Part shown: positions 1-64,000 of the stretch, piece after piece
Layout: each line of letters opens with the position of its first letter
Position numbering within the stretch: position 1 is the first letter of the stretch
Source of the DNA: an uncultured Coriobacteriaceae bacterium
GTDB taxonomy: Bacteria > Actinomycetota > Coriobacteriia > Coriobacteriales > Coriobacteriaceae
Assembly: GCA_944322305.1 (NCBI GenBank)
Contig: CALUOP010000010.1
Coordinates: 1-64,000, forward strand
DNA length: 64,000 nt
Direction of reading: 5' to 3'
Position numbers and translations under genes: made by a program
The notes under the pieces: model-generated
What the model was told of the DNA's origin: nothing
The model's input: the letters and a program-made list of their open reading frames with translations, nothing else
Databases searched by the model: none

Positions 1-1415
1 AGCTCGAGGAGCACTACTTCGGCGCCATCCGCCCCACGGTCAACGAGTTCATGAAGGAGCTCGACGACGAGCTGTGGTCCATCGGCGTTGCCGCCAAGAC
101 CAAGCACAACGAGGTCGCCCCGGCGCAGCACGAGCTCGCACCGGTCTTCACCAACGCCAACCGCGCCGTTGACGAGAACCTCCTCATGATGGAGAAGATG
201 CGCCTCGTTGCCAGCCACTACGGCCTGGTGTGCCTGCAGCACGAGAAGCCCTTCGAGGGCATCAACGGCTCCGGCAAGCACAACAACTGGTCCCTTTCCG
301 CCGACGACACCAACCTGCTCGACCCCGGCGACACCCCCGAGGAGAACCTGCAGTTCCTGGCGTTCCTCTCCTGCATCATCGCCGCGGTTGACGAGTATCA
401 GGAGCTCCTGCGCATGAGCGTTGCCACCTGCGGCAACGACCATCGCCTGGGCGCCAACGAGGCGCCGCCGGCCATCATCTCCATCTTCCTGGGCGACCTG
501 CTCACCGAGTGCGTGCAGAAGATCGTTGACGGCAAGGCTTCCGTGCACGCCAAGCACGGCGTGCTCGACCTCGGCGCCGACGTGCTGCCCAAGCTGCAGC
601 AGGACAACTCCGACCGCAACCGCACGAGCCCCTTTGCCTTCACGGGCAACAAGTTCGAGTTCCGCATGCCCGGCTCGGCCGTCAACGCGTCCGACTGCAA
701 CATGGTGCTCGACACCACGGTGGCCGAGGAGCTCAAGCGCTTCGCCGACGCGCTGGAGGGCGTGCCGGCCGAGGAGTTCGGCGAGCGCGCGCTGGAGTAC
801 ATCAAGCAGAGCCTGACCGGCCACCAGCGCATCCTCTTCGGCGGCGACGGCTACTCCGAGGAGTGGCACGAGGAGGCCGAGCGCCGCGGCTTGGCCAACC
901 TGCCCACCACCGCCGACGCGCTGCCCTGCTTTGTTTCCGAGAAGAGCCTTGAGCTCTTTGAGGACATGAACGTCCTCAGCGAGACCGAGGTGCGCAGCCG
1001 TTACGAGTGCAAGCTCGAGAAGTACGTCAAGCGCATGAACATCGAGGTCCGCACGATGCTGCGCATGGCCGAGCGCACCTACCTGCCGCAGGTGAGCGCC
1101 TATGCCACCAAGATCGCAAAAGGCATCGCGACCGTGCGCGCCGTGGCACCGGACGCGCCGATGGAGAGCGAGAGCGCGCTTTTGAACACGCTGCTCGACG
1201 GCGTGGCCGAGATCAACCGCGCGCTGGGCGCGCTCGACGCCGAGCACGAGGAGGCCCAGGCCCTGACCGACCTGCAGCAGCAGGCGTACTGGTACGCGCG
1301 CAAGGTCATCCCGGCTATGGAGGAGCTGCGCGTGGCGGTCGACAACATGGAGCCCGTGGTGGCGCGCGACTACTGGCCCGTCCCGACCTACGACGACATG
1401 CTGTTCTACGTGTAA
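1..1415 (+). CDS. glnN: Glutamine synthetase type III, C-terminal part (5' end outside window)
   Basis: The frame is open from base 3, so the start lies upstream of the window and about 470 C-terminal residues are present. GSIII enzymes are around 700 residues, so about the first third is missing. The enzyme makes glutamine from glutamate, ammonia and ATP in the cytoplasm. Type III is recognised by NEVAPAQHELAPVF, by NGSGKHNNWS in the active-site region, and by FEFRMPGS further on; the long helical C-terminal tail is also typical of type III and absent from type I enzymes. It is followed by a strong hairpin at 1511-1559 and is probably the last gene of its transcript. The family call is secure; regulation cannot be judged without the promoter. 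Confidence 0.95.
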   Translation, partial: LEEHYFGAIRPTVNEFMKELDDELWSIGVAAKTKHNEVAPAQHELAPVFTNANRAVDENLLMMEKMRLVASHYGLVCLQHEKPFEGINGSGKHNNWSLSADDTNLLDPGDTPEENLQFLAFLSCIIAAVDEYQELLRMSVATCGNDHRLGANEAPPAIISIFLGDLLTECVQKIVDGKASVHAKHGVLDLGADVLPKLQQDNSDRNRTSPFAFTGNKFEFRMPGSAVNASDCNMVLDTTVAEELKRFADALEGVPAEEFGERALEYIKQSLTGHQRILFGGDGYSEEWHEEAERRGLANLPTTADALPCFVSEKSLELFEDMNVLSETEVRSRYECKLEKYVKRMNIEVRTMLRMAERTYLPQVSAYATKIAKGIATVRAVAPDAPMESESALLNTLLDGVAEINRALGALDAEHEEAQALTDLQQQAYWYARKVIPAMEELRVAVDNMEPVVARDYWPVPTYDDMLFYV

Positions 1416-1510
1416 GGCGCTTCAGCCTTACAGTTTTGGTTTCGCCGGCGGCTGACGAGCTGCGCGCCGTTAGCCGCCGTGCGCCTGCCGAGAAGAACAT
1501 GCCGATAAAA

Positions 1511-1559
1511 CAGGCCGTCTACCTGCAGGGTTATTGCAACGTCGCAGGTAGACGGCCTG
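1511..1559. terminator. 16-bp perfect hairpin after glnN
   Basis: CAGGCCGTCTACCTGC (1511-1526) is exactly complementary to 1544-1559, with a 17-base loop. There is no clear T-run after it, so it may be a weak terminator or a processing hairpin. The stem core GTCTACCTGC recurs in the hairpin after argD (14914-14962), so both may come from one repeat family. Confidence 0.55.
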
Positions 1560-1712
1560 CGTGTGTTCTCTTGGCGTCTTCCGTCCGCATTTCTCTCCCC
1601 GTGGCAGGTTCTTGGCGCGGGGCCTGCGGCCGGGCGTGCGGCCTTCCGGCTGAGGCGGCAACGTGTGCGGGCGGCTTGCGGCGCCGTTTGCCGTGCACCT
1701 ATCCCGGAGCCC

Positions 1713-1740
1713 CTTAACCGCGTGCGCGCTGGCATACAAT
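1713..1740 (+). promoter_or_regulatory. Possible promoter of the FHA gene
   Basis: TACAAT at 1735-1740 is a good -10 box. CTTAAC at 1713-1718 lies 16 bases upstream and is a weak -35. The start codon at 1788 is about 40 bases downstream of the expected transcript start. Confidence 0.35.
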
Positions 1741-1787
1741 GGGGAATGGGGCCAGCGAGAAGTTGCGGGGGTGGGAAGGGGATTGCC

Positions 1788-2996
1788 ATGGCAGAGGCGT
1801 TTCGGCTCCTGGTCAAGAGGGTGGCGCAGGTGCGCACGGCGCTGACGGAAAGCGACGTCGTGGGGTCGTTCGACGCGTCGGTGGGTACCACGCGCGACGT
1901 CAAGGCAACCACCTCCAAGCGGCTCAAGCTGCCGGCGCCGGAGCTTGCGGCTCGGATGCTGCGGTCCCATTCCGGCCGGCCGTACGCAACGCTGTTCGAC
2001 TTGGTGACCCATCGCCTGCAAGGCGGCTCGGTGCTGGCCGACGCGCTCGATGCCACGCTCGAGCAGGCGGCGCAGGAGTACGTGGACGCGCTGGACGCGG
2101 CGGATGCGTGGGACGTGTCGCAGACAGTCGTCGGCCCCGACCCTGTTGCGCTGCTCAAGCTTGGTTTTCTGCGCGAGGACAGCGCGGGATTTCCCGGAGG
2201 TGCGGATGAGCCGGGTGCGGGACAGAGGGCCAAGGCTGCTTTTCGCCCGGCGCTGAATGCGGCGCTCAGGCGCGACGGTCTCGACGTCAACCTCGCTATG
2301 TTCTGGGCGGGTATAGACCAGATGCTCGCCGAGCTTGAGCGCGTGGAGCTCGACATAGAGCCCGAGCGCGCCAGGGAGCTTCAGCGGGCGCTCATGGCGT
2401 CGTGCGTTATGGCGTGCCTGAGCGAGGCGGTTAACTATGCCGACCGCTTTGGGTTTGCGTTGGAAGCCACGCCGACGCCGCGCCGCGTGCCAGTGTCTTC
2501 GGCTCGTGCGGCCCAGGCGCCCAAGCTGGCTGAGGCCACGGTGCGCTTGCGCGCGGTGGTGCCAACGGGCGAGCGGCCCTTTGAGTACGCGGTGCGGGAC
2601 GGGCTGCACGACAGCTGGCTGCTTACAGCGCGTGACGCGGCGTACCTGGGGCGCGACGCCGACGCGTGGGCGTGCGAGAACGGCGGCGTGGCCGTGCAGA
2701 CGAACAGCGACCGCAGGATATCGCGGCGGCACTGCGAGATCTCGTTCTGCAGCGCCGGATGGCGCCTGCGCGACACCGGCGGCTCGGGTGCCGGGTCCAA
2801 GGCCGGCACGCTGTTGGTGCACGCCGACGGCCGTCCGGCGGAGTTTCTGCGCGGCGGCGACGGCGCCACGCTGAAACCCGGCGACCTTGTGAGCGTGGCG
2901 CCCGAATGGGAGCAGATGGGGCTCGACCGCCGTCAAGCCTACCGTTGGCGCGTGGGCGAGGAGGGGCACACGTTCCTGTTCGAGGTGAGCGCGTAG
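1788..2996 (+). CDS. FHA-domain protein (phosphothreonine-binding)
   Basis: A protein of 402 residues. The ATG at 1788 was chosen because GGAAGGGG lies just upstream and the reading becomes protein-like there. The N-terminal 250 residues are helical and not recognised. Residues about 280-390 form an FHA domain: YLGRD, then RRISRRHCEISF (the conserved S-R-H core), a WRLRDTGGSGAGSKAGT strand-turn matching the family G-S-x-N-G-T region, and LKPGDLVSV. FHA domains bind phosphothreonine peptides made by Ser/Thr kinases. The gene converges on a kinase-containing gene ending at 3065, so it may read that kinase's signal, which is inference. No membrane segment or signal peptide is visible. Confidence 0.8.
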   Translation: MAEAFRLLVKRVAQVRTALTESDVVGSFDASVGTTRDVKATTSKRLKLPAPELAARMLRSHSGRPYATLFDLVTHRLQGGSVLADALDATLEQAAQEYVDALDAADAWDVSQTVVGPDPVALLKLGFLREDSAGFPGGADEPGAGQRAKAAFRPALNAALRRDGLDVNLAMFWAGIDQMLAELERVELDIEPERARELQRALMASCVMACLSEAVNYADRFGFALEATPTPRRVPVSSARAAQAPKLAEATVRLRAVVPTGERPFEYAVRDGLHDSWLLTARDAAYLGRDADAWACENGGVAVQTNSDRRISRRHCEISFCSAGWRLRDTGGSGAGSKAGTLLVHADGRPAEFLRGGDGATLKPGDLVSVAPEWEQMGLDRRQAYRWRVGEEGHTFLFEVSA

Positions 2997-3064
2997 ATTG
3001 CAGGTGGGCGGAGGGCACCGCGCGGGTGCCGTGCGCCCGAGAAGCGCGGAAGCACCCGCCTGCG

Positions 3065-5944
3065 CTATTCCGTGGCAGGTGGCTCAGGCCTGCGGGCGCC
3101 CCCGTTGCTTGTCGCCCCTCCTGCCGCCTCGTACCGTTCGGTACGCTGTTCTTCTCTGCCCGGGTTCTTTTCGGTCGCGCTGGTGCCGGCGTGACCGACG
3201 TCTTGGCTCTCGTCCTCATCTGCCTCCGCGTGCGTAACCTCGTACGCCTGCTCAAGCAGCGCCTCGATTCGCTCGAGGGCCAGGCGGTCATCGGGATTGA
3301 ACGCGGTGCAGCCCTCGATGACGGCACGCAGCTCGTTGTCGCCGGGGTCGGCATATTCCTCGCGGCGGAGCGTAAGGCCGTTTCGCTTGATCTCCACAGC
3401 CGTCCGCGGGTTGGGCGAGGTGGGAGGGTAGGCGTCGGTGCGCACATAGTACAGCACCGCGCCGAGCGACCACACGTCGGCCGAGCCGTCGACGCGCCGC
3501 GCGAAGATCCGCGCGTTCTCCTCGTTCAGCTCAACCATCTCGGGCGCGGCGAAGACGCGGGTGCCCTCGCGCAGGTTGGTGGCGGGGCCAACGCGCTCCT
3601 TGCTTTGGCCGAAGTCAACCAGCGCGGCGCCGGCTACGGTTGAACCGCCGTCGGGGCGCTTCTCCAGGCGCAGCATGATATTGCGCCCCGAAAGATCGGC
3701 ATGCACGATGCCGCACGTGCGCAGCTGGCGCAACGGTTCCATCAGCGCCAGGCCCACGCAGGTGGCGGCGCTCGCACACGGGGCCACGACGCCCTGCTCC
3801 ATAAGCTCCTCGAGCGTGCGGTACCCTTCCAGCTCTTCCATCAAAAACGCCGGGTAGGCGCGCGCTGTGTCACCGAAGTCGACCACCAGCGTCCCGAAGG
3901 CGTAGGGCAGCGCAAACGGACCGGCGCCGCCGAGCTTCTCGTCTATGCGCACGAGCCGGCGGTACTCCTCGCCGTAGGCGTCCCACGCGTGGTTGGCGGC
4001 TGCCAGGTTCACCACGGGGTAGAAGCGATCCAGCTCGTCGCGGGTAAGCTCGACGGGGGAGGCGAAGGCGTACTTGAGGCGGAATGGCTCACTGTCGACC
4101 TCCACGCGCCGGGTGCGGCCGTAGGAGCCTTGCGGCTCGGGACCGGTTGGGTCGAGTTCCGTTGCCGTGTTGGGCTCGAACAGCGGGCTGCACGACTGGC
4201 TGGCGTAGAACCACCAGGTGCCGCGCTCGGTTTCGCGCTCTCCACCGCTCCCGCGCGCGTCAGCGGCTGCCGCGCCGCCGCGCGCCGGGGAGGTAAAGTG
4301 GTTGGCCGCGGCACCGGCGCCGTCTGCGTTTACTCCCATATAGGCATGCCAGCGTTCTATCAGCGGCGCAACAGCGGGCTGTACGCGCCGCTCAAACCAG
4401 GCGAGGGCGTGCGCAGCTGCCGCATCCGCTGCGTCGGCCATGCGGGCGACCCGTTCGCCTGCCGTCGCTACGAAGGCGTTCGCCGCGCTGTCCTCGTCGA
4501 AGAGAGCGCGCAGTGCGGGATGCGGCGGAGCCTCGTAGCTTACCGGCAAAGCATCGCGCTCGTTGCCGTCTGGGCGCGGGGAGCTCCCGGCAACCATGAT
4601 CTCGGTTACGAGCAGACCGCCTAGGGAGAAGGCGATCGCAGTTGGGCTGAAGCTCAGAAACGGCAGCTCGTAGCTGGTGGTGGGGAGGATACCCAGGTAC
4701 GCCAATGCGCCAGCGCCGCCGTAGGCAACGAGCAAGGAGCCCGTGCCCGCGGCAACCGTTGCCGCCGGCCGCGGGACGCTGTGCACGCACCGCGCAAGGC
4801 TTACGGCAAAGGCAAGAAGCGCGGCAGCCGCAAGCGCAGTGCCTGCCAGCCCGAACACCGCTGTGACGGAGGTGAGCGGGAAGATCAGGTCGGATGTGGT
4901 TATGCCGTTTGCGCCGTAGATGCCCTGGGCCTCGAGCAGCTTGGTTGCTGCCTCAAACGTGCCTGCGCCCAGCAGCGGCGCATCCTGCGTTATCAAACGC
5001 GTGAGATACCACGCGTAGCCGCTGCCGTAGCGGTCGTTCCACAGGGAGGAGTAGCGCCACGGAAAGGATCCGCTGAAGTAGACCAGCGCCGCGGCAACGG
5101 CCGCAGCGGTCACAGCGCCCACGCCGATCCATGCGCTTCTCGCCCATCTGCGCGCATGCAGGTACGCCACGCACCCCACCGCGTAGACGCAGGGGACGAG
5201 CTCGAACCCGCCCGTCAAGTCCAGGAGCACCGCGATCCAGGCGATGAGCGCCAACAGGGCAAACGGGCGGTGGCGCACGTTCGCGTGAAGCTCGATGGTG
5301 GCGGCAAGCGAGGCGCTGAGCGGCACGACCGCGAGCAGCCCGGTGTTGAGGTATACGCCGGCGACGGAGAGGAAGCGGTAGTAGGCGTAGATGGGCTCGC
5401 CGATGCTGAGGGGGTTTACGGCGAGCAGCGCCAAGAGGCTTCCCAAGACGCCCATGGCTTTGGCGTAGCCTGCCAAGCCCGCTTGCGGCCAGAGCCGCCG
5501 GGCAAGCAGGTTCAACGCGCAGAGGATGAGCACCACGAACAGCACCAGACAGGGCTCACCGCGCCCGCAGAGCGCGTTGAGGTAGAGAAACATGCCGGCG
5601 GGCACGCAGGCCACAGCGGCGAGCTCGGTGCCGTGCGGCATGTCGCGGTGCCAAGCGCCGGGCACAAGGATATGCCAAGCGATAAGCGCGCCACCGGAGA
5701 CTGCGGCCAGCGCCCAGCAGAACAGGGCGCTGAACGGTGCGTTGACCGCACCTCCCAGCATGCCCAGCGCACCCAGCGTGAGCATAGCGCTCACGAGGCT
5801 TACCTTGCGTTTCGCGCATGCTGCCGCCACGCAGGCGATGAGGCCGCAGGCGAGGTAACCCGCAAGTGGAAGCTGGCAGGCGGCCTCGGGGCTCGCCAAC
5901 CAGTTAAAGAAGTCTGTCAGCCAGGTGGATGCCCCTTCGAGCAT
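3065..5944 (-). CDS. SEDS (FtsW/RodA-like) membrane domain fused to a degenerate Ser/Thr protein kinase
   Basis: A protein of 959 residues; the ATG at 5944 follows a strong GAGAGGAG site. Residues about 1-460 contain roughly ten hydrophobic segments and sequence resembling the SEDS glycosyltransferase family: R-x-x-x-W-D followed by GSGYAWYLTRLI and LLGAGTF, TSDLIFP in place of the family HTDFIF, and LGILPTTSYELPFLSF in place of the GLLPVTGIPLPFISYGG loop. Residues about 620-940 form a protein-kinase domain: HADLSGRN (745) for HRDxKxxN, VDFGQS (about 775) for DFG, AAPEM (about 797) for APE, and DVWSLGAVLYY. The HRD arginine is Ala and the beta3 lysine is not obvious, so activity is uncertain. 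A charged tail follows. SEDS proteins normally polymerise glycan during wall growth. In other actinobacteria rodA and pknA/pknB are separate neighbouring genes. Confidence 0.65.
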   Translation of the reverse strand: MLEGASTWLTDFFNWLASPEAACQLPLAGYLACGLIACVAAACAKRKVSLVSAMLTLGALGMLGGAVNAPFSALFCWALAAVSGGALIAWHILVPGAWHRDMPHGTELAAVACVPAGMFLYLNALCGRGEPCLVLFVVLILCALNLLARRLWPQAGLAGYAKAMGVLGSLLALLAVNPLSIGEPIYAYYRFLSVAGVYLNTGLLAVVPLSASLAATIELHANVRHRPFALLALIAWIAVLLDLTGGFELVPCVYAVGCVAYLHARRWARSAWIGVGAVTAAAVAAALVYFSGSFPWRYSSLWNDRYGSGYAWYLTRLITQDAPLLGAGTFEAATKLLEAQGIYGANGITTSDLIFPLTSVTAVFGLAGTALAAAALLAFAVSLARCVHSVPRPAATVAAGTGSLLVAYGGAGALAYLGILPTTSYELPFLSFSPTAIAFSLGGLLVTEIMVAGSSPRPDGNERDALPVSYEAPPHPALRALFDEDSAANAFVATAGERVARMADAADAAAAHALAWFERRVQPAVAPLIERWHAYMGVNADGAGAAANHFTSPARGGAAAADARGSGGERETERGTWWFYASQSCSPLFEPNTATELDPTGPEPQGSYGRTRRVEVDSEPFRLKYAFASPVELTRDELDRFYPVVNLAAANHAWDAYGEEYRRLVRIDEKLGGAGPFALPYAFGTLVVDFGDTARAYPAFLMEELEGYRTLEELMEQGVVAPCASAATCVGLALMEPLRQLRTCGIVHADLSGRNIMLRLEKRPDGGSTVAGAALVDFGQSKERVGPATNLREGTRVFAAPEMVELNEENARIFARRVDGSADVWSLGAVLYYVRTDAYPPTSPNPRTAVEIKRNGLTLRREEYADPGDNELRAVIEGCTAFNPDDRLALERIEALLEQAYEVTHAEADEDESQDVGHAGTSATEKNPGREEQRTERYEAAGGATSNGGARRPEPPATE

Positions 5945-6063
5945 GCGCTCTCCTCTCTTCACCGTGCCCTGTGCGGCGGCGCCGGCCGCTTGGATGTGTC
6001 TCTCGCCATGATAAATCCTCGTGCGGACACGTCTTGCGCAATGGCGGCCCGCGTGCGTCATAG

Positions 6064-6153
6064 TGCCACGGGGGACGGGTACCTGCCACGGGGGACGGGT
6101 ACCGATGGCAGAGCATGCGGCGTCCGCCGTCTGCACCCGTCCCCCGCGGCAGG
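6064..6153. repeat. REPIN-like repeat cluster (GGGGACGGGTACC family)
   Basis: Two direct copies of TGCCACGGGGGACGGGTACC (6064-6083 and 6084-6103) are followed by an inverted copy (CACCCGTCCCC, about 6134-6144, then GCGGCAGG). The opposed copies could fold into a long hairpin. It lies between the VirD4-like gene and the SEDS-kinase gene. Confidence 0.7.
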
Positions 6154-6156
6154 TCC

Positions 6157-7566
6157 TTAGGCGCCGAGCCCGCGGGCGGCCGCGCATTTCTCCTCGGCGT
6201 GCGCGGCGTCAAGCTTGGGCGGCGGCAACTGCTCAAAGAGGCCGAGCTCGAGGTAGCGCGCGATGGGTGCCAGCTCCGTGCGCACCACCGGATAGCCGGC
6301 GCGCGCCACATACGCCTTGCCGCGCTTGAGCGTGCCCGTCCACGAGGCATCGAGCACTCCGCCTGACCGCTGCTCCAGATCCCTGCCGACGCGGTCGGAC
6401 GTGCACGAGAGGTACACCGCCACCTCGGCCTGCTCCACCAGCACGTCGGCCTCTTCCTTGGAGTAGCGCTCCTCCTCCAAGAACTGCGAGTAGCTTTGCA
6501 TGAACAGGTGCACGTAGAAGCGGCGGCTGCGCCCGGCAGCCATGATGGCGGTGAGCCCGCAGCGCGGCAGGCGCGCCGCTTCGTCGATGAAGCACATAAC
6601 CGGGCGGCTCTTGCGTTCCTCCAGGCCGCGCAGCTCGAACTCGTGCACATAGCGGCGGTAGACGCTGTCGATCAGCAGCGACACGTAGCCGTTGGCGGCA
6701 ACCGAGTCGTCCGGCACGGTTACGTACAGCGCGCAGGGCTCGTCGGCAAGGAGGCTCTCCACCGGGTCAAAGGTGCTGCGTCCGGCCACGGCCAGCCCCA
6801 CGGATCCCAGGTAAAAGGCGCACATGTTGTCCAGCACGTCCAAGATGCAGTTCCAGGTTTTGTTGATGTTGGAGAAGTGCAGGTTGAGTGCCTGCTCGAG
6901 CCGGTTGGCCACCGACTTGCGCGCTCGGTTGATAAACATGTGCTGCGTGTCTGCGCTGCCGAAGGCGATCTCGGCTATGGCGGCGAAGGTGGGCTGGTCG
7001 TCCGAGGTGTCGCAAAGGCCGATGAACAGCGCCTGGAAAAGGCGGCTGGCGGCTTTTTGCCAGTACGCGTTTGACTTGTCGTCAACGGAGCGCTCCAGCA
7101 CGTCGGTGATCTCGGCGATAAGCTCGTCGCAGCGCTTCTTGTCGCCGCGGCGCCAAGCGCGCCACGCCGGGTCGAGCGGGTTGTAGGCGTCGGGCGTGCG
7201 CTCGGAGCGCAGGTCGATGCGCCGCACGCGGTAGCCGCAAGCTGCGGCCCAACCCGCGGTCTGCGCCCACAGCGTTTCCTTCACATCTACGACGAGCAGG
7301 TGCGGGCGCTCGCGCGACGCTATGGTCGCGCACAGGGACGGTACCGCCACCGCGGTGGTTTTGCCTGCGCCGCTGCGTCCGTACGTGATGGAGTGGCATC
7401 CCGGCGGCAAGCTGGCAACGGCGCGGGCCGGATCGCCGCCGACGATGAGGCCTGCGGGCGCGTGGCGCCTGAGCCGGCGCGCCGGGGTGACAACGGCGCC
7501 GATTTCCTGCGGGCCGAGGGCGACGCGTGCGGCTGCCGCACAGGGAAGCGGGGTGTAGCGGGTCAC
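6157..7566 (-). CDS. VirD4/TraG-type P-loop ATPase (type IV coupling protein family), orphan
   Basis: A protein of 469 residues. The GTG at 7566 was chosen because AAAGGAGATG lies 6-8 bases upstream. Walker A is GRSGAGKTTA (about 60) and Walker B is MCFIDEAARLPR (about 322). Between them come VVDVKETL, the YNPLDP motif near 130 that is typical of TraG/VirD4 proteins, and then an all-helical insert; MQSYSQ follows. This family pumps DNA or protein into type IV secretion channels and usually carries N-terminal membrane helices, which are missing here, so this is a soluble form. No relaxase, VirB4 or other conjugation gene is in the window. It is 31 bases downstream of the 222-aa gene and shares its ribosome-site context, so the two are probably one operon. 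The partner channel or substrate is unknown. Confidence 0.75.
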   Translation of the reverse strand: MTRYTPLPCAAAARVALGPQEIGAVVTPARRLRRHAPAGLIVGGDPARAVASLPPGCHSITYGRSGAGKTTAVAVPSLCATIASRERPHLLVVDVKETLWAQTAGWAAACGYRVRRIDLRSERTPDAYNPLDPAWRAWRRGDKKRCDELIAEITDVLERSVDDKSNAYWQKAASRLFQALFIGLCDTSDDQPTFAAIAEIAFGSADTQHMFINRARKSVANRLEQALNLHFSNINKTWNCILDVLDNMCAFYLGSVGLAVAGRSTFDPVESLLADEPCALYVTVPDDSVAANGYVSLLIDSVYRRYVHEFELRGLEERKSRPVMCFIDEAARLPRCGLTAIMAAGRSRRFYVHLFMQSYSQFLEEERYSKEEADVLVEQAEVAVYLSCTSDRVGRDLEQRSGGVLDASWTGTLKRGKAYVARAGYPVVRTELAPIARYLELGLFEQLPPPKLDAAHAEEKCAAARGLGA

Positions 7567-7597
7567 GGGGGCATCTCCTTTCTGGAGCGTTGGTTGG

Positions 7598-8266
7598 CTA
7601 CGGTGCGCTGGGCGCAAAGCCTACGGGTACGGTTGCCGCGCGCCGGGGCGCGGCGAGGGGCTCTGCGCCTGGGGCATTCGGGCTGCGTGCGGCGTGGGTC
7701 TCGGCAAGATGCGCCACGGAGCGCATGCCGTCGGTGAGCGGCGGAGCGCCTGCGATGCCGACATGCGTGATGGGCACGAGGCCGGCAGCGGCGGCCAGGC
7801 GCGCCGTCTCGGCCGCCGTGACGTCGGGCGGGGTGCGCGCGGCAACGAGCACGGGGTACGGAAGATCCGCTGCAACCTGAGCTGCGGCGAGGAGAAAGGC
7901 CGCGAAGGCATCCTCGCCGGCATCGGCCAGATGCGTGAAGACGCCGACCGCCCCGTCGAAGCCGCGGGCGGCGAGTTGCTCCAACTCTTTGCGCAGCTGG
8001 TTTGGCGCTGTTTGGGGCCACAGCCACGGTGCGAGCGTTGCCTCCTCAAAACCCGCGGCTTCGATCAGCAGCTGCAGGTGCTCGAGCGTCTGCGCGGCGC
8101 CGCCCCCGTACAAAAGCGCGTAGCAGACGCCGCGTTCAAACGCCGCACACCGCTGCGGCACACCTGCCAGCGAGACGCTGATGCGCGGCCGGGCGCACGT
8201 GGGCGCAGCGTGCGCGTGCGCCGGTGCTTCCTTCGCGGCACGGACGGATGTTCTTGCGCTGGCCAC
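7598..8266 (-). CDS. Unknown protein, 222 aa, co-transcribed with the VirD4-like ATPase
   Basis: The GTG at 8266 follows AAAGGAGGG. I do not recognise the family. The first 30 and last 45 residues are Ala/Pro-rich and probably disordered. The middle, about residues 30-175, alternates predicted strands and helices (RISVSLAGV, CYALLYGGG, GAVGVFTHL, YPVLVAART, LVPITHVGIAG), which looks like a Rossmann-type alpha/beta fold. No P-loop, signal peptide or membrane segment is seen. Its start context (GAAAGGAG, then a run of C, then GTG) nearly matches that of the ATPase 31 bases downstream, so the two are likely made together. A partner or regulator of the ATPase is a guess. Confidence 0.6.
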   Translation of the reverse strand: MASARTSVRAAKEAPAHAHAAPTCARPRISVSLAGVPQRCAAFERGVCYALLYGGGAAQTLEHLQLLIEAAGFEEATLAPWLWPQTAPNQLRKELEQLAARGFDGAVGVFTHLADAGEDAFAAFLLAAAQVAADLPYPVLVAARTPPDVTAAETARLAAAAGLVPITHVGIAGAPPLTDGMRSVAHLAETHAARSPNAPGAEPLAAPRRAATVPVGFAPSAP

Positions 8267-8370
8267 GGGGGTTCCCTCCTTTCTGCGCTGCGGCGCCGGG
8301 CGAGAGGTGGGCGGTGCCGCGCTTCTCGCCCGGGGCCAGATCTAACGGGGGCAAAGGCCTTGGCGGCTCT

Positions 8371-8793
8371 TTACGCCCAGAGCGCCTTCATGAACTCGGG
8401 GTAGGCCCTGTCCATGATGCTGGCCATGTGCCAGGTCAGCTCGGTGCAGACCTTGGCGCACGATTCCTCGGTGATGACGGCGTCCGCGTCGCAGACCAGG
8501 TCGCCGTCGTTGTCGATGAAGAAGCGGATCCAGCGGAAGCGCTTGTTGCACGCGTTGCAGATGCGCATGACGACGTCGGCGCGCCCTTCGGGGATCTGGA
8601 CGAAGCGCGTCGAGATCAGGTGCACGCCCTCGCCGTCTTCGTCGAAGATCACCAGCACGCGGAGGTGGGGGTAAGAGAAGTCGCCGCCGCCGAAGCACAG
8701 TGACGTTACCTGGTCGTCTTCGTGCTCGAACTTGAGGTCCTCCTCCGTAAGCGCGCGCTCGAACCGCTCCTGCTGCTCAGCTGCCGTTGCCAT
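8371..8793 (-). CDS. YbjN-domain protein
   Basis: A protein of 140 residues; the ATG at 8793 sits after GAGAGGAG. The pattern FGGGDFSYPHLRVLVIFDEDGEGVHLISTRFVQIPEG, followed by a helix with NACNKRFRWIRFFIDNDGDLVC and a final helix pair, matches the YbjN family, whose fold resembles type III secretion chaperones and whose exact role is unsettled. The protein is acidic and soluble. It reads in the same direction as the unknown and ATPase genes, with a 104-base gap, so it may head that operon. YbjN proteins in other bacteria have been linked to motility and stress regulation; nothing here specifies which. Confidence 0.7.
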   Translation of the reverse strand: MATAAEQQERFERALTEEDLKFEHEDDQVTSLCFGGGDFSYPHLRVLVIFDEDGEGVHLISTRFVQIPEGRADVVMRICNACNKRFRWIRFFIDNDGDLVCDADAVITEESCAKVCTELTWHMASIMDRAYPEFMKALWA

Positions 8794-8993
8794 GGTTGCT
8801 CCTCTCGTTGGGCGTTTCCGCCGGCTGTCGGTGCCGCGCTCGGGCCCGAGTGCGTTTGTGGTGCGATGGGGCCCGCAGCGCTTGCGCTTGTTATACCGCG
8901 GGCAAATCGGGGGAGTTGCGCAAGGGGGCTGCAGGCGCCGAAGGCCGTTGCGGAGCTGTTGCAAAGCGGTGCGGGTCACTTACTATCAGCACC

Positions 8994-9060
8994 TGCCATG
9001 GGTGACGGGTACCAATGGCAGAAGGTATGGTGCCTTCCATCGGCGACCGTCCCCTATGGC
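8994..9060. repeat. REPIN-like repeat (GGGGACGGGTACC family)
   Basis: A 27-base unit bounded by TGCCAT and ATGGCA (8994-9020) is followed by an inverted partner ending GACCGTCCCC-TATGGC at 9060. This is the same paired layout as at 6064 and 63385. Confidence 0.65.
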
Positions 9061-9120
9061 GATCTGGCGTCGGTACCTTTCCTCATGCTGAGTCCGACTC
9101 AAGGAGGATTTTTATCCTGT

Positions 9121-9160
9121 TAAAATTCATTAAAATGCAAAATTAATGCCATTTCATGCA
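9121..9160 (+). promoter_or_regulatory. Candidate ArgR operator region of the arg cluster
   Basis: TTAAAATTCAT (about 9120-9130) and TTAAAATGCAAAA (about 9131-9143) lie 11 bases apart, and ATTTCATGCA follows. Each resembles half of the Gram-positive ARG box (AATAAAAATKCAA). The block is strikingly AT-rich for this genome. It is about 300 bases from argC, so the link is plausible but not proven. Confidence 0.35.
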
Positions 9161-9442
9161 GAAAAATGTTTAACAGAGTGCTATTGTTACAAACCACTGC
9201 ATGAACCGGCGCAGATGCGGTGCGTTGCGCACGCGGCGCGCGGCAACGCGCAGCTGTGGCGCGTGCGAGGCACGCGTGGCGCGGCGGCCGCACCTGCGCT
9301 TTCCGGCACATGCGGTGACGTGTCTGTTTCGTAAACATGCGCTGCCCGCCGCCGTGGCGGGCACAGGCGTAGGATAGGCGGCAGCACCTATATATAAGCG
9401 CGTGCGAGAAGCGCTTGCACGGCGCAGGGAAGGAGCGCGGAG

Positions 9443-10513
9443 ATGGCGTACAAGGTAGGCATCGTAGGGGCGGCGGGTTACGCAGGCATCGAGGCTGCGC
9501 GTCTGGTGCTCCAGCATCCGGAGTTCGAGCTCGCGGTCGTCACGTCAAACGCTGACGAGGGCCAGCGCCTGGACGGCATGTACCCTGCCCTCACCGGTCA
9601 GACCGACCTCGCCTTCACCCGCCATGACAATCCGGAGCTGCTCGCCTGCGACCTCGCGTTTCTCGCCGTGCCGCACACCGCGGCGCTCGCCCAGGCGCCC
9701 AAGCTCCTGGCGGCGGGCGTGACCGTGATCGACCTCTCGGCCGACTACCGCCTCTCCGACCCGGCGGTGTACGAGCAGTGGTACGGCGCGCCGCACACAT
9801 CGCCCGAGCTGCTTGCAGCCCGCGCCTTCGGCCTGCCGGAGCTCTTTGCGGACGACCTCGCCCAGGCTGCCGAGAAGCGCGCTGCCGGCGAGGCGGTGCT
9901 GGTTGCCTGCGCCGGCTGCTACCCAACGGCAACCTCGCTTGCCGCGGCTCCGGCCGTGCGCGCCGGCCTGGTGGCCCCGGACGCTACCATCGTGGTTGAC
10001 GCCATCTCGGGCGTGACGGGCGCGGGCAAGGGCTGCACCGCGCGCACCCATTACTGCGGCGCGGACGAGAACCTCGAGGCTTACAACGTGGCGCGTCACC
10101 GCCACACGCCCGAGATCGCGCAGATCCTCGGCCGCCCGGGCCAGGTGCTCTTCACCCCGCATCTGGCGCCGCTCAAGCGCGGCCTGCTCTCTACGGTGTA
10201 CCTGCCGCTTACGGCGGAGGCGGCTGCAACGCTTGCGGCCGAGGAGCTCGTGGACCGCTACCGCGCGTTCTACGCCGGCCGTCCGTTCGTGCAGGTGCTC
10301 GGCGCGGGCCAGCTGCCCAAGACCGCCTCGGTTGCCGGCAGCAACGTGGCGCAGGTGGGCTTGGCCGTCGACCGTACCACGGGCACGCTGGTGGCCGTGG
10401 GCGCCATCGACAACCTCTGCAAGGGCGCGGCGGGCCAGGCGGTGCAGTGCGCCAACATCGTGCTCGGCCTGCCCGAGACCTGCGGCCTGCCCACCGCGGG
10501 CCTGCCGGTGTAA
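9443..10513 (+). CDS. argC: N-acetyl-gamma-glutamyl-phosphate reductase
   Basis: A protein of 356 residues, normal for the family. It reduces N-acetylglutamyl-5-phosphate to the semialdehyde with NADPH, the third step of arginine synthesis. The N-terminal KVGIVGAAGYAGIEAARLV is the dinucleotide-binding GxxGYAG loop. The catalytic cysteine is in VACAGCYPTATS (about residue 159), and GVTGAGKG follows. The start ATG has AAGGAGCG upstream. argC begins the argC-J-B-D run, in the usual pathway order; the cluster encodes N-acetylglutamate recycling through to N-acetylornithine. argF, argG and argH are not in the window. Regulation by arginine through the upstream AT-rich block is possible. Confidence 0.95.
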   Translation: MAYKVGIVGAAGYAGIEAARLVLQHPEFELAVVTSNADEGQRLDGMYPALTGQTDLAFTRHDNPELLACDLAFLAVPHTAALAQAPKLLAAGVTVIDLSADYRLSDPAVYEQWYGAPHTSPELLAARAFGLPELFADDLAQAAEKRAAGEAVLVACAGCYPTATSLAAAPAVRAGLVAPDATIVVDAISGVTGAGKGCTARTHYCGADENLEAYNVARHRHTPEIAQILGRPGQVLFTPHLAPLKRGLLSTVYLPLTAEAAATLAAEELVDRYRAFYAGRPFVQVLGAGQLPKTASVAGSNVAQVGLAVDRTTGTLVAVGAIDNLCKGAAGQAVQCANIVLGLPETCGLPTAGLPV

Positions 10514-10622
10514 GAGGGGCGGGGCGGTGCCCGGGCGTCCGGTTTGCGGCCAGTGGCGGCGCGGGGCCGCTGCGGCTGCCGCGGTCCGGCGCCCTGGCGT
10601 CAATCGTGTCCGCACGGCGTAG

Positions 10623-10628
10623 TATGAT
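10623..10628 (+). promoter_or_regulatory. Possible internal -10 box before argJ
   Basis: TATGAT lies about 65 bases upstream of the argJ start, in the 179-base gap after argC. No convincing -35 is visible, so an internal promoter is only a possibility. Confidence 0.25.
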
Positions 10629-10692
10629 GCAGCCGAGCAAGAACCCATGGTATCCGCGCAGGTTGCGCGGCCAACCAAGATAGGAGCGGCTT

Positions 10693-12099
10693 ATGAGCAC
10701 AACGGATTCCAGCGCGCATACGCCCGAGCTGAGCGAGATGCCCGGCGTCGGTCTCGACGCGGTCCGAGGCTTTGCCGCAGGCGGTATCCACGCGGGCTTC
10801 CGCAAGAACCCCCAGCGCTTGGACATGGCGCTGGTCGTTGCCGAGGACGGTCCCTGCGCGGCGGCGGGCACCTTCACGCAGAACCGCTTCTGCGCGGCCC
10901 CCGTGCAGGTGAGCCGCAGCCATCTGGGCGCGGGGTCGTGCTTCGGCACGGCGCGCGCCGTGGTAGTGAACTCGGGCAACGCCAACGCCGCCACCGGCGC
11001 GCAGGGTCTCGCCGTGGCCGAGAAGAGCGCCCAGGTGGTGGCGCAGGCCGTGGGCTGCGCGTCCGAGCAGGTGCTGGTGGCCTCTACGGGCGTGATCGGC
11101 CAGCAGCTCGACCTTGCGCCGTTTGAGACGGGCGTCCCTGCGCTGGCGAGCGCGCTGGCGCAGGCCGCGGGCGATAAGCACCCGGCGACAAGCGCAAGCG
11201 CGGCAGGCGCGGAGGAGGGGGCAGGGGCGTCCGACAGCCCCGAGCCCGCCACCCCCGCGTGGACGGCCGAGGAGGCTGCCACCGGCGTTGTGGGCGGAGC
11301 GGCCGCCGCGCGCGCGATCATGACCACCGACACCCGCCCCAAGGAGTTTGCCGTAGCGTATGAGAGCGCGGACCCCGCCTATGCCGGCGCCACGTTCCAC
11401 GTGGGCGGCATGTGCAAGGGCTCGGGCATGATCATGCCCAACATGGCCACCATGATCGCGGTTGTCGCCACGGACGCGCCGGTTGAGCCCGCCGCCCTGC
11501 ACGAGGTGCTTCTCGCCTGCGTCAAGCGCAGCTTCAACAAGGTCACGGTTGACTCCGACACCTCCACCAACGACACCTGCATCGCGCTGGCCTCCGGCGT
11601 TGCTGCCCCGGACGCGCCGGCCATCCAGGCCGGTACGCCTGCCGCGGCCGAGCTCGAGGCGGCGGTGCTGCGCGTGTGCACCGCGCTTGCCCGGGCCATC
11701 GCGGCCGACGGCGAGGGGGCGAGCCGCCTGGTGACCGTGAACGTTACCGGCGCCGCCACTGAGGCCGACGCCGACCTCGCCGCCCGCACCGTGGCCAACT
11801 CGCCGCTGGTGAAGACGGCCATCTACGGGCACGACTGCAACTGGGGCCGCATCGCCGACGCACTGGGGCGCTCGGGCGCGGTCTTTAACCAGGAAGACGT
11901 GACGATCAAGATCATGGACCTGCTCGTATGCGAGCGCGGCCTCACCGTGCCCTTTGACGAGGACGAGGCCCTGCGCCGGTTCGAGCGGCCCGAGATCGTG
12001 ATCGACGCGGACCTCGGCGCCGGCGAGGCCGCCACTACCATCTGGACCTGCGACCTTACGCACGAGTACGTCACCATCAACGGGGACTACCGCACGTAG
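10693..12099 (+). CDS. argJ: Bifunctional ornithine acetyltransferase / N-acetylglutamate synthase
   Basis: A protein of 468 residues, about 60-70 longer than usual. ArgJ transfers the acetyl group from N-acetylornithine to glutamate, and in bifunctional forms also uses acetyl-CoA. The self-cleavage site is KGSGMIMPNMATM with the catalytic threonine near residue 254; this normally splits the precursor into alpha and beta chains. Other hallmarks are NSGNANAATG near the N-terminus and the C-terminal GHDCNWGR. The extra length is an Ala/Ser/Glu-rich stretch at about residues 158-190, just before the cleavage site region, and is probably a disordered loop. The start has TAGGAGCGGCTT upstream. A long structured gap (12100-12379) separates it from argB. 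Confidence 0.93.
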   Translation: MSTTDSSAHTPELSEMPGVGLDAVRGFAAGGIHAGFRKNPQRLDMALVVAEDGPCAAAGTFTQNRFCAAPVQVSRSHLGAGSCFGTARAVVVNSGNANAATGAQGLAVAEKSAQVVAQAVGCASEQVLVASTGVIGQQLDLAPFETGVPALASALAQAAGDKHPATSASAAGAEEGAGASDSPEPATPAWTAEEAATGVVGGAAAARAIMTTDTRPKEFAVAYESADPAYAGATFHVGGMCKGSGMIMPNMATMIAVVATDAPVEPAALHEVLLACVKRSFNKVTVDSDTSTNDTCIALASGVAAPDAPAIQAGTPAAAELEAAVLRVCTALARAIAADGEGASRLVTVNVTGAATEADADLAARTVANSPLVKTAIYGHDCNWGRIADALGRSGAVFNQEDVTIKIMDLLVCERGLTVPFDEDEALRRFERPEIVIDADLGAGEAATTIWTCDLTHEYVTINGDYRT

Positions 12100-12115
12100 T
12101 TGTCCGGGGCCTCGG

Positions 12116-12208
12116 CGGTCGTTCTCCGGCCTCGTGCCTCGCGCGCTTCTTTTCGCCGGCTGCGCCGAGTGAAAAGGCTTGCTCAGAAACTCGGCCAGAG
12201 AACGACCG
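12116..12208. promoter_or_regulatory. Large imperfect hairpin in the argJ-argB gap
   Basis: CGGTCGTTCTCCGGCC (12116-12131) pairs with 12193-12208 with one mismatch, and the stem extends outward through CTCGG/TCGAG. A second possible stem, CCGAGT/ACTCGG (about 12165-12170 and 12189-12194), overlaps the first and would be mutually exclusive with it. The other gaps in the cluster are much shorter. Alternative folding would suit attenuation of argBD, but no leader peptide was identified. Confidence 0.45.
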
Positions 12209-12379
12209 TCGAGCCCCTTGCGGGCGGGGTGCACGGATGGGTACGGGCTCTTTTCGGGCGTTGTGTGCTTGGTGGTTGGTATGGGCTGACGCCAGCGAGG
12301 TCCTTTGGCAAGGCGGAAGAGCCCCTTTGCTGGAACAGGGCGTGCCCTTTGCGGGCGCGGCGAGTAAGTAGGAGGAACC

Positions 12380-13348
12380 GTGAAGTACGCGCACGATACG
12401 CGGCCGTTTGCGCAGCCGGCAAAGATGGCGGCGATGCTTGCCGAAACGCTGCCGTGGGTCAAGAACATCACCGGCAAGACCGTGGTTATCAAATACGGCG
12501 GCGCCGCCATGGAGAACGACGAGCTCAAGCAGGACGTTATGAGCGACATCGTGCTGCTCAAGCTCTTTGGCATGAACCCCATCATCGTGCACGGCGGCGG
12601 CAAGGCCATCAACCGGCAGATGGACGCGCTGCGCATGGACGTGCGCTTCTCAAACGGCCGGCGCGTCACCACGCCCGAGGCCATGGAAGTGGTGCGGCAG
12701 GTGCTGGTGGGCGAGGTCAACCAGGACTTGGTGACCGCGGTGAACCATCACGGCAACCTGGCCGTGGGCGTGTCGGGGTCGGACGCCGGCACGCTTATCG
12801 CCCGGCAGCTTGACCCCGAACTCGGTCGCGTGGGCGAGATCACCAAAGTCAACACCGGGTACCTGGAGGACCTTATCGCCCGCGACTACATCCCCGTGGT
12901 GGCCACGGTGGCGCTGGGCGAGGACGGCGGCTACTACAACGTCAACGCCGACACGGCGGCGGGCTACATCGCCGAGGCCGTGGGCGCGCACAAGATCATC
13001 TTCCTGACCGACGTTGACGGTCTGTACGAGGACTTCTCGGACAAGGGGTCGCTGATCTCCAACCTCATGCTCGAGGAGGCCAAGCAGATGGTGGCCGACG
13101 GCGCGCTGGCCAGCGGCATGATTCCCAAGATCGACTCGTGCATTCGCGCGCTGGAGGGCGGCGTGCTGCGCGCGCACATCATCAACGGAACCACGCCGCA
13201 TTCGCTGCTGATCGAGCTGCTGACCGACGAGGGCTGCGGCACCGTGGTGCACTCCACGCCCGAGGCCTACGAGTTCGACACGCATCCGCTGGGCACCAAG
13301 CTGGCGGAGCGCCTCATGGTGAACCTGACCGGCGACGAGATCCGTTAG
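12380..13348 (+). CDS. argB: N-acetylglutamate kinase
   Basis: A protein of 322 residues, slightly longer than the usual 290-300 because of an N-terminal extension. The GTG at 12380 follows GGAGGAACC. ArgB phosphorylates N-acetylglutamate, the second step of the pathway and often the arginine-feedback point. Nucleotide and substrate loops are VIKYGGAAM and IIVHGGGKAINRQM; VGVSGSDAGTL and the FLTDVDGLYEDF segment complete the amino-acid-kinase fold. The N-terminal helix (residues 1-35) is the part that mediates hexamer formation in arginine-sensitive homologues, so feedback inhibition is likely by analogy. argD follows after 42 bases. Confidence 0.95.
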   Translation: MKYAHDTRPFAQPAKMAAMLAETLPWVKNITGKTVVIKYGGAAMENDELKQDVMSDIVLLKLFGMNPIIVHGGGKAINRQMDALRMDVRFSNGRRVTTPEAMEVVRQVLVGEVNQDLVTAVNHHGNLAVGVSGSDAGTLIARQLDPELGRVGEITKVNTGYLEDLIARDYIPVVATVALGEDGGYYNVNADTAAGYIAEAVGAHKIIFLTDVDGLYEDFSDKGSLISNLMLEEAKQMVADGALASGMIPKIDSCIRALEGGVLRAHIINGTTPHSLLIELLTDEGCGTVVHSTPEAYEFDTHPLGTKLAERLMVNLTGDEIR

Positions 13349-13390
13349 CGCCCTGCGCGTCTGAGCCCTGTGGGGCGGAAGGAGTACGGT

Positions 13391-14719
13391 ATGAGCTTCG
13401 AGATCGAGAAGAACCTCGACCAAACGTATGTGATGCCCACGTTCGGGCGGTCGGACGTGGAGTTCGTGAGCGGCAGCGGCATGACGCTGACGGGCTCCGA
13501 CGGCCGCACGTACCTGGACTTTCTCGCCGGTATCGGCGTGTGCTGCCTGGGGCATGCGCACCCGGCTGTCACCGCGGCGCTTGAGCGCCAGGTGGGGCGG
13601 CTGCTGCACGTTTCCAACTACTTCTACATCGAGCACCGCGGCGAGACAGCGGCGCTGATCTCCAAGCTGGCCAACGACGACATGGCGGCCGCCGCGGTCC
13701 TGGCCGACGCGCTTGCCGCCGTGTCCGCGCTGGGCAGCGACGCTGCGCCCGAGGTGCGCGCGGCGGCCGAGCAGGCTGTGGCCGAGGCGGCCGCGCCCGG
13801 CAGTGGCGAGCAGGTGTGGGAGACCTTCTTTGCCAACAGCGGCGCCGAGGCCAACGAGGGCGCCATGAAGCTGGCGCGTCTGTGGTCCAAGCGCCACGGA
13901 AACGGCGGCAACACCATCGTGGCCCTGCGCGGCAGCTTCCACGGTCGCACGCTGGAGACGGTGGCGGCCACCATGCAGAATTGGCTGCAGGATGAGTTCC
14001 GTCCGCTGCCGGGCGGATTTGTGGCCTGCACGCCCAACGACTGCGACGAGCTGCGCGCGCTGTTTGCGGCGCACCCCGGCGAGATCTGCGCGGTTATGTA
14101 CGAGCCCATCCAGGGCGAGTCCGGCGTGCATCCGCTCACGCCGGAGTTCATGGCGTGCATGGAGGAGCTGGCGCACGCCAACCAGGCGCTGCTGCTGGCC
14201 GACGAGGTGCAGACCGGCGTGTTCCGCAGTGGCAAGCCGTTCGCGTTCCAAACCTACGGCGTGGTGCCGGACATCATGAGCCTGGCCAAGGGCATCGCCG
14301 GCGGCGTGCCGGCCGGCGCGGTGGTTGCCAAGAAGGAGGTCGCCGACACCTTCCGTCCCGGCGACCACGGTTCCACCTTTGGCGGCAGCTGCCTGGCGGT
14401 GGCGGCGGCCGAGGCTGCGCTGGTTGAGCTGACGCGCGGGCGTTACGACGAGCGTGCGGCCGAGGTGGGCGCCTACATGCGCGAGCGCCTGGCCGAGCTG
14501 CCCCACGTGACCGAGGTGCGCGGGGCGGGTCTCATGCTCGGCGCCGAGCTGGACGCGGCGGCGGGCGACGCCCACGACGTGGTGGCCCGCGCGCTTGAGG
14601 GCGGCGCGGTTATCAACGCCACCGGTGCGACCACGCTGCGCTTCTTGCCGCCGCTCGTGTGCGAGAAGAGCGACGTTGACGCGCTGATGGGCGTGCTGGA
14701 GAAGGCGCTTGGAGCGTAG
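13391..14719 (+). CDS. argD: Acetylornithine aminotransferase
   Basis: A protein of 442 residues; the ATG at 13391 has GGAAGGAG upstream. It is a class III PLP aminotransferase converting N-acetylglutamate semialdehyde to N-acetylornithine. Key segments are FFANSGAEANEGAMKLAR, the PLP aspartate in LLLADEVQTG, and the Schiff-base lysine in SLAKGIAGGVP. Between KLANDD and VWETFF (about residues 97-143) there is an Ala-rich insertion of some 45 residues that normal ArgD proteins lack; the framework on both sides is intact. It is the last gene of the cluster and is followed by a hairpin with a T-rich tail at 14914-14966. Confidence 0.94.
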   Translation: MSFEIEKNLDQTYVMPTFGRSDVEFVSGSGMTLTGSDGRTYLDFLAGIGVCCLGHAHPAVTAALERQVGRLLHVSNYFYIEHRGETAALISKLANDDMAAAAVLADALAAVSALGSDAAPEVRAAAEQAVAEAAAPGSGEQVWETFFANSGAEANEGAMKLARLWSKRHGNGGNTIVALRGSFHGRTLETVAATMQNWLQDEFRPLPGGFVACTPNDCDELRALFAAHPGEICAVMYEPIQGESGVHPLTPEFMACMEELAHANQALLLADEVQTGVFRSGKPFAFQTYGVVPDIMSLAKGIAGGVPAGAVVAKKEVADTFRPGDHGSTFGGSCLAVAAAEAALVELTRGRYDERAAEVGAYMRERLAELPHVTEVRGAGLMLGAELDAAAGDAHDVVARALEGGAVINATGATTLRFLPPLVCEKSDVDALMGVLEKALGA

Positions 14720-15066
14720 GCGCGCCGGGCGCGGAGCGACACGGCGGACTGGGCGCGGCGCGGTGGACTGCTGGCGGCGGCTGGGTGCGCCGGGCGCTTG
14801 CCGGCTTGCGGCGCCCGCTGGTTCCGGTGCGGTGTTGCGTGTAGCGGCCAGCGGGCTGGGCGGTGCAGGGTTGCTGTTCTCGCCCAAGCTTTGCATCTGG
14901 CGAGTAAGCCTGACAGGCTGTCTACCTGCGGAAACGTAACGAAACCGCAGGTAGATAGCCCGTTTTCTCTGCACGTTTTTCTCGGCGGACACAGAGGAGC
15001 CCTGCGTCTCCGCCCCGTTCTCGCCCGCTCTTCTCGGCAGGCGTAAGGGGCGCGACTCGCGCGCGT
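14720..15066. other. Intergenic region after argD
   Basis: GC-rich sequence without a gene, followed by the terminator at 14914-14966 and CTCGCCCG/CTTCTCGG motifs near 15020. Confidence 0.6.
14914..14966 (+). terminator. Terminator hairpin after argD
   Basis: CAGGCTGTCTACCTGCGG (14914-14931) pairs with 14945-14962 apart from two G-T-type positions, and GTTTTCT follows. This is a standard Rho-independent layout. The stem core is shared with the hairpin after glnN. Confidence 0.7.
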
Positions 15067-15336
15067 CTACGTAACGCTGCTGTCGCGCGGCAGGGCGAGA
15101 AACTCTATGAGGTCTCGATCGGCCTGGTAGCGGTAGACGATGACGGATGGGGGAAGGGGGAGCTTGCGCAGCCCTGCGCCGAGCTGCTGGGTGAGCGAGG
15201 GCCTCACGTCGGGCGAACTCATTTCGGGGAAACGCTCTATGGCGGCGAGGCGCTTGTCAAGCTCGTTGAGCAGGCGTTGGGAGTCAATCTCGGCAACGTC
15301 GTTGATGAACCGGTCGGCGTAGCGTATGTCACGCAT
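15067..15336 (-). CDS. RelE/ParE-family toxin
   Basis: A protein of 89 residues. The pattern IRYADRFINDVAEI, an Arg/Lys-rich middle (RPSLTQQLGAGLRKLPLP), and the final VIVYRYQADRDLIEFLALPRD strand pair fit the RelE/ParE fold of type II toxins, which either cut mRNA on the ribosome or block gyrase. Which of the two cannot be decided. Its start overlaps the end of the upstream antitoxin gene by 8 bases, so translation is coupled and the antitoxin is made first. Confidence 0.8.
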   Translation of the reverse strand: MRDIRYADRFINDVAEIDSQRLLNELDKRLAAIERFPEMSSPDVRPSLTQQLGAGLRKLPLPPSVIVYRYQADRDLIEFLALPRDSSVT

Positions 15337-15634
15337 GGTCCGCGCGACTCTTCGCTGCCTGAGCGAACATTTCCGCGCGCGAGGTCACGTAGCGGCCTTC
15401 CTCGATGTCGCGCACGCCCTGTCCCACATGGTCGACCAAGTAGGCTTCGTACAGCGCTTCTTGCCGTGTTTGCTCAAGCAGGTCGGCAAACACGCTCTCA
15501 CTCATGAACACGTACGCGCCGCGCCCGTTCTCCGTGATGCGCACAGGGCCTTCTTGGGCGCGTGCTTTTACCTCTTTGGGTTCTTTGGTGAGCGCAGTGA
15601 CCGGGAAAATGGGCGTCATGGTAAGGGGTAGCAT
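15329..15634 (-). CDS. Phd/YefM-family antitoxin
   Basis: A protein of 101 residues; the start at 15634 follows AAGGAGG with 6 bases spacing. The N-terminus has the Phd/YefM pattern: MTPIFPVTALTKEPKEVKARAQEGPVRITENGRGAYVFMSES, a DNA-binding dimer domain with the characteristic P-V-x-I-T-x-N-G strand. The acidic C-terminal helix would wrap and neutralise the toxin. The complex of such pairs usually represses its own promoter; a promoter is visible at 15669-15696. Gene order is antitoxin first, as expected. Confidence 0.85.
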   Translation of the reverse strand: MLPLTMTPIFPVTALTKEPKEVKARAQEGPVRITENGRGAYVFMSESVFADLLEQTRQEALYEAYLVDHVGQGVRDIEEGRYVTSRAEMFAQAAKSRADHA

Positions 15635-16046
15635 CGGCGCCTCCTTATCTGCCTAACATCTTATTATCATCATAGTATTGTCTGATATTGTTGCAACAAG
15701 GATGAGCGCGCGAGATGGGCGCCGGGCACGGCCATTTTCGATGTGACGGTGTTTCACGTGCCTGGCTTCACCTCATTCCTCGTCAGATATTTTCACGAAA
15801 GAAAACAAAAAACGAAAATGGATAAAATAACGAAAACCACGAAAACACAATAGGGATCGGCTAGGCAGGGCCTAATGCGCAGCGCTGCGGGGTTAAGCAC
15901 GGCGCGTTGTTGGCTCGCTATGGCATTGAGGCGTAAGGGTGCGTCTTAGGGCCGTTGTTCCCGCCCGTTCTTCTCGGTAGGGGCAAGGGGATGTGGGCTT
16001 TCCCTGTTATGATGGGGCGGACGGGGTCGATGATGGGGGAGGGCGC
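15635..16046. other. Intergenic region with TA promoter and an AT-rich island
   Basis: It contains the toxin-antitoxin promoter and, at about 15778-15855, a block rich in A with repeated CGAAAA/ACGAAA motifs that is very unlike the surrounding DNA. TATGAT at 16008-16013 may be a -10 for the lipid kinase gene. No gene is seen. Confidence 0.55.
15669..15696 (-). promoter_or_regulatory. Promoter of the toxin-antitoxin operon
   Basis: On the minus strand TTGCAA (15696-15691) and TATGAT (15674-15669) are separated by 16 bases, a near-consensus pair about 35 bases before the antitoxin start. The spacing and AT-richness make this one of the clearer promoters in the window. Confidence 0.6.
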
Positions 16047-17165
16047 ATGGCGCGGGCGAGAACAACGGAGTTTGGGCGGACGCTCATCATTGCGAACCCG
16101 CAGGCGCAGGCGGGAAACGGCGCGGCCGCGGCTGAGCGTCTGCAGCGTTTTCTCTCGCTGTACCTGCACAGCGCGAGCGAGAAGTCAGCTATGTCGCGCG
16201 TCGATGGCCCCGCGGCTCAAGCTTCGTGCCCCGGTGCGGGGTCCCCGGTCGCCGCGCATCCCGGCGCCGAGCTCTCTGACGCTGCGCATCTCAGCGCCGG
16301 GCAGCCTGACGTGGCGCCCCCTGCGGCTTCGCGTCCGCACTGCGACCCCTCGTTTACCCTCACGTTTACCGAGCGTCCCGGGCATGCCGTGGAGCTGGCT
16401 GCAGAGGCGCGCGGTTTTGACACCGTGTGCGCGCTGGGCGGTGACGGCGTGATTCACGAGGTGGTGAACGGCCTTATGCGCATTCCGCGCGCCGAGCGTC
16501 CGGCCCTTGCGCTGGTGCCCATCGGGTCGGGCAACGATTACGCGCGCACGCTGGGCTACGCCAACTGGGAGGGGCGCGACTTCTCGTTTCTGCTTGCGCT
16601 GGAGCGCGCGGAGGTGGACGTGGGGCGTGTCACGCACGAGGGCGGGGTCGCGTACTTTGCCGAGACGTGCGCGTTTGGCCTCGACGCCGCCATTGGTCTG
16701 GGAGTGGAGGAGCTCAAGCCTGCCGTGCCCGTTACGGGTGCGGCACTCTATGCGGCTAGCGGGCTCAAGGCGTTTGGACGCGATTATCGCATGTATCCGG
16801 CTACGGTTGCCTTTGACGACGAGCCGGCGCAGCGGTTGCTGCCGCTAATGTTCGCTATGCAGATCGGGCCCACGTACGGCTCGGGTTTCCGGGTGTGCCC
16901 GGACGCGGATCCCGCCGACGGGCTGCTGGACGTGTGCTATGCCGAAGGGCCGTTTCCGCGGGCGGCGGCGTTAGCGGTGTTTCTCGCGGTGAAAGGCGGG
17001 CACCACACGGGCATCAAGCGCATGCGCCTGCGGCGCGCGCGTCGCGTTGCCCTGGCGTTGGAGGGCGCGTACCCCGTGCAGGTGGATGGCGAGCGGCTGA
17101 GCGCCCGGTCGATGGTGGTCGAGGTGCTTCCGCGCGAGCTCACGGTGCTGCGCCCGCGGCGGTAG
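16047..17165 (+). CDS. Diacylglycerol/lipid kinase family protein (YegS/BmrU-like)
   Basis: A protein of 372 residues; the ATG at 16047 follows GGGGGAGGG. These cytosolic enzymes phosphorylate diacylglycerol or related lipids at the membrane with ATP. Seen here are IIANPQAQAGNG at the N-terminus, the nucleotide loop LGGDGVIHEVVNGL (about residue 130), and PIGSGNDYARTLG; the C-terminal beta domain ends in VQVDGERL. An Ala/Pro/Ser-rich insertion of about 60 residues sits at about 45-105 between the first and second strands. The substrate cannot be told from sequence. The gene stands alone between the toxin-antitoxin pair and repeat-rich DNA. Confidence 0.85.
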   Translation: MARARTTEFGRTLIIANPQAQAGNGAAAAERLQRFLSLYLHSASEKSAMSRVDGPAAQASCPGAGSPVAAHPGAELSDAAHLSAGQPDVAPPAASRPHCDPSFTLTFTERPGHAVELAAEARGFDTVCALGGDGVIHEVVNGLMRIPRAERPALALVPIGSGNDYARTLGYANWEGRDFSFLLALERAEVDVGRVTHEGGVAYFAETCAFGLDAAIGLGVEELKPAVPVTGAALYAASGLKAFGRDYRMYPATVAFDDEPAQRLLPLMFAMQIGPTYGSGFRVCPDADPADGLLDVCYAEGPFPRAAALAVFLAVKGGHHTGIKRMRLRRARRVALALEGAYPVQVDGERLSARSMVVEVLPRELTVLRPRR

Positions 17166-17224
17166 CGGTAAGGTGCAAGGGACGACGTGTACCGCCCCCA
17201 GTGTTCCACTGTGTCTTTCGGAGG

Positions 17225-17660
17225 GGTTGCCGCCCTTTACCGGTTATTGTCGCGACCAACTGCTGAGGCAAGCGAGTGCGCTGTATGCGATAACAACATG
17301 CAAGTTTCGGCTGGTTGCGGCTATCGCAACAAAGGCTCCAGTTGCCCGCGAGAATGACGTGTAAGCTCTGAGCCTCGCTTTGTTTGGTCGCCCGGACAAC
17401 ATCCAAGCTTCGGTTGTTCGCGATTATCGCAGCTAGACCTCCGGTTGAACGCCTTTACCGCATGTAATATACATTTAGCCGCTCCAACCGCACGTAACTT
17501 CCGGGATTTCGAGAATTTCGCGTCATCAGGACTCCTAACTGTTCCAAGTATGTCGGAAACGCGACCAACCGGGGCCCTGGCGGGCAGAGTGGTGACCAAC
17601 CGAGCCGGGTGCCATCCCTTATCTGACGCTTCTGCGACCAACCATAAGCGTGTCTCGATT
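17225..17660. repeat. Modular repeat cluster 1 (GGTTGGTCGCG family)
   Basis: Forward units of about 30 bases (GGTTGxTCGCG...TAAGCTT pattern) lead into a core, AACCGCACGTAACTTCCGGG then ATTTCGAGAATTTCG, near 17488-17520. Reverse-oriented units (GCGACCAACCG) follow at about 17561 and 17595. The same forward-core-reverse layout occurs in the other clusters. Confidence 0.65.
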
Positions 17661-17962
17661 CTGCTTGCTCTTATCGCTCTAGCTTGCACTTCTTGCTCCC
17701 AACTGAGTACGGCGGCGCTTCGGCACATCAATGCTGCGCATCCTTTGTTTGCCCGAAGGATCGCCCGCAAAAAGTGCGGCATCCGCGGCGCAATGAACTC
17801 TGGCACCGTTTATCTTGCCCTCGCGCCTGCTCCGCCTCCGCTCGTTGCACAGAGCCCATGTTTCTGTCCACCGTGCCGTCTACCAGCTTGCTTGCGCCCT
17901 ATGCGTGCAGATAGGTTACGCCGCGCCCTGAATCCGTCTGCACCGCAAATCTGTTTCTCACA

Positions 17963-18090
17963 AAAGCTGGCAATTTGACGAGAAAACGTTTTCGATTCAT
18001 TTCTCGTTTCAAAATGACAAGAAAACCAAGCTTTCGATTCACGCGTGATGAAACGATGGCGTGAGGAAGGGGCGCGGCAGCCATCGGGGA
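17963..18090. repeat. Structured direct repeat, copy 1
   Basis: From about 17997 to 18090 this is roughly 85-90% identical to 18901-18996. It has an outer inverted pair CGTTTCA/TGAAACG and an inner GAAA/TTTC hairpin; upstream, ACGAGAAA and TTTCTCGT form another perfect stem around GAAAACGTTTTC. Confidence 0.65.
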
Positions 18091-18189
18091 CGTGGCTATT
18101 TTGGGTAGGTACACGTGGTGCAAGCGGACTGCTGAGGACAGGTGCCGCAGTTCTTTGCGATGCCTATGGCGCACCCTATCGGCGCAGGG

Positions 18190-18530
18190 GTCTTCGGCTG
18201 GCCGCAGAGGCGTTGGGTAGGGGACGTCGGCCGGCTCGGTTGGTCGCCGCCTTGTCCGCTAGGACTTCGGTTGGCTGCGAGAACGCCACGCGGGCCTCAG
18301 TTGGTCGCGGCGATCGCGGCTAAAGCTCCGGTTGAACGTCCTTGTCGCAGATAGTTTTCAGTTAGACTCTCCTGCCGCATGCAACTTCCGGATTTTCGGG
18401 ATTTAGCTGTCGTCTGAGAGGTTAACTCTTCAGGCGATGACGAAACTGCGGCTAACTAAGGCCTTGCCGAACGTTTCCGCGGCCAACCGCAGTCCCTGCG
18501 CGCGTTCTCGCGGTTAACCCGACCCGCCGT
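18190..18530. repeat. Modular repeat cluster 2 (GGTTGGTCGCG family)
   Basis: Three forward units near 18238-18328, a core GCCGCATGCAACTTCCGGAT-TTTCGGGATTTAG near 18374-18406, and reverse units (GCGGCCAACCGCA, TCTCGCGGTTAACC) near 18478-18520. Confidence 0.65.
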
Positions 18531-18541
18531 GTCGCTTCTCT

Positions 18542-18834
18542 TCACAGCGCTACCGCCTCATCGAGTACGGCGCGCTTGAACGGGCCGTCGCTGAGCTCGG
18601 ACAGCTCGAAGATGTCGACGTCTTTGCCCGTTGACTCGCGTACATGCTCGCCGAGGGCGTAGATGGAGAGGGGCTTGAAGTGCGGGCCGCCGTCGATAAG
18701 CAGGTCGATGTCGGATGAGCTGGTTGCCTCGCCACGCGTACGAGCCGAACACAAAAGCGCCTTGCAGGCCGTACCGCTCAAGAAGCGGCGTAACGATCGA
18801 GCTCAGCTCATCGCGTGTGAGAATGCCGCCCATG
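18542..18834 (-). pseudogene. MNT-type nucleotidyltransferase, frameshifted
   Basis: The start at 18834 has AAGGAGG upstream and reads MGGILTRDELSSIVTPLL then GAFVFGSYA. The frame then breaks: the continuation RGEATSSSDIDLLIDGG is in another frame and runs to the TGA at 18542-18544. Joined, the two give GSYARGEATSSSDIDLL, the nucleotidyltransferase G-S-x(n)-S-D-I-D-L motif of minimal MNT proteins (about 97 residues). The break lies in TACGCGTGGC and is explained by loss of two bases (CG) from an original GCGCG. MNT proteins are normally antitoxins that modify a HEPN toxin; no HEPN gene is present. It is flanked by direct repeats. A sequencing error is the alternative. Confidence 0.75.
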
Positions 18835-18896
18835 CTCCTCCTTCGTGACGCTTGTGGCCATGATACCCCAGGGCGAGCGGTTGGGTTTGAGTGTTT

Positions 18897-18996
18897 GCGC
18901 CTCATTTTTCGTTTCAAAATGACGAGAAAAACGAGTTTTCGATTCACACGTGATGAAACGATGGCGTGCGAACGGGGATGCGCGGCAGCCATTAGG
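18897..18996. repeat. Structured direct repeat, copy 2
   Basis: It matches copy 1 at 17997-18090. CGTTTCA and TGAAACG are inverted around an inner GAAAA-ACGAG-TTTTC hairpin. The two copies bracket the broken nucleotidyltransferase gene in the same orientation. Confidence 0.65.
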
Positions 18997-19094
18997 GGCG
19001 GGTGCGAACGCTGCGGGTGAGACACTGGGGCAGGCGCTCGTGTTCTATGGCCGTAGGGATCTTGCGTTGTTTGCCGAAGTGCTCTGTAAGGGAA

Positions 19095-19330
19095 GGTCGT
19101 CTGCACGGTTGGCTGCGGCCTTGTCCGCTAAGGCCTTGGTTGGTCGCGTTTCCGACATTGCCGGAGCGGTTGGTCGCTTCGGCGGTGCCTAACTCCCGGA
19201 AATCCAGGAGTTGCATGCGGTCTGCGCGACCAAATGCAAGCTACCTGCGATAAGGGCGTCCAACCGAAGGCTTAGCTGCGGCCTTCGCGACCAACCGGCG
19301 CTTGCATGTCGTTCTCGCGGACGGCCGCAT
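19095..19330. repeat. Modular repeat cluster 3 (GGTTGGTCGCG family)
   Basis: Units GGTTGGCTGCGGCCTTGTCC, GGTTGGTCGCGTTTCC and GGTTGGTCGCTTCGG run to about 19185. The core then appears in the opposite orientation, CTAACTCCCGGAAATCCAGG-AGTTGCATGCGGT at 19190-19222, followed by reverse units with GCGACCAA. Confidence 0.65.
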
Positions 19331-19584
19331 CTTCGTCTTGCGAATTTGGTTGCTGCTTGGGGTGGTACGAATTTCGGTAGGAATAATTCTGCTCGGAGCG
19401 TAGTAAGCCGCTGCGGGGGTCGTTTCGAATTCACTTCGATACCCGCACCTACTTGGGAGACGTTGCTTGTTGTGTAGCATTCTTAAGGGTTGCCAAGGGC
19501 TCAATTAGCTGCGAGCTAATGAAATCCATCTCCTAAATGCCGATACTGGGTGCAACGTACCTACAAAACGTCGAGAGGATATGT

Positions 19585-20334
19585 ATGGGTTACTCAGAGC
19601 AAAAGCCGCTTTCGGTAGCTGCGATCGTCGGCACGGTGCTCGGCGCGATCGCGGTGCTTACGTCGTTCATGCCGATCATCAACAACGGTTCGTTTATCTT
19701 GGCGCTCGTTGGCGTGGTTGTGGCGGTCGTCGGGCTGGTAGGCGTGCTGCGCGGTAAGAAGCGCAACAAGCCGCTGGCGTTTATCGCGCTGGCCCTTAAC
19801 GTTGTCGCCATCGTGATGGTGCTTGCCACGCAGAGCATGTATTCCGCTGCGATCGACGATGCGACGAGCGGCCCGGCGGTGACCTCAACCAGCGAATCCG
19901 ACCATGCCGACCAAGCTTCTGATGATCAGGCTGCCGACCAAGCGAGCGATGCGAACGCTACCAACCTTTCTGTGGGTACGGCCGCCACGCTGGACAACGG
20001 TCTTACCGTTTCGGTTGATTCGGTGGCGACCGGCTTGACCAACTTTGACGGCACGGCTGTCACGTGCGTGCATGTGACGTATACCAATGGCGGCAGCGAG
20101 TCGGTGAGCTTTAACGAGTACGATTGGAAGGGCGAGGATGTCAGCGGCGCGCGCCGGGACAACACGTACTACGGAACGTCGGACGGAAGCGAGACGGGCG
20201 CGCTTGGCTATGGCGATCTTGCAGCAGGCGGCTCGGTTAGCGGCAACGTGTATTTTGAGGGCGATATTGCCGGTGTTCTGTATTTTGGTAACGCGCTGAG
20301 CGACGATCCGGCGGCAACTTGGGTTTTGGCCTAG
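19585..20334 (+). CDS. Membrane-anchored protein with C-terminal Ig-like (DUF4352-type) domain
   Basis: A protein of 249 residues; the ATG at 19585 follows GAGAGGAT. Residues 8-100 contain three to four membrane segments (AAIVGTVLGAIAVLTSF, FILALVGVVVAVVGLVGVL, LAFIALALNVVAIVMVLA). Next comes an Asp/Ala/Ser-rich linker (about 105-145) and a beta-rich outer domain whose VDSVATGLTNFDGTAVTCVHVTYTNGG pattern resembles DUF4352-type immunoglobulin-like domains of Gram-positive surface lipoproteins. No lipobox is seen. The function is unknown. It reads in the same direction as the helix-turn-helix and kinase genes that follow and may be part of the same surface-sensing group. Confidence 0.6.
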   Translation: MGYSEQKPLSVAAIVGTVLGAIAVLTSFMPIINNGSFILALVGVVVAVVGLVGVLRGKKRNKPLAFIALALNVVAIVMVLATQSMYSAAIDDATSGPAVTSTSESDHADQASDDQAADQASDANATNLSVGTAATLDNGLTVSVDSVATGLTNFDGTAVTCVHVTYTNGGSESVSFNEYDWKGEDVSGARRDNTYYGTSDGSETGALGYGDLAAGGSVSGNVYFEGDIAGVLYFGNALSDDPAATWVLA

Positions 20335-20411
20335 CTAGCGCTTACGGAAACGGTGCCCGATGCGCTCGCGGTGTTTCATGGCGGGCGCTTCGCATCACGA
20401 AAGGAACCGCG

Positions 20412-20873
20412 ATGAGCAACGCGCTCAACGACAACAACGCCCCCGCCAGCCAGGAGCGCCTTACCGAAGAGCTGCTGGACGAGCTGCTCGCCGCGCCGAG
20501 CCCGGAGGCGTTTCTCGACGAGGCCGACCTGCCGGATCACGCGCGCACGCTTTCGGCCTACCTCAACCAGCTGCTGGAGGAAAAGGGCCTGGCCCGCGTG
20601 CATGTGGTGCGCGAGGCCAACCTCAACGAAACCTTCGGCTACCAGATTTTCACCGGTCAGCGCCACGCCAGCCGCAACAAGGTGCTGCAGCTGGCTTTCG
20701 CGCTGGGCTGCACGTTGCGCGAGACCAACCGCCTCTTGCAAGCCGCCGGCGCCAACCAGCTGTACTGCAAGGACCGGCGCGACGCCATCATCATCTTTTG
20801 CATCGACAAGGGCAGCTCGCTGCGCAGCGTGAACGAGGAGCTTTACCGCTTGGGTGAAGACACCATTTGCTAG
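20412..20873 (+). CDS. Helix-turn-helix protein paired with a Ser/Thr kinase
   Basis: A protein of 153 residues; the ATG at 20412 follows AAAGGAACC. Residues about 50-150 look like an XRE-type helix-turn-helix: LSAYLNQLLEEKGL, then ETFGYQIFTGQRHASRNKVL and QLAFALGCTLRETNRLLQAAG. The final part, IIIFCIDKGSSLRSVNEELYRLGEDTI, is a short conserved tail. Proteins of this type are often encoded directly before membrane Ser/Thr kinases in Gram-positive gut bacteria, as here; a role as the kinase target or as a regulator of the pair is inference. The start of the next gene at 20974 is 100 bases downstream. Confidence 0.7.
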   Translation: MSNALNDNNAPASQERLTEELLDELLAAPSPEAFLDEADLPDHARTLSAYLNQLLEEKGLARVHVVREANLNETFGYQIFTGQRHASRNKVLQLAFALGCTLRETNRLLQAAGANQLYCKDRRDAIIIFCIDKGSSLRSVNEELYRLGEDTIC

Positions 20874-20960
20874 CGCGTCGCTTGCCCGGGGGCTCGCCGC
20901 AGCTGCACCGCAAGGCGGGCGCAGCGCCCCGGGGCCCGCGTTAAGCCGCGGCGCATCTGC

Positions 20961-20973
20961 TACGATAGGCACC
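20961..20973 (+). promoter_or_regulatory. -10 box directly before the kinase start (possible leaderless transcript)
   Basis: TACGAT (20961-20966) is separated from the ATG at 20974 by only seven bases, so a transcript would begin at or next to the start codon. There is no good ribosome site before this ATG, which fits a leaderless message. The -35 region is not convincing. Confidence 0.35.
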
Positions 20974-22926
20974 ATGAGCATACGGGCCGACAACCAATCG
21001 CAGGACGAGTCAGCCGCTTCGCCGCACGTGCGCGGGGCGGTTGACTTTTCTGCGTCGAACGCAGGCGGGGTGCCCGTTGGTTCGGCGGGCGAGAAGGGCG
21101 CGGCGGCGGAGAAGGACGGCCGCGCGGCGAGCGGTAGTCCTGCAACGGCGGCCGCCGCTGGAGAGGCGGCCCTCGCGGCGGCTCGGTTGGAGCATGCTGC
21201 CCCCGCGGCGCGGATCGTCCCGCCGGCACAGGCTGCCTCCGCGGTGCAAGGCGCCGCATCTGAGAAGGCAGCCTCCGCCGAGCTTTCCTCCGAGCTGGAC
21301 GGCTTTCTGGCAGCGCTTCGACGCGACGAGAACCTGCACGTGGTCAAGCTTCTCAAGGCTTCGCCGCACGAGACCACCGAGCTCGTGCGCTACACCGGCG
21401 CCAACGGAGCGGCATTGGGCACGTTGGTGCGCAAGCGCTTTGTGGCGGCGTCGGGTTTGGGGTCGGCGTACGGCGTGCTGCTGCGGGCCCAGCAGGAGGG
21501 TCGGCGTTTTCAGCACGTGCCGCGCGTGGAGGTTGCGCGCCGCGAGGGCGACGCCTTTGTGGTGCTGATGGAGTACGTGCGCGGTGTTACCCTAGCTGAG
21601 CTGGTGCGTTGCTGCGATAGCGGTTCGGACGAGAAGGGCGTCGGCGCGTCGGCAGCCGGCGCCGGCAGCGCGGGTGTGGGCGTCAGCAAACACGAGGCCG
21701 GCACGGCGCACGGCTCCGATGCGGGCGAGGCTGCCGCGCTGGCGCAGGCGCTTCTCGCCCAAGGCGGCGGCGCGCGGCTTTCTGCAGACGATACCGCACC
21801 GCCGCGCCTGGCCCTTACGCTCCGCGTGTTCCAGCAGCTCTGCGACGCGGTGTCGGAGCTGCACGAGGGTCTGCCGACGCCGTTGATCCATCGCGACATC
21901 AAGCCCGAGAACGTGGTGGTGACGCCTGCCGGCGTGCCGGTGCTTATCGACTTCGGCATCGCGCGGTCGTACAGAAGCGGCGCATCCACGGACACGGTGC
22001 ATTTTGGCACAGCCGACTACGCGCCGCCCGAGCAGTACGGGTTTGGCCAGACCGACATCCGCTCCGACGTGTATGCGCTGGGGCTGGTGCTGTGGTTCTG
22101 TCTGACCGGCCGGGTGCCGGCGCCGTCCGACCGCGAGCTGGCCTACACGGACCCGGCGGTGCCCGAGCCCCTGCGACAGGTGATCGTGCGCGCGGCGGCG
22201 TTTGACCCGGCGAACCGGTACCCTTCGGCCCGTGCGCTGGCTGCGGCGTTTGGGGAGGCGTGTCACGCGTTGGCGGCAGGTGGGCCGGACGCTGCGGACG
22301 CTTTTGCGCAGGGGCGTGCCCCCGGCGCTCGGCCGCGTGGTTCTCGCGGTGTTGATGAGGCGGGGGCGTCATCGCGGCGGGGAGCGGACGCGCCGGCCGG
22401 GGCGTCGGGTGCCGGGATGGCGCCGGAGGTCGTCACAGAACCAAAACCTGTGGCGGAACCGCGCCGCACACCCTCTGTGCCGGGTCCACGCGCTGCCGCG
22501 TCTGGGCGAGAAACCCTGCGTTCGCCTGGCGCGCTGCAGCGGTTGCGGGCAACGGCGGCTGAGCGCGGCAACGAGCTTCTCGCCCGGGTGCCCACGTGGG
22601 TCGGCCGCGTGTGGAACGTGCTGCTCGTCCTGTTTTACCTGCTGTTTGTGGCCGGTTGCGTGCAGGCGGTCGTGCATCCCAACGAGCAAGACGCAGGCTA
22701 TCCCGTGTGGTTCCTCGTCATGGAGTACCTTGCGTACCTGGCGGTGCTGTTCACGATGCTGTTTGTGGCCTTGCTCGACAAGCGGCGCTTGCGTCAAAGG
22801 TTTCCGCAGCTACCGTGGCCTGCCAGCAGCCTGAAGCTCCTTGGGCAGGCTGCGTTGTTCCTCGTGGCGGGGATCGCTGCCGTCACGGTGGTGATGAACG
22901 TGGTGGTTCTGCCGCTGACCTGGTAG
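20974..22926 (+). CDS. Membrane Ser/Thr protein kinase (PknB-like), inverted topology
   Basis: A protein of 650 residues from the ATG at 20974; an in-frame upstream GTG at 20854 would overlap the previous gene and has no ribosome site. Residues 1-110 are Ala-rich and disordered. The kinase domain runs from about 115 to 435: VLMEYVRGVTLAELV, LIHRDIKPENVVV (305), IDFGIARSY (326), HFGTADYAPPEQYG (activation loop and APE), and SDVYALGLVLWFCLTG. A Gly/Ala-rich insertion of 40-50 residues lies between the hinge and the catalytic loop. After a linker come three membrane helices near the C-terminus (from about 547). There are no PASTA repeats, so any signal sensing must be through the membrane part. 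All catalytic residues needed for activity are present. Confidence 0.88.
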   Translation: MSIRADNQSQDESAASPHVRGAVDFSASNAGGVPVGSAGEKGAAAEKDGRAASGSPATAAAAGEAALAAARLEHAAPAARIVPPAQAASAVQGAASEKAASAELSSELDGFLAALRRDENLHVVKLLKASPHETTELVRYTGANGAALGTLVRKRFVAASGLGSAYGVLLRAQQEGRRFQHVPRVEVARREGDAFVVLMEYVRGVTLAELVRCCDSGSDEKGVGASAAGAGSAGVGVSKHEAGTAHGSDAGEAAALAQALLAQGGGARLSADDTAPPRLALTLRVFQQLCDAVSELHEGLPTPLIHRDIKPENVVVTPAGVPVLIDFGIARSYRSGASTDTVHFGTADYAPPEQYGFGQTDIRSDVYALGLVLWFCLTGRVPAPSDRELAYTDPAVPEPLRQVIVRAAAFDPANRYPSARALAAAFGEACHALAAGGPDAADAFAQGRAPGARPRGSRGVDEAGASSRRGADAPAGASGAGMAPEVVTEPKPVAEPRRTPSVPGPRAAASGRETLRSPGALQRLRATAAERGNELLARVPTWVGRVWNVLLVLFYLLFVAGCVQAVVHPNEQDAGYPVWFLVMEYLAYLAVLFTMLFVALLDKRRLRQRFPQLPWPASSLKLLGQAALFLVAGIAAVTVVMNVVVLPLTW

Positions 22927-22951
22927 CGTGCGGCGCAGCATGCGTTGACGA

Positions 22952-22984
22952 TGCACCAAATTAGGCCGTGCCTAGATTGGCGCA
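22952..22984. repeat. 33-bp palindromic repeat, copy 1
   Basis: A TGCACCAAATTAGGC arm, three-base loop, then GCCTAGATTGGCGCA-type arm. It lies between two convergent genes, 32 bases from copy 2. Confidence 0.8.
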
Positions 22985-23016
22985 CGCGTCGCTTTTCCGG
23001 ATCCGCCAGCCGCAGA

Positions 23017-23049
23017 TGCGCCAAATTAAGCACAGCCTAATTTGGCGCA
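23017..23049. repeat. 33-bp palindromic repeat, copy 2
   Basis: Arms TGCGCCAAATTAAGC and GCCTAATTTGGCGCA around a three-base loop. It overlaps the 3' end of the leftward gene and supplies that gene's last codons and stop. Confidence 0.85.
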
Positions 23050-24789
23050 TGCCGCCCTTCGTCGCTCGGGCTGCTTGAGTTCGATCGAGGGCACCAGCGT
23101 TTCGTTGAGGAAGTCGTCCACCGCGAAGATGCTGTCCGCGTCGCTGCCGTGCGCGTCAACGTCGGCTTTCACAGCGGCGTAGGTCTGCGTGCCGCCGCTT
23201 TGCAGGTCCACCAGCGTTTGCGCCATCTCGGCGGTGTAGCCCTTCTCGGCCGCCGTGCCGTTTTTCTCGGCCTCGGCAACCAGGTAACCCCACCGCGGCG
23301 CCCACACCACGAGCATGTCGCCGTTGGCCAGCGGCGTCTGGTAGATCAGGCTGTTGCCGACGTCGCCCGCGCTGGATTCCGACGCCGGCCGCACGAACAC
23401 GGTGCACAGGCGGTTGGGCGAGCCGGTGGGGTACACGATGGCCGTGGTGCCGTCCTGCCGCACGGTGACCTTGCCGCGCCAGTATTCCGGCAGCTCAAAC
23501 TCGTAGAGGTCGCAGCTTACCAGGTACTGGGCGCGCTCGGCGGCTGCCTGCGCCTCTTGGTCGGCGCGCTGCTGGGCCACGGCGGCGTCGCGCTTGGACT
23601 CGGCAAGCGCCGCCAGCTCGAGCGTCGCCTCGGTGGTGTCCGCGCCGTCGCTCGCGGCGTACTGCTTGGCCGCGCTGATCTGCTCGTCCGTTACGTCGGC
23701 CGCCGGTATCTCGCCAAACGTCAGGGTACCCGCGCTGGTGAGGTCGGGCTGATCGCGCGTCACCTCGACGCTGAGCACGTCGCCGGGCACCTGGAACAGC
23801 GTGCCGTCGGACCCGATGGGCGACGCCGGGATCGAGAGGCTGTAGCTGCCCTGCACCAGCTCGAGACCCGTGCCGTCCCAGTTCATGTAGCGCGTTTCGT
23901 CCACCGCGTTGCCGTCCAGGTCGGCGCCGCGCACGCTCACGGGGATGCGCGAGCCCTGCGTTACGCCGTCTAGCTGCGGCATCGCAACGGAAAGCGTTGT
24001 CGAAACAGGCTCGTGCGCCTCGTCCCAGGCGGCTTGCGACTGCTGGTTGCTCACTACGCTCCAGGCGGTGTATGCGGCAAAGCCGGCCAGCGCGAGCACC
24101 AAAACCAGCGCCAGCGCGGTGGCTATGGTGCGGTTGCGCTTCTCGTCGCTTTGCTGGCGCAGCAGCGTTTCGCGGCGCTGTGTTTCGGTGGCGTACGCGG
24201 TGGCCCGGCTCTGCTCGAGCACGCGGCGCACCTCGTCGGTGTCCACGCTGATGACGCGGCCGGGCGCCACGGGGACCGGCGCGGTGACGCCGGGGGTGGC
24301 GTTGCCTGCGTCTGCATCGGAGACGTCGGTGTCGCCGGAGGCCGTGTCGCCTTCTTCGGGCTCGTCATCTTCGACGCCGGCGGCCACCTTTACCTGGTGG
24401 AGAAGTGCGTCGACGGCGGTTTCGTCAATGGCGTCGTCGGCGGGGTCGGGATCGGTGTCGGTGTCGGCAGGGGCGGAACCCTGCGCGGCGTCGGTCGCCG
24501 CGTTGTTGTCGGCGGCCTCGGTGTCCTGCGCGGCGTCGGCGGTGCCTGGCAAGGAGTCCTGCGCAGGTTGTGCGCCGTCGGGCTGGGTGTCCTGCGCGGC
24601 GTCGGAGATGTCGGGTGGCGCGTCGTTGCCGTCGGCGGGGTCTGGCGAGGAGTCCTGCGCGGGTTGCACGCCGTCGGGAGCGGTGTCCTTTTGGGTGGCG
24701 CGTTCTTCGGCCGCGCTCGGTGCGAGGTCGGCGCGTGCGGGCTCGTCCGGCGTTGTAGGGAAGGTGGTGCGAGGCTCTGGTTCGTTCAT
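23026..24789 (-). CDS. Single-pass membrane protein with acidic cytosolic region, function unknown
   Basis: A protein of 587 residues; the ATG at 24789 has GGAGG upstream. Residues 1-160 are Asp/Ala/Pro-rich with degenerate repeats (AQDTQPDGAQPAQDS-like) and are probably disordered. A single membrane helix, TIATALALVLVLALAGFAAY, lies at about 223-245. The rest faces outward: a beta-rich section (260-370), a coiled-coil-like Ala/Gln/Glu segment near 400-425, and a C-terminal domain with LYEFELPEYWRGKVTVRQDG and TAIVYPTGSPNRLCTVFV. The last residues, ACAKLGCA and the stop, are encoded by a copy of the 33-bp palindrome, so the C-terminus has been altered. It converges on the kinase gene. I do not recognise the family. 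Confidence 0.7.
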   Translation of the reverse strand: MNEPEPRTTFPTTPDEPARADLAPSAAEERATQKDTAPDGVQPAQDSSPDPADGNDAPPDISDAAQDTQPDGAQPAQDSLPGTADAAQDTEAADNNAATDAAQGSAPADTDTDPDPADDAIDETAVDALLHQVKVAAGVEDDEPEEGDTASGDTDVSDADAGNATPGVTAPVPVAPGRVISVDTDEVRRVLEQSRATAYATETQRRETLLRQQSDEKRNRTIATALALVLVLALAGFAAYTAWSVVSNQQSQAAWDEAHEPVSTTLSVAMPQLDGVTQGSRIPVSVRGADLDGNAVDETRYMNWDGTGLELVQGSYSLSIPASPIGSDGTLFQVPGDVLSVEVTRDQPDLTSAGTLTFGEIPAADVTDEQISAAKQYAASDGADTTEATLELAALAESKRDAAVAQQRADQEAQAAAERAQYLVSCDLYEFELPEYWRGKVTVRQDGTTAIVYPTGSPNRLCTVFVRPASESSAGDVGNSLIYQTPLANGDMLVVWAPRWGYLVAEAEKNGTAAEKGYTAEMAQTLVDLQSGGTQTYAAVKADVDAHGSDADSIFAVDDFLNETLVPSIELKQPERRRAACAKLGCA

Positions 24790-24954
24790 GCGGCGGTTCC
24801 TCCGCTCGTGCAACATAGACAGCTGCATTTTACCAGCATCGCCGGCCGCGCCGCCGATCCAAGCGCTTATCGTTTGCTTAACGACCCCGGCGGGACCTCG
24901 GCGCGTGGCACTGTGGAGCGCGGAGGGTTATCTCTTGCGTCCGACCGTGCTGTC

Positions 24955-25215
24955 CGACCGCGTCATTAACCGCTGTTTTGTTGCGAAGGCGTTTGCTGCT
25001 TCGTCGCGGAGGCGTTCAGTTGGTCGCGATCCTGTCACGCTCAGCGTGGTTGGTCGCGAGAACAGCACGTAACGCACTCCATTTCGAGAATTACCTGCGC
25101 TTTGAGCTCCTAGCCTGCGGTTACACGTCGGAACAACGTGTAACCGCAGGCTTGGATGACAAAGCGGCGACCAACGGGCCTCGATGCAGAAACAGCGGGC
25201 AACCGCGCGCTTGGA
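24955..25215. repeat. Modular repeat cluster 4 with perfect hairpin
   Basis: Forward units (CAGTTGGTCGCGATCC, TGGTTGGTCGCGAGAACAGC) lead to a shortened core (ACTCCATTTCGAGAATTACC). A perfect 17-bp hairpin follows, AGCCTGCGGTTACACGT (25112-25128) with 25136-25152, and then reverse units (GCGACCAACGGG). Confidence 0.65.
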
Positions 25216-25418
25216 TGTCGGGACGGCGGCCAAGCGAGCGCCCACGGTTTCGGATCGGCGCACGCGATCAAAGCGGGGAACGGCTGGCAGCGTGGCCCGC
25301 GCAGCGTAAGCCCGTAGGGGATGGGGCAAGCCAAGCCGCCCACTATCTGACAAAACGTTTTACCTTGGTTCTCGACGTTGCATTTGGGGTCCTCGGAATC
25401 GCGTTCAGGGTACCTGCG

Positions 25419-25547
25419 CAAAAATGGATGTTGTTTTGCGGCCCCCAGCAAAGTATACGGGCAAACGGCCAGACCTCTGAGCTGCGGTTTTACGCCGACA
25501 GAGGCCCGCTGTACTCGGCGCACCCCGCTCAAACAACATCCATTTTG
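25419..25547. mobile_element. MITE-like element, copy 1
   Basis: A 129-bp segment with terminal inverted repeats: CAAAAATGGATGTTGTTTT at the left and AAACAACATCCATTTTG at the right. The right half matches copy 2 at 53081-53206 (GCGCACCC and the terminal repeat). There is no coding capacity. The target duplication is not clear. Confidence 0.65.
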
Positions 25548-25571
25548 CCCGTAGGGCGCACAGCCGGCGCG

Positions 25572-25577
25572 TACAAT
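25572..25577 (+). promoter_or_regulatory. Candidate -10 box before the RpiR-like gene
   Basis: TACAAT 30 bases before the ATG at 25608. TTGCCC at 25545-25550 is too far (21 bases) to be an ideal -35 and falls partly inside the MITE-like element end. Confidence 0.35.
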
Positions 25578-25607
25578 GGGGCCGCACCCCCGCAAAGGAG
25601 GCCTTTC

Positions 25608-25898
25608 ATGCTTATCTCCCAGCGCATTGAGAAGCTTGCGTGCGCGCGCGATGACTCCCGCCGTACTATCGGCACATTCCTGATAGAGCAGGCCGTCCGG
25701 TTCGAAGGTCTCACCATGGCTGACATCGCACGCGAGGCGTTCACCTCCAAGGCCACGCTCGTGCGCTTTGCCAAGCAGCTGGGCTACGAGGGCTGGACGG
25801 AGTTCGCGCGCGCTTACGCCCGCGAGATCGACCGCCCGCGCCGGCCCCGCCCCCAAAACCGCTGCCTCGCTCCCGCGCCCCCGATGCAGGGGGTATAG
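25608..25898 (+). CDS. Stand-alone RpiR/MurR-type helix-turn-helix protein
   Basis: A protein of 96 residues; the ATG at 25608 follows AAAGGAGG. Residues 1-75 match the N-terminal DNA-binding domain of the RpiR family: RRTIGTFLIEQAVRFEGLTMADIAREAFTSKATLVRFAKQLGYEGWTEFARAYARE. RpiR proteins are normally about 280 residues with a sugar-phosphate-binding SIS domain; here the protein ends in a short Pro/Arg tail and no SIS domain follows in any frame. It is either a natural minimal regulator or the remnant of a longer gene. It is 52 bases upstream of the flavoenzyme pair and may control it. Confidence 0.75.
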   Translation: MLISQRIEKLACARDDSRRTIGTFLIEQAVRFEGLTMADIAREAFTSKATLVRFAKQLGYEGWTEFARAYAREIDRPRRPRPQNRCLAPAPPMQGV

Positions 25899-25950
25899 TA
25901 AAAGAGTTGTGCCCGAACCGTGTCATGCGGCACGTAGCGAGAGGGGTTCT

Positions 25951-26796
25951 ATGTACCAAATCCTCCATAAGGAGCAGTATTCGGAAAAGGTCTTCAAGTT
26001 CCGAATCCATGCCCCGCAGATGGCCAAGAAAGCGCAGGCAGGCCAGTTCCTCATGGTGCGCGCGGACGAAACCGGCGAGCGCGTGCCCTTTACCTTCGCC
26101 GACTGGAACCGCGAAGAGGGTTGGATCGAGTTCATCTTCATGGTAATCGGCAAGACCACCACGCTGCTCTCCCAGCTGAACGAGGGCGACTACCTCAAGG
26201 ACGTCACCGGCCCGCTGGGCCAGCCCACCGAGATGGGCCCCGGCCGCTGGGTCGTCATCGGCGGCGGCGTGGGCCTGGCCATCGCCTACCCGGTGGCGCG
26301 CGAGCTGTGCCGCCGCGGCGCCGAGGTCTCGGTCATCATGGGCGCCCGCACCGCCGACCTGCTCATCCTCACCGAGCAGTTCCGCGAGCTGCCGCTCAAG
26401 GGTCTCTACATCACCACCGACGACGGCTCCGAGGGCGAGAAGGGCGTGGTGACCCTGCCGCTCGAGCGCCTGTGCGCCGCCGGCGAGATCGACCGCGCCT
26501 TTGCCGTGGGCCCCGTGCCCATGATGAAGTTCTCGGCCCTCACCTGCGAGAAGCACAACGTGCCGATCACCGCCAGCCTGAACCCCATCATGGTGGACGG
26601 CACCGGCATGTGCGGCTGCTGCCGCGTCGAGGTAGGCGGCCAGACCAAGTTCGCTTGCGTTGACGGGCCGGACTTCGACGCCACCCAGGTCGACTGGAAC
26701 GACCTCGCCGCCCGCCAGGCCACGTACCGCACGCAGGAGGCCGAGGCCATGGCGCACCTGCACGAAGAGGAGGACTGCCCATGCCACAGGAAGTAA
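25951..26796 (+). CDS. nfnA: NADH-dependent ferredoxin:NADP oxidoreductase subunit A / sulfide dehydrogenase beta-like
   Basis: A protein of 281 residues; the ATG at 25951 follows GAGAGGGG. The N-terminal FAD domain has the VPFTFADWN strand (family R-P-x-S/T position), the NAD-binding part has WVVIGGGVGLAIAYPVAREL, and the C-terminus carries a [2Fe-2S] motif MCGCCRVEVGGQTKFACVDGPDFD. This matches the small subunit of NfnAB, which couples ferredoxin, NADH and NADPH, and also the homologous SudB and PyrK-like proteins. The partner gene overlaps by 16 bases, so the two are translated together. Whether the pair bifurcates electrons or acts as a simple transhydrogenase cannot be told from sequence. 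Confidence 0.8.
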   Translation: MYQILHKEQYSEKVFKFRIHAPQMAKKAQAGQFLMVRADETGERVPFTFADWNREEGWIEFIFMVIGKTTTLLSQLNEGDYLKDVTGPLGQPTEMGPGRWVVIGGGVGLAIAYPVARELCRRGAEVSVIMGARTADLLILTEQFRELPLKGLYITTDDGSEGEKGVVTLPLERLCAAGEIDRAFAVGPVPMMKFSALTCEKHNVPITASLNPIMVDGTGMCGCCRVEVGGQTKFACVDGPDFDATQVDWNDLAARQATYRTQEAEAMAHLHEEEDCPCHRK

Positions 26797-28223
26797 CCGG
26801 TTCCGCGGCCGCTGCGAGCGCCGCGCCCAAGTACCGCCCCAACATCGGCGCGCCGCGCACGCCGGCCAACGAGGAGCCCGCCGCCGAGCGCGCGCGTGAC
26901 TTCCGCCCCGTCGACACCGGCTACACCGTCGCCGACGCCGTTGCCGAGGCCAACCGCTGCCTGGACTGCAAGAAGCCCCTGTGCATGGAGGGCTGCCCGG
27001 TGGGCGTGCACATCCCGCAGTTCCTGGAGCAGATCCGCGCCGAGGACTGGGCCGGCGCGCTCGAGACCGTGAAGGGCGACAACCTCCTGCCCTCCGTGTG
27101 CGGCCGCGTGTGCCCGCAGGAGAGTCAGTGCGAGGGCAAGTGCGTGCTCGGCCGCAAGGGCGAGCCGGTGGCCATCGGCCAGCTGGAGCGCTTCGTGGGC
27201 GACATGGCGCCCGAGGTGGGCAAGGCCCCGGTGTGCAAGCCCAAGAACGGCAAGAAGGTCGCGGTTATCGGTTCGGGCCCCAGCGGTATCGCCTGCGCCG
27301 GCGAGCTGGCGCGCGAGGGCTTCGACGTCACCGTGTACGAGGCGTTCTTCACCGGCGGCGGCGTGCTGACCTACGGCATCCCGGAGTTCCGCCTGCCCAA
27401 GACCATCGTCAAGCGCGAGATCGAGGGCCTGGAGCAGCTCGGCGTGCACTTTGAGTACAACGCCGTGGCCGGCCGCCTGTACTCGGCCGACGAGTTCTTC
27501 GACGAGCTGGGCTACGACGCCCTGTACCTGGCGGTGGGCGCGGGCCTGCCGCGGTTTCTCAACGTGCCGGGCGAGAACCTCCCCGGCGTGTACACCGCCA
27601 ACGAGTACCTTACGCGCTCTAACCTCATGCACGCCTACGAGTTCCCCGCCTATGACACGCCGGTGCGCCACGGCAAGAACGTGGTGGTCTTCGGCGGCGG
27701 CAACGTTGCCATGGACGCCGCGCGCACCGCGCTGCGCCTGGGGGCCGAGAAGGTCACCTTGGCGTACCGCCGCACCGAGGCCGAGATGCCCGCGCGCCGC
27801 GCCGAGATCCACCACGCCAAGGAGGAGGGCGTCGAGTTCTTGGAGCTCGTGGCGCCCATCGCGTTCACCGCGGGTGAGGACGGCTTCGTGAGTGCCATCC
27901 GCCTGCAGCAGTGCGAGCTTGGCGAGCCCGACGACTCGGGCCGCCGCCGTCCGGTGCCTATCGAGGGGGCCGAGATCGAGATCCCCTGCGACGTGGCGAT
28001 CACCGCCATCGGCACCAAGGCCAACCCCTTCGCCGAGCTGGCGTGCGGCGTGGAGCCCAACAAGTGGGGCTACATCGACACCGACGAGAACGGCCGCACG
28101 AGCAACCCGCGCGTGTGGGCCGGCGGCGACATCGTAACCGGCGCCGCCACGGTGATCCTGGCCATGGGCGCCGGCAAGAAGGCCGCGGCGTCCATCAAGG
28201 AGACCCTGCTGGGCGAGAAGTAA
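26781..28223 (+). CDS. nfnB: NADPH-binding large subunit of the Nfn/glutamate synthase small-chain family
   Basis: A protein of 480 residues. N-terminal cysteines CLDCKKPLCMEGCPVGVHIP and CGRVCPQESQCEGKC bind two [4Fe-4S] clusters. The FAD loop VAVIGSGPSGIACAGELAREG (about residue 160) and the NADPH loop VVVFGGGNVAMDAARTAL follow, with AITAIGTKANPF near the end. This is the GltD/NfnB/SudA family. No large glutamate synthase chain is nearby and the partner is an NfnA-like flavoprotein, so an Nfn-type function is preferred over glutamate synthase. A strong hairpin terminator lies downstream at 28286-28335. Confidence 0.85.
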   Translation: MPQEVTGSAAAASAAPKYRPNIGAPRTPANEEPAAERARDFRPVDTGYTVADAVAEANRCLDCKKPLCMEGCPVGVHIPQFLEQIRAEDWAGALETVKGDNLLPSVCGRVCPQESQCEGKCVLGRKGEPVAIGQLERFVGDMAPEVGKAPVCKPKNGKKVAVIGSGPSGIACAGELAREGFDVTVYEAFFTGGGVLTYGIPEFRLPKTIVKREIEGLEQLGVHFEYNAVAGRLYSADEFFDELGYDALYLAVGAGLPRFLNVPGENLPGVYTANEYLTRSNLMHAYEFPAYDTPVRHGKNVVVFGGGNVAMDAARTALRLGAEKVTLAYRRTEAEMPARRAEIHHAKEEGVEFLELVAPIAFTAGEDGFVSAIRLQQCELGEPDDSGRRRPVPIEGAEIEIPCDVAITAIGTKANPFAELACGVEPNKWGYIDTDENGRTSNPRVWAGGDIVTGAATVILAMGAGKKAAASIKETLLGEK

Positions 28224-28285
28224 GCGCTGCGGGGCGCTGGTCCTCAGGGCTGGCGCCGGGCCCAAAAACGCTCCTTGCTTGAGAA

Positions 28286-28340
28286 AAAACCTCCCGTTGC
28301 CCGGCTGCGTTGCAGCGCGGGGGACGGGAGGTTTTCCGTC
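28286..28340. terminator. Terminator between nfnB and pth
   Basis: AAAACCTCCCGT (28286-28297) is complementary to ACGGGAGGTTTT (28324-28335), with T-rich sequence on both strands, so it can stop transcription from both convergent genes. Confidence 0.75.
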
Positions 28341-28350
28341 TGCCAAGGGC

Positions 28351-28465
28351 TGTCATTGGGGACGGGTACCTATGGCATGTCATTGGGGACGGGTACCTAT
28401 GGCATGTCATTGGGGACGGGTACCCATGGCAGACGCCGCGCGCTCCTCCGCGGGTACCCGCCCCT
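28351..28465. repeat. Three exact-period 27-bp tandem repeats with inverted partner
   Basis: TGTCATTGGGGACGGGTACC plus (C/T)ATGGCA repeats at 28351-28377, 28378-28404 and 28405-28431 with almost no variation. CGGGTACCCGCCCC at about 28451-28464 is an inverted partner. It is the densest copy of the GGGGACGGGTACC family in the window. Confidence 0.8.
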
Positions 28466-28506
28466 GTTGCTGGTCGTCCTTCTCAGGGCCGGTCGTCCTT
28501 CTCGGC

Positions 28507-29091
28507 CTACAGCAGCCGCCCGAGCCCTTCGGCCACGGCGCGCTCGCACAGATCGGCGGCATCCTCGGCCATGAGGCGGAAGCTCTCCAGCTCGGAGCCC
28601 TTCATCTGCTTGAGCACGTAGGTGGCCACGTCCATGCGTCCCGGAGGCCGGCCGATGCCGCAGCGCACGCGCCCGAAGTCGCGCGTCTTGAGCTTGTCGG
28701 AAAGCGAGCGCAGTCCGTTGTGAGCGTTGAGGCCGCCGCCGAACTTGGCCCGCACCGCGCCGGGCTCGAGGTCGAGCTCGTCGTGCACCACGAGGATCTC
28801 CGCCGGCTTTACGCGCTCGGCGGCCGCCAGCTTGGCCACCGGGCCGCCGGACACGTTCATGAACGCCTGCGGCTTTGCCAGCAGCACCTCGCACGGGCCG
28901 TCGACCCCGCGCATGCGCACACGCGCCACCTCTGACCCCGCTTGGTTCTTCCAGTACGAGACGCCCAGGCGCGCGGCCAGCGCGTCGACGCAGGCAAAGC
29001 CGGCGTTGTGGCGCGTCTCGGCGTACTCGGCGCCGGGGTTTCCCAGCCCCACGATCATGCGGACGGGCTTCGGCTTGGCAGGTGCGGGCAT
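28507..29091 (-). CDS. pth: Peptidyl-tRNA hydrolase
   Basis: A protein of 194 residues from the ATG at 29091, chosen because GAGGAGG lies six bases upstream. Pth releases tRNA from peptidyl-tRNA that drops off ribosomes and is essential. Family motifs: IVGLGNPGAEYAETRHNAGF with the catalytic histidine, KPQAFMNVSG, VVHDELDLEPGAVRAKFGGGLNAHNGLRS, and RVRCGIGRPPGRMDVATYVL. Length and motifs are normal. A REP-like GGGACA/TGTCCC element (29105-29134) and a 33-bp palindrome lie just upstream, between it and the decarboxylase gene. Confidence 0.95.
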   Translation of the reverse strand: MPAPAKPKPVRMIVGLGNPGAEYAETRHNAGFACVDALAARLGVSYWKNQAGSEVARVRMRGVDGPCEVLLAKPQAFMNVSGGPVAKLAAAERVKPAEILVVHDELDLEPGAVRAKFGGGLNAHNGLRSLSDKLKTRDFGRVRCGIGRPPGRMDVATYVLKQMKGSELESFRLMAEDAADLCERAVAEGLGRLL

Positions 29092-29104
29092 GCGCATCCT
29101 CCTC

Positions 29105-29134
29105 GGGGACGGTTGGGACAGGTTGTCTTGTCCC
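29105..29134. repeat. REP-like element upstream of pth
   Basis: GGGGACGG, then GGGACAGGTTGTCTTGTCCC, a short inverted repeat. It resembles the GGGGACGGG family and the element at 31763-31785. Confidence 0.5.
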
Positions 29135-29145
29135 ATGATACGGGA

Positions 29146-29178
29146 TGCGCCAAATTGGGCCGTGCTTAATTTGGCGCA
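29146..29178. repeat. 33-bp palindromic repeat, copy 3
   Basis: Arms TGCGCCAAATTGGGC and GCTTAATTTGGCGCA between two leftward genes. Confidence 0.85.
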
Positions 29179-29186
29179 TGCGCCCG

Positions 29187-30617
29187 TTACGCCCGCATCG
29201 CCGCGGCCTCCTCGCGCGCGTAGGCCGCCAGGCGGCGCACCGTCTCGCGCATCTCGTCCTCGGACGTGCGCGGGTGGATGGCGCAGATGCGCAGCACCTT
29301 CTTGCCGCCGAGCTCGGTGGTGAACACGCCGGCGTAGCCGCTTTCGAGCATGCAGCGGCTCACGCGCAGGTTGAGCTCGTCCAACTCCTCCTCGCTCAGG
29401 CCCTCGGGTGCAAAGCGGAAGTTCACCATGGCCATCTGCGCCGGCGCCACCACTTCGGCGTCCGGCGTCTGGCGCAGCTCGTCCTCAGCCCACCGCGCCA
29501 GCGTGAAGCCGTGCTCGATGCAGTCGGCCATGCCCTTCTCGCCCATGACCTGCAGGGTGAACCAGAGCTTCAGGCCGCGCGCCGGACGCGTGAGCTCGGG
29601 TCCCAGGTCCCAGGGGTTCACCAGGTCGGCGTCGTCCTCAAGGTCCTTCAGGTACTCGGGGTGCGCGCTGAAGCTCTTGAGCAGGGTGTGCTCGTCACGT
29701 ACCAGCAGCATGCTGCACGAGTACGTCTGGAACAGCCACTTGTGCGCGTCCCAGGAAAGCGAGTCGGCCAGCTCCACGCCGTCCAGCATGTCGCGGTACC
29801 GGGTTAGCAGCACGCTTGCGCCAAAGGCGCCGTCCACGTGCATCCACAGGCCCTCGGCGCGGCACACCGCGGCGATCTCGCGCAGCGGGTCAACCGATCC
29901 GGTGTTGGTGGTGCCGGCCGAGGCGATCACCACGAACGGCGCCAGGCCTGCGGCGCGGTCGGCGGCGATGGCGCTTGCGAGCTCGTCGGTCTTCATGCGG
30001 TACGCGCCGTCGGTGGGGATGATGCGGATGCGCGCGTCGGTGACGCCGATCATGCGCAGGGCCTTGGCGTTGGAGGAGTGCGTCTGGTCGGACACGTAGG
30101 CCACGGCGCGGCCCCAGTCCTCCTCGTCCAAGATAGTGTCGCGGGCGGCGATAAGCGCGGTGAAGTTGGCCATGGAGCCGCCGGAGACGAAGGTGCCGCT
30201 GGCGGTCTCGGCCGGGAAGCCGGCCTTGGCGCACAGCCAGCCGATGAGGCCCTTCTCAACCGCGTGGCCGGCGGGGTAGTTGGCCACGCTGCCGGCGTGG
30301 CGGTTGTAGCCGGCGGCGATCATGTCGCCCAGCCAGCTGATGGCCGAGGTGGGTCCGGGCACGAAGCCCATGAAGCGCGCGTGGTCGGCGTTGTAGCCGT
30401 AGCCGATGATGTCGTGCTCCATCTCGGCGACCACGTCCTCGAGCTCGCGGCCCTCGGCGGGGATGCCGCGGTGCTCGATCTCGTCGAGCGCGGCGGCGGT
30501 GGGCTCGTTGATCACCGGGCCCGAGGAGAGCGTGCGGTTGCGCTCGAACAGGTCGCACACGAAGCGCACGGCGGCGCGCTCGACATCCTGCTCCATCGAA
30601 GTTTCGCGGGTGTACAT
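29187..30617 (-). CDS. PLP-dependent group II amino acid decarboxylase
   Basis: A protein of 476 residues; the ATG at 30617 has AGAGGAGG upstream. The fold and motifs are those of aromatic-amino-acid and glutamate decarboxylases: GFVPGPTSAISWLGDMIAAGYN, TFVSGGSMANFTAL, SDQTHSSNAKAL, WMHVDGAFGASVLL and SWDAHKWLFQTYSCSMLLV, where the lysine (about residue 290) holds PLP. It releases carbon dioxide from an amino acid, giving an amine. The substrate is not fixed by sequence; the AADC-like FVPGPTSA segment leans toward an aromatic substrate over glutamate. A LysR regulator is divergently transcribed, 173 bases away, and probably controls it. No transporter is adjacent. Confidence 0.85.
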   Translation of the reverse strand: MYTRETSMEQDVERAAVRFVCDLFERNRTLSSGPVINEPTAAALDEIEHRGIPAEGRELEDVVAEMEHDIIGYGYNADHARFMGFVPGPTSAISWLGDMIAAGYNRHAGSVANYPAGHAVEKGLIGWLCAKAGFPAETASGTFVSGGSMANFTALIAARDTILDEEDWGRAVAYVSDQTHSSNAKALRMIGVTDARIRIIPTDGAYRMKTDELASAIAADRAAGLAPFVVIASAGTTNTGSVDPLREIAAVCRAEGLWMHVDGAFGASVLLTRYRDMLDGVELADSLSWDAHKWLFQTYSCSMLLVRDEHTLLKSFSAHPEYLKDLEDDADLVNPWDLGPELTRPARGLKLWFTLQVMGEKGMADCIEHGFTLARWAEDELRQTPDAEVVAPAQMAMVNFRFAPEGLSEEELDELNLRVSRCMLESGYAGVFTTELGGKKVLRICAIHPRTSEDEMRETVRRLAAYAREEAAAMRA

Positions 30618-30743
30618 ACGGGGCCTCCTCTGGTCTGCGCGCCCGGCGGCGCGGTTGTTCCTTCCGGTTTGTATGGTGCCAGACCAGCGAGTATATGTAC
30701 AATTCATAGATATGTTAGTACGATTAAAAATACTGATACCAGA

Positions 30744-30776
30744 TGCGCCAGATTAGGCCCGGCCTAGATTGGCGCA
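30744..30776. repeat. 33-bp palindromic repeat, copy 4
   Basis: TGCGCCAGATTAGGC and GCCTAGATTGGCGCA arms. Unlike most copies it lies between divergent genes, ending 14 bases before the LysR start, so it is not simply a terminator. Confidence 0.8.
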
Positions 30777-30790
30777 GGGGAGGAGGCCCC

Positions 30791-31729
30791 GTGGAGCTGC
30801 GCACCATCGAGACGTTCATCAAGGTGGCCGAGCTCGGCAGCTTCTCGCGCGCGGCCGAGAAGCTCGGCTACTCGCAGTCGGCCGTGACCATGCAGGTTCA
30901 GCAGCTCGAGCGCGAGCTGGGCGTGCGCCTGCTCGACCGCGTCCCGCGCGGCGCGGTGCTCACCGAGCAGGGCCGCACGTTTGCCCTGCGCGCCCGCGAG
31001 GTGCTGGCGGCGGCCGACCAAGCTGCGGCGTCGGTGCAGGCGGCGGACCCGTCCGCGCCCGAGCAGGCAACCGGCACGCTGCGCATCGGTACCGTCGAAT
31101 CGGTCTCCACCGCGCTGCTGCCCGAGCTTTTGGTGCGCTTTCATGCGCGCTGCCCGCGCGTTGAACTGGTGGTGCGCACCGCGCGGCGCGACCAGCTGGT
31201 GGCAGGCCTGCGCGACGGCAGCCTGGACGTGGTCGTCACCATGGAGGAGAAGTTCAGCGCCGCGGGCCTTGCGCGCACCGTGCTGCGCGAGGAGGAGATC
31301 GTGTTCGTGGCCCCGCCGGGGATGCGCCGGCCTGCGGGCACGGCTGGTTCCGACGCCGCGGGGCCGGATGCGCATCCGCCGCTTGCCCTGCGCGACCTGG
31401 TTCAGATGCCGTTCGTGCTCACCGAGCGCGGCGAGAGCTACCGCTTGGCGCTCGACCGCCTGCTGGCCGAGGAGGACTGCGAGCTCGCCCCCATCGTGGA
31501 GGCCGGCAACACCGAGACCCTGGTGCACCTGGCCGAGCGCGGTGTGGGCTGCTCGTTTCTGCCGCGGTTCTCGGTTGCGGCATCGCTTGCCGCCGGCACG
31601 CTCGAGCTGCTCGACGTGGACGCCCCGCCCGTGCGCATGACCAGCCAGCTGTTCGTGCGCAAGAGCAGCTGGCCAGCTGCGCCCCTCGCCGCCTTTACCG
31701 AGCTCTGCAAGGGGTTCTTCTCGTCATGA
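30791..31729 (+). CDS. LysR-family transcriptional regulator
   Basis: A protein of 312 residues; the GTG at 30791 follows GGGGAGGAGG. The N-terminal winged helix is typical: ELRTIETFIKVAELGSFSRAAEKLGYSQSAVTMQVQQLERELGVRLLDR. The rest is the periplasmic-binding-protein-like effector domain (TLRIGTVESVSTALLPELL, LDVVVTMEEKF, GVGCSFLPRFSV). LysR proteins usually regulate a divergent gene in response to a small molecule, so the decarboxylase is the likely target and its substrate or product the likely effector. The 33-bp palindrome sits in the shared control region. Confidence 0.9.
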   Translation: MELRTIETFIKVAELGSFSRAAEKLGYSQSAVTMQVQQLERELGVRLLDRVPRGAVLTEQGRTFALRAREVLAAADQAAASVQAADPSAPEQATGTLRIGTVESVSTALLPELLVRFHARCPRVELVVRTARRDQLVAGLRDGSLDVVVTMEEKFSAAGLARTVLREEEIVFVAPPGMRRPAGTAGSDAAGPDAHPPLALRDLVQMPFVLTERGESYRLALDRLLAEEDCELAPIVEAGNTETLVHLAERGVGCSFLPRFSVAASLAAGTLELLDVDAPPVRMTSQLFVRKSSWPAAPLAAFTELCKGFFSS

Positions 31730-31734
31730 AAAAA

Positions 31735-31757
31735 GGGCCGCTCTAAAAGAGCGGCCC
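31735..31757 (-). terminator. Rho-independent terminator of the RCK operon
   Basis: GGGCCGCTCT (31735-31744) and AGAGCGGCCC (31748-31757) form a perfect 10-bp stem. Read on the minus strand it is followed by a run of six T, so it ends the leftward transcript from the pump and RCK genes. Confidence 0.85.
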
Positions 31758-31762
31758 CGTGT

Positions 31763-31785
31763 GGGACAAGCTAACTTGCCCGTCC
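31763..31785. repeat. REP-like short inverted repeat
   Basis: GGGACAAG then CTTGCCC around a short loop, next to the terminator. It is similar in form to 29105-29134. Confidence 0.4.
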
Positions 31786-31793
31786 GTTTCCGG

Positions 31794-32453
31794 TTAGGAG
31801 AAAAGCCTCCGGATGCCGTTGCGGCCCTCCTGGCTCGTGAAGAGCACGGCCTCGTCGCCTGCGGCCAGCACCGTTTCGCCGTTGGGCACGGTGATCTCGC
31901 CGCCGCGCTCCACGGCTACTACGATGGTTTGCGCGGGGAAGTCGATGTTGCGCAGCTTGGCGCCGTCCACGCGCGAGCCGGCGCGCACAGCGGCCTGCAC
32001 GATGCAGTGCTCGTCGCGTCCGAGCTTCATGAGGGTGTACACGTCGCGCAGGTTCATGCCCTCCAAAATGAACCGGCCGATAAGCTCGGCTTGGTTCACG
32101 CCCACGTCGACGCCGTTGGCCGGCGTGAACATCCAAGCGTTGGCGGGGTTGTTCACGCGCGCGATCACGCGCGGCACCGAGAACTCCATCTTGGCGAGCA
32201 TCGCCGCCACGAGGTTCACCTCGTCGCTGCCCGTGACGATGGCCACCACGTCGGCCATGTGCACGCCGGCGCGCTCGAGCACCTGCGGGTCGCTTGCCGA
32301 ACCCTCCACCACGTCGGCTTCGGGGCACGCCTGCGCCAGGCGGGCTGCCACGTCGGCCCTGCGCTCGATAACCGCTACCGCGTTGCCGTCGGCGATAAGC
32401 TGCGAGGCCAGATGGCCGCCGATCTTGCCGCCGCCCACGATGATGATCTGCAT
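31794..32453 (-). CDS. RCK-domain K+ uptake regulator (TrkA/KtrA-like), second of two
   Basis: A protein of 219 residues. It has an RCK-N Rossmann domain (MQIIIVGGGKIGGHLASQLIADGNAVAVIERR, then DVVEGSASDPQVLERAG and ADVVAIVTGSDEVNLVAAMLA) and an RCK-C domain (LRNIDFPAQTIVVAVERGGEITVPNGETVLAAGDEAVLF). Such proteins sit under K+ channels or transporters and gate them in response to nucleotides. The nearest membrane partner expected, TrkH/KtrB, is not in the window. It lies nine bases downstream of a second RCK gene and is the last gene before the terminator. Confidence 0.88.
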   Translation of the reverse strand: MQIIIVGGGKIGGHLASQLIADGNAVAVIERRADVAARLAQACPEADVVEGSASDPQVLERAGVHMADVVAIVTGSDEVNLVAAMLAKMEFSVPRVIARVNNPANAWMFTPANGVDVGVNQAELIGRFILEGMNLRDVYTLMKLGRDEHCIVQAAVRAGSRVDGAKLRNIDFPAQTIVVAVERGGEITVPNGETVLAAGDEAVLFTSQEGRNGIRRLFS

Positions 32454-32462
32454 GGAAACCGC

Positions 32463-33116
32463 CTACCCCTCGATCCCGAACATCTGCTTGAACTTGCGGC
32501 TTGCCGTTGAGGCCACGGCGGCATACACGATGTCGCCGTCGGCAAGCACCGTGCCCTGCGTGGGGATGAACGTCTCGTTGCCGCGCGACACGGCCGTGAC
32601 CTGCACCTCGCCCACCGCGGTGAGCTCACGCACGGTGGCGCCGTCGAGCAGCGCCGGCACGTCGGCGCGCACAAGCTGCACCTCGCCGGAGCCCAGCTCG
32701 TACACGCCGTCAAGCTGCTGGTAGGTGAGGAGTTCGCAGATGCGCGAGACGCCCCACGCGTTGGGCGAGACGGTTTGGATGCTCAGGCGCCGGTACGTCT
32801 CGGCCTTGGAGAGGTCGTGCAGGCGCGCGATGACGCGCGGCACGCGGAAGGCGCTGCGGGCCACATGGGCCACCACGATGTTGGCCTCGTCCGAGCCCAT
32901 GCAGCTCACCACGGCGCTGGCCCGCTCGATGCCGGCCCTCTCCAGCACGTCGCGGTCGAAGCCCACGCCGAGCACGCGCGCGCCGGTGAAGCCTGCGCCC
33001 AGCGCGTCGAGCGCCTCCTGGCTGTGATCGACCGCGGTTACGCTGAAGCCCTGGCGGCACAGCCGCTGCGCGAGCCCCGCGCCCATGAAGCCAACGCCTA
33101 CTACGATTACGTTCAT
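32463..33116 (-). CDS. RCK-domain K+ uptake regulator (TrkA/KtrA-like), first of two
   Basis: A protein of 217 residues. The N-terminal nucleotide fold is VIVVGVGFMGAGLAQRLCRQGFSVTAVDHS, followed by GVGFDRDVLERAGI and SAVVSCMGSDEANIVVAHVA; the C-terminal RCK-C part has TAVGEVQVTAVSRGNETFIPTQGTVLADGDIVYAAV. It is clearly homologous to the next gene but diverged, as in Trk systems with two paired regulators. It follows the P-type ATPase gene by 90 bases on the same strand. The tandem arrangement suggests the two proteins form a mixed ring. Confidence 0.88.
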   Translation of the reverse strand: MNVIVVGVGFMGAGLAQRLCRQGFSVTAVDHSQEALDALGAGFTGARVLGVGFDRDVLERAGIERASAVVSCMGSDEANIVVAHVARSAFRVPRVIARLHDLSKAETYRRLSIQTVSPNAWGVSRICELLTYQQLDGVYELGSGEVQLVRADVPALLDGATVRELTAVGEVQVTAVSRGNETFIPTQGTVLADGDIVYAAVASTASRKFKQMFGIEG

Positions 33117-33206
33117 GATGCTCTCCTCTCAGAGAAGCTCCGGGTTCCTGCCCCGGGGGATGTGCCTTGCGCGCGGGTTGCCCCGCGCCGAACCTTGCCC
33201 CGAGCG

Positions 33207-36134
33207 CTAACGCGCGCTCTTGAGGGCCTGCTGGCGCGCAAAGCGGCGGCGCAGCCACGCCTTGCGGGCCTCCTCGATGGCGACAACCACCGGCGGGATG
33301 CAGCAGAGGAACACGTAATCCTGCCAGCCGAGCGGCGCGGTGTGGAACACACCCTGCAGCGGCGGGAACACGGTGAGGAACACGATAAGCGCGATCTCGA
33401 ACACGATGCCCACCACGATGCGGCGGTTGGAGAAGAGCCCCACCTTGAAGACGGAGGTGCGCTCGGTGCGGCAGTTCATGACCTGGCCGATCTGCGCGAA
33501 CACGATGCCGGCCAGCGTCATGGTGGTTGCCTGCACGTAGACGGGGTCGGCGTCGTTGCCCAGGCCCGCCAGCGGCGCGCCGGGCACCCAGCCCGCGAGC
33601 ACGTTCACGAGGAAGTAGCCCACCATGGCGGCGATGGAGCCCATGAGGCCGTACCACAGGAAGGCCTTCACCAGCACGCGCTTGTTGAGCAGGCGCTCGT
33701 TGGGGTCGCGCGGGGGCTGGTCCATGATGGTGCTCTCGGGCGGCTCGGTGCCCAGGCCCAGGGCCGGCAGCATGTCGGTGCCCAGGTCGATGGTGAGGAT
33801 CTGCATGGTGGTCAGCGGCAGCGGCACGGTGCCGGCGGAGAGCAGGTACACCGCGTTGGGCACGGCCTCGGGCGCGTTGGAGTTCAGGATGTACAGCAGG
33901 AACTTGCGGATGTTGCTGTACACGGCGCGGCCTTCTTCGATGGCGGCGACGATGGAGGCGAAGTTGTCGTCCGTGAGGATCATGTCGGCCGCCTCCTTGG
34001 CCACGTCGGTGCCGGTGATGCCCATGGCCACGCCGATGTCGGCCTTCTTGAGCGCCGGCGCGTCGTTCACGCCGTCGCCGGTAACGGCCACGATCTCGCC
34101 CATCTCCTGCAGGGCAGTGACCACGCGGAGCTTCTGCTCGGGAGCCATGCGGGCGAACACCACCTGGCCGGCGAGCTTCTCTTTGAGCTCGGCGTCGTCC
34201 ATGTGGGCGAGCTCGAAGCCCGACACCACGCTGAAGTCGTCGCCCTCCACGATGCGCAGGCGGCGGGCGATGCTCGCGGCGGTGAGGCCGTAGTCGCCGG
34301 TGATCATGACGATGCGGATACCGGCGCGGTGGCACTCGGCCACCGCGGCAGCCACTTCGGGGCGCGGCGGATCGGCCATAACCTCAAGGCCCACGAAGGT
34401 GAGGTGGCACTCAACGTTGTCGGGGGTGTAGTCGCTCATGGCGCCGGGCAGCCCCTCGGCCTGGGCGTCTTTGCCCAGCGCGCGGTAGGCTACGGCAAGC
34501 ACGCGCAGGCCGTCTGCGGCGTAGCCGTCGTTGGCGGCGGTGATCTGGGCGCGCAGCTCGTCGGTCAGGGGGACGACCTCGCCGTTCATGCGGATCTTCT
34601 CCGAGAGGCGCAGCACCTCGTTGGGGGCGCCCTTCACAAAGGCCACGCGGCGCGCGCCGTCGAGCGCGTCCTCCAGCTCGTGCACGGTGGTCATGCGCTT
34701 GCGGCGGCTCTCAAACGGGAGCTCCTTCACGCGCGGCATGCGCTTCTCGGCCTCGGCGGGCTCCATGCCGCCTTTCTGCGCAGAGACGAGCAGGCAGGCC
34801 TCGGTGGGGTCGCCGTACACCTCCCAGCGCGCGCCGTCCTCCTCGGGGGCGCGCAGGCGGGCGTTGCCGCACAGGGCGCCGCCGGCCAGCAGAAGCTCCA
34901 GGTCGGGGTCGTCCACGGCGCGCCAGCTGCGGCCCTCGGACTCGATGGCGCCCTCAGGCGCGTAACCCACGCCGGTGACCTCGTACTCGCGCGCGGCCGT
35001 CCACAGGTGGTTCACGGTCATCTCGTTTTGGGTGAGCGTGCCGGTCTTGTCGGTGCAGATCACGCTGGTGGAGCCCAGGGCCTCAACGGAGTTGAGCTTC
35101 TTCACCAAGGCGTTGCGCTTGCTCATGCGCTGCACGGCCATGGCCAGGGAAAGCGTCACGGTGGGCAGCAGGCCCTCGGGGATAAAGGCCACCACCATGC
35201 CCAGTGCGAAGATGAAGCTCTGGGCAAAGGGCTCCTTCACCACGAAGAACGACAGCGCCAAGAAGATGAGGCCCATGCACATGGCGAAGACCGTGACCTG
35301 CTTGGTGAGGCGGTTGAGCTCGCGGGTGAGCGGGCTTTCGGCCTCCTCCATGTTCTGGGTGAGGCTGGCGATCTTGCCGAACTCGGTGGCCATGCCGATG
35401 CGCATGACCACGGCGCGGCCGTTGCCCTCCGACACGCTCGTGCCGGCAAAGACCAGGTTGGGGATCTCGGCGGGCGAGAGGCCCTCCTCCAGCACGGCGT
35501 CGGCCGTCTTGCGCGAGGGGTTGGACTCGCCGTTCAGGGTGGACTGGTTCACCTGCAGGTCCGAGCTCTGGATCACGCGGGCGTCGGCCGAGATCTTGTC
35601 GCCCTCGGCGAGCACCATGATGTCGCCCGGGACCAGGTCCTCGGCCAGGATCTTCTCCTCCTTGCCGCCGCGGATCACCGTGGTGTAGGCGGGCAACATC
35701 TTCTTCAGGGCCTCGGTGGCCTGGCTGGCGCGCGCCTCCTGCCAGAAGCTGAACACGCCGTTGATGATGTTCACGAGCCACACGGCGCAGCCGAGCTCGG
35801 GCAGGCCCGCCGCGAAGGCGATGATGCCCGCCACCCACAGCAGCACGGCCATGAGGTGCGTGAAGTTGGAGAGAAACGCCAGGATGGGGGAGCGCTTCTT
35901 GGCGCTTTCGATGAGGTTCTTGCCGTAGCGCCCCTGGCGCGCGGCCGCCTCGTCGGCGCTGAGGCCGCCCCGGGCAGACCCGAGCTTCTCCAATGCGTTG
36001 TCAACAGGTTGACGTCTCAGTGAGTCGAGCAGGTCGTCTTGCGCGTCGTCGCGCGCCTGCTCCGCGATTCCCGCCGCAGCGGGCACACCGGCTGCCGCCT
36101 TCTTCTCAAGCGGCGAGCCTGCGCGGCTTCCCAT
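33207..36134 (-). CDS. P-type cation ATPase, Na,K-ATPase-like (P2)
   Basis: A protein of 975 residues; the ATG at 36134 follows AAAGGAGAGG. The phosphorylated aspartate is in CTDKTGTLTQNEMTVNHLW (about 357), the hinge is TGDGVNDAPALKKADIGVAMG (about 683), and the actuator loop is TLNGES. The membrane motif is IPEGLLPTVTL and the sixth helix region reads ILTIDLGTDMLPALGLGTEPPE. PEGLL and the IDLGTDM-P-A sequence are closer to Na,K/H,K pumps than to Ca pumps, so Na+ and/or K+ is the likely cargo, which is inference. There is no beta subunit gene. Two RCK proteins follow. A palindrome overlaps its promoter. Confidence 0.88.
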   Translation of the reverse strand: MGSRAGSPLEKKAAAGVPAAAGIAEQARDDAQDDLLDSLRRQPVDNALEKLGSARGGLSADEAAARQGRYGKNLIESAKKRSPILAFLSNFTHLMAVLLWVAGIIAFAAGLPELGCAVWLVNIINGVFSFWQEARASQATEALKKMLPAYTTVIRGGKEEKILAEDLVPGDIMVLAEGDKISADARVIQSSDLQVNQSTLNGESNPSRKTADAVLEEGLSPAEIPNLVFAGTSVSEGNGRAVVMRIGMATEFGKIASLTQNMEEAESPLTRELNRLTKQVTVFAMCMGLIFLALSFFVVKEPFAQSFIFALGMVVAFIPEGLLPTVTLSLAMAVQRMSKRNALVKKLNSVEALGSTSVICTDKTGTLTQNEMTVNHLWTAAREYEVTGVGYAPEGAIESEGRSWRAVDDPDLELLLAGGALCGNARLRAPEEDGARWEVYGDPTEACLLVSAQKGGMEPAEAEKRMPRVKELPFESRRKRMTTVHELEDALDGARRVAFVKGAPNEVLRLSEKIRMNGEVVPLTDELRAQITAANDGYAADGLRVLAVAYRALGKDAQAEGLPGAMSDYTPDNVECHLTFVGLEVMADPPRPEVAAAVAECHRAGIRIVMITGDYGLTAASIARRLRIVEGDDFSVVSGFELAHMDDAELKEKLAGQVVFARMAPEQKLRVVTALQEMGEIVAVTGDGVNDAPALKKADIGVAMGITGTDVAKEAADMILTDDNFASIVAAIEEGRAVYSNIRKFLLYILNSNAPEAVPNAVYLLSAGTVPLPLTTMQILTIDLGTDMLPALGLGTEPPESTIMDQPPRDPNERLLNKRVLVKAFLWYGLMGSIAAMVGYFLVNVLAGWVPGAPLAGLGNDADPVYVQATTMTLAGIVFAQIGQVMNCRTERTSVFKVGLFSNRRIVVGIVFEIALIVFLTVFPPLQGVFHTAPLGWQDYVFLCCIPPVVVAIEEARKAWLRRRFARQQALKSAR

Positions 36135-36260
36135 GGAAACCTCTCCTTTCCCACGCTCCGGGCTAGCTGGTGCCCGGTCGCATGAAAAACCAACCGTCCG
36201 CAGGGCGTGTCGCGAGCACGCCGCGCGTACCGCCGTACGCGGCGCCTCGCGAAAGCTGCC

Positions 36261-36302
36261 GCGTACGGAGCGGTATAGTACCCCTCCGTACGCAAAAAAC
36301 AA
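36261..36302 (-). promoter_or_regulatory. Promoter with overlapping operator palindrome for the P-type pump
   Basis: On the minus strand TTGTTT (36302-36297) and TACTAT (36280-36275) are 16 bases apart. GCGTACGGAG (36261-36270) and its exact complement (36284-36293) bracket the -10 box and lie inside the spacer. A repressor binding this 10-bp-arm palindrome would block RNA polymerase. Confidence 0.55.
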
Positions 36303-36442
36303 CAACTTTTTTGTGATTTCTTCAGATGATTGTTTGAGCAGGTCAAACGGTATAAATAAGGCACCTGCCAATGCCTGTTGAAGGGGAGGTGCGCCCCCGA
36401 GATCCCCTCTCTGAGGCGATGCCCGCCGCCGAAACGGGTTCG

Positions 36443-36529
36443 TTGGGGACGGTTCCGTTCTGCACCGTTTGGGGCGTGCCGCCCTCGCTTTGCCGGATGG
36501 GTTGGTTGGGGACGGGTACGTTCTGCACC
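36443..36529. repeat. Two 24-bp direct repeats of the GGGGACGGG family
   Basis: TTGGGGACGGTTCCGTTCTG-CACC at 36443-36466 and TTGGGGACGGGTACGTTCTG-CACC at 36506-36529, two mismatches, 63 bases apart. The right half differs from the TATGGCA type found elsewhere. Confidence 0.65.
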
Positions 36530-36761
36530 ATTCTCGCCCGGCCGCAGCGCTTGGGCGAGAAGGACCTTGCGCTTCGCGTCCAACCCCCGGTCCTTTTCGC
36601 CCAGCCCCGGGCCGCAGCGCCACGATGCCGCCCGTTCTGTGCATTCTCGGGCGGATCTGCGCTCGTGTCAGCTGCCGGTAAGGCGGTGCGTTAGAATTGA
36701 GAAGGCTGCGCCGCATGCCAAGGCGGCGCCTTAAAGTCCGAGAGACTGCAAGGGGGACTCA

Positions 36762-38147
36762 ATGCACGTCACCGCCATCGTGTTGGCTGCGGGTGAGGGC
36801 ACCCGCATGAAGTCTGGCCACGCCAAGGTCTCGCACCAGGTGCTGGGAAAGCCCATGGTGCGCTGGGTGGTCGACGCCGCGCGCGCCGCCGGGTGCGACC
36901 GCGTGGTCACCGTAGTGGGCAGCCACGCCGACGAGGTTCGCGCGCTGCTCGAGGGCATTTCGGGTGTTGAATGCGTGGAGCAGACCGAGCGGCTGGGCAC
37001 CGGCCACGCCGTGAAGGTTGCGCTGGAGGCCGCCGGCATCGCCGAGGGCCCCGTGGTGGTCTTGAACGGCGACCTGCCGCTGATCGAGGCCGATACCGTC
37101 CGCACCTTCGCCGAGAGCGTTGAGGGGGGCAAGGCCGCCTGTGCCATCCTGGCCGTTGACCTGCCCGATCCCACCGGCTACGGCCGCGTGGTCACCAACG
37201 AGGCCGGCGAGCTTGTCCGCGTGGTGGAGCAGAAGGACTGCACGCCCGAGGAGGCGGCCATCACCATCTGCAACGCCGGCTGCTACGCCTTCGACGGCGC
37301 CGCGCTGGCCGCGCACATCGGCGAGCTTTCCGCCGAGAACGCTCAGGGCGAGTACTACCTCACCGACATGCCCGAGATTCTCGCCCGCGCAGGCATGGCC
37401 ACCACGGTCTTCACCTGCAAAGACTGGCGCGAGGCGCTGGGCGTGAACAGCCGCGCGCAGCTGGCGGAGCTCACGGCCCTCGCGCGCGACCGCATCAACG
37501 CGCGCCACATGGCCGCCGGCGTCACCATCATGGACCCGGCGAGCACCTGGATCGGGCCGGAGGTTGCCATCGGCCGCGACACCGTGATCCTGCCGTCGTG
37601 CATGCTCATGGGCGCCACCACGGTGGGCGAGGAATGCACCGTGGGCCCGTTCACCCGCCTCACCAACGTCACCTGCGGCAACCGCGTGGTCATGGACGAG
37701 ACCATCGGCGAGGACGTCACGATCGACGACGACGTCACCTGCGGCCCGCGCTGCTACCTGCGCGGCGGCGCGCACCTCATGCAGGGCTCCAAGGTGGGCA
37801 CGCACGTGGAGATCAAGAAGTCCACGGTTGGCCGCGGCTCCAAGGTGCCGCACCTCTCCTACATGGGCGACGCAACCATCGGCGAGGGCGTCAACATCGG
37901 CGGCGGCTCCATCACCTGCAACTACAACGGGCGCGAGAAGAACAAGACCGTCATCGGCGACCGCACCTTCATCGGCTCTGACACCATGATGGTGGCGCCC
38001 GTTACCATTGGCTCTGACGTCGTGACCGGCGCCAGCAGCTGCATCACCAGGGATGTTCCTGACGGCGCGCTCGCCATCGAGCGCAGTCAGCAGGCTATCA
38101 TCGAAGGTTACACGGCCCGGAAGCACGCCCAGAACACGAAGGAGTAA
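36762..38147 (+). CDS. glmU: Bifunctional UDP-GlcNAc pyrophosphorylase / glucosamine-1-phosphate acetyltransferase
   Basis: A protein of 461 residues, full length. It makes UDP-N-acetylglucosamine for the cell wall. The N-terminal nucleotidyltransferase domain starts TAIVLAAGEGTRMKSGHAKVSHQVLGKPM (family L-A-A-G-x-G-T-R-M-x-S) and has LNGDLPLI. From about residue 250 the C-terminal left-handed beta-helix has hexapeptide repeats (AIGRDTVILPSCMLMGATTVGEECTVGPFTRL), ending with VNIGGGSITCNYNGREKNKTVIGD, the acetyltransferase active-site region. prs follows five bases after the stop, the conserved glmU-prs arrangement. Confidence 0.96.
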   Translation: MHVTAIVLAAGEGTRMKSGHAKVSHQVLGKPMVRWVVDAARAAGCDRVVTVVGSHADEVRALLEGISGVECVEQTERLGTGHAVKVALEAAGIAEGPVVVLNGDLPLIEADTVRTFAESVEGGKAACAILAVDLPDPTGYGRVVTNEAGELVRVVEQKDCTPEEAAITICNAGCYAFDGAALAAHIGELSAENAQGEYYLTDMPEILARAGMATTVFTCKDWREALGVNSRAQLAELTALARDRINARHMAAGVTIMDPASTWIGPEVAIGRDTVILPSCMLMGATTVGEECTVGPFTRLTNVTCGNRVVMDETIGEDVTIDDDVTCGPRCYLRGGAHLMQGSKVGTHVEIKKSTVGRGSKVPHLSYMGDATIGEGVNIGGGSITCNYNGREKNKTVIGDRTFIGSDTMMVAPVTIGSDVVTGASSCITRDVPDGALAIERSQQAIIEGYTARKHAQNTKE

Positions 38148-38152
38148 CAGGG

Positions 38153-39142
38153 ATGCCCACTAACGAGAAGGACCCGCAGAATCCGGTACGCATGTACAAG
38201 AGCCTGAGGCTGTATTCGGGCAACGCCAACCGTCCGCTGGCCGAGAAGATCGCCAAGATCCTCGGCGTGGAGCTCTCCGGCCTGGCGCTCGAGAAGTTCG
38301 CCAACGGCGAGATCTACGCGCGCTTCGACGAGTCCGTCCGCGGCGCCGACGTGTTCTTCGTGCAGTCCATCTGCGGCGATGTGAACGACGCGCTCATGGA
38401 GCTGCTCATCGCCACCGACGCGGCCAAGCGCGCCTCCGCCCGCACCGTGACCGCCGTTATCAGCCACTACGGCTATGCGCGCCAGGATCGCAAGGCCTCC
38501 CCGCGCGAGCCCATCACCGCTCGTCTGGTGGCCAACCTCATCGAGCGCTCCGGCGTTGACCGCGTCATCACGCTCGACCTGCACCAGGGCCAGATCCAGG
38601 GCTTCTTCGACATCCCGGTGAACCACCTCTCCGCCCTGCCGCTGTTCGGCGAGTACTACAACAACATGAACTTCGACACGGACAACCTCGTGGTGGTCTC
38701 CCCCGACGTGGGCCGCGCCAAGGCCGCCAAGAAGCTCTCCGACATGCTGGGCTGCTCGCTGGCCATCGCCCACAAGGGCCGTCCGCGCCACAACGCGGCC
38801 GAGGTCATGGGCATCATCGGCGACATCAAGGGCAAGACCTGCATCATCAACGACGACATGATCGACACCGCAGGTACCCTGTGCGCCAGCGTGCGCGAGC
38901 TCAAGAAGATGGGCGCCGGCGACATCTACGTGTGCGCCACCCACGCCATCTTCTCCGGCCCGGCGATCGAGCGCCTGAACGACGCCCCCATCGTGGAGTG
39001 CCTGGTCACCGACTCCATCCCGGTTGAGGAGGGCGGCAAGATCAAGACGCTCTCCGTGGCGCAGGAGTTTGCCGAGGCCATCTCCGCCGTGTACGAGGAG
39101 CGCTCGGTCTCCAAGCTCGTCGGCGGCGACTTCGCACTGTAA
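38153..39142 (+). CDS. prs: Ribose-phosphate pyrophosphokinase
   Basis: A protein of 329 residues. It makes PRPP from ribose 5-phosphate and ATP for nucleotides, histidine and tryptophan. Motifs: LYSGNANRPLAEKIAKILG, KFANGEIYARFDESVRGADVF, VISHYGYARQDRKASPREPI (flexible catalytic loop), TLDLHQGQIQGFFDIPV, and the PRPP-binding CIINDDMIDTAGTL. A 10-residue N-terminal extension precedes the usual start. Co-transcription with glmU links PRPP to wall precursor supply. A terminator follows at 39173-39203. Confidence 0.96.
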   Translation: MPTNEKDPQNPVRMYKSLRLYSGNANRPLAEKIAKILGVELSGLALEKFANGEIYARFDESVRGADVFFVQSICGDVNDALMELLIATDAAKRASARTVTAVISHYGYARQDRKASPREPITARLVANLIERSGVDRVITLDLHQGQIQGFFDIPVNHLSALPLFGEYYNNMNFDTDNLVVVSPDVGRAKAAKKLSDMLGCSLAIAHKGRPRHNAAEVMGIIGDIKGKTCIINDDMIDTAGTLCASVRELKKMGAGDIYVCATHAIFSGPAIERLNDAPIVECLVTDSIPVEEGGKIKTLSVAQEFAEAISAVYEERSVSKLVGGDFAL

Positions 39143-39172
39143 GCTGCGTGCGTCTCGCAACAACGCTCTGTG

Positions 39173-39203
39173 CAAGGCCGGTCCCTCGGGGCCGGCCTTT
39201 TTG
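39173..39203 (+). terminator. Rho-independent terminator after prs
   Basis: AAGGCCGG and CCGGCCTT around a ten-base loop, followed by TTT, about 30 bases after the prs stop. Confidence 0.8.
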
Positions 39204-39257
39204 CTGCGCGGTGTTGCCGCGCGGGGCGGCGCGTGGTGCGCAGTGGGGCGTTTCCCG

Positions 39258-39263
39258 TATACT
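39258..39263 (+). promoter_or_regulatory. Candidate -10 box upstream of the small secreted protein
   Basis: TATACT 114 bases before the ATG at 39377. The leader between contains three copies of GCGAGAAG. The -35 is unclear. Confidence 0.3.
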
Positions 39264-39376
39264 GAGGTCTTGCGGGCGAGAAGGGCCGGCGCATGGGCGA
39301 GAAGCGCCGCGCGAGAAGAGCTGCCGCGTGCGCTGCGGTTTTTCTCGCAGGTGCCTCAGCGTGAGGAGGAGGGCGC

Positions 39377-39739
39377 ATGAAGCAACTAAAGATGCGGATC
39401 CTGGCCCTGTGGGCATGTGTCTGCCTTTTGGTGGCGGGCGCCCTGGCCGGTGTTCCGGTGAGCGCATACGCTAGCGAGGCGCAAGGCTCTGCGGGCGACG
39501 CAGCCGACACGACCGCCATGGAGGGCGCGGCGGCAGACAGCGAGGCGGCGACCTCTGACGACGCGGAGGCTGCGTCCGATGCAGGGGAGCCGCAAGCCAT
39601 CGTCCTCGGCCCGGGCGTGATCGTGCTGCTCATTGGTGTGGCCATTGTGGGCATCGCGCAGCATCACGTGATGGAGAAGGACGGCCTTTTGGACGAGGAC
39701 CCGCACGCGCAGTACCCGTCGGAGAAGCGCCGCAGGTAG
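39377..39739 (+). CDS. Small exported membrane protein, function unknown
   Basis: A protein of 120 residues; the ATG at 39377 follows GAGGAGGAGG. Residues 1-32 are a signal peptide (MKQLKMRILALWACVCLLVAG, cleavage likely after VSAYA). A low-complexity Ala/Asp/Ser/Glu stretch (33-72) leads to a membrane helix (about 75-95, IVLGPGVIVLLIGVAIVGIA). The C-terminal 25 residues are charged and would face the cytoplasm (HHVMEKDGLLDEDPHAQYPSEKRRR). I do not recognise a family. It stands alone between prs and a methyltransferase gene. Confidence 0.6.
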   Translation: MKQLKMRILALWACVCLLVAGALAGVPVSAYASEAQGSAGDAADTTAMEGAAADSEAATSDDAEAASDAGEPQAIVLGPGVIVLLIGVAIVGIAQHHVMEKDGLLDEDPHAQYPSEKRRR

Positions 39740-39845
39740 CGCGCGCGCGAGGGTTTGAACGCGCGGGCGGAGCACGCCCCGGCAGGTGTCCGGAGCCAGC
39801 GGGCACCTTGCGCGCCGGGGCCGCACGAGGAGGGGGACGCAGCGC

Positions 39846-40622
39846 ATGGAGCGCAGGGACGAGATAGACTACACGGCTGCCAACGCGCGGACCATCGACG
39901 GCTGGGTTGACCACGGCTGGGTGTGGGGCACCCCCATCGACCACGAGGAGTACGCCCGCGCCTGCGCCGGCGACTGGCGCATCCGCCTCACGCCGACCAA
40001 GTTCATGCCGCGTACCTGGTATTTTCCCGACATGCGCGGCAAGCGCGTGCTCGGCTTGGCCTCGGGCGGCGGCCAGCAGATGCCGGTGTTCGCTGCCATG
40101 GGCGCTCGGTGCACCATCTTGGACTACTCGCCGCGCCAGCTTGAGTCCGAGCGCCGCGTGGCCGAGCGCGAGGGCTACGAGATCGAGATCGTCCGCGCCG
40201 ACATGACCAAGCCGCTGCCCTTTGCCGACGAGGCCTTCGACCTCATCTGCCATCCGGTTTCCAACTGCTACGTTGAGCATGTGTTGCCGGTGTGGCTCGA
40301 ATGCTACCGCGTGCTCAAGCCCGGCGGCCGCCTGCTGGCGGGTTTGGACAACGGCTTTGGCTACGTGCTCGACGACGCGTGCGAGCGCGTGGTGGGCGGG
40401 CTGCCGTTTAACCCGCTGCGCAACCCCGCGGACCTGGAGCGCTTGGACGTGGCCGAGGACGGCTACCAGTTTTCCCACACGCTGGAAGACCAGGTTCGCG
40501 GCCAGCTGCGCGCCGGGTTTGCGCTGGTAGACTGCTACGAGGACACCGACGCCGAAGGGCGCTTGCACGACCTGTGCATCCCCACGTTCTGGGCTACCTT
40601 CGCCGAGAAGCGCGGGTGCTAA
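39846..40622 (+). CDS. Class I SAM-dependent methyltransferase
   Basis: A protein of 258 residues; the ATG at 39846 follows GAGGAGGGGG. The SAM-binding loop is RVLGLASGGGQQMPVFAAMGARCTILDYS (motif I with its acidic strand end), then DMTKPLPFADEAFDLICHPVSNCYVEHVLPVW and a CYRVLKPGGRLLAGLDN segment (motif II/III). The N-terminus DYTAANARTIDGWVDHGWVWGTPIDHEEY is a conserved lid of this subfamily. The substrate is unknown. A MarR regulator is encoded 150 bases downstream on the same strand, which could mean a detoxification role, but that is a guess. Confidence 0.85.
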   Translation: MERRDEIDYTAANARTIDGWVDHGWVWGTPIDHEEYARACAGDWRIRLTPTKFMPRTWYFPDMRGKRVLGLASGGGQQMPVFAAMGARCTILDYSPRQLESERRVAEREGYEIEIVRADMTKPLPFADEAFDLICHPVSNCYVEHVLPVWLECYRVLKPGGRLLAGLDNGFGYVLDDACERVVGGLPFNPLRNPADLERLDVAEDGYQFSHTLEDQVRGQLRAGFALVDCYEDTDAEGRLHDLCIPTFWATFAEKRGC

Positions 40623-40674
40623 CGGGCCAGGCGCGGATGCTGGACGAATTTTCGCCCATGTGAAACGACTGACT

Positions 40675-40703
40675 GTGGTTAAAATTAAGGGGTTAATTAT
40701 TTC
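40675..40703 (+). promoter_or_regulatory. AT-rich repeat before the MarR gene
   Basis: GGTTAAAATTAAGGGGTTAATTA carries two GTTAA direct repeats and a TAAAAT that could be a -10. MarR proteins often bind their own promoter. The TTAA core also recurs upstream of the PTS operon. Confidence 0.35.
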
Positions 40704-40772
40704 GGCGGCGTACTATGCGCGCGCCTGTCGGGTATCCTGATTGCCAAGCGTCGCCGAGGGCGCAGGGACGGT

Positions 40773-41258
40773 ATGTGCGCAGGGAGTGGAACAGTGGATT
40801 ACGAGGAAGCGGCACGCAAGCTCATCGTGTACTCGCAGGGGCTCGCCAAGGGCTCGCTGGGCACGGCGCGCTCTCTTGCGGTAGGCGAGGCGCCTGTGCT
40901 GCAGTACCTCTCGGACACGGGCGAGGAGATGAACCCGTCCGCCTTGGCCGACAAGCTCGGGTATACGCGCCCCCGCATGACGCGCATCTTGGACTCGCTG
41001 GTGTCAAAGGGCTACGTCTCCCGCCGGCATGACGAGAGCGACCGCCGCAAGGTGCTCGTCAGCGCTACGGAGTCCGGCGTAGAGCACGCCAAGCATCAGG
41101 GCGAGAGCAGCGTGGCGGCGGTGGCGGCGCAGCTCAGCGCGCTGGGATCCGACAGCGCGGCCGAGCTCGTTACTGTTTTGGAGAAGGCCTACAGCATCAC
41201 GTACGACCGCGAGGACGTGGTGAGCGGCGGCAAGAAGCGCGGGCGCCGCAAGCGGTAG
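40773..41258 (+). CDS. MarR-family transcriptional regulator
   Basis: A protein of 161 residues from the ATG at 40773; a GTG at 40794 with AGGGAG seven bases upstream is an equally good start (154 residues). The winged helix reads LQYLSDTGEEMNPSALADKLGYTRPRMTRILDSLVSKGYVSRRHDESDRRKVLVSATESG, the standard MarR pattern with the D-x-R-D/R wing. The flanking helices form the dimer domain, and the tail is Lys/Arg-rich (SGGKKRGRRKR). Targets may include itself, the methyltransferase, or the PTS operon downstream, whose control region shares TTAA-rich repeats. Confidence 0.85.
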   Translation: MCAGSGTVDYEEAARKLIVYSQGLAKGSLGTARSLAVGEAPVLQYLSDTGEEMNPSALADKLGYTRPRMTRILDSLVSKGYVSRRHDESDRRKVLVSATESGVEHAKHQGESSVAAVAAQLSALGSDSAAELVTVLEKAYSITYDREDVVSGGKKRGRRKR

Positions 41259-41781
41259 GCAGGCCAGGGCGGCAGCCGAGACGCGCGGGCGCTGCGCCTG
41301 CGCATGTTCTGCGACGCCGTCCGTCCGCTGTGCCGCCCATAACTGTTGCGCTTATTAACTTTCAGCTATGGTTTCAAGGGCCGCCATGGCGCGCTGTGCG
41401 GCGCCGTGCGAGAAGCACGTGAAAGATGCATAACAAAATAGTTAATACTGATTGCTTCGCACATTTCGTTTATCAGGTATTTTGTTTCCACGGCCGGAAA
41501 ACAGTTGCCGTTCACAGGTAAAAACATACCGTTCACAGGTAATTACAGAATAGTTGATACCATTAACGGATAACGGTCGACCGTTCACCGGCAAATCTCC
41601 CCAAACAAACTAGTTAATAGTAATAATTATTTCAGCAAGACCCAAGAAAGCGAATTACGCAGACGCGGCGCGGGCTTTAAGAGCTCAACCTCAGAGAACG
41701 CAAGCAAAAGCGTCTGCGTGCTCGCCTCCTGGGAAGAGGTTGCGCGGCACGTGTCACGCCGCGCGGAAAGGAAGGCAAGAC
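41259..41781. other. AT-rich control region upstream of the PTS operon
   Basis: More than 400 bases of distinctly AT-rich non-coding DNA (about 41340-41660) with ordered direct repeats and a palindrome. Long leaders of this kind normally carry several regulator sites. No gene is seen. Confidence 0.6.
41353..41619 (+). promoter_or_regulatory. Repeated operator-like sites of the PTS operon
   Basis: CCGTTCACAGGTAA occurs at 41508-41521 and 41529-41542 (21 bases apart, two helical turns) and as CCGTTCACCGGCAA at 41581-41594. AACGGTCGACCGTT at 41572-41585 is a perfect palindrome overlapping the third site. A second family, TAGTTAATA, occurs near 41439, 41551 (one change) and 41611, and inverted near 41353-41361. 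Two regulators are therefore likely. Confidence 0.55.
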
Positions 41782-42213
41782 ATGCGGTATCTGGTGCTGG
41801 TAAGCCACGGAACGCTCGCCCAAGGCGTGCACAGCGTGCTGAAGATGCTCGCGGGGGAGAACCCTCGCATCCTCAGCGCGAGCCTCGAGGACGGCATGAG
41901 CGCCGAGCAGTTCGTCGAGCGTTTCCGCGAGACCGTCTCGGTCGTCGGCGCGGACGACGAGGTGCTGCTCCTCGGCGACATCGTGGGCGGCTCGCCCCTC
42001 ACCAACGCGGCCAACGTGCTGCAGGAGCGCGGGCTTCTCGCCCACGCGGCGGTGCTGGGCGGCGTGAACCTGCCCATGGCCATGACGGCTGCGATGCAGC
42101 TTGACGGAGCGGATCTCGCCGACGTCGCCAACACCCTCGTCAGCGAGGCACGCGACGGCGTGCGCATCCTCGAGTTCGCCCCGGCGGGCGACGAGGATGA
42201 GGAAGACCTCTAA
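41782..42213 (+). CDS. PTS mannose-family IIA component
   Basis: A protein of 143 residues; the ATG at 41782 has GGAAAGGAAGG upstream. The N-terminus RYLVLVSHGTLAQG carries the phosphorylated His9 in the VSHG motif. DDEVLLLGDIVGGSPLTNAA and GGVNLPMAMTA match the IIA-Man fold. It receives phosphate from HPr and passes it to the IIB protein. It is encoded as a separate protein rather than fused to IIB. The sugar of this system is not determined by sequence; mannose-family systems carry mannose, fructose, sorbose or amino sugars. The C-terminus is very acidic. Confidence 0.9.
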   Translation: MRYLVLVSHGTLAQGVHSVLKMLAGENPRILSASLEDGMSAEQFVERFRETVSVVGADDEVLLLGDIVGGSPLTNAANVLQERGLLAHAAVLGGVNLPMAMTAAMQLDGADLADVANTLVSEARDGVRILEFAPAGDEDEEDL

Positions 42214-42222
42214 CGGTTGCAC

Positions 42223-42270
42223 GCGCCGGCGGCCTGACACAGCCATTTGCCTCCCGCAAGCCGCCGGCGC
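42223..42270 (+). promoter_or_regulatory. Hairpin between PTS IIA and IIB
   Basis: GCGCCGGCGGC (42223-42233) pairs exactly with 42260-42270 around a 26-base loop, just after the IIA stop. With no T-run it is more likely an mRNA-stability or processing hairpin than a terminator. Confidence 0.5.
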
Positions 42271-42339
42271 TTGCGCATATTCAGCGGGAGCTCCAAGCAT
42301 GCAACGCGCCGTGCGGGCGCACAAGGGAAAGGAAACGCA

Positions 42340-42834
42340 ATGATCAGCTTCGTACGTATCGACGACCGCATGATCCACGGCCAGACGGTTACCCGCTGGG
42401 CGGTTGAGTGGCCCTGCGACGGCATCATCGCCGTCAACGACGCCGCGGCCACCAACCCGGTGCTCAAGAGCGCCTACAAGAGCGCCGCGCCGGAGAAGAA
42501 GACCTTCGTGTGGACCAAGGAGCACTTCAAGGAGAAGGCCGACACGGTGCTCGCCAGCAAGAGCCGCTACTTCCTCATCACCAAGAACCCGCTGGACATG
42601 CGTGAGATCCTGGTTGACTTCGGCTTCGTGCCGAGCGACGTCAAGACCGTCGTGGTGGGCCCCTGCAACGACCGTCCCGGCGCCGTCAAGCTCGGCAACA
42701 ACCAGTCCATCACCCAAGAGGAGGCCCGGGCGATCGAGGACATCGCCAAGGCCGGCTACACGGTCGACTTCCGCCTGCTGCCCGACAAGGGTATCGGCAC
42801 GTGGGACAAGTTCCGCGGGCAGTTCGGCTTCTAA
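42340..42834 (+). CDS. PTS mannose-family IIB component
   Basis: A protein of 164 residues; the ATG at 42340 follows AAAGGAAACGC. The start MISFVRIDDRMIHGQTVTRW contains the phosphorylated His13 in the D-R-x-I-H-G-Q motif. The rest (NPLDMREILVDFGFV, VVVGPCNDRPGAVKLGNNQSIT, DFRLLPDKGIGTW) fits the IIB-Man alpha/beta fold. It passes phosphate from IIA to the sugar as it enters through IIC/IID. GC-rich hairpins lie both before and after this gene. Confidence 0.92.
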   Translation: MISFVRIDDRMIHGQTVTRWAVEWPCDGIIAVNDAAATNPVLKSAYKSAAPEKKTFVWTKEHFKEKADTVLASKSRYFLITKNPLDMREILVDFGFVPSDVKTVVVGPCNDRPGAVKLGNNQSITQEEARAIEDIAKAGYTVDFRLLPDKGIGTWDKFRGQFGF

Positions 42835-42854
42835 CCTCTACCAGTTTGGTTTCC

Positions 42855-42900
42855 CTCGCCCGGCGCCGCTGCCGAGCGCGCAGGCGCGTCGCCGGGCGAG
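42855..42900 (+). promoter_or_regulatory. Hairpin between PTS IIB and IIC
   Basis: CTCGCCCGGCG (42855-42865) and its exact complement (42890-42900) form an 11-bp stem 20 bases after the IIB stop. A GAGAAGAACA motif overlaps its end. Confidence 0.55.
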
Positions 42901-42957
42901 AAGAACAGTTGCATGCGCCCTGAACGGCAGGGCACGGCTTGTTGAAAGGTGGTTCGT

Positions 42958-43818
42958 ATGACAGTCAACGTTTTCCAGGCGGCGCTGCTCGGCCTGTTCG
43001 CCTGCCTGGCGTCTATGCCTGGCATGGGCGGCACGTCGCTCGGCAACTACACGCTCGGGCGCCCGCTCGTCGCCGGCCTCGTGGTGGGCCTCATCTTGGG
43101 CGACGTCACCCTCGGCATCATCGTGGGCATGGCCATCCAGGTGGTCTACATCGCGCTGGTGACCCCGGGCGGAACCGTTTCCGCCGACGTCCGCGCGGCC
43201 TGCTACATCGGCATCCCGCTCTCCATGATGGCGATCAACGCCCAGGGCCTCGACCCGTCGAGCGCCGACGCCGCTGCGCTCGCCACCACGCTCGGCGCCA
43301 CCTGCGGCACCATCGGCGCCATCCTCTTCTACGGCACCGCCACCATCAACCTGGTGTGGCAGAGCATCGGCTGGAAGGCGCTCGAGAAGGGTGAGACCCA
43401 CAAGCTCTACCTGGTCGACATGGTGCTGCCGTGGATCTCTCACATCATCTGCTCCTTCATCCCCACGTTCGTGATCGTGTACTTCGGCCAGGGTATGGTG
43501 GACATCATCATGAACGCCCTGCCCATGGACGGCCTGCCCATGAAGACGCTCTTCGCTGTCGGCTCGCTGCTTCCCTGCGTCGGTATCGCCATCCTGCTCA
43601 AGCAGGTTATCGCCAAGCCCACCGACTTCCTGACGTTCTTCTTCGGTTTCACCCTCGCCGCCGTCATGGGCTGCAACCTCATTGCCTGCTCGGCCATCGC
43701 CTGCTTCTTCGCGCTGATCAACTTCCAGATCTCCACGATGAAGTCCAAGCTCGACCGCGTGGGCACCGCCGGCGCGCTTAACGCCGCAGATGACGATGAA
43801 GACGAGGAGGACATCTAA
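42958..43818 (+). CDS. PTS mannose-family IIC component
   Basis: A protein of 286 residues; the ATG at 42958 follows AAAGGTGG. It is a polytopic membrane protein with about six to eight segments. The opening VFQAALLGLFACLASMPGMGG, then LGRPLVAGLVVGLILGDVTLGIIVGMAIQVVYIALVTPGG, is the IIC-Man signature, with the conserved P-G-G loop. Together with IID it forms the sugar channel. The acidic C-terminus (DDDEDEEDI) is likely cytoplasmic. IID follows after two bases. Confidence 0.93.
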   Translation: MTVNVFQAALLGLFACLASMPGMGGTSLGNYTLGRPLVAGLVVGLILGDVTLGIIVGMAIQVVYIALVTPGGTVSADVRAACYIGIPLSMMAINAQGLDPSSADAAALATTLGATCGTIGAILFYGTATINLVWQSIGWKALEKGETHKLYLVDMVLPWISHIICSFIPTFVIVYFGQGMVDIIMNALPMDGLPMKTLFAVGSLLPCVGIAILLKQVIAKPTDFLTFFFGFTLAAVMGCNLIACSAIACFFALINFQISTMKSKLDRVGTAGALNAADDDEDEEDI

Positions 43819-43820
43819 TC

Positions 43821-44657
43821 ATGGCTGAGTACAGCAAGAAAGTATCCAAGAAGGCTCTGGCCAAATCCTTCCGCAACTGGTATTACGGCAACCTGACCTG
43901 CTTCTCGCAGGAGCACATGCAGACCTTCGGCTACCTGGTCTCCATGCTCCCCATCGTGGAGGACCTCTACGAGAAGAAGGACGACCAGACCAAGGCGCTG
44001 CAGACCTACTCGGCGTTCTTCAACACCGAGCCCCAGATCGGCTCCATGATCGTGGGTGTCACGGTGGGCCTCGAGGAGGCGCGCGCCAACGGCGAGGCCA
44101 TTGACGACGAGACCATCAACGGCATCCGCGCCGGCCTCATGGGCCCGCTCGCCGGCATCGGCGACTCGCTTATCGTCGGCACGCTCATCCCGATTCTGCT
44201 CGGCATCGCCATGGGGCTTTCCGAGGGCGGCTCGGTTCTGGGCCCGATCTTCTACATCGTGGTGTGGAACCTGCTCGCGTACTTCGGCATGCGCTTCGCC
44301 TACTTCCGCGGCTACGACCTGGGCGGTGCGGCGGTTGAGGCCCTGGTCGGCCCCAACGCCACGGCGCTGCGCGACGCCATCGTGATGGTGGGCACCATGG
44401 TCATCGGCGCGGTTGCGGCCACCTGGGTGTCCATCTCCACGGCGCTCACGCTGCCGGGCGGCGGCACCCTGCAGGGCACGCTTGACGGCATCTACCCCAA
44501 GCTCCTGCCGCTCATCTTCACGATCTTCTGCTGGTGGCTCATGGCCAAGAAGAAGGTCAGCCCCATCGTCACCATGCTGATCCTGTTGGTCATCGCCTTC
44601 ATCGGCGCCGCCGTTGGCTTCTTCGGCGCCGCCACCATCGCCGCTCCCACGGCGTAG
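43821..44657 (+). CDS. PTS mannose-family IID component
   Basis: A protein of 278 residues. SKKALAKSFRNWYYGNLTCFSQEHMQTFGYLVSMLPIV at the N-terminus, FFNTEPQIGSMIVGVTVGLEEARANG in the middle, and AGLMGPLAGIGDSLIVGTLIPILLGIA are family signatures of IID-Man. Several membrane segments are at the C-terminus. It completes the IIA-IIB-IIC-IID set, so the operon should encode a working transporter. A 13-bp perfect hairpin follows. Confidence 0.94.
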   Translation: MAEYSKKVSKKALAKSFRNWYYGNLTCFSQEHMQTFGYLVSMLPIVEDLYEKKDDQTKALQTYSAFFNTEPQIGSMIVGVTVGLEEARANGEAIDDETINGIRAGLMGPLAGIGDSLIVGTLIPILLGIAMGLSEGGSVLGPIFYIVVWNLLAYFGMRFAYFRGYDLGGAAVEALVGPNATALRDAIVMVGTMVIGAVAATWVSISTALTLPGGGTLQGTLDGIYPKLLPLIFTIFCWWLMAKKKVSPIVTMLILLVIAFIGAAVGFFGAATIAAPTA

Positions 44658-44671
44658 GTAGGCACGTTGGC

Positions 44672-44706
44672 GCGGCCGCAGCGCGGTTGAGAAGCGCTGC
44701 GGCCGC
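44672..44706 (+). terminator. Perfect hairpin after the PTS operon
   Basis: GCGGCCGCAGCGC (44672-44684) pairs with 44694-44706; the nine-base loop is GGTTGAGAA. It lacks a T-run, so termination may be partial and leave the next genes in the transcript. Confidence 0.5.
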
Positions 44707-44833
44707 CGCCCGGCGGCGTGCAGCTTAGGTGCGTCGCGCGGCGCCGGGAAAGCGCTTGGGCCATGCGTTTGCGCGCATGCCGCCCGGCGCGGTACGGTCA
44801 GGGTTGGTCGCACCCCACCCCAAGGAGGAACCC

Positions 44834-45196
44834 ATGCTCAAGCCCATCGACACCACCAACTGGACGCGCGACGACCTCGTGCGGGAAGCGCGCATGCAAT
44901 CCGGCGCCCTCGCGCACCTGGGTACGTGGAAGCGTCTGGCGTACTCGCTGGTTGCCCTGGGTTTCGTACTGGGCCTGTGGGGTGCCAACGCCGGTGCGGC
45001 GCCGGCCGTGGCAGCCGCGGTGGTCTGCCTGGTGGCGGGCGTGCCGGCGTCCGTTGCGCTCACGGTGGGCGTTGCCCGCGGCAAGCGCAACGTCGAGGCC
45101 ATGCTCACCGCGGCCGGGGTGGACGTGCAGGAGCTGCTGCGGCCGCGCGGCAAGGGCACCGGCGCGGGGTCGTCGTCGGGGCGCGACCACGCGTGA
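44834..45196 (+). CDS. Small two-helix membrane protein, function unknown
   Basis: A protein of 120 residues; the ATG at 44834 follows AAGGAGGAACCC. A soluble helix (residues 8-35, NWTRDDLVREARMQSGALAH) is followed by two membrane helices, LAYSLVALGFVLGLWGANAG and AAVVCLVAGVPASVALTVGV, and a cytoplasmic tail (KRNVEAMLTAAGVDVQELLRPRGKGTGAGSSSG). No known domain is recognised. It lies between the PTS operon and the HAD phosphatase on the same strand and could belong to the same transcript. Two large perfect hairpins come directly after it. Confidence 0.6.
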   Translation: MLKPIDTTNWTRDDLVREARMQSGALAHLGTWKRLAYSLVALGFVLGLWGANAGAAPAVAAAVVCLVAGVPASVALTVGVARGKRNVEAMLTAAGVDVQELLRPRGKGTGAGSSSGRDHA

Positions 45197-45208
45197 GGGC
45201 TGCGCCTG

Positions 45209-45307
45209 CGACCATGCGCGCTTCCCGTCTTCCTCCAAGGGCGGGAAGCGCGCATGGTCGCGCGTTCGTTGCCCAGCGGGCACGGGATCGGCTGGGCAAC
45301 GAACGCG
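45209..45307. repeat. Two adjacent perfect hairpins
   Basis: Hairpin 1: CGACCATGCGCGCTTCCCG (45209-45227) with 45242-45260, 19 bp perfect. Hairpin 2, starting one base later: CGCGTTCGTTGCCCAG (45261-45276) with 45292-45307, 16 bp perfect. Loops are 14 and 15 bases. Neither has a T-run. They fill the gap before the HAD gene. Confidence 0.7.
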
Positions 45308-45361
45308 CGGGTGCGCGGGGCAACGGCCGCCGGGAGGCGGCTGTAAAGGAAGGGGGCTGCT

Positions 45362-46192
45362 GTGGAAGAGGTAAACGGCAAGCGGATTCGCATCGTATTC
45401 ACCGACGTGGACGGCACGCTGCTCGACGCGGAGCACCGGGTGATCCCCGAGGCGTGCGCCACCGTGCAGGGCTTGGCCCGGCTGGGCATTCCTTTGGTGT
45501 TGGTGTCGGCGCGCATGCCCGAGGGCCTCACCACCATTCAGCGCGCGATGGGGTTTTCCGGCCCGCTGGTGTGCTATAGCGGCGCGTACGTGCTGGACGA
45601 GCAGGGTCGCAAGCTCCTGAGCCGCCCCATCGACATCGACACCGCCTGCGAGATCAAGCGCTTCTTGGACCGCGAGCTGCCCGGGCTCACCTGCTCGGCG
45701 TACGGCTACCACACCTGGATCTGCGACGACGACCGGGATCCGCGCATCCAAAACGAGGAGCGCATCACCACCCTCAAGGCCGAGACCGCGCGCCTGCGCG
45801 ACGCGTTCAGCCAGGTGGGCATCCATAAGTTCCTGCTCATGGGCGAGCCTGCGGAGATCGAGGCGGCCGAGAAGCGCGTGGCGCAGGCCTATCCGCAGCT
45901 GGCGGTCGTGCGCTCCTCGCCCATCCTCTGCGAGATCATGAGCGGCAAGGCGTCCAAGGCCGAGGGCGTGCAGGTTGTGTGCCGGCACTTTGGCGTGGAC
46001 CCGTCCGAGGCTGTGGCGTTTGGCGACGGGCGCAACGACATCGACATGCTCGCCGCCGTGCCCGAAAGCTACGCGATGGCCAACGCCCCGGACGAGGTCA
46101 AGCAGGCCGCCGCGCATGTAACGCGCTTCTCCAACGCCGAGAACGGGCTGGCGCGCACGCTCGAGGAGCTGCTGCCCGAGCTGAGGGCGTAA
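45362..46192 (+). CDS. HAD-superfamily phosphatase, Cof/YidA type
   Basis: A protein of 276 residues; the GTG at 45362 follows AAAGGAAGGGGG. The catalytic motif is RIVFTDVDGTLLDAEHRV, motif II is LVLVSARMPEG, and motif III/IV is GKASKAEGVQVV plus VAFGDGRNDIDMLAAV. The cap inserted at about 90-190 is the C2B type of the Cof family, which removes phosphate from sugar phosphates and similar small molecules. Its position after a PTS operon would suit relief of sugar-phosphate load; that is inference. Confidence 0.9.
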   Translation: MEEVNGKRIRIVFTDVDGTLLDAEHRVIPEACATVQGLARLGIPLVLVSARMPEGLTTIQRAMGFSGPLVCYSGAYVLDEQGRKLLSRPIDIDTACEIKRFLDRELPGLTCSAYGYHTWICDDDRDPRIQNEERITTLKAETARLRDAFSQVGIHKFLLMGEPAEIEAAEKRVAQAYPQLAVVRSSPILCEIMSGKASKAEGVQVVCRHFGVDPSEAVAFGDGRNDIDMLAAVPESYAMANAPDEVKQAAAHVTRFSNAENGLARTLEELLPELRA

Positions 46193-46225
46193 GGCTGGGT
46201 TTGCGTAAGCGGCTTTTACCCAGAT

Positions 46226-46264
46226 ACGACGACGCCCCGGCGGCTTCGGCCGTCGGGGCGTCGT
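46226..46264. terminator. Bidirectional terminator between convergent genes
   Basis: ACGACGCCCCGGCGGC and its near-complement GCCGTCGGGGCGTCGT around a TTCG-type loop form a long stem between the HAD gene and the GH13 gene. Confidence 0.7.
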
Positions 46265-46292
46265 TGCGTGCGGGGGAGGTGTTGCGCGCAGG

Positions 46293-48641
46293 CTAGAAGC
46301 GCGCGACGCTTTGCAGGGTCAGCGCTCCGTTGCGGTGGGCGAAGGTGTAGAGCATGCCGTTGGCGGGCTGGGGGATCTCGCCCTCGTGCGGGACCACGTT
46401 GGTCAGGGCGCGGGCAACGTCGGGGTCGCACACGGCCAGCACGCTGCGGCCCTCGGCGTCGTTGAGGCGGCGGACAAGCGCGCCCAGCACGCTGGCGCCC
46501 TGGTCCAAGCTGCGGCCCGTGTCGAGCGCATCCACGCAATCATAGTCGTAGTCAAACCGTGCAAGCTCGAGCATGGCGTCTTTGAGCGTCTCGATGGCCT
46601 GCGGGGTCGGCGCGCACACGCAGGCGCTTACCTGGGCGTTTGCGAATCGCAGCGCGTGACCCAGCGCGTGGGCCTGGTTCATGCCGTAACCATTGAGGGC
46701 GCCGGTGCACCACGTTTGGATGCGGGCCGATGTGTCTGCGGGCCCTTCGGCGCTGGTGGCCAGGTACAGCAGCTGGGCTTCGGACTCGGATCCCTGCTCA
46801 GGCTCGGGCTGCGTGGCAGCTTCAGGCTCGGCGGGGGCGTCTGCGGCGGCCTCGGTTGCTTCTGCTTCGACGGGTGCGCAAGAGGCTGGGCCCGCCGCCT
46901 CGGCGCGCGCGGCGCCGGCATCCGCCGTCACGCTCTCAGCCTCGGTGTTCTCGGCCGTATCGGCAGCTTCGGTATCGCTCGCTGCCGCCGTGTCCTCGCA
47001 CCCGGGGCGCACCCATCCGGCGGGCACCTCGCGCAGCCACACCACCGAAAGCGGCGGCACCTCCAAGCTGCCGGAAAGCTGCCGCGCCGCCGCGCCTGCG
47101 GGCCCCTCGGCCAGCATGTCCTCGAACCAGCAGTTCAGCGTGCCGTCGTAGAAGGTGTGCGGCGCGTCATCGGCGTTCACGGCTACCAGCACGCGCTCGC
47201 GCGGGTGCTCGCCGTCGGCCTCGGCCACGCGCTCGAACAGCAGCTGCTTGTTCTGGATGTTCACGTTGTGGTAGTCGCCGTAGGCCAGCGCGCGCGAGTC
47301 GGCGCGCACCTCGGCCAGGCGCGCCACAAGCGCGGTCAGCGCGTCCGGGCCGTTTGCCATGAGCTCGCCCAGGTCCAGGTGGGCGATCTCGCTCGACAGG
47401 GCGCCCAGGGGCGCATGGGGATCAGTTGCCCCCGCGTGGCGCGCAATCTGATGCTTTTCTTCCACCAAAGCAGAGCGCGCCGGCGCGTCGAGGGCGGGGC
47501 GCAGCTGCATGTCGGCGTCGTGGCCCTGGCCCTTCTGGCCGGTCTGGCCCCACTCGCTGCCGTAGTACAGGCACGGGATCCCCGGCATGCCGAAGAGCAG
47601 GCCGTAGGCGGGCACCAGGTGGCGCTTGTTGGTGAGGATGCTGGCCAGGCGCGTCACGTCGTGGTTGTCCGAGAAGGCCAGCAGGTGCTTGCCGCGGTAG
47701 AGGCACCACTGCTCGGGGCCGAACTGGCGGTTGAGCGAGTGGGCGATCTCGAACAGGTTCATGCTGTTGAAGCTGGAGTACAGGCCCTTGTAGCACTCGT
47801 AGTTGGTGCAGGAGTGCAGCATCTCGTCGTTCATGATCTGGTTGTAGTCGCCGTGGAGCGTCTCACCCAGCAGGAAGAACGTGCGGTCGGTGAGCAGCGC
47901 CTCGGCCTCAACCAGGTCGTGCGCGGGTGCGCCTTTGCGGGCGCGCTCCTCGGCGCGGGCCACGGCCTCCTGCGTGACGGCGGGAGCCGGCTCGGCCGAA
48001 AGCTCGTTGGCGAGCGCGCGCAGGCGGCGCAGGAAGTCGTGGTCAAGGCTGTAGGCCACGTCTAGGCGCAGGCCGTCAACGCCCAGCTCGCGCCGCCACA
48101 TGCGCACGGAGTCCAGCAGGTAGTCAACCACGGCGGGGTTCTTGAGGTTGAGCTTCACCAGGTCCTGGTTGCCCTCCCAGCCCTCGTACCAAAAGCCGTC
48201 GCCAAAGTGCGTGTCGCCGTCGAAGTTTATGTTGAACCAGTCTTTGTAGGGGCTGTCCCACTTCTTCTCGCGCACGTCGCGGAACGCCCAGAAGTCGCGG
48301 CCCACGTGGTTGAACACGGCGTCCAGAAGGATGCGCACGCCGTGGGCGTGAAGCTCGCGCACGATCTCGACGAAGTCCTCGTTGGTGCCCAGGCGGCAGT
48401 CGATGCGGCGCAGGTCGCGCGTGTCGTAGCCGTGCCAGGTAGAGGAGAACACCGGGTTCAAGATGATGGAGCCGATGCCGAGCTCGCGCAGGTACGGGGC
48501 CCAGCCAGCCAGCTTGGAGAGGCGGTGGCGGGAGGCCTCGGCCTCTTCGGCGGCGGTGTCGCCCACGGCCGGGGCGTAGGTGGGCGCTCCCACAAGGCCC
48601 AGGGGGTAGAACTGGTAGAACGTGCTTTCGTAAGCCCACAT
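46293..48641 (-). CDS. GH13 alpha-glucosidase-type enzyme with inactive phosphoglycerate-mutase-like tail
   Basis: A protein of 782 residues. Residues 1-540 are a GH13 (alpha-amylase family) enzyme: YQFYPLGLVGAP at the start, LLDAVFNHVGRDFWAF (region I), GVDGLRLDVAYSLD with the nucleophile Asp near 190 (region II), LLGETLHGDY with the acid Glu near 258 (region III), and FSDNHDVTR with Asp near 323 (region IV). Residues 540-620 are an Ala/Glu/Thr-rich linker. Residues 622-782 look like a histidine phosphatase (phosphoglycerate mutase fold): LLYLATSAEG, ARIQTWCTGALNGYGMNQAHALG and SVLAVCDPDVARAL correspond to the usual RHGET, QGW...LTExGxxQAxxLG and VVSHG positions, but both catalytic histidines are lost. 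There is no signal peptide, so it acts in the cytoplasm on maltose-type or related sugars. Confidence 0.8.
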   Translation of the reverse strand: MWAYESTFYQFYPLGLVGAPTYAPAVGDTAAEEAEASRHRLSKLAGWAPYLRELGIGSIILNPVFSSTWHGYDTRDLRRIDCRLGTNEDFVEIVRELHAHGVRILLDAVFNHVGRDFWAFRDVREKKWDSPYKDWFNINFDGDTHFGDGFWYEGWEGNQDLVKLNLKNPAVVDYLLDSVRMWRRELGVDGLRLDVAYSLDHDFLRRLRALANELSAEPAPAVTQEAVARAEERARKGAPAHDLVEAEALLTDRTFFLLGETLHGDYNQIMNDEMLHSCTNYECYKGLYSSFNSMNLFEIAHSLNRQFGPEQWCLYRGKHLLAFSDNHDVTRLASILTNKRHLVPAYGLLFGMPGIPCLYYGSEWGQTGQKGQGHDADMQLRPALDAPARSALVEEKHQIARHAGATDPHAPLGALSSEIAHLDLGELMANGPDALTALVARLAEVRADSRALAYGDYHNVNIQNKQLLFERVAEADGEHPRERVLVAVNADDAPHTFYDGTLNCWFEDMLAEGPAGAAARQLSGSLEVPPLSVVWLREVPAGWVRPGCEDTAAASDTEAADTAENTEAESVTADAGAARAEAAGPASCAPVEAEATEAAADAPAEPEAATQPEPEQGSESEAQLLYLATSAEGPADTSARIQTWCTGALNGYGMNQAHALGHALRFANAQVSACVCAPTPQAIETLKDAMLELARFDYDYDCVDALDTGRSLDQGASVLGALVRRLNDAEGRSVLAVCDPDVARALTNVVPHEGEIPQPANGMLYTFAHRNGALTLQSVARF

Positions 48642-48926
48642 GGCAAAGGTCCTCTCTGTAAACGGGCTGCGGCTCGCGCTGGGATGCCCTTGGGTTGCCG
48701 CGCTTTAGCCACCATACCCATATGCGCGCTGATTGTAACGCCGGCAGTTGTTGAACGGAGCGTCCAAGAAGGGAGCGGCAGCTTGCCGGGGCGCGAAGGT
48801 GCCGTTTGGGGACTGCCTCTGGGGATGTCTCCGGGGGCGGGTGTGGATGGCGGGCGGGGCGGCCTGCCGTCCACGTGTGCCCCCGGCGGCGGGCCGGCGC
48901 TTCCCCGGCCGACCGGCGCCCGCCGC

Positions 48927-49733
48927 CTAGAAGTCGAACGCCTGCGCGATGTCGCAGCTGATGAGCACGTCGGCCGAGCTGTCCTGCGGCGTGGGGTCGC
49001 GGTTCACGATCACGAGCTTCTCGCCTTGGAAGGAGCGGATGAGGCCGGCGGCGGGGTACACCACGAGCGAGGTACCGCCCACCACGAGCAGGTCGGCCGC
49101 GGCGATGGCGGCAACGGCGCCCATGAGGGTGCGCTCATCCAGGTTTTCGCCGTACAGCACCACGTCGGGCTTCACGCGGCCACCGCACTTCTCGCACACC
49201 GGCACGCCGTCGCCGCCCTGCTCGGCCGCCCACCTGCCCTGCTCAAGCACCCACGAGGCCGGGTAGACCGCCCCGCAGCGCTGGCATACGTTGCGGTGCG
49301 TGGAGCCGTGCAGCTCGAAGACGCGCTGGCTGCCGGCGGCTTGGTGCAGCCCGTCGATGTTTTGCGTCACCACCGCGCCGAGAAGCCCGGCAGCCTCCAG
49401 CTCGGCCAGCTTCTGGTGGCAGCGGTTGGGCCGCGCATCCGGGGCGATCATCTTCTCGCGGTAGAACCGGAAGAACTCGGCGGGGTGTTCCACGTAGAAC
49501 TCGTGGGAGAGCATGGTCTCGGGCGGGTAGTCGAAGCGCTGGTGGTACAGCCCGTCCACACTGCGGAAATCGGGAATGCCGCTGGCGGTTGAGACGCCGG
49601 CGCCGCCGAAGAAGACCGCCCGCCCGGAGCCGGCTTCGCCGGGTTGCGCGCCCGGTCGCCCCGCCCCGTAGCGGCTGAACAGGTCGCGCAGCGTCGCTTG
49701 CGCCTCGCGCGCGTCGGTGATGGGAGTTGCCAT
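48927..49733 (-). CDS. NAD-dependent protein deacylase (sirtuin)
   Basis: A protein of 268 residues from the ATG at 49733. It removes acyl groups from lysines using NAD. NAD binding is [23 protein letters not shown] and [14 protein letters not shown]; the catalytic histidine is in VFELHGSTH; zinc cysteines are CQRC and CEKC; and [18 protein letters not shown] with VIVNRD completes the fold. Substrate preference cannot be judged. It is divergent from a short gene and exonuclease III, with about 76 bases between. Confidence 0.93.
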
Positions 49734-49756
49734 GGTAATACCGCCTTTCCTGCGTT

Positions 49757-49784
49757 TTTGGGACGAGACCGTGCGGGGTATAGT
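49757..49784 (+). promoter_or_regulatory. Promoter upstream of the 43-aa gene and exonuclease III
   Basis: TATAGT (49779-49784) with TTTGGG (49757-49762) 16 bases upstream; the ribosome site GAGAGGAG follows about 15 bases later. Confidence 0.45.
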
Positions 49785-49809
49785 GGCATCAACTAACGAG
49801 AGGAGCACC

Positions 49810-49941
49810 ATGCCCGAACTCAGCAGGTTCTACGGTCTTGTCATCAAGATGCTTTACCAAGATGATTCCCAACATCTAAGCATAGACATCGCACTCGAGG
49901 CGCTTTATCGTAAGGGCTTCGCCTACGAGCACGTTGCGTAA
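49810..49941 (+). CDS. 43-residue protein with DUF4160-like N-terminus
   Basis: The ATG at 49810 has an excellent GAGAGGAGCACC site and a promoter, so it is probably translated. MPELSRFYGLVIKMLYQDDSQHLSIDI resembles the first strand pair of DUF4160 proteins (M-P-x-I-x-x-F-x-G-I-x-I-x-M-Y-x-x-D), which are usually about 80 residues and often sit in toxin-antitoxin-like pairs with DUF2442. Here the frame stops after 43 residues (ALEALYRKGFAYEHVA). It is either a truncated remnant or a short functional peptide. Confidence 0.45.
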   Translation: MPELSRFYGLVIKMLYQDDSQHLSIDIALEALYRKGFAYEHVA

Positions 49942-49996
49942 CGCTGCGCAACCCGTATTCCAGCCGCTTTGCGCGGCACTACCTGAGGAGCGCCTT

Positions 49997-50842
49997 ATGC
50001 CTGAGCCCCGCCTGTACAAGTTTGCGTCGTGGAACGTCAACGGCCTGCGCGCCGTGCTGAAGAAGACCCCGAGCTTCACCGAGGTGGCCGAGGAGCTGGA
50101 CGCCGACATCTTGGGCATCCAGGAAACCAAGCTGCAGGAGGGCCAGGTGGCGCTTGAGCTGCCGGGCTACCACCAGGTGTGGAGCTACGCCGAGCGCAAG
50201 GGGTACTCGGGCACGGCCGTCTTCACGCGCGAGGAGCCGCTGTCCGTGCGCAACGCCGAGGCGCTGCTCGAGCCGGCGGTGCTCGAGGCGGCCGGCATCG
50301 CCGCGGACTCGGACGAGGCCGAGCTTCTGGGCGTCGCCGTGACCGAGGGGCGCGTGTGCGCGCTGGAGTTCCCCACGTTCTGGTTCGTTGACGTGTACAC
50401 GCCCAACGCGCAGAACGAGCTGGCGCGCATCGACACGCGCATGGTGTGGGATCGCGCCTACCGCGTGTTCCTGAAAGGGCTGGAGGCCGAGGGCAAGCCG
50501 GTGGTGACCTGCGGCGACTTCAACGTGGCGCACAACGAGATCGACCTCAAGAACCCCAAGAGCAACCGCGGCAACGCGGGCTTCTCGGACGAGGAGCGCA
50601 GTGGGTTCACCGAGCTTCTGGAGGCCGGCTTTACCGACACGTTCCGCTTTTTGCACCCGGACGAGACGGGCGCGTACAGCTGGTGGAGCTACCGCTTCAA
50701 CGCGCGCAAGAACAACGCAGGCTGGCGCATCGACTACTTCCTGGTGAGCGACGTCGCGCGCGACCGCATCGTGAGCGCGCGCATCCGCGACGACATCTTC
50801 GGGTCGGACCACTGCCCGGTGGAGCTCGAGATCGAGCTGTAG
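49997..50842 (+). CDS. xth: Exodeoxyribonuclease III (AP endonuclease, ExoA family)
   Basis: A protein of 281 residues; the ATG at 49997 follows TGAGGAGCG. It repairs abasic sites and has 3'-5' exonuclease activity. Catalytic segments: FASWNVNGLRAVL, ILGIQETKLQEGQ (metal-binding Glu), WFVDVYTPNAQNEL, TCGDFNVAHNEIDLKNPKSN, and the final GSDHCPVELEI (catalytic Asp-His). An insertion of about 20 residues after AEALLEPAVLEA is slightly longer than in model enzymes. It shares a promoter region with the preceding 43-aa gene. Confidence 0.95.
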   Translation: MPEPRLYKFASWNVNGLRAVLKKTPSFTEVAEELDADILGIQETKLQEGQVALELPGYHQVWSYAERKGYSGTAVFTREEPLSVRNAEALLEPAVLEAAGIAADSDEAELLGVAVTEGRVCALEFPTFWFVDVYTPNAQNELARIDTRMVWDRAYRVFLKGLEAEGKPVVTCGDFNVAHNEIDLKNPKSNRGNAGFSDEERSGFTELLEAGFTDTFRFLHPDETGAYSWWSYRFNARKNNAGWRIDYFLVSDVARDRIVSARIRDDIFGSDHCPVELEIEL

Positions 50843-51158
50843 GGGACGGGGCCGTCGCCGGCGCCCGCGGGGTTGCGGGTCGCGCGCGTTGGGCGCCGCT
50901 TGGCGGGCCCGTTGCCTGCCGCGCGCGGCGCCGGCCGGCGGGCCCGTTGCCTGCCGCGCGTCTGGCGCCGGATGGTCGTTTCGGGTGAACGCGCGGCGTC
51001 CGGCGCTTATCGCCCGCCCGGGTCGGTACAATAGGGGGAGCTGTACAGCGCGGCGGCGCTGGGCCGGTCGGGTGCGCGCAATCCGGTTCGGTTCGGCGTC
51101 GGCCCGCGTGTGATAGGCGCCTGCCGCCCGCCGGCGTCGCGAAAGGGGTTACTCTCGC
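50843..51158. other. GC-rich intergenic region before folP-folK
   Basis: No gene seen. TACAAT at 51027-51032 is a -10 candidate for the folate gene at 51159. The phrase GCGGGCCCGTTGCCTGCCGC is present twice (near 50901 and 50938). Confidence 0.5.
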
Positions 51159-52853
51159 ATGGCTTACGACACCAAGACATGGCGCTGCGGCGCGTACGAG
51201 CTCACGTTTGATCGCCCGCGCATCATGGGTATCTTAAACGTCACGCCCGACTCGTTCTCCGACGGCGGCGAGCACTTGGACACCAAGGCCGCCATCGCGG
51301 CGGGCCTGGCCATGCTCGACGCCGGCGCCGACATCATCGACGTGGGCGGCGAGTCCACTCGCCCTGGCTTCACGCCCGTCAACCCCGACGTGGAGGCCGA
51401 GCGCGTGATCCCGGTGGTGCGCGAGCTGGTGAAGCACGGCGCCATCGTCTCGATCGACACGCGCAACGTGGAGGTTGCCAAGGCCTGCGTGCGCCTGGGC
51501 GCCTCCATCGTGAACGACGTCACCGGCTTCACCGACCCCGAGATGGTGGAGTTCGTCTCGGGCGAGACCTGCAACAACTGCGGGCTTATCGTGGTGCACT
51601 CCGGCGGCGTAGCCGAGCCGCGCCGGGCGCACACCGCCGTGACGCTGGACACCTCGGCTGCGGCGCTTGCGGCCGAGCGCGCTGCCGCCGCCGAGCGCGC
51701 CAAGCAGGCCGCCCCCGGCAAGCGCGGGCCCCTGAGCTTCCTGCAGGGCCAGCTCTTCGACGAGCCCAACGGTTCCGCTGCCGCCCGCGCGGCCGAGAAG
51801 GCCCAGGCCGCCAAGACGGCCGGGAAGCCCGCGGGGCCTGCGGGCGCCTCTGCCGGCGGCACCGCCTCCAAGCCGGCTGCGGACGCTGCTTCTTCTGCCG
51901 CCACCTCGGGCGACAAGCTCGCCGCGCTGATGAACGCCACGCCCATGAGCCCTGCCTCGCTCAGGCGCTTCACCCTGCCGGACTCCGGCCCCATCATGCG
52001 CCGCGTCATGGGCTTTCTCTCCGACCAGGCGCGCACGCTCACGCGCGCCGGCGTGCGCCCCGAGCGCATCTGCCTGGACCCGGGCGCCGGCTTCGGCAAG
52101 ACGGCCGAGGAGGACATCGTGATCCAGCGCTCCACTGCCAAGATGGCCTCGCTGGGTTACCCGCTCATGTGCGCGGTTTCGCGTAAGCGCTTCGTGGGCA
52201 CCGTTTCGGGCATCGCCGAGGCGCGCGAGCGCGACGCTGCAACGTTCGGCGTGTGCCTTGCCGCGCTCGAGCAGGGTGCCAACATCGTGCGCGTGCACAA
52301 CGCGGCCGGGTTCGCGGAGTTTCTCGCCGGCTACTGGTCGGTGGCGCACGAGCAGCCGCGCCGCGCGTTTGTCGCCCTGGGATCCAACATGGGCGACCGC
52401 CTGCAGAACATCCGCACCGCGCGCGACCTTATCGCCCAGATCCCGCTTACCTGCGTGACGCATTGCTCGCGCATCTACGAGAGCGAGCCGGCTTACGAGC
52501 TCGACCAGCAGGCGTTTGCCAACGCCGCGATCGAGATCAAGACCGAGCTTGCGCCCACGGTTCTGCTCGACGAGATCATGAAGGTGGAGCAGGAGGTGGG
52601 CCGCGTGCGCGAGGGCGCCAAGCCCAACGGTCCGCGCGTGATCGACTGCGACCTGCTGTGGATGGAGGGCGAGGTGCACGGGGGCAACAAGCTTCGCCTG
52701 CCGCACCCCAAGCTGGGCGAGCGCGACTTCGTGCTCATCCCGCTGGAGGACATCGTGCACGACCCGGCGCGCTTTTTGCGCTTCGAGGGCGTGGACGTGC
52801 TTCCGCCCGAAGAGCGCGTGGGCCACGTGGTGGGCGAGCTCGGCAGCCTCTAG
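51159..52853 (+). CDS. Dihydropteroate synthase fused to HPPK (FolP-FolK)
   Basis: A protein of 564 residues joining two consecutive folate enzymes. Residues 1-395 are dihydropteroate synthase: RIMGILNVTPDSFSDGGEH, DIIDVGGESTRPG, IVSIDTRNVEVAKA, IVNDVTGF, LDPGAGFGKTAEED and CAVSRKRFVGTVSG. The barrel is interrupted at about 150-265 by an Ala/Lys-rich insertion. Residues 401-564 are HPPK: FVALGSNMGDRLQNIRTA, RIYESEPAYELDQQAFANAAIEI, GPRVIDCDLLW and LPHPKLGERDFVLIPLEDI. Fusion allows 6-hydroxymethyl-dihydropterin diphosphate to pass to the next step. The more common bacterial fusion is FolB-FolK, and here folB and folE are not adjacent. Confidence 0.92.
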   Translation: MAYDTKTWRCGAYELTFDRPRIMGILNVTPDSFSDGGEHLDTKAAIAAGLAMLDAGADIIDVGGESTRPGFTPVNPDVEAERVIPVVRELVKHGAIVSIDTRNVEVAKACVRLGASIVNDVTGFTDPEMVEFVSGETCNNCGLIVVHSGGVAEPRRAHTAVTLDTSAAALAAERAAAAERAKQAAPGKRGPLSFLQGQLFDEPNGSAAARAAEKAQAAKTAGKPAGPAGASAGGTASKPAADAASSAATSGDKLAALMNATPMSPASLRRFTLPDSGPIMRRVMGFLSDQARTLTRAGVRPERICLDPGAGFGKTAEEDIVIQRSTAKMASLGYPLMCAVSRKRFVGTVSGIAEARERDAATFGVCLAALEQGANIVRVHNAAGFAEFLAGYWSVAHEQPRRAFVALGSNMGDRLQNIRTARDLIAQIPLTCVTHCSRIYESEPAYELDQQAFANAAIEIKTELAPTVLLDEIMKVEQEVGRVREGAKPNGPRVIDCDLLWMEGEVHGGNKLRLPHPKLGERDFVLIPLEDIVHDPARFLRFEGVDVLPPEERVGHVVGELGSL

Positions 52854-53000
52854 CCCGACGCTGCGGTCGCCCCTAGCGGGCACCTCGGCCCTCGCTCATC
52901 GCGCATCGCCGTAAGGCGCATGCGCTCTTCGCGCGGGCCGACCTGCTCCGCAAGGGGCGCCCTCGCTGACTGGCCGCTCTATCCCGTTCTCTTTCCTGCT

Positions 53001-53033
53001 TGCGCCAGATTAGGCCGTGCCTAGTTTGGCGCA
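53001..53033. repeat. 33-bp palindromic repeat, copy 5
   Basis: TGCGCCAGATTAGGC and GCCTAGTTTGGCGCA arms, 148 bases after the folP-folK stop. Confidence 0.85.
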
Positions 53034-53080
53034 TTTCGTAAGACGAAACGGGCGGATGGGGCGGCTTTTCCTATCCTGCG

Positions 53081-53206
53081 CAAAATGGATGTGGTTTTAG
53101 AGGGGTTCCTCGAGTAGAGGCGTACCGAGCCGCAAGGAAAGCGCAGGTAGATTGATTGGCTCCTGGCGGGCTACTCAGCGCACCCGTGCAAAACAACATC
53201 CATTTT
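53081..53206. mobile_element. MITE-like element, copy 2
   Basis: 126 bp with ends CAAAATGGATGTGGTTTT and AAAACAACATCCATTTT. The right third matches copy 1 (GGGCTACTCAGCGCACCC against GCTGTACTCGGCGCACCC). Both copies are preceded by CCTGCG. Confidence 0.65.
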
Positions 53207-53232
53207 CTCGCATGCCGGGTTCGCCACGGCCG

Positions 53233-53265
53233 TGCGCCGATTTGGGCCGTGCCTAATGCGGGGCA
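53233..53265. repeat. 33-bp palindromic repeat, copy 6 (degenerate)
   Basis: TGCGCCGATTTGGGC then GCCTAATGCGGGGCA. The right arm has diverged, so pairing is imperfect. Confidence 0.6.
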
Positions 53266-53578
53266 TCGCGGTTAACCGGCGCTGCCGCCCGGTCACTGCC
53301 GTTCGTTCGCCAGCGCGCCCGCGCCCGCGCGCGGGCGTCACAACATACTTCCGATAATTCCTGCCGCAAGTCTGGTACCCGCCCCCGCGCGCGGGCGCTA
53401 CGCCCGCAGCCAACCGCGGATCGCGCCCGGCCAGCGACGGGGCACGTCCGTTTGCCGGCGGGTTTGCGGCACCGCCGTCCGCGCATGAGCTGCTCGGGTA
53501 TAGTTTTTAGCACGTGTACACGGGCCGCCGCATGGGCTCACGCGGGCCCACCTGGGCTTTGAATGGGGATGTGACCGC

Positions 53579-54508
53579 ATGTTCAACGTCGAGAGCTTCG
53601 ATACCGCCGGAACCACCCTGCTGCGGGAGGGCGTGGTGACCTCCACCAACGACATCGCCGTCGACGCTGCGCGCGCCGGGGCCGAGCACGGTTGGGCGGT
53701 GTGCGCCGATGTGCAGACGGCCGGCCGCGGGCGCCGGGGCCACTCGTGGCGCTCGCCCATGGGGAGCCTGTACATCTCCATCGTGCTGCGCCCCGCGGTC
53801 CCCATGCAGATGATCATGGGCCTGCCCGCCGTGACGGGCCTGGGTGTGCTCGATGCCCTCGAGGGCTTGGGTCTTTCCGGGCGCGTGGGCATCAAGTGGC
53901 CCAACGACATCGTCTCGGTGCCGCGCAGCATCGTGACGCCCCACGGCTCCAACTTCAACCGCAAGCTCGCCGGCATCCTGGTAGAGGGCCGCTCGTCCGA
54001 CAAGGGCGCCTTCGCGGTGGCCGGCATCGGCGTGAACCTCATCGCGCCCGAGGACGCTCCGGTCGCCTCGCCCGAGGTGCAGGCCGCCATGGACGCCGCC
54101 GCCTCGGTGCGCCGCCAGCTCGAGCACGACGACAAGCTCGCCCGCGACGGCGTGCCCGCGCTCGACCCCATCTCGCTGGCCGAGGCCCTGCCCGAGGGCC
54201 GCGCCCTGCCCGAGCGCGACACCGTTGCCGCAGCTGTGCGCGACGCCGTCCTGGCGCGCGTCTCGCGCTGGGAGCGCGCCATCAAAGCCGGCTTGGGCGC
54301 CGCCGGTCCGCTGGGCCCCGTGCTCACCTCGTACACCGACAACATCCCCATGCTGGGCAAACCGGTGAGCGTGCTCTCGCCCAACGGCACCGAGCTGGCC
54401 GTGGGCTACTTCGTGGGCATCGACGCCTGGGGCCGCGCCATCGTGAAGCTCGGCACGGGGGAGGAGAAGACCTACTCCGCCGAGATGGTGAGCCTGCGCG
54501 AGGTGTAA
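53579..54508 (+). CDS. birA: Biotin--[acetyl-CoA-carboxylase] ligase, lacking DNA-binding domain
   Basis: A protein of 309 residues that activates biotin and attaches it to carboxylase carrier proteins. Motifs: VVTSTNDIAVDAARAGAEHGWAVCADVQTAGRGRRGHSW (biotin-AMP loop), SLYISIVLRP, VGIKWPNDIV and KLAGILVEG; the C-terminal SH3-like domain is near residues 255-305 (GKPVSVLSPNG). There is no helix-turn-helix, so it is a class I ligase and not a repressor. A helical insertion of about 55 residues (175-230) follows the catalytic core. Confidence 0.92.
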   Translation: MFNVESFDTAGTTLLREGVVTSTNDIAVDAARAGAEHGWAVCADVQTAGRGRRGHSWRSPMGSLYISIVLRPAVPMQMIMGLPAVTGLGVLDALEGLGLSGRVGIKWPNDIVSVPRSIVTPHGSNFNRKLAGILVEGRSSDKGAFAVAGIGVNLIAPEDAPVASPEVQAAMDAAASVRRQLEHDDKLARDGVPALDPISLAEALPEGRALPERDTVAAAVRDAVLARVSRWERAIKAGLGAAGPLGPVLTSYTDNIPMLGKPVSVLSPNGTELAVGYFVGIDAWGRAIVKLGTGEEKTYSAEMVSLREV

Positions 54509-54537
54509 CGCCGCGCAACCGCAAAGCCGCCCCGCCG

Positions 54538-54570
54538 TGCGCCAAATTAGGCCGTGCTTAATTTGGCGCA
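54538..54570. repeat. 33-bp palindromic repeat, copy 7
   Basis: TGCGCCAAATTAGGC and GCTTAATTTGGCGCA, between the convergent birA and coaX genes; it is the only candidate terminator there. Confidence 0.85.
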
Positions 54571-54587
54571 CGGCGGGGCGGCTGCTT

Positions 54588-55361
54588 TTACCGCGCCTGC
54601 ATCCGCCGGTAAATCTCGCAGATGCCCTTCAGGGTGAGCTGCTTGTCTACTACGTCGAACACGTCGGTGGAGCCTGCCACCACGCTGGCCAGCCCGCCCG
54701 TGGCGATAACCACGGCCTCCGGCGCGCCGAGCTCGGTCTTGATGCGCCGCACAAGGCCCTCGGCCATGGCGGCCGCGCCTACCACCGTGCCCGACTGCAC
54801 CGCCTCCACGGTGGTGCGCCCGATGGCGTGCGGCGGCGCGGCGAGCGCGATGCTTGCGAGCTTGGCCGCGCGCTGCGTGAGCGCCCCGAGCGAGATCTTG
54901 ATGCCCGGCGCGATGGCCCCGCCGATGTAGGCGCCGGCCTCGTTGATCACGTCGATGTTGGTGGCGGTGCCGAAGTCAACCACCACAGCCGGCGCGCCGT
55001 AGTACTTCACGGCCGCCACGGCGTTGGCCACGCGGTCGGCGCCGGCCTCGTTGGGGTTGGGCGCGTCGATGGCAACCACGTCGCGGGTCTCAGGCCCCAC
55101 GACCACGGTGGACTCGGGTGCCAGGCGCGTGGCCACGCCGCCCCACGCCCGTGCCAGCTGCGGCACCACGCCGGCCAGCGCCAGTGCGTCTACCTGCGCA
55201 AGGTCGAGCCCGTACATGTGGAAGTACCCGTGCAGGCGCACGTGGATCTCGTCGGCGGTGAAGCTGTGGTCGGTCGGCATGCGCCAGCTCTGCACGAGCT
55301 TCTCGCCCTCAAACAGGCCAAGCGCGGTTTGCGTGTTGCCGATGTCTACTGCCAGCAGCAT
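54588..55361 (-). CDS. coaX: Type III pantothenate kinase
   Basis: A protein of 257 residues. It phosphorylates pantothenate, the first step of CoA synthesis. The N-terminal phosphate loop is LLAVDIGNTQTALGLFEG; NEAGADRVANAVAAV and VVVDFGTATNIDVIN are family signatures; GAIAPGIKISLGALTQRAAKL and VVIATGGLASVV complete the ASKHA fold. Length is normal. Pairing with birA, as here, is common in other bacteria though usually in one direction; here the two converge. Confidence 0.95.
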   Translation of the reverse strand: MLLAVDIGNTQTALGLFEGEKLVQSWRMPTDHSFTADEIHVRLHGYFHMYGLDLAQVDALALAGVVPQLARAWGGVATRLAPESTVVVGPETRDVVAIDAPNPNEAGADRVANAVAAVKYYGAPAVVVDFGTATNIDVINEAGAYIGGAIAPGIKISLGALTQRAAKLASIALAAPPHAIGRTTVEAVQSGTVVGAAAMAEGLVRRIKTELGAPEAVVIATGGLASVVAGSTDVFDVVDKQLTLKGICEIYRRMQAR

Positions 55362-55517
55362 GGTTCTCCTTCGGGCAGGCCACGGGGGCGGCGCCGGAGC
55401 GGGCCGGCCAAGGGGCGTCAGCCAAGGCGGGCGCGCGGCCCGCCGCCAAGCTGCTGCGCAGGCGATGGCCCGGTGCGCAAAATCGCTCCCCCGGTGGGTT
55501 TCTTTCTGCCCGCATTG

Positions 55518-55523
55518 TATACT
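55518..55523 (+). promoter_or_regulatory. Candidate -10 box upstream of ccmE
   Basis: TATACT in GCATTGTATACTACTTGCC, 138 bases before the ccmE start, in the divergent gap to coaX. The -35 is unclear. Confidence 0.3.
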
Positions 55524-55655
55524 ACTTGCCGGTACGAAGACGCAGGACAGCGACCTATCCAGCAGGTTCCTTTAAGGCTTCGGCATCGCGCGCGGGCACG
55601 TTCCGGCGCGCGGCGCGGGCGAGAAGATCTCCTGCTGCGGGCGGAGGAATCGCAC

Positions 55656-56327
55656 ATGAACAAGAAGGCAAAAAGCCGCCTCATCGTAGTTGGCGGCATC
55701 ATCGTCATCGCGATGCTCGTGATCATCGCCGTGGCGGGCTCGGGCGGCTCGGCGGCGTCGCTTTCCATCGGCGACGTGCTGGGCGGCGGCTACGACGGCA
55801 AGAAGGTGCAGGTGTCGGGCTCGGTGGTGGCCGACTCGCTCACCAACGACGGCGCCGCGGCCACCTTTGCCATCGCCGACGAGAACGACCCGTCCCAAGA
55901 GCTCACGGTGAGCTACGAGGGCGCGCTGCCGGCCACCTTCGGCTCGGGCGTGGTGGCCATCTGCACGGGCACCGTCGACGGCGCGGACAACCTGGCCTGC
56001 ACCGACCTGGTGACCAAGTGCCCCTCCAAGTACGAGAGCGCCGAGGGGTCGCTCACGGTGAAGGGCCTCACCGACCAGGCCGACTCCCTGACCGGCGAGC
56101 AGACCAAGGTCTGCGGCTACGTGTCCGGCGAGATAAACACCGCCGACGCGCCGTATCGCTTCACGCTCGAGAGCCAGGGCGCCCAGATCAACGTGGTGTG
56201 GGACGGCGGCCTGGACGAGGCCGTGACCGACGGCACCGCGGTAGTCGTCTCCGGCGCGCTGCAGGCCGACGGCACCTTCAAGGCCTCCGAGCAGCCCGCC
56301 ATCGACGAGGCGGTAACGCAGGCGTAG
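55656..56327 (+). CDS. ccmE: CcmE-type heme chaperone with CxxxY motif and extra C-terminal domain
   Basis: A protein of 223 residues; the ATG at 55656 has GCGGAGGAAT upstream. One N-terminal membrane helix (residues 9-28) anchors an outer OB-fold: VQVSGSVVADSLTNDGAAATFAIADENDPSQELTVSYEGALPATFGSGVVAICTGTV. CcmE binds heme covalently through a histidine in an HxxxY motif; here the matching place reads KCPSKYE (Cys near 121), the CxxxY variant described for CcmE in some sulfate reducers and archaea. Residues about 130-223 resemble a second OB-fold (VCGYVSGEI, RFTLESQGAQINVVWDGG, VSGALQADGTFKA), which typical CcmE lacks. It is followed by ccmF-A-B, which supports the assignment. Confidence 0.8.
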   Translation: MNKKAKSRLIVVGGIIVIAMLVIIAVAGSGGSAASLSIGDVLGGGYDGKKVQVSGSVVADSLTNDGAAATFAIADENDPSQELTVSYEGALPATFGSGVVAICTGTVDGADNLACTDLVTKCPSKYESAEGSLTVKGLTDQADSLTGEQTKVCGYVSGEINTADAPYRFTLESQGAQINVVWDGGLDEAVTDGTAVVVSGALQADGTFKASEQPAIDEAVTQA

Positions 56328-56439
56328 CGGCTTCGGGGCCCGGGACGCGGCAGGTGCCCGCCCCGGGCTTGTCTATGCGGCAACAACGCGCCGGGCGCCT
56401 TCGCCTCGGCGCGCGCAGGATCCAAAAAGGGGAACATCT

Positions 56440-58638
56440 ATGAGCTTGTTAGGAAACGGCGCGCAGGTCATCGCGCTTATCGCTGCGCTGGTGAGCGCGG
56501 TGGCGCTGATCGGCGGCACCAAGAAGCGCAGCGAGTCGGTGGTGAACGCCGGCTACATCGGCGTGCTTGTCACCACGCTTTTGCTGACGTTTTGCATCGG
56601 CGTGGTTCTCGTGTGCTTCATGACCGAGAACTACAGCCTGGCCTACGTGGTCTCCAACTTCCCGCAGGACTCGAGCGGCCTTGCCTGGCTGTATCGCGTC
56701 TCGGGCGTGTGGGCCGGCCGCCAGGGCTCGCTTCTGTTCTGGACCTGGCTCATCTCGGTCTTCTCCTGCGCGGTGGCGGTGCGCCGCATGCACGCCACCG
56801 ACGACCTCAGCTCGGTGGCGCTGGGCGTGATGCAGCTGGTGGTGGCCCTGTTCACGGCCACCATGGTCTTCTCCGAGGCCAACAACGTCTTCATGGCCAC
56901 GGCGTCCCAGTACCTCAACGCCGACGGCACGCTCACCGCGGCTGGCAAGGGCGCCGGCATGAACCCGCTGCTTCTGCACTGGGCCATGGTGCTGCATCCG
57001 CCGGCGACCTTCATCGGTTACGCCGGCTGCACGGTGCCGTTTGCCTACGCCATGGCCGCCCTCATCACCGGCGACCTCTCCGCGCGCTGGGTTGAGCTCT
57101 GCGACCGCGTGGCGGTGTTCTCGTTCATCTTCCTCACCATCGGCATGGCGCTCGGCGCCGTGTGGGCCTACGTGGTACTCGGCTGGGGCGGCTTCTGGGC
57201 GTGGGACGCCGTGGAGAACGCCAGCCTCATGAGCTGGCTCACGGCGGTGGCCATGATCCACAGCTTCACGGTGTACCGCAAGCGCGGCTGCTTCAAGCGC
57301 TGGAGCCTGTTTGCGGCCACGATCACCTTCATCTTCGTGGTGCTCGGCACGTTCATCACCCGCTCGGGCCTGGTGCAGTCGGTGCACGCCTTTGCCGAGG
57401 ACGCGGTGTCCACCTACCTGTTTTTGGCCATCATGGTGCTGGCGGGGCTGGCCTTCCTCATCGGCCTGCTCTACCGCAACGGCTCGTTTGACGACGAGGA
57501 CGACATCGAGAGCCTGGCCAGCAAGAACGGCGCCTACTTCCTCACCAACCTGGTCATGGTGGTGGCGGCCGTGGTGGTGGCCTACCTTACGCTCTCCAGC
57601 TCGCTGCCGGCGTTTCTGCCGCTGGGCGGCGCGGTGGTCTCGGCTGGCGCCTACAACGCGGTGGCCCGCCCCATCGGCACGCTGTTCTGCGCGCTCATGG
57701 CCGTGTGCCCGCTGCTGGGCTGGCGCAAGACCGAGCCCGCCGCCTTTGCCCGCAACATCCGCGTGCCCGCCATCTCCGGCGCCGTGGTGTTCGTGGCGCT
57801 GATGGTGCTCTTCGTGGTTAAGTTCGTGCCCGAGCACGACGCCATTGTGGCTGCCGGCGGCACGGCGGCCACCACCCTCACCGAGCAGGGCCCCAAGGCG
57901 TACTACTTCGCGCTGACGGTGGTGGCCTTCGCCGTGGCGGCGCTGCTCTTTACCACCTCGGGCTACGTGCTGGTGCGCGGCATCGCGGCGCGCCGCCGCA
58001 ACAAGGGCGAGGGCGTCCTCACCGCGCTGGCGCACCTGTTCCGCTACTCGCCGGCGCAGGCGGGCGGCTACCTCACGCACCTGGGCGTGGCCGTGGTGCT
58101 GGTGGGCCTGGTGGGCTCCAGCATGTACGTGCAGGACCAGACCTTCAACGTGTCCTCCGAGCCCGGCGACACCTTTGAGCTGGCCGGCTACGAGCTCGAG
58201 GTGACCGACGTCAGCCAGTACTTCACCGAGCAGGACAACTCCGTGATGCAGGTCGACCTGGCCGTGCGCACCGCCGACGGCGCGCACGACCTGGGCACCC
58301 TCAGCACCTCCATGGAGGTGAGCGCCACCACCCAGCAGCAGACGCTGCACGCCGACGTGCTCACCTTCCCGCAGGAAGACCTGTTCGTGGCCTTCCAGGG
58401 CACCAACGCCGACGGCACCCTGGCCGTGAACGTCAAGATCAACCCGCTCATCCTGGCCAACTGGGTGGGCGCGGGCATCTGCGTGGCGGGCATCGCGCTG
58501 GCGTTCCTCCCGCGCCGCGCCACCCCGCTCATCTCTGCCGACGAGCGCGCGCTGGCCGAGGGCGCCGAGGCCGCTGCCGAGGCTGCCGCTCCCGCTTCTG
58601 CCGGCAAGGCCTCGCGCAAGAAGAAGGGCGGCCGCTAA
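56440..58638 (+). CDS. ccmF: Cytochrome c heme lyase subunit CcmF
   Basis: A protein of 732 residues with about 14-15 membrane segments. CcmF transfers heme from CcmE to apocytochromes. The WWD heme-handling motif is WGGFWAWDAVENASLMSWL (about 248), after LLLHWAMVLHPPATFIGYAG with an axial histidine. A large outer loop near the end (residues 565-660) and LILANWVGAGICVAGIALAFLP close the core; a Lys-rich tail follows. It is longer than usual (about 640-660) because of that tail and an insertion. ccmA starts at the next base. Confidence 0.95.
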   Translation: MSLLGNGAQVIALIAALVSAVALIGGTKKRSESVVNAGYIGVLVTTLLLTFCIGVVLVCFMTENYSLAYVVSNFPQDSSGLAWLYRVSGVWAGRQGSLLFWTWLISVFSCAVAVRRMHATDDLSSVALGVMQLVVALFTATMVFSEANNVFMATASQYLNADGTLTAAGKGAGMNPLLLHWAMVLHPPATFIGYAGCTVPFAYAMAALITGDLSARWVELCDRVAVFSFIFLTIGMALGAVWAYVVLGWGGFWAWDAVENASLMSWLTAVAMIHSFTVYRKRGCFKRWSLFAATITFIFVVLGTFITRSGLVQSVHAFAEDAVSTYLFLAIMVLAGLAFLIGLLYRNGSFDDEDDIESLASKNGAYFLTNLVMVVAAVVVAYLTLSSSLPAFLPLGGAVVSAGAYNAVARPIGTLFCALMAVCPLLGWRKTEPAAFARNIRVPAISGAVVFVALMVLFVVKFVPEHDAIVAAGGTAATTLTEQGPKAYYFALTVVAFAVAALLFTTSGYVLVRGIAARRRNKGEGVLTALAHLFRYSPAQAGGYLTHLGVAVVLVGLVGSSMYVQDQTFNVSSEPGDTFELAGYELEVTDVSQYFTEQDNSVMQVDLAVRTADGAHDLGTLSTSMEVSATTQQQTLHADVLTFPQEDLFVAFQGTNADGTLAVNVKINPLILANWVGAGICVAGIALAFLPRRATPLISADERALAEGAEAAAEAAAPASAGKASRKKKGGR

Positions 58639-59427
58639 ATGCTTCGCCGGGGAGAGAAGAACGCTGCTACGGCGGCCGCGGGTGCCGCCGTATCCCCCGC
58701 GGCACCTGCCGCCCCTGCCCCCGCGGTGGAGGTGGCGGGCCTCGTTAAGCAGTTCGGCGACCGCCGCGCGCTTGACGGCGCCAGCTTCACGCTGCCGGCA
58801 GGCGCGTTTCTCTCCATCTTCGGCCCCAACGGCGCGGGCAAGACCACGCTGCTGCGCATCCTTGCCACGCTGGCGCGCCCCACGCGCGGCAGCGTGCGGC
58901 TGCTGGGGGTCGACGCGCTCGAAGAGCCTGAGCGCCTGCGCAGCTGCATCGGGCTCATCTCGCACAAGTCCATGCTCTACGGCGACCTCACGGCAGCCGA
59001 GAACCTGGAGTTCTTCTCGGCCCTGTACGGCGGCAAGCCCGACCGCGCGCGTATCCGCGAGCTGCTGCGCATCGTGGAGCTCGACCACCGGCGCAACGAC
59101 GCGGCGCGCACGTTCTCGCGCGGCATGCAGCAGCGCCTCTCCATCGCCCGCGCGCTGGTGAACGACCCCGAGCTCGTGCTGCTGGACGAGCCCTACTCGG
59201 GATTGGACCCGCATGCGGTGGAGCTTTTCGACGAGCTTATCGGCCGCGTGCGGCAGGGGCGCACCTTCATCATGGTGAGCCACGACCTCGAGAAGGGCTT
59301 CGACATGTGCACGCACGCGCTGGTGCTGGCCCGCGGCCAGGTGGTGGTGATGGCCGAGAAGGACCGGATCGACCGCGCGGCGTTCCGCGACCTGTACCTG
59401 GCCACGGTCGGCATGGGGGTGAGCTGA
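58639..59427 (+). CDS. ccmA: Heme exporter ATP-binding protein CcmA
   Basis: A protein of 262 residues. It is the ATPase of the CcmAB complex that frees holo-CcmE. Walker A is FGPNGAGKTTLLRILATL, the ABC signature is FSRGMQQRLSIARAL, Walker B is ELVLLDEPYSGLDP, and the H-loop is FIMVSHDLEKG. The first 25 residues are an Ala/Pro-rich extension, so a later in-frame start is possible, but the ATG directly after the ccmF stop is favoured by coupling. Its end overlaps the ccmB start by one base (TGATG). Confidence 0.92.
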   Translation: MLRRGEKNAATAAAGAAVSPAAPAAPAPAVEVAGLVKQFGDRRALDGASFTLPAGAFLSIFGPNGAGKTTLLRILATLARPTRGSVRLLGVDALEEPERLRSCIGLISHKSMLYGDLTAAENLEFFSALYGGKPDRARIRELLRIVELDHRRNDAARTFSRGMQQRLSIARALVNDPELVLLDEPYSGLDPHAVELFDELIGRVRQGRTFIMVSHDLEKGFDMCTHALVLARGQVVVMAEKDRIDRAAFRDLYLATVGMGVS

Positions 59428-60143
59428 TGGCGCGCAAGGATCACACGGTATCGGGATTTGCCCAGTACAAGGCGCTGCTCGCCAAGGATGTGCGGCAGGA
59501 GCTGCGCACGCGTGAGATGCTGGTGTCCATGGGGGTGTACGCGCTGTTGGTGCTCACCGTGTACGGCGCGGCGCTGGCCCAGGTGGGCGACCGGCTCCAA
59601 GTGGTGAGCTTCGCGGGCGGGCTTTTGTGGGCGCTTATTGTCTTCACGAGCATGCTGGGGCTCAACCGCAGCTTTGCGCACGAGACCGAGTCGGGCTGCC
59701 TGGAGGGCATCCTTCTGGCGCCGATGGATCGCGCGCTGATCTTTTTGGCCAAAGCCACCTCGAACCTCATCTTCCTGGCTGCCGTTGAGGTAGTGGTGGT
59801 GCCGCTGTTCTTTGTGTTCTTCCTCTCCGGGGCGGAGCTTGCGGCAACGACGCCGCTCATCGTGCTGCCGCTGGCGGTGGGCACGGTGGGCGTGGCCGGC
59901 GTGGGCACGCTGCTCTCCACCATGACGATAAACACCCGCGGCAAGGACGTGCTGCTGGCCATCCTGTTCATCCCCGTGGTGTTTCCGCTGCTCTACGCCT
60001 GTGTTTCGGCTACGAGCACGGCGTTTCTGGGCGTGGAGGGCACCATGGCCACGTTTTGGACCTCGTGCGCCATCGCCGGCTGCTACGACGTGATCATGAT
60101 AGCCGCCGCCTGGGGCCTGTACGAGTTCGTGGTGAGCGCGTAG
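59427..60143 (+). CDS. ccmB: Heme exporter membrane protein CcmB
   Basis: A protein of 238 residues; the ATG shares a base with the ccmA stop. It has six membrane segments. FAQYKALLAKDVRQELRTREML at the start, then GGLLWALIVFTSMLGLNRSFAHETESGCLEGILLAPMDRALIFLAKATSN and LLAILFIPVVFPLLYACV, matches the CcmB family and also general ABC-2 exporters. CcmA and CcmB form an ABC complex with CcmC. In intact operons ccmC comes next; here about 2 kb of repeats and a recombinase intervene. Confidence 0.92.
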   Translation: MARKDHTVSGFAQYKALLAKDVRQELRTREMLVSMGVYALLVLTVYGAALAQVGDRLQVVSFAGGLLWALIVFTSMLGLNRSFAHETESGCLEGILLAPMDRALIFLAKATSNLIFLAAVEVVVVPLFFVFFLSGAELAATTPLIVLPLAVGTVGVAGVGTLLSTMTINTRGKDVLLAILFIPVVFPLLYACVSATSTAFLGVEGTMATFWTSCAIAGCYDVIMIAAAWGLYEFVVSA

Positions 60144-61193
60144 CAGGCCGAGCAGGCGGGCGCCAGTGCGGGTCGGCGCGATCCGGCACGGCAGGTAGCG
60201 CTGGCCGGCGGCGCGATGGCGCGGGCGGGCGACGCTATGGGGCGGCGCGGCGGGTGGCGCTGGCCGGCGGTTGGTCGCGCTGACAACATGTAAGCGCCAA
60301 GGAGCCGCCCGCTTACCCGCGAGAATGTCACACAAGCCTCGGTTACCCGTGCCAACAGTGCGCAAGCGCCAAAGGACTGGCCGGTTGGTCGCTTCGGCGA
60401 CGCATAAGTGCCGAGAACGTCAGCCGCTTACCCGCGAGGGTGTCATCTAAGCTTCGGCAACGACAAAAGTGCGACCAACCGAGCCGGCGTCTGCTTCTTG
60501 CAAGCCATTCTCGCGACCAACTGGAGCAGCAGACTCGCAGGTTTGCCGCCACAACGTCACGTAAGCCCCGCTTACCCGCGATAACAGCAGGTAAGCATCG
60601 GAGGAGCTGCCCGGTTGCCCGCGCCGCCGGCAGCTAAGCCCCCGGTTGATCGCGATCCCAGCATGTAATTCTCGTTTAGCCGCCAAAACCGCATGCAACT
60701 CCCGGATTTCTGGGATTTAGCCGTCGCCGAGGCGACCAACCGATCCCGCGACGTCGTTTCAGCGACCAACCGGCGGCCCACAAGGCATCTAGGCACCTGG
60801 CCGAAGGCCTGCAGGTCGTTTCAACGACCAACCAACAGCTCGCGAAACACCCCGATGGCCAATTCGCCGCACCCTTTGCCCAGCGTCCCTAATCACATAG
60901 CTCGCATGCGCAAAAAATTAGGCGGAACCGCTTGCGTGACCCCGCCTTACAAAACCCGTGAGGGCTTTTTATCTCAGGCCATTATGCCCGTTCTGGCCCA
61001 CCTGTCAAACAACACAATAAAGATCTCCTCGGTCTGACACGCGATACGTCCCCATGGGTCGTACCCACCCACGCATACACCCCCATTCTAAGCTCGCCCG
61101 CCGGCAGCCTTCTTACCCTCATTTCAGGCGTCTTGACCTGCGCGGAGGAAGCGCAGGCCAGGGCGATAAGGGCGGCCATACGAGGAGGCATTC
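60144..61193. other. Repeat-rich region between ccmB and the recombinase
   Basis: About 1 kb with no gene I can support. Modular cluster 5 fills 60265-60835. From 60880 the DNA is less GC-rich, with a weak hairpin (AAAACCC-GTGA-GGGCTTTTT, 60954-60972) and TTGACC near 61132 that may belong to the recombinase promoter. Confidence 0.6.
60265..60835. repeat. Modular repeat cluster 5 (GGTTGGTCGCG family), the longest
   Basis: At least eight forward units of about 30 or 42 bases (CGCTTACCCGCGAGAATGTC, CGGTTGATCGCGATCCCAGC and similar, often ending TAAGC) reach the core AACCGCATGCAACTCCCGGAT-TTCTGGGATTTAG split at 60689-60720. Reverse units (GGCGACCAACCG, GCGACCAACCGG) follow to about 60835. Confidence 0.7.
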
Positions 61194-61823
61194 ATGGCGG
61201 GCACAACGTACGGCTACGCGCGGGTGAGCACGCGCGAGCAGAACCTGGACCGGCAGCTGGACGCGCTTGCGGCGTTCGGCGTGAAGCGCGAGAACATCTT
61301 CGCCGACAAGGCGTCAGGCAAGGACTTCGCACGTCCGGAGTGGCGGCGCATGGTCGACACGCTCAGGCGCGGCGACGTGCTGGTGGTGAAGTCCATCGAC
61401 CGGTTCGGCCGCAACTACGACGAGATTCTCGACCAATGGCGCATCATCACGCGGGACCGCCGCATCGAGGTGGTGGTGCTCGACATGCCGCTGCTGGACA
61501 CGCGCAACGGCCGCGACGGCGTGACCGGCGCGCTCATCTCCGACATCGTGCTGCAGCTTCTTTCTTATGTGGCGCAGGTGGAGCGCGAGAGCATCCATCA
61601 GCGCCAAGCCGAGGGAATCGCCGCCGCCAAGGCGCGCGGCGTGCGGTTCGGCCGGCCGTGCAAGCGGCGCCCCGCGGCGTACGGAGCGGCTCGACAAGGC
61701 TATTTAGCAGGGGAGATAACCCGAGCACAGGCGGCGGCGCGTCTCAAGGTGTCGCTTTCAACCTTTGACAAATGGCTGCGAGAAGATCGGGCGCAAGAGA
61801 GTGCGCAAGCAAGTCTGGAGTGA
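61194..61823 (+). CDS. Serine recombinase (resolvase/invertase family)
   Basis: A protein of 209 residues; the ATG at 61194 follows CGAGGAGG. The N-terminal catalytic domain begins TYGYARVSTREQNLDRQLDAL with the nucleophile Ser12. VVKSIDRFGRNYDEILDQW and LISDIVLQLLSYVAQVERESIHQRQAEGIAAAKARGVRFGRP are conserved in resolvases and DNA invertases, and the C-terminal helix-turn-helix is EITRAQAAARLKVSLSTFDKWL. It is the size of Tn3-type resolvases, Hin/Gin invertases and IS607-type helpers. No transposase or matching recombination site pair was identified. It lies between ccmB and ccmC. Confidence 0.92.
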   Translation: MAGTTYGYARVSTREQNLDRQLDALAAFGVKRENIFADKASGKDFARPEWRRMVDTLRRGDVLVVKSIDRFGRNYDEILDQWRIITRDRRIEVVVLDMPLLDTRNGRDGVTGALISDIVLQLLSYVAQVERESIHQRQAEGIAAAKARGVRFGRPCKRRPAAYGAARQGYLAGEITRAQAAARLKVSLSTFDKWLREDRAQESAQASLE

Positions 61824-62169
61824 GGCGTCTCCGCGGGTAAACGGCGGCAGACAAGCGTGCAAGCGCAAAAAAGTACAAAACCGGCGCGCGGGGCTTCTCC
61901 ACGCTTGGACAAGGCGCTTTACGAGCACCTGTTCTCTCTATAGCACGGCACAGCGCTGCCCGATCTGTTTTGAGGCCAATTCCTCCGCGGCTCTTGCCCG
62001 GCGCGCCCGCTGACGCGCATTTCCTCCTAATTTGCCCCCACATCGCCTGCAAGAGGGGAGTGCGCCCGCGCCGGAGGCTCTATGGTTGTCCGTGCGTTCG
62101 GTTACAATAGCCCCGAACGCCACGCAACCTACCCGGGCGCGCGGATGCGCCCGAAGGAAGGAGACGCCG
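61824..62169. other. Region between the recombinase and ccmC
   Basis: No gene seen. TACAAT at 62103-62108 is a -10 candidate that would give ccmC its own promoter. AAGGAAGGAG at 62154-62163 is the ccmC ribosome site. Confidence 0.5.
62103..62108 (+). promoter_or_regulatory. Candidate -10 box of ccmC
   Basis: TACAAT in CGGTTACAATAGCCCC, 62 bases before the ccmC start. A promoter here would keep ccmC expressed despite separation from ccmEFAB. Confidence 0.4.
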
Positions 62170-63165
62170 TTGCCCCCGCTCGCTAAAAAGACCAGCCTCG
62201 CCGACCGGCTCGCTCCGGTGCTTCTGGTGCTGGGCGCGCTGCTCACGGCGGCCGACATCATACTCACGTTCACCGTCGCGCCGTTTGTGCAGGGTGCCGA
62301 GCTCTCGGAGCCGGTGGTTATCGCCGGCCAGGTGGTCACCACCAAGCTTCTGCTCACGCAGAAGATCTTCTACCTGCACGTGCCGGTTGCCGTCACGTCG
62401 TTCGCCGCCATGTTCTTCACGGCGTTCTACGGCGTGCGCTTCCTCATGACCAAGGACCGCCGCTACGACCTGCGCGCCCGCATCGCCACCACCGTCGCGC
62501 TGGTCTTCATCCTGGCCACCATGGTCTCCGGCGACCTGTGGACCCGCTTCGAGTGGGGCCGCTGGTGGGTGTGGGAGCCGCGCCTCACCACGTACTTCAT
62601 CCTCATGCTGCTGGTGATCGGCTACTTCATCCTGCGCAACGCCATCGACGACCCCGAGCGCCGCGCCACCTTCGCCGCGGTGTTCGGCATCGTGGCGTTC
62701 ATCGACGCGCCCATCTCCTTCTTGGTGACGCGCCTCATCCCCAGCTCCATCCACCCGGTGGTGTTTCGCACCGATTCGGGCCTGCCGCCCAAGATGCTCA
62801 TTCCGTTTTTGCTTGGTCTGTTCGGCATGCTCATGGTGGCCTTCGCGCTCTACCGCATCGCGCTGGCCATCAACGAGTCCGCGCAGGTGGTGGAGGACCT
62901 CAAGGAGCGCCTGGAAGAGCGCGACGCTGCCCGGGCAGCCGCTGCCGCTGACGCCGCGCGCGACCGCCTGATGGCCGCTGCCGGCAAGGTGACGGGGGAG
63001 AAGAACCCCAGCTACGGCTCCCAGAGCGATAACGGATCCCCTGCGGCCCCTGTCGCCCCCGATCGCGCGGGCGCCGCTGCCGCTGGCTCTGCCGCGGCCG
63101 ACCAGAACGCCGCGTGCTCGGAAGCCGACCCCGCTTCCCCTTCCGACGATTCCTCCGCACAGTAA
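62170..63165 (+). CDS. ccmC: Heme exporter/handling protein CcmC
   Basis: A protein of 331 residues. A TTG start at 62170 is chosen because AAGGAAGGAG lies six bases upstream and no ATG or GTG is better placed; an in-frame ATG at 62032 has no site and would add an unlikely Arg-rich leader. Six membrane segments surround the WWD motif WGRWWVWEPRLTTYF (about 130), with axial histidines in FYLHVPVA and SIHPVVFR. CcmC loads heme onto CcmE. The C-terminal 90 residues are a helical, then Ala/Ser/Pro-rich cytoplasmic tail that normal CcmC (about 240 residues) lacks. The ccmD-like gene follows after 12 bases. Confidence 0.9.
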   Translation: MPPLAKKTSLADRLAPVLLVLGALLTAADIILTFTVAPFVQGAELSEPVVIAGQVVTTKLLLTQKIFYLHVPVAVTSFAAMFFTAFYGVRFLMTKDRRYDLRARIATTVALVFILATMVSGDLWTRFEWGRWWVWEPRLTTYFILMLLVIGYFILRNAIDDPERRATFAAVFGIVAFIDAPISFLVTRLIPSSIHPVVFRTDSGLPPKMLIPFLLGLFGMLMVAFALYRIALAINESAQVVEDLKERLEERDAARAAAAADAARDRLMAAAGKVTGEKNPSYGSQSDNGSPAAPVAPDRAGAAAAGSAAADQNAACSEADPASPSDDSSAQ

Positions 63166-63177
63166 GGAGTGCTTACG

Positions 63178-63369
63178 ATGGATGCTATTCTCGCCGAGGT
63201 GTACTCAACCGTTCTGCCCGCTGCCCCGTACGTGATCGGCGCCTACGTGGGCATCTGGCTCGTGCTCTTTGTGTTCGTGCTGCTGCTGGCCCGCAAAGCC
63301 AAGCGCACGCAGAGCGACATCGAAGCGCTCAAGGAGGCTCTCGAGTCCCGCGAGCGTAAGGACAAGTAG
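63178..63369 (+). CDS. ccmD: CcmD-like small membrane protein
   Basis: A protein of 63 residues; the ATG at 63178 follows AAGGAG. One membrane helix (YVIGAYVGIWLVLFVFVLLLARKAK) with a tyrosine-bearing start is followed by a charged cytoplasmic helix (KRTQSDIEALKEALESRERKDK), the CcmD layout. CcmD helps release holo-CcmE from CcmABC. Sequence conservation in this family is low, so the call rests on size, topology and position after ccmC. Confidence 0.75.
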   Translation: MDAILAEVYSTVLPAAPYVIGAYVGIWLVLFVFVLLLARKAKRTQSDIEALKEALESRERKDK

Positions 63370-63384
63370 CGCCGGGCTCTGGCC

Positions 63385-63433
63385 TGCCATGGGGGACGGG
63401 TACGGATGGCAGGTCTCCCCGTCCCTTATGCCA
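63385..63433. repeat. REPIN-like repeat (GGGGACGGGTACC family)
   Basis: TGCCATGGGGGACGGGTACG then GATGGCA, followed by an inverted partner CCCCGTCCCTTATGCCA. It lies between convergent genes. Confidence 0.7.
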
Positions 63434-63437
63434 GAGG

Positions 63438-63468
63438 CGGCCGCTGGCTTTGCGCTAGCGGCCGTTTG
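63438..63468. terminator. Hairpin between ccmD and the MarR gene
   Basis: CGGCCGCT (63438-63445) and AGCGGCCG (63457-63464) with an 11-base loop and TTT after it. Confidence 0.5.
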
Positions 63469-63496
63469 CGTTCAGTTGGGCGTTCTGTGCTTGGCG

Positions 63497-64000
63497 CTAG
63501 CTGCGCGGCGTATCTTCTAGGCCGGTCTCGCCCCCGGTGCGGGGCTGCGCGCTGTTGAGCCGCGCGGTGTCGCCTTCAAACGCGCGGATGATGCGCTCGA
63601 GCATGCTGCTGAACTGCTCCAGCTCCTCGTCGGAAAGGTCCACATCGGGGAAGGGCGGCTTGCAACTGCGCACGCAGGCACGGCCCTTCTCGGTGATGCT
63701 CACCAGCAGCACGCGGCGGTCCTTCTCCGAGGTGCGGCGTGTGATGAGACCCGAGCGCTCGAGCTTGGCCAGCACCTCGCCCAGCGATTGCGGGCGGATG
63801 TTCAGGATGAAGCCCATGTCGCGCTGGCGCATCTCGCCCTGCATGTTGAGAAGCGCGAGCGCGCGTCCCTGCCCGCGCGACGGGTCGCCCGCGGGACCGC
63901 CGTGCATGCGGCGGTACGCCTCGTGCCAGCGCTGCAGCACGCTGCGCAGCGTGCCGAAGTGCTCCACGATCTCGTCGATGGTGACAGCGCGTTGGCTGGT
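63497..64000 (-). CDS. MarR-family transcriptional regulator (5' end may lie outside window)
   Basis: At least 156 residues from a GTG at 63967; however the frame stays open to base 64000 (TSQRAVTIDEI precedes VEHFGTLRSV) and that GTG has no ribosome site, so the true start is probably beyond the window. The winged helix is QGRALALLNMQGEMRQRDMGFILNIRPQSLGEVLAKLERSGLITRRTSEKDRRVLLVSITEKGRA. The C-terminal helix ends in an Arg/Thr/Gly-rich tail. It converges on the ccmC-ccmD genes; what it controls cannot be seen. Confidence 0.85.
   Translation of the reverse strand, partial: TSQRAVTIDEIVEHFGTLRSVLQRWHEAYRRMHGGPAGDPSRGQGRALALLNMQGEMRQRDMGFILNIRPQSLGEVLAKLERSGLITRRTSEKDRRVLLVSITEKGRACVRSCKPPFPDVDLSDEELEQFSSMLERIIRAFEGDTARLNSAQPRTGGETGLEDTPRS

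What the first reader, a model, noticed from the sequence alone, without database searches (positions are those of the whole stretch)
46293..48641. GH13 enzyme fused to a phosphatase-like domain that has lost its catalytic histidines
Residues 622-782 follow the layout of the phosphoglycerate-mutase fold (strand, QxW loop, LxxxGxxQAxxLG helix, late strand) but read ATS for RHG and CDP for SHG. A pseudo-enzyme may serve as a sugar-phosphate sensor for the attached glucosidase.
Basis: partly seen in the sequence, partly recalled or inferred. Interest (0 to 1): 0.55.

Follow-up and report, generated by a model that had tools for sequence, protein, structure and literature searches.

The report
Sugar-cleaving enzyme carrying a dead phosphatase
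A relative of the gut bacterium Collinsella makes a starch-type sugar-cleaving enzyme with a phosphatase domain fused to its tail that has lost its active site but seems to keep its fold, while two sister species still carry the intact version, giving a natural before-and-after pair for studying how enzymes turn into non-enzymes.

Summary
The 782-aa minus-strand protein is a GH13 hydrolase with its catalytic Asp/Glu/Asp, an 81-residue Ala/Glu/Pro-rich linker, and a domain homologous to branch-1 histidine phosphatases. The homology is weak in the window alone (Pfam E 0.014). Relatives settle it: all four genomes held of the genus carry the fusion. Two have an intact phosphatase (Pfam E 5e-29 and 4e-30; dN/dS 0.07 between them). 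The window and one sister share the inactive form: Arg and His of RHG replaced, second His replaced, and the stretch with the acid Glu deleted. A model built on 12 sequences (pLDDT 85) matches phosphatase PhoE (Z 20). The dead domain evolves fast (dN/dS 0.68), but keeps its hydrophobic core and codon structure far beyond neutral simulations, and an open frame that 0-6.5% of neutral runs keep. It is a real pseudo-phosphatase, most simply inactivated once after fusion. The phosphosugar-sensor idea lacks direct support: most residues that normally hold phosphate are gone. A non-catalytic accessory role (precedent: mycobacterial MutT1) or slow decay are the main readings. Five searches of the held library showed no report of this fusion. 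New variant of a known kind; moderate interest.

The parts
47022..48641 (-). GH13 alpha-amylase-family domain, residues 1-540, with a probable C-terminal beta domain (PF16657 only at E 0.17)
   Evidence: PF00128 E 4.7e-45; catalytic Asp194 (48060-48062), Glu260 (47862-47864) and Asp328 (47658-47660) align with the motifs of PDB 7d9b; dN/dS 0.18 against the sister copy
46779..47021 (-). Ala/Glu/Pro-rich linker, residues 541-621, probably disordered
   Evidence: 26 of 81 residues Ala, 15 Glu, 7 Pro; poorly conserved and gapped between the four fusions
46296..46778 (-). degenerate histidine-phosphatase (PGM-fold) domain, residues 622-782
   Evidence: homology; fold; constraint
46752..46760 (-). 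ATS (residues 628-630) where intact copies read MRH of the RHG motif
   Evidence: alignments; position
46599..46601 (-). Gln681 at the place of the second pocket Arg (the sister copy in G003 keeps Arg)
   Evidence: alignment; position worked out
46521..46532 (-). DALD (residues 704-707), flanking the shared deletion of about 30 residues that held the acid Glu
   Evidence: alignment; position
46422..46430 (-). CDP (residues 738-740) where intact copies read GHS/GHN
   Evidence: alignment; position

Best explanation
Shown by sequence: four congeneric Coriobacteriaceae genomes carry one GH13 hydrolase with a C-terminal histidine-phosphatase domain on a long low-complexity linker; the domain is intact in two and lacks its catalytic residues in the other two. 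Simplest history (inferred): one fusion in the ancestor with an active phosphatase, then one inactivation before the window's species and G003 split (same deletion, same Ser and Asp at the two His positions), while GH13 kept its catalytic residues. Well supported: the dead domain is still coding and still selected for a PGM-type hydrophobic core, although constraint is weak overall. Inferred: the protein works as an alpha-glucan/maltodextrin-type hydrolase, probably inside the cell, and the dead domain is a non-catalytic accessory (partner docking, assembly or stability) tethered by the linker, as the histidine-phosphatase domain of mycobacterial MutT1 helps its Nudix domain act on a partner protein without using its own catalytic His.
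For: Fusion in 4 of 4 genus genomes held, with ExoIII, Sir2 and FolP-FolK homologues alongside in all four. Intact site in G001 and G002: PF00300 E 5.1e-29 and 4.4e-30, R/H/R/E/H of the G001 domain aligned with PhoE, dN/dS 0.066. Shared losses and deletion in G000 and G003. hhalign 98.5%, E 3.6e-15. Model pLDDT 85.0, pTM 0.84; PhoE Z 20.0, rmsd 2.4 over 156. Frame: neutral simulation leaves both frames open in 0-6.5% of 200 runs in each of 12 settings. Core: 31 of 38 hydrophobic columns kept in both dead copies against 15.9 +- 2.8, maximum 23, in 60 re-aligned neutral runs. GC3-GC2 contrast 0.38 and 0.42 against 0.15-0.18 simulated. MutT1 precedent: PMC11784022, abstract, passages and section 8.
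Against: dN/dS of the dead domain is 0.68 (95% bootstrap 0.44-1.00), so constraint is weak, and the identity of the two dead copies (46% over 159 codons) is what neutral simulation gives (58-70 of 300 runs reach it). Only two dead sequences exist. The structure used an alignment with 11 intact phage phosphatases, which leans towards that fold; the single-sequence model of the whole protein was worthless (pLDDT 34.9). Nothing here bears directly on the accessory role. The fused domains form one group only weakly in the tree (58/78; 60% of bootstrap trees).
Confidence: 0.6

Rival explanations
1. Vestige in slow decay: the phosphatase became dispensable (perhaps because another phosphatase, such as the neighbouring HAD enzyme, took over), and the tail persists only because a misfolded or truncated C-terminus would harm the attached GH13 enzyme.
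For: dN/dS is 0.066 in the intact pair and 0.68 in the dead pair; identity at the neutral level; dN of the dead domain is about 5 to 8 times that of GH13 and of four neighbouring genes; the close orthologue of the neighbouring HAD phosphatase (88%) is found only in the two species with the dead domain, the other two having only 33-35% relatives. This is one contrast on the tree, not a test.
Against: Hydrophobic core and codon-position structure kept beyond neutral simulations in both lineages, and frames open where 0-6.5% of neutral runs keep both.
Confidence: 0.25
2. Phosphosugar sensor: the dead domain binds sugar phosphates and controls GH13 activity.
For: Fold probably kept next to a sugar-cleaving domain; a mannose-family PTS and a Cof-type HAD gene lie next door in the window and on the same side in G003, the two species with the dead domain; in G001/G002 the PTS IIC lies on another contig.
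Against: The usual phosphate ligands are replaced (Arg to Thr, His to Ser, Arg to Gln, His to Asp) or deleted in the window copy. The PTS/HAD genes are on the opposite strand, and in G003 a 1266-aa ORF lies between HAD and the fusion.
Confidence: 0.1
3. New chemistry: Asp739 and other new residues form a different active site.
For: D-P-D is shared by both dead copies at the place of the second His.
Against: No conserved set of polar residues can be defined from two sequences; fast evolution is unusual for an enzyme site.
Confidence: 0.04
4. The C-terminal part is not a phosphatase relative at all.
For: Sub-threshold Pfam match in the window.
Confidence: 0.01

Closest known systems
Histidine phosphatase superfamily branch 1; Bacillus stearothermophilus PhoE (PDB 1h2e, 1ebb)
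   Same: Fold of the model over 156 residues (Z 20.0, rmsd 2.4); sequence relationship of the intact fused domain (E 2e-11)
   Different: Window copy lacks both catalytic His, both pocket Arg and the acid-bearing stretch; fused to GH13
Mycobacterial MutT1 (Nudix domain plus C-terminal histidine-phosphatase domain; PDB 5gg5, 5xd3; PMC11784022)
   Same: Unrelated N-terminal hydrolase with a C-terminal domain of the same fold (Z about 19). The paper reports that mutating the His of that domain does not stop the phosphatase activities tested, and that adding the domain to E. coli MutT lets it act on the partner protein NDK
   Different: MutT1 keeps the RHG motif; its partner domain is Nudix, not GH13; here the motif is gone
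GH13 (neo)pullulanase / alpha-glycosidase group (PDB 2z1k, 7d9b)
   Same: Barrel motifs and, in the 7d9b alignment, the catalytic Asp/Glu/Asp; unfused orthologues in other genera of the family, many with frames of about 460-530 aa
   Different: Linker and phosphatase-fold domain seen only in this genus among the sets searched
Phosphatase pseudoenzymes, e.g. PTPRU (PMC7320164, search listing with start of abstract only)
   Same: Phosphatase-fold domain without activity, kept inside a larger protein
   Different: Protein tyrosine phosphatase fold (recalled), human receptor; here intact fused counterparts sit in the same genus

Membership tests
GH13 alpha-amylase family | Catalytic domain matched by PF00128 above its cut-off | tested here: met
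   155.1 bits against a cut-off of 22
GH13 alpha-amylase family | Catalytic Asp nucleophile, Glu acid/base, third Asp | tested here: met
   Asp194, Glu260, Asp328 align with 7d9b motifs and are invariant in the four fusions; their roles are recalled
GH13 neopullulanase/cyclomaltodextrinase group | Substrate specificity or subfamily assignment | tested here: inconclusive
   Best named models score far under their cut-offs (144.6 of 568, 143.4 of 540)
Histidine phosphatase superfamily, branch 1 (as a homologue) | Phosphoglycerate-mutase fold and sequence relationship | tested here: met
   sequence; predicted fold
Histidine phosphatase superfamily, branch 1 (as an enzyme) | RHG motif with nucleophile His | tested here: not met
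   reads Thr629-Ser630
Histidine phosphatase superfamily, branch 1 (as an enzyme) | Second catalytic His | tested here: not met
   Asp739
Histidine phosphatase superfamily, branch 1 (as an enzyme) | Second pocket Arg and acid Glu | tested here: not met
   Gln681; Glu stretch deleted
Pseudoenzyme | Catalytic residues lost from an ancestrally active domain | tested here: met
   intact residues in the same fusion in G001 and G002 and in standalone relatives; activity itself not measured
Pseudoenzyme | Fold and reading frame kept by selection | tested here: met
   with weak overall constraint
Pseudoenzyme | No catalytic activity | not testable with these tools
   needs an assay
Phosphosugar sensor domain | Binds phosphosugars and changes enzyme activity | not testable with these tools
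   usual phosphate ligands absent

The most novel reading that the evidence does not exclude
The dead phosphatase domain has been re-purposed as a folded non-catalytic module that the attached GH13 enzyme needs (partner docking, assembly or control), so one genus holds both an active two-enzyme fusion and its pseudoenzyme descendant; the lost phosphatase step may have passed to the HAD phosphatase gene that sits beside the fusion only in the species with the dead domain.
Probability: 0.35. Interest if true: 0.6.

Novelty: new variant of a known kind. Interest (0 to 1): 0.42.

Why it matters
Pseudoenzymes are common, but a set in which the same fused domain is intact in two species and dead in two others of one genus, with the partner enzyme's active site unchanged, allows a direct test of what an enzyme domain does once catalysis is gone. 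It also shows that annotation from one genome misses such a domain: the window copy is below Pfam's cut-off and is recognised only through its congeners.

Tried and rejected
Single-sequence AlphaFold2 of the whole protein gave no usable model (pLDDT 34.9). A scan of viral contigs with the phosphatase alignment confirmed no relative. Six of seven DNA-pattern scans gave loci, one none. They hold 23 frames with a phosphatase match; I put 11 of these 23 into the structure alignment, leaving out near-copies, fragments and some others.

Neighbouring-gene origin of the fusion: no histidine phosphatase frame lies in the stretches held (4 to 18 kb) around the GH13 gene in any of 80 named loci (the model finds 42 of 42 of its own sequences).

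PTS/HAD link: these genes lie beside the fusion in G000 and G003. In G001/G002 none was found within the 4.1-4.8 kb held on that side; their PTS IIC (92% identical) lies on another contig, and they have only 33-35% HAD relatives.

Fusion elsewhere: in the family search 51 of 61 genomes outside the genus have a GH13 match at 1e-60; the only frame of 620 aa or more (G101) is long by upstream read-through. In the class search 90 genomes outside the genus match (39 of them, by my count); all seven frames of 620 aa or more, plus two shorter, were read and none holds the phosphatase.

Literature: five searches showed no report of a GH13-histidine-phosphatase fusion or of its inactivation; one search gave nothing relevant. 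I judged by titles and abstract starts; only open-licence papers are held.

Limits of the tests: one 100-base gap was counted twice in the intergenic G+C; one search repeats it (0.707 over 823 bases); nothing else used the wrong figure. The simulations start from the intact G001 domain, not a reconstructed ancestor, and use assumed mutation settings. Identical sequences were put into the tree once.

Full report
What is there. The ORF at 46293-48641, minus strand, encodes 782 aa. Residues 1-540 are a GH13 domain (PF00128, E 4.7e-45) with Asp194, Glu260 and Asp328 at the catalytic places of PDB 7d9b (roles recalled). It starts directly at the barrel (MWAYESTFYQFYPLG); I see no signal-like N-terminus, but no signal predictor was run. 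Residues 541-621 are an Ala/Glu/Pro-rich linker. Residues 622-782 are the domain in question. The genus is unnamed.

Is the C-terminal domain a phosphatase relative? In the window alone the signal is weak: His_Phos_1 at E 0.014, below Pfam's cut-off. Searching 98 genomes with the domain gave matches in 14, the window's own included: a 48%-identical copy in G003, copies in G001 and G002, and standalone histidine phosphatases. Reading these shows that all four genomes held of the genus have the same GH13-linker-phosphatase fusion (782, 830, 804, 804 aa). In G001 and G002 the domain reads RHAET and GHS/GHN and scores PF00300 at E 5.1e-29 and 4.4e-30; the best PDB relatives of the G001 domain are the PhoE entries 1ebb/1h2e (E 2e-11), with Arg, His, Arg, Glu, His aligned (that these are the catalytic residues is recalled). 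The alignment of the four puts Thr629-Ser630 opposite Arg-His, Gln681 opposite the second Arg, Asp739 opposite the second His, and a gap of about 30 residues where the acid Glu lies. G003 has Ala-Ser, Arg kept, Asp, and the same gap. Profile comparison of the two degenerate copies with four standalone intact ones gives 98.5% and E 3.6e-15 over 149 columns.

Fold. AlphaFold2 of residues 618-782 with 11 phage phosphatases gives pLDDT 85.0 and pTM 0.84. The 50 Foldseek rows shown are mostly phosphoglycerate mutases, histidine phosphatases and proteins holding such a domain, as far as their titles tell. VIA-align puts PhoE first (Z 20.0, rmsd 2.4, 156 aligned), followed among others by TIGAR, SixA and the C-terminal part of mycobacterial MutT1. 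Caveat: the supporting alignment itself consists of intact phosphatases, so part of the confidence is borrowed; without it the full-length model was unusable.

One fusion, one inactivation. ExoIII, Sir2 and FolP-FolK homologues lie beside the fusion in all four genomes (ExoIII and Sir2 are arranged differently in G001/G002). Outside the genus GH13 orthologues are unfused as far as seen: 51 family genomes and 90 class genomes (39 of them shared), judged by frame length and by reading every frame of 620 aa or more, and 80 of 80 named loci from Collinsella, Enorma, Lachnospiraceae, Oscillospiraceae and others. The tree groups the four fused domains with weak support (58/78; 60% of bootstrap trees); the dead pair is on a very long branch. 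The shared deletion and shared Ser and Asp replacements make a single inactivation before the G000/G003 split the simplest reading.

Decaying or maintained? Nei-Gojobori estimates: dead pair G000-G003, GH13 0.177 (0.12-0.24), phosphatase domain 0.677 (0.44-1.00); intact pair G001-G002, phosphatase domain 0.066 (0.02-0.13); between a dead and an intact copy 0.97 (G000-G001) and 1.28 (G003-G001). Four neighbouring genes between G000 and G003 give 0.14-0.19, and a short hypothetical gene 0.44. Against pure decay: under neutral evolution both frames stayed open in 0-6.5% of 200 runs in each of 12 settings. With stops forbidden, simulated copies kept hydrophobic residues in both copies at 15-17 of 38 core columns on average, while 31 are kept in reality; no run of 300 in any of four settings reached this, nor did any of 60 runs re-aligned as the real sequences were (maximum 23). 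The G+C contrast of codon positions 3 and 2 is 0.38 and 0.42 against 0.15-0.18 (0 of 300 in each setting). The simulated copies were less diverged from the intact domain than the real ones, which makes the core test conservative. Result against: identity of the dead pair (46% over 159 codons) is at the neutral level (58-70 of 300 runs reach it). The fair statement is fast evolution under fold-level constraint. Codon-position contrast could partly reflect general codon bias of any translated gene.

Function. The most likely reading is a maltodextrin-type GH13 hydrolase with a tethered, catalytically dead domain used non-catalytically. The precedent is mycobacterial MutT1 (PMC11784022; I read abstract, outline, 11 passages and section 8): mutating the His of its histidine-phosphatase domain left the tested phosphatase activities, while grafting that domain onto E. 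coli MutT let the chimera act on the partner protein NDK. What the domain does here is inference. The sensor idea lacks its main premise, a kept phosphate pocket. In its favour, and for a replacement idea, the mannose-type PTS and the HAD phosphatase gene sit beside the fusion in G000 and G003, whereas G001/G002 have their PTS IIC on another contig and only 33-35% HAD relatives; this is a single contrast on the tree. G000 has four matches to the intact-domain query at E 1e-5; the one read, on contig C2, has an intact RHGET and SHS, so the cell has not lost this enzyme class.

Novelty. Five searches of the held library showed no report of a GH13-histidine-phosphatase fusion or its inactivation (open-licence papers only). 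Pseudoenzyme domains and phosphatase-fold fusions are known kinds; the combination and the intact/dead contrast inside one genus are the new part.

Noticed in passing
window 51159-52853 +: FolP-FolK fusion (Pterin_bind plus HPPK) whose dihydropteroate synthase part is matched in two stretches, with an Ala/Lys/Gly-rich insert (by eye) in it; homologues of similar length in G001-G003.
   Followed up: partly
window 41740-44657 +, 45362-46192 +: Mannose-family PTS IIA-IIB-IIC-IID and a Cof-type HAD phosphatase, convergent with the fusion gene. The close HAD orthologue is found only in the two genus genomes with the dead domain.
   Followed up: partly
L207, L211, L208 (family f5 genomes G062, G091, G243): GH13 orthologues there end in another tail..MDFFLGKEKPYEEMTVQELQLSVLAQMAMRGEVT.., alike in three genomes of two genera (g10, g66): another, unrelated C-terminal add-on to the same enzyme.
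   Followed up: no
L051 1699-5499 +: In G003 a 1266-aa ORF that resembles a surface fructan hydrolase (by eye) lies between the HAD gene and the fusion; G001 has surface-protein-like and sortase-like ORFs (by eye) at that end instead.
   Followed up: no
L209 4308-5000 +: In one family f5 genome (G234) a separate histidine phosphatase frame lies about 0.8 kb from the GH13 frame, on the other strand (E 1.5e-23).
   Followed up: no
window 44729-45196 +: Short hypothetical gene without Pfam match that evolves fast (dN/dS 0.44, dS 0.84) between G000 and G003.
   Followed up: no
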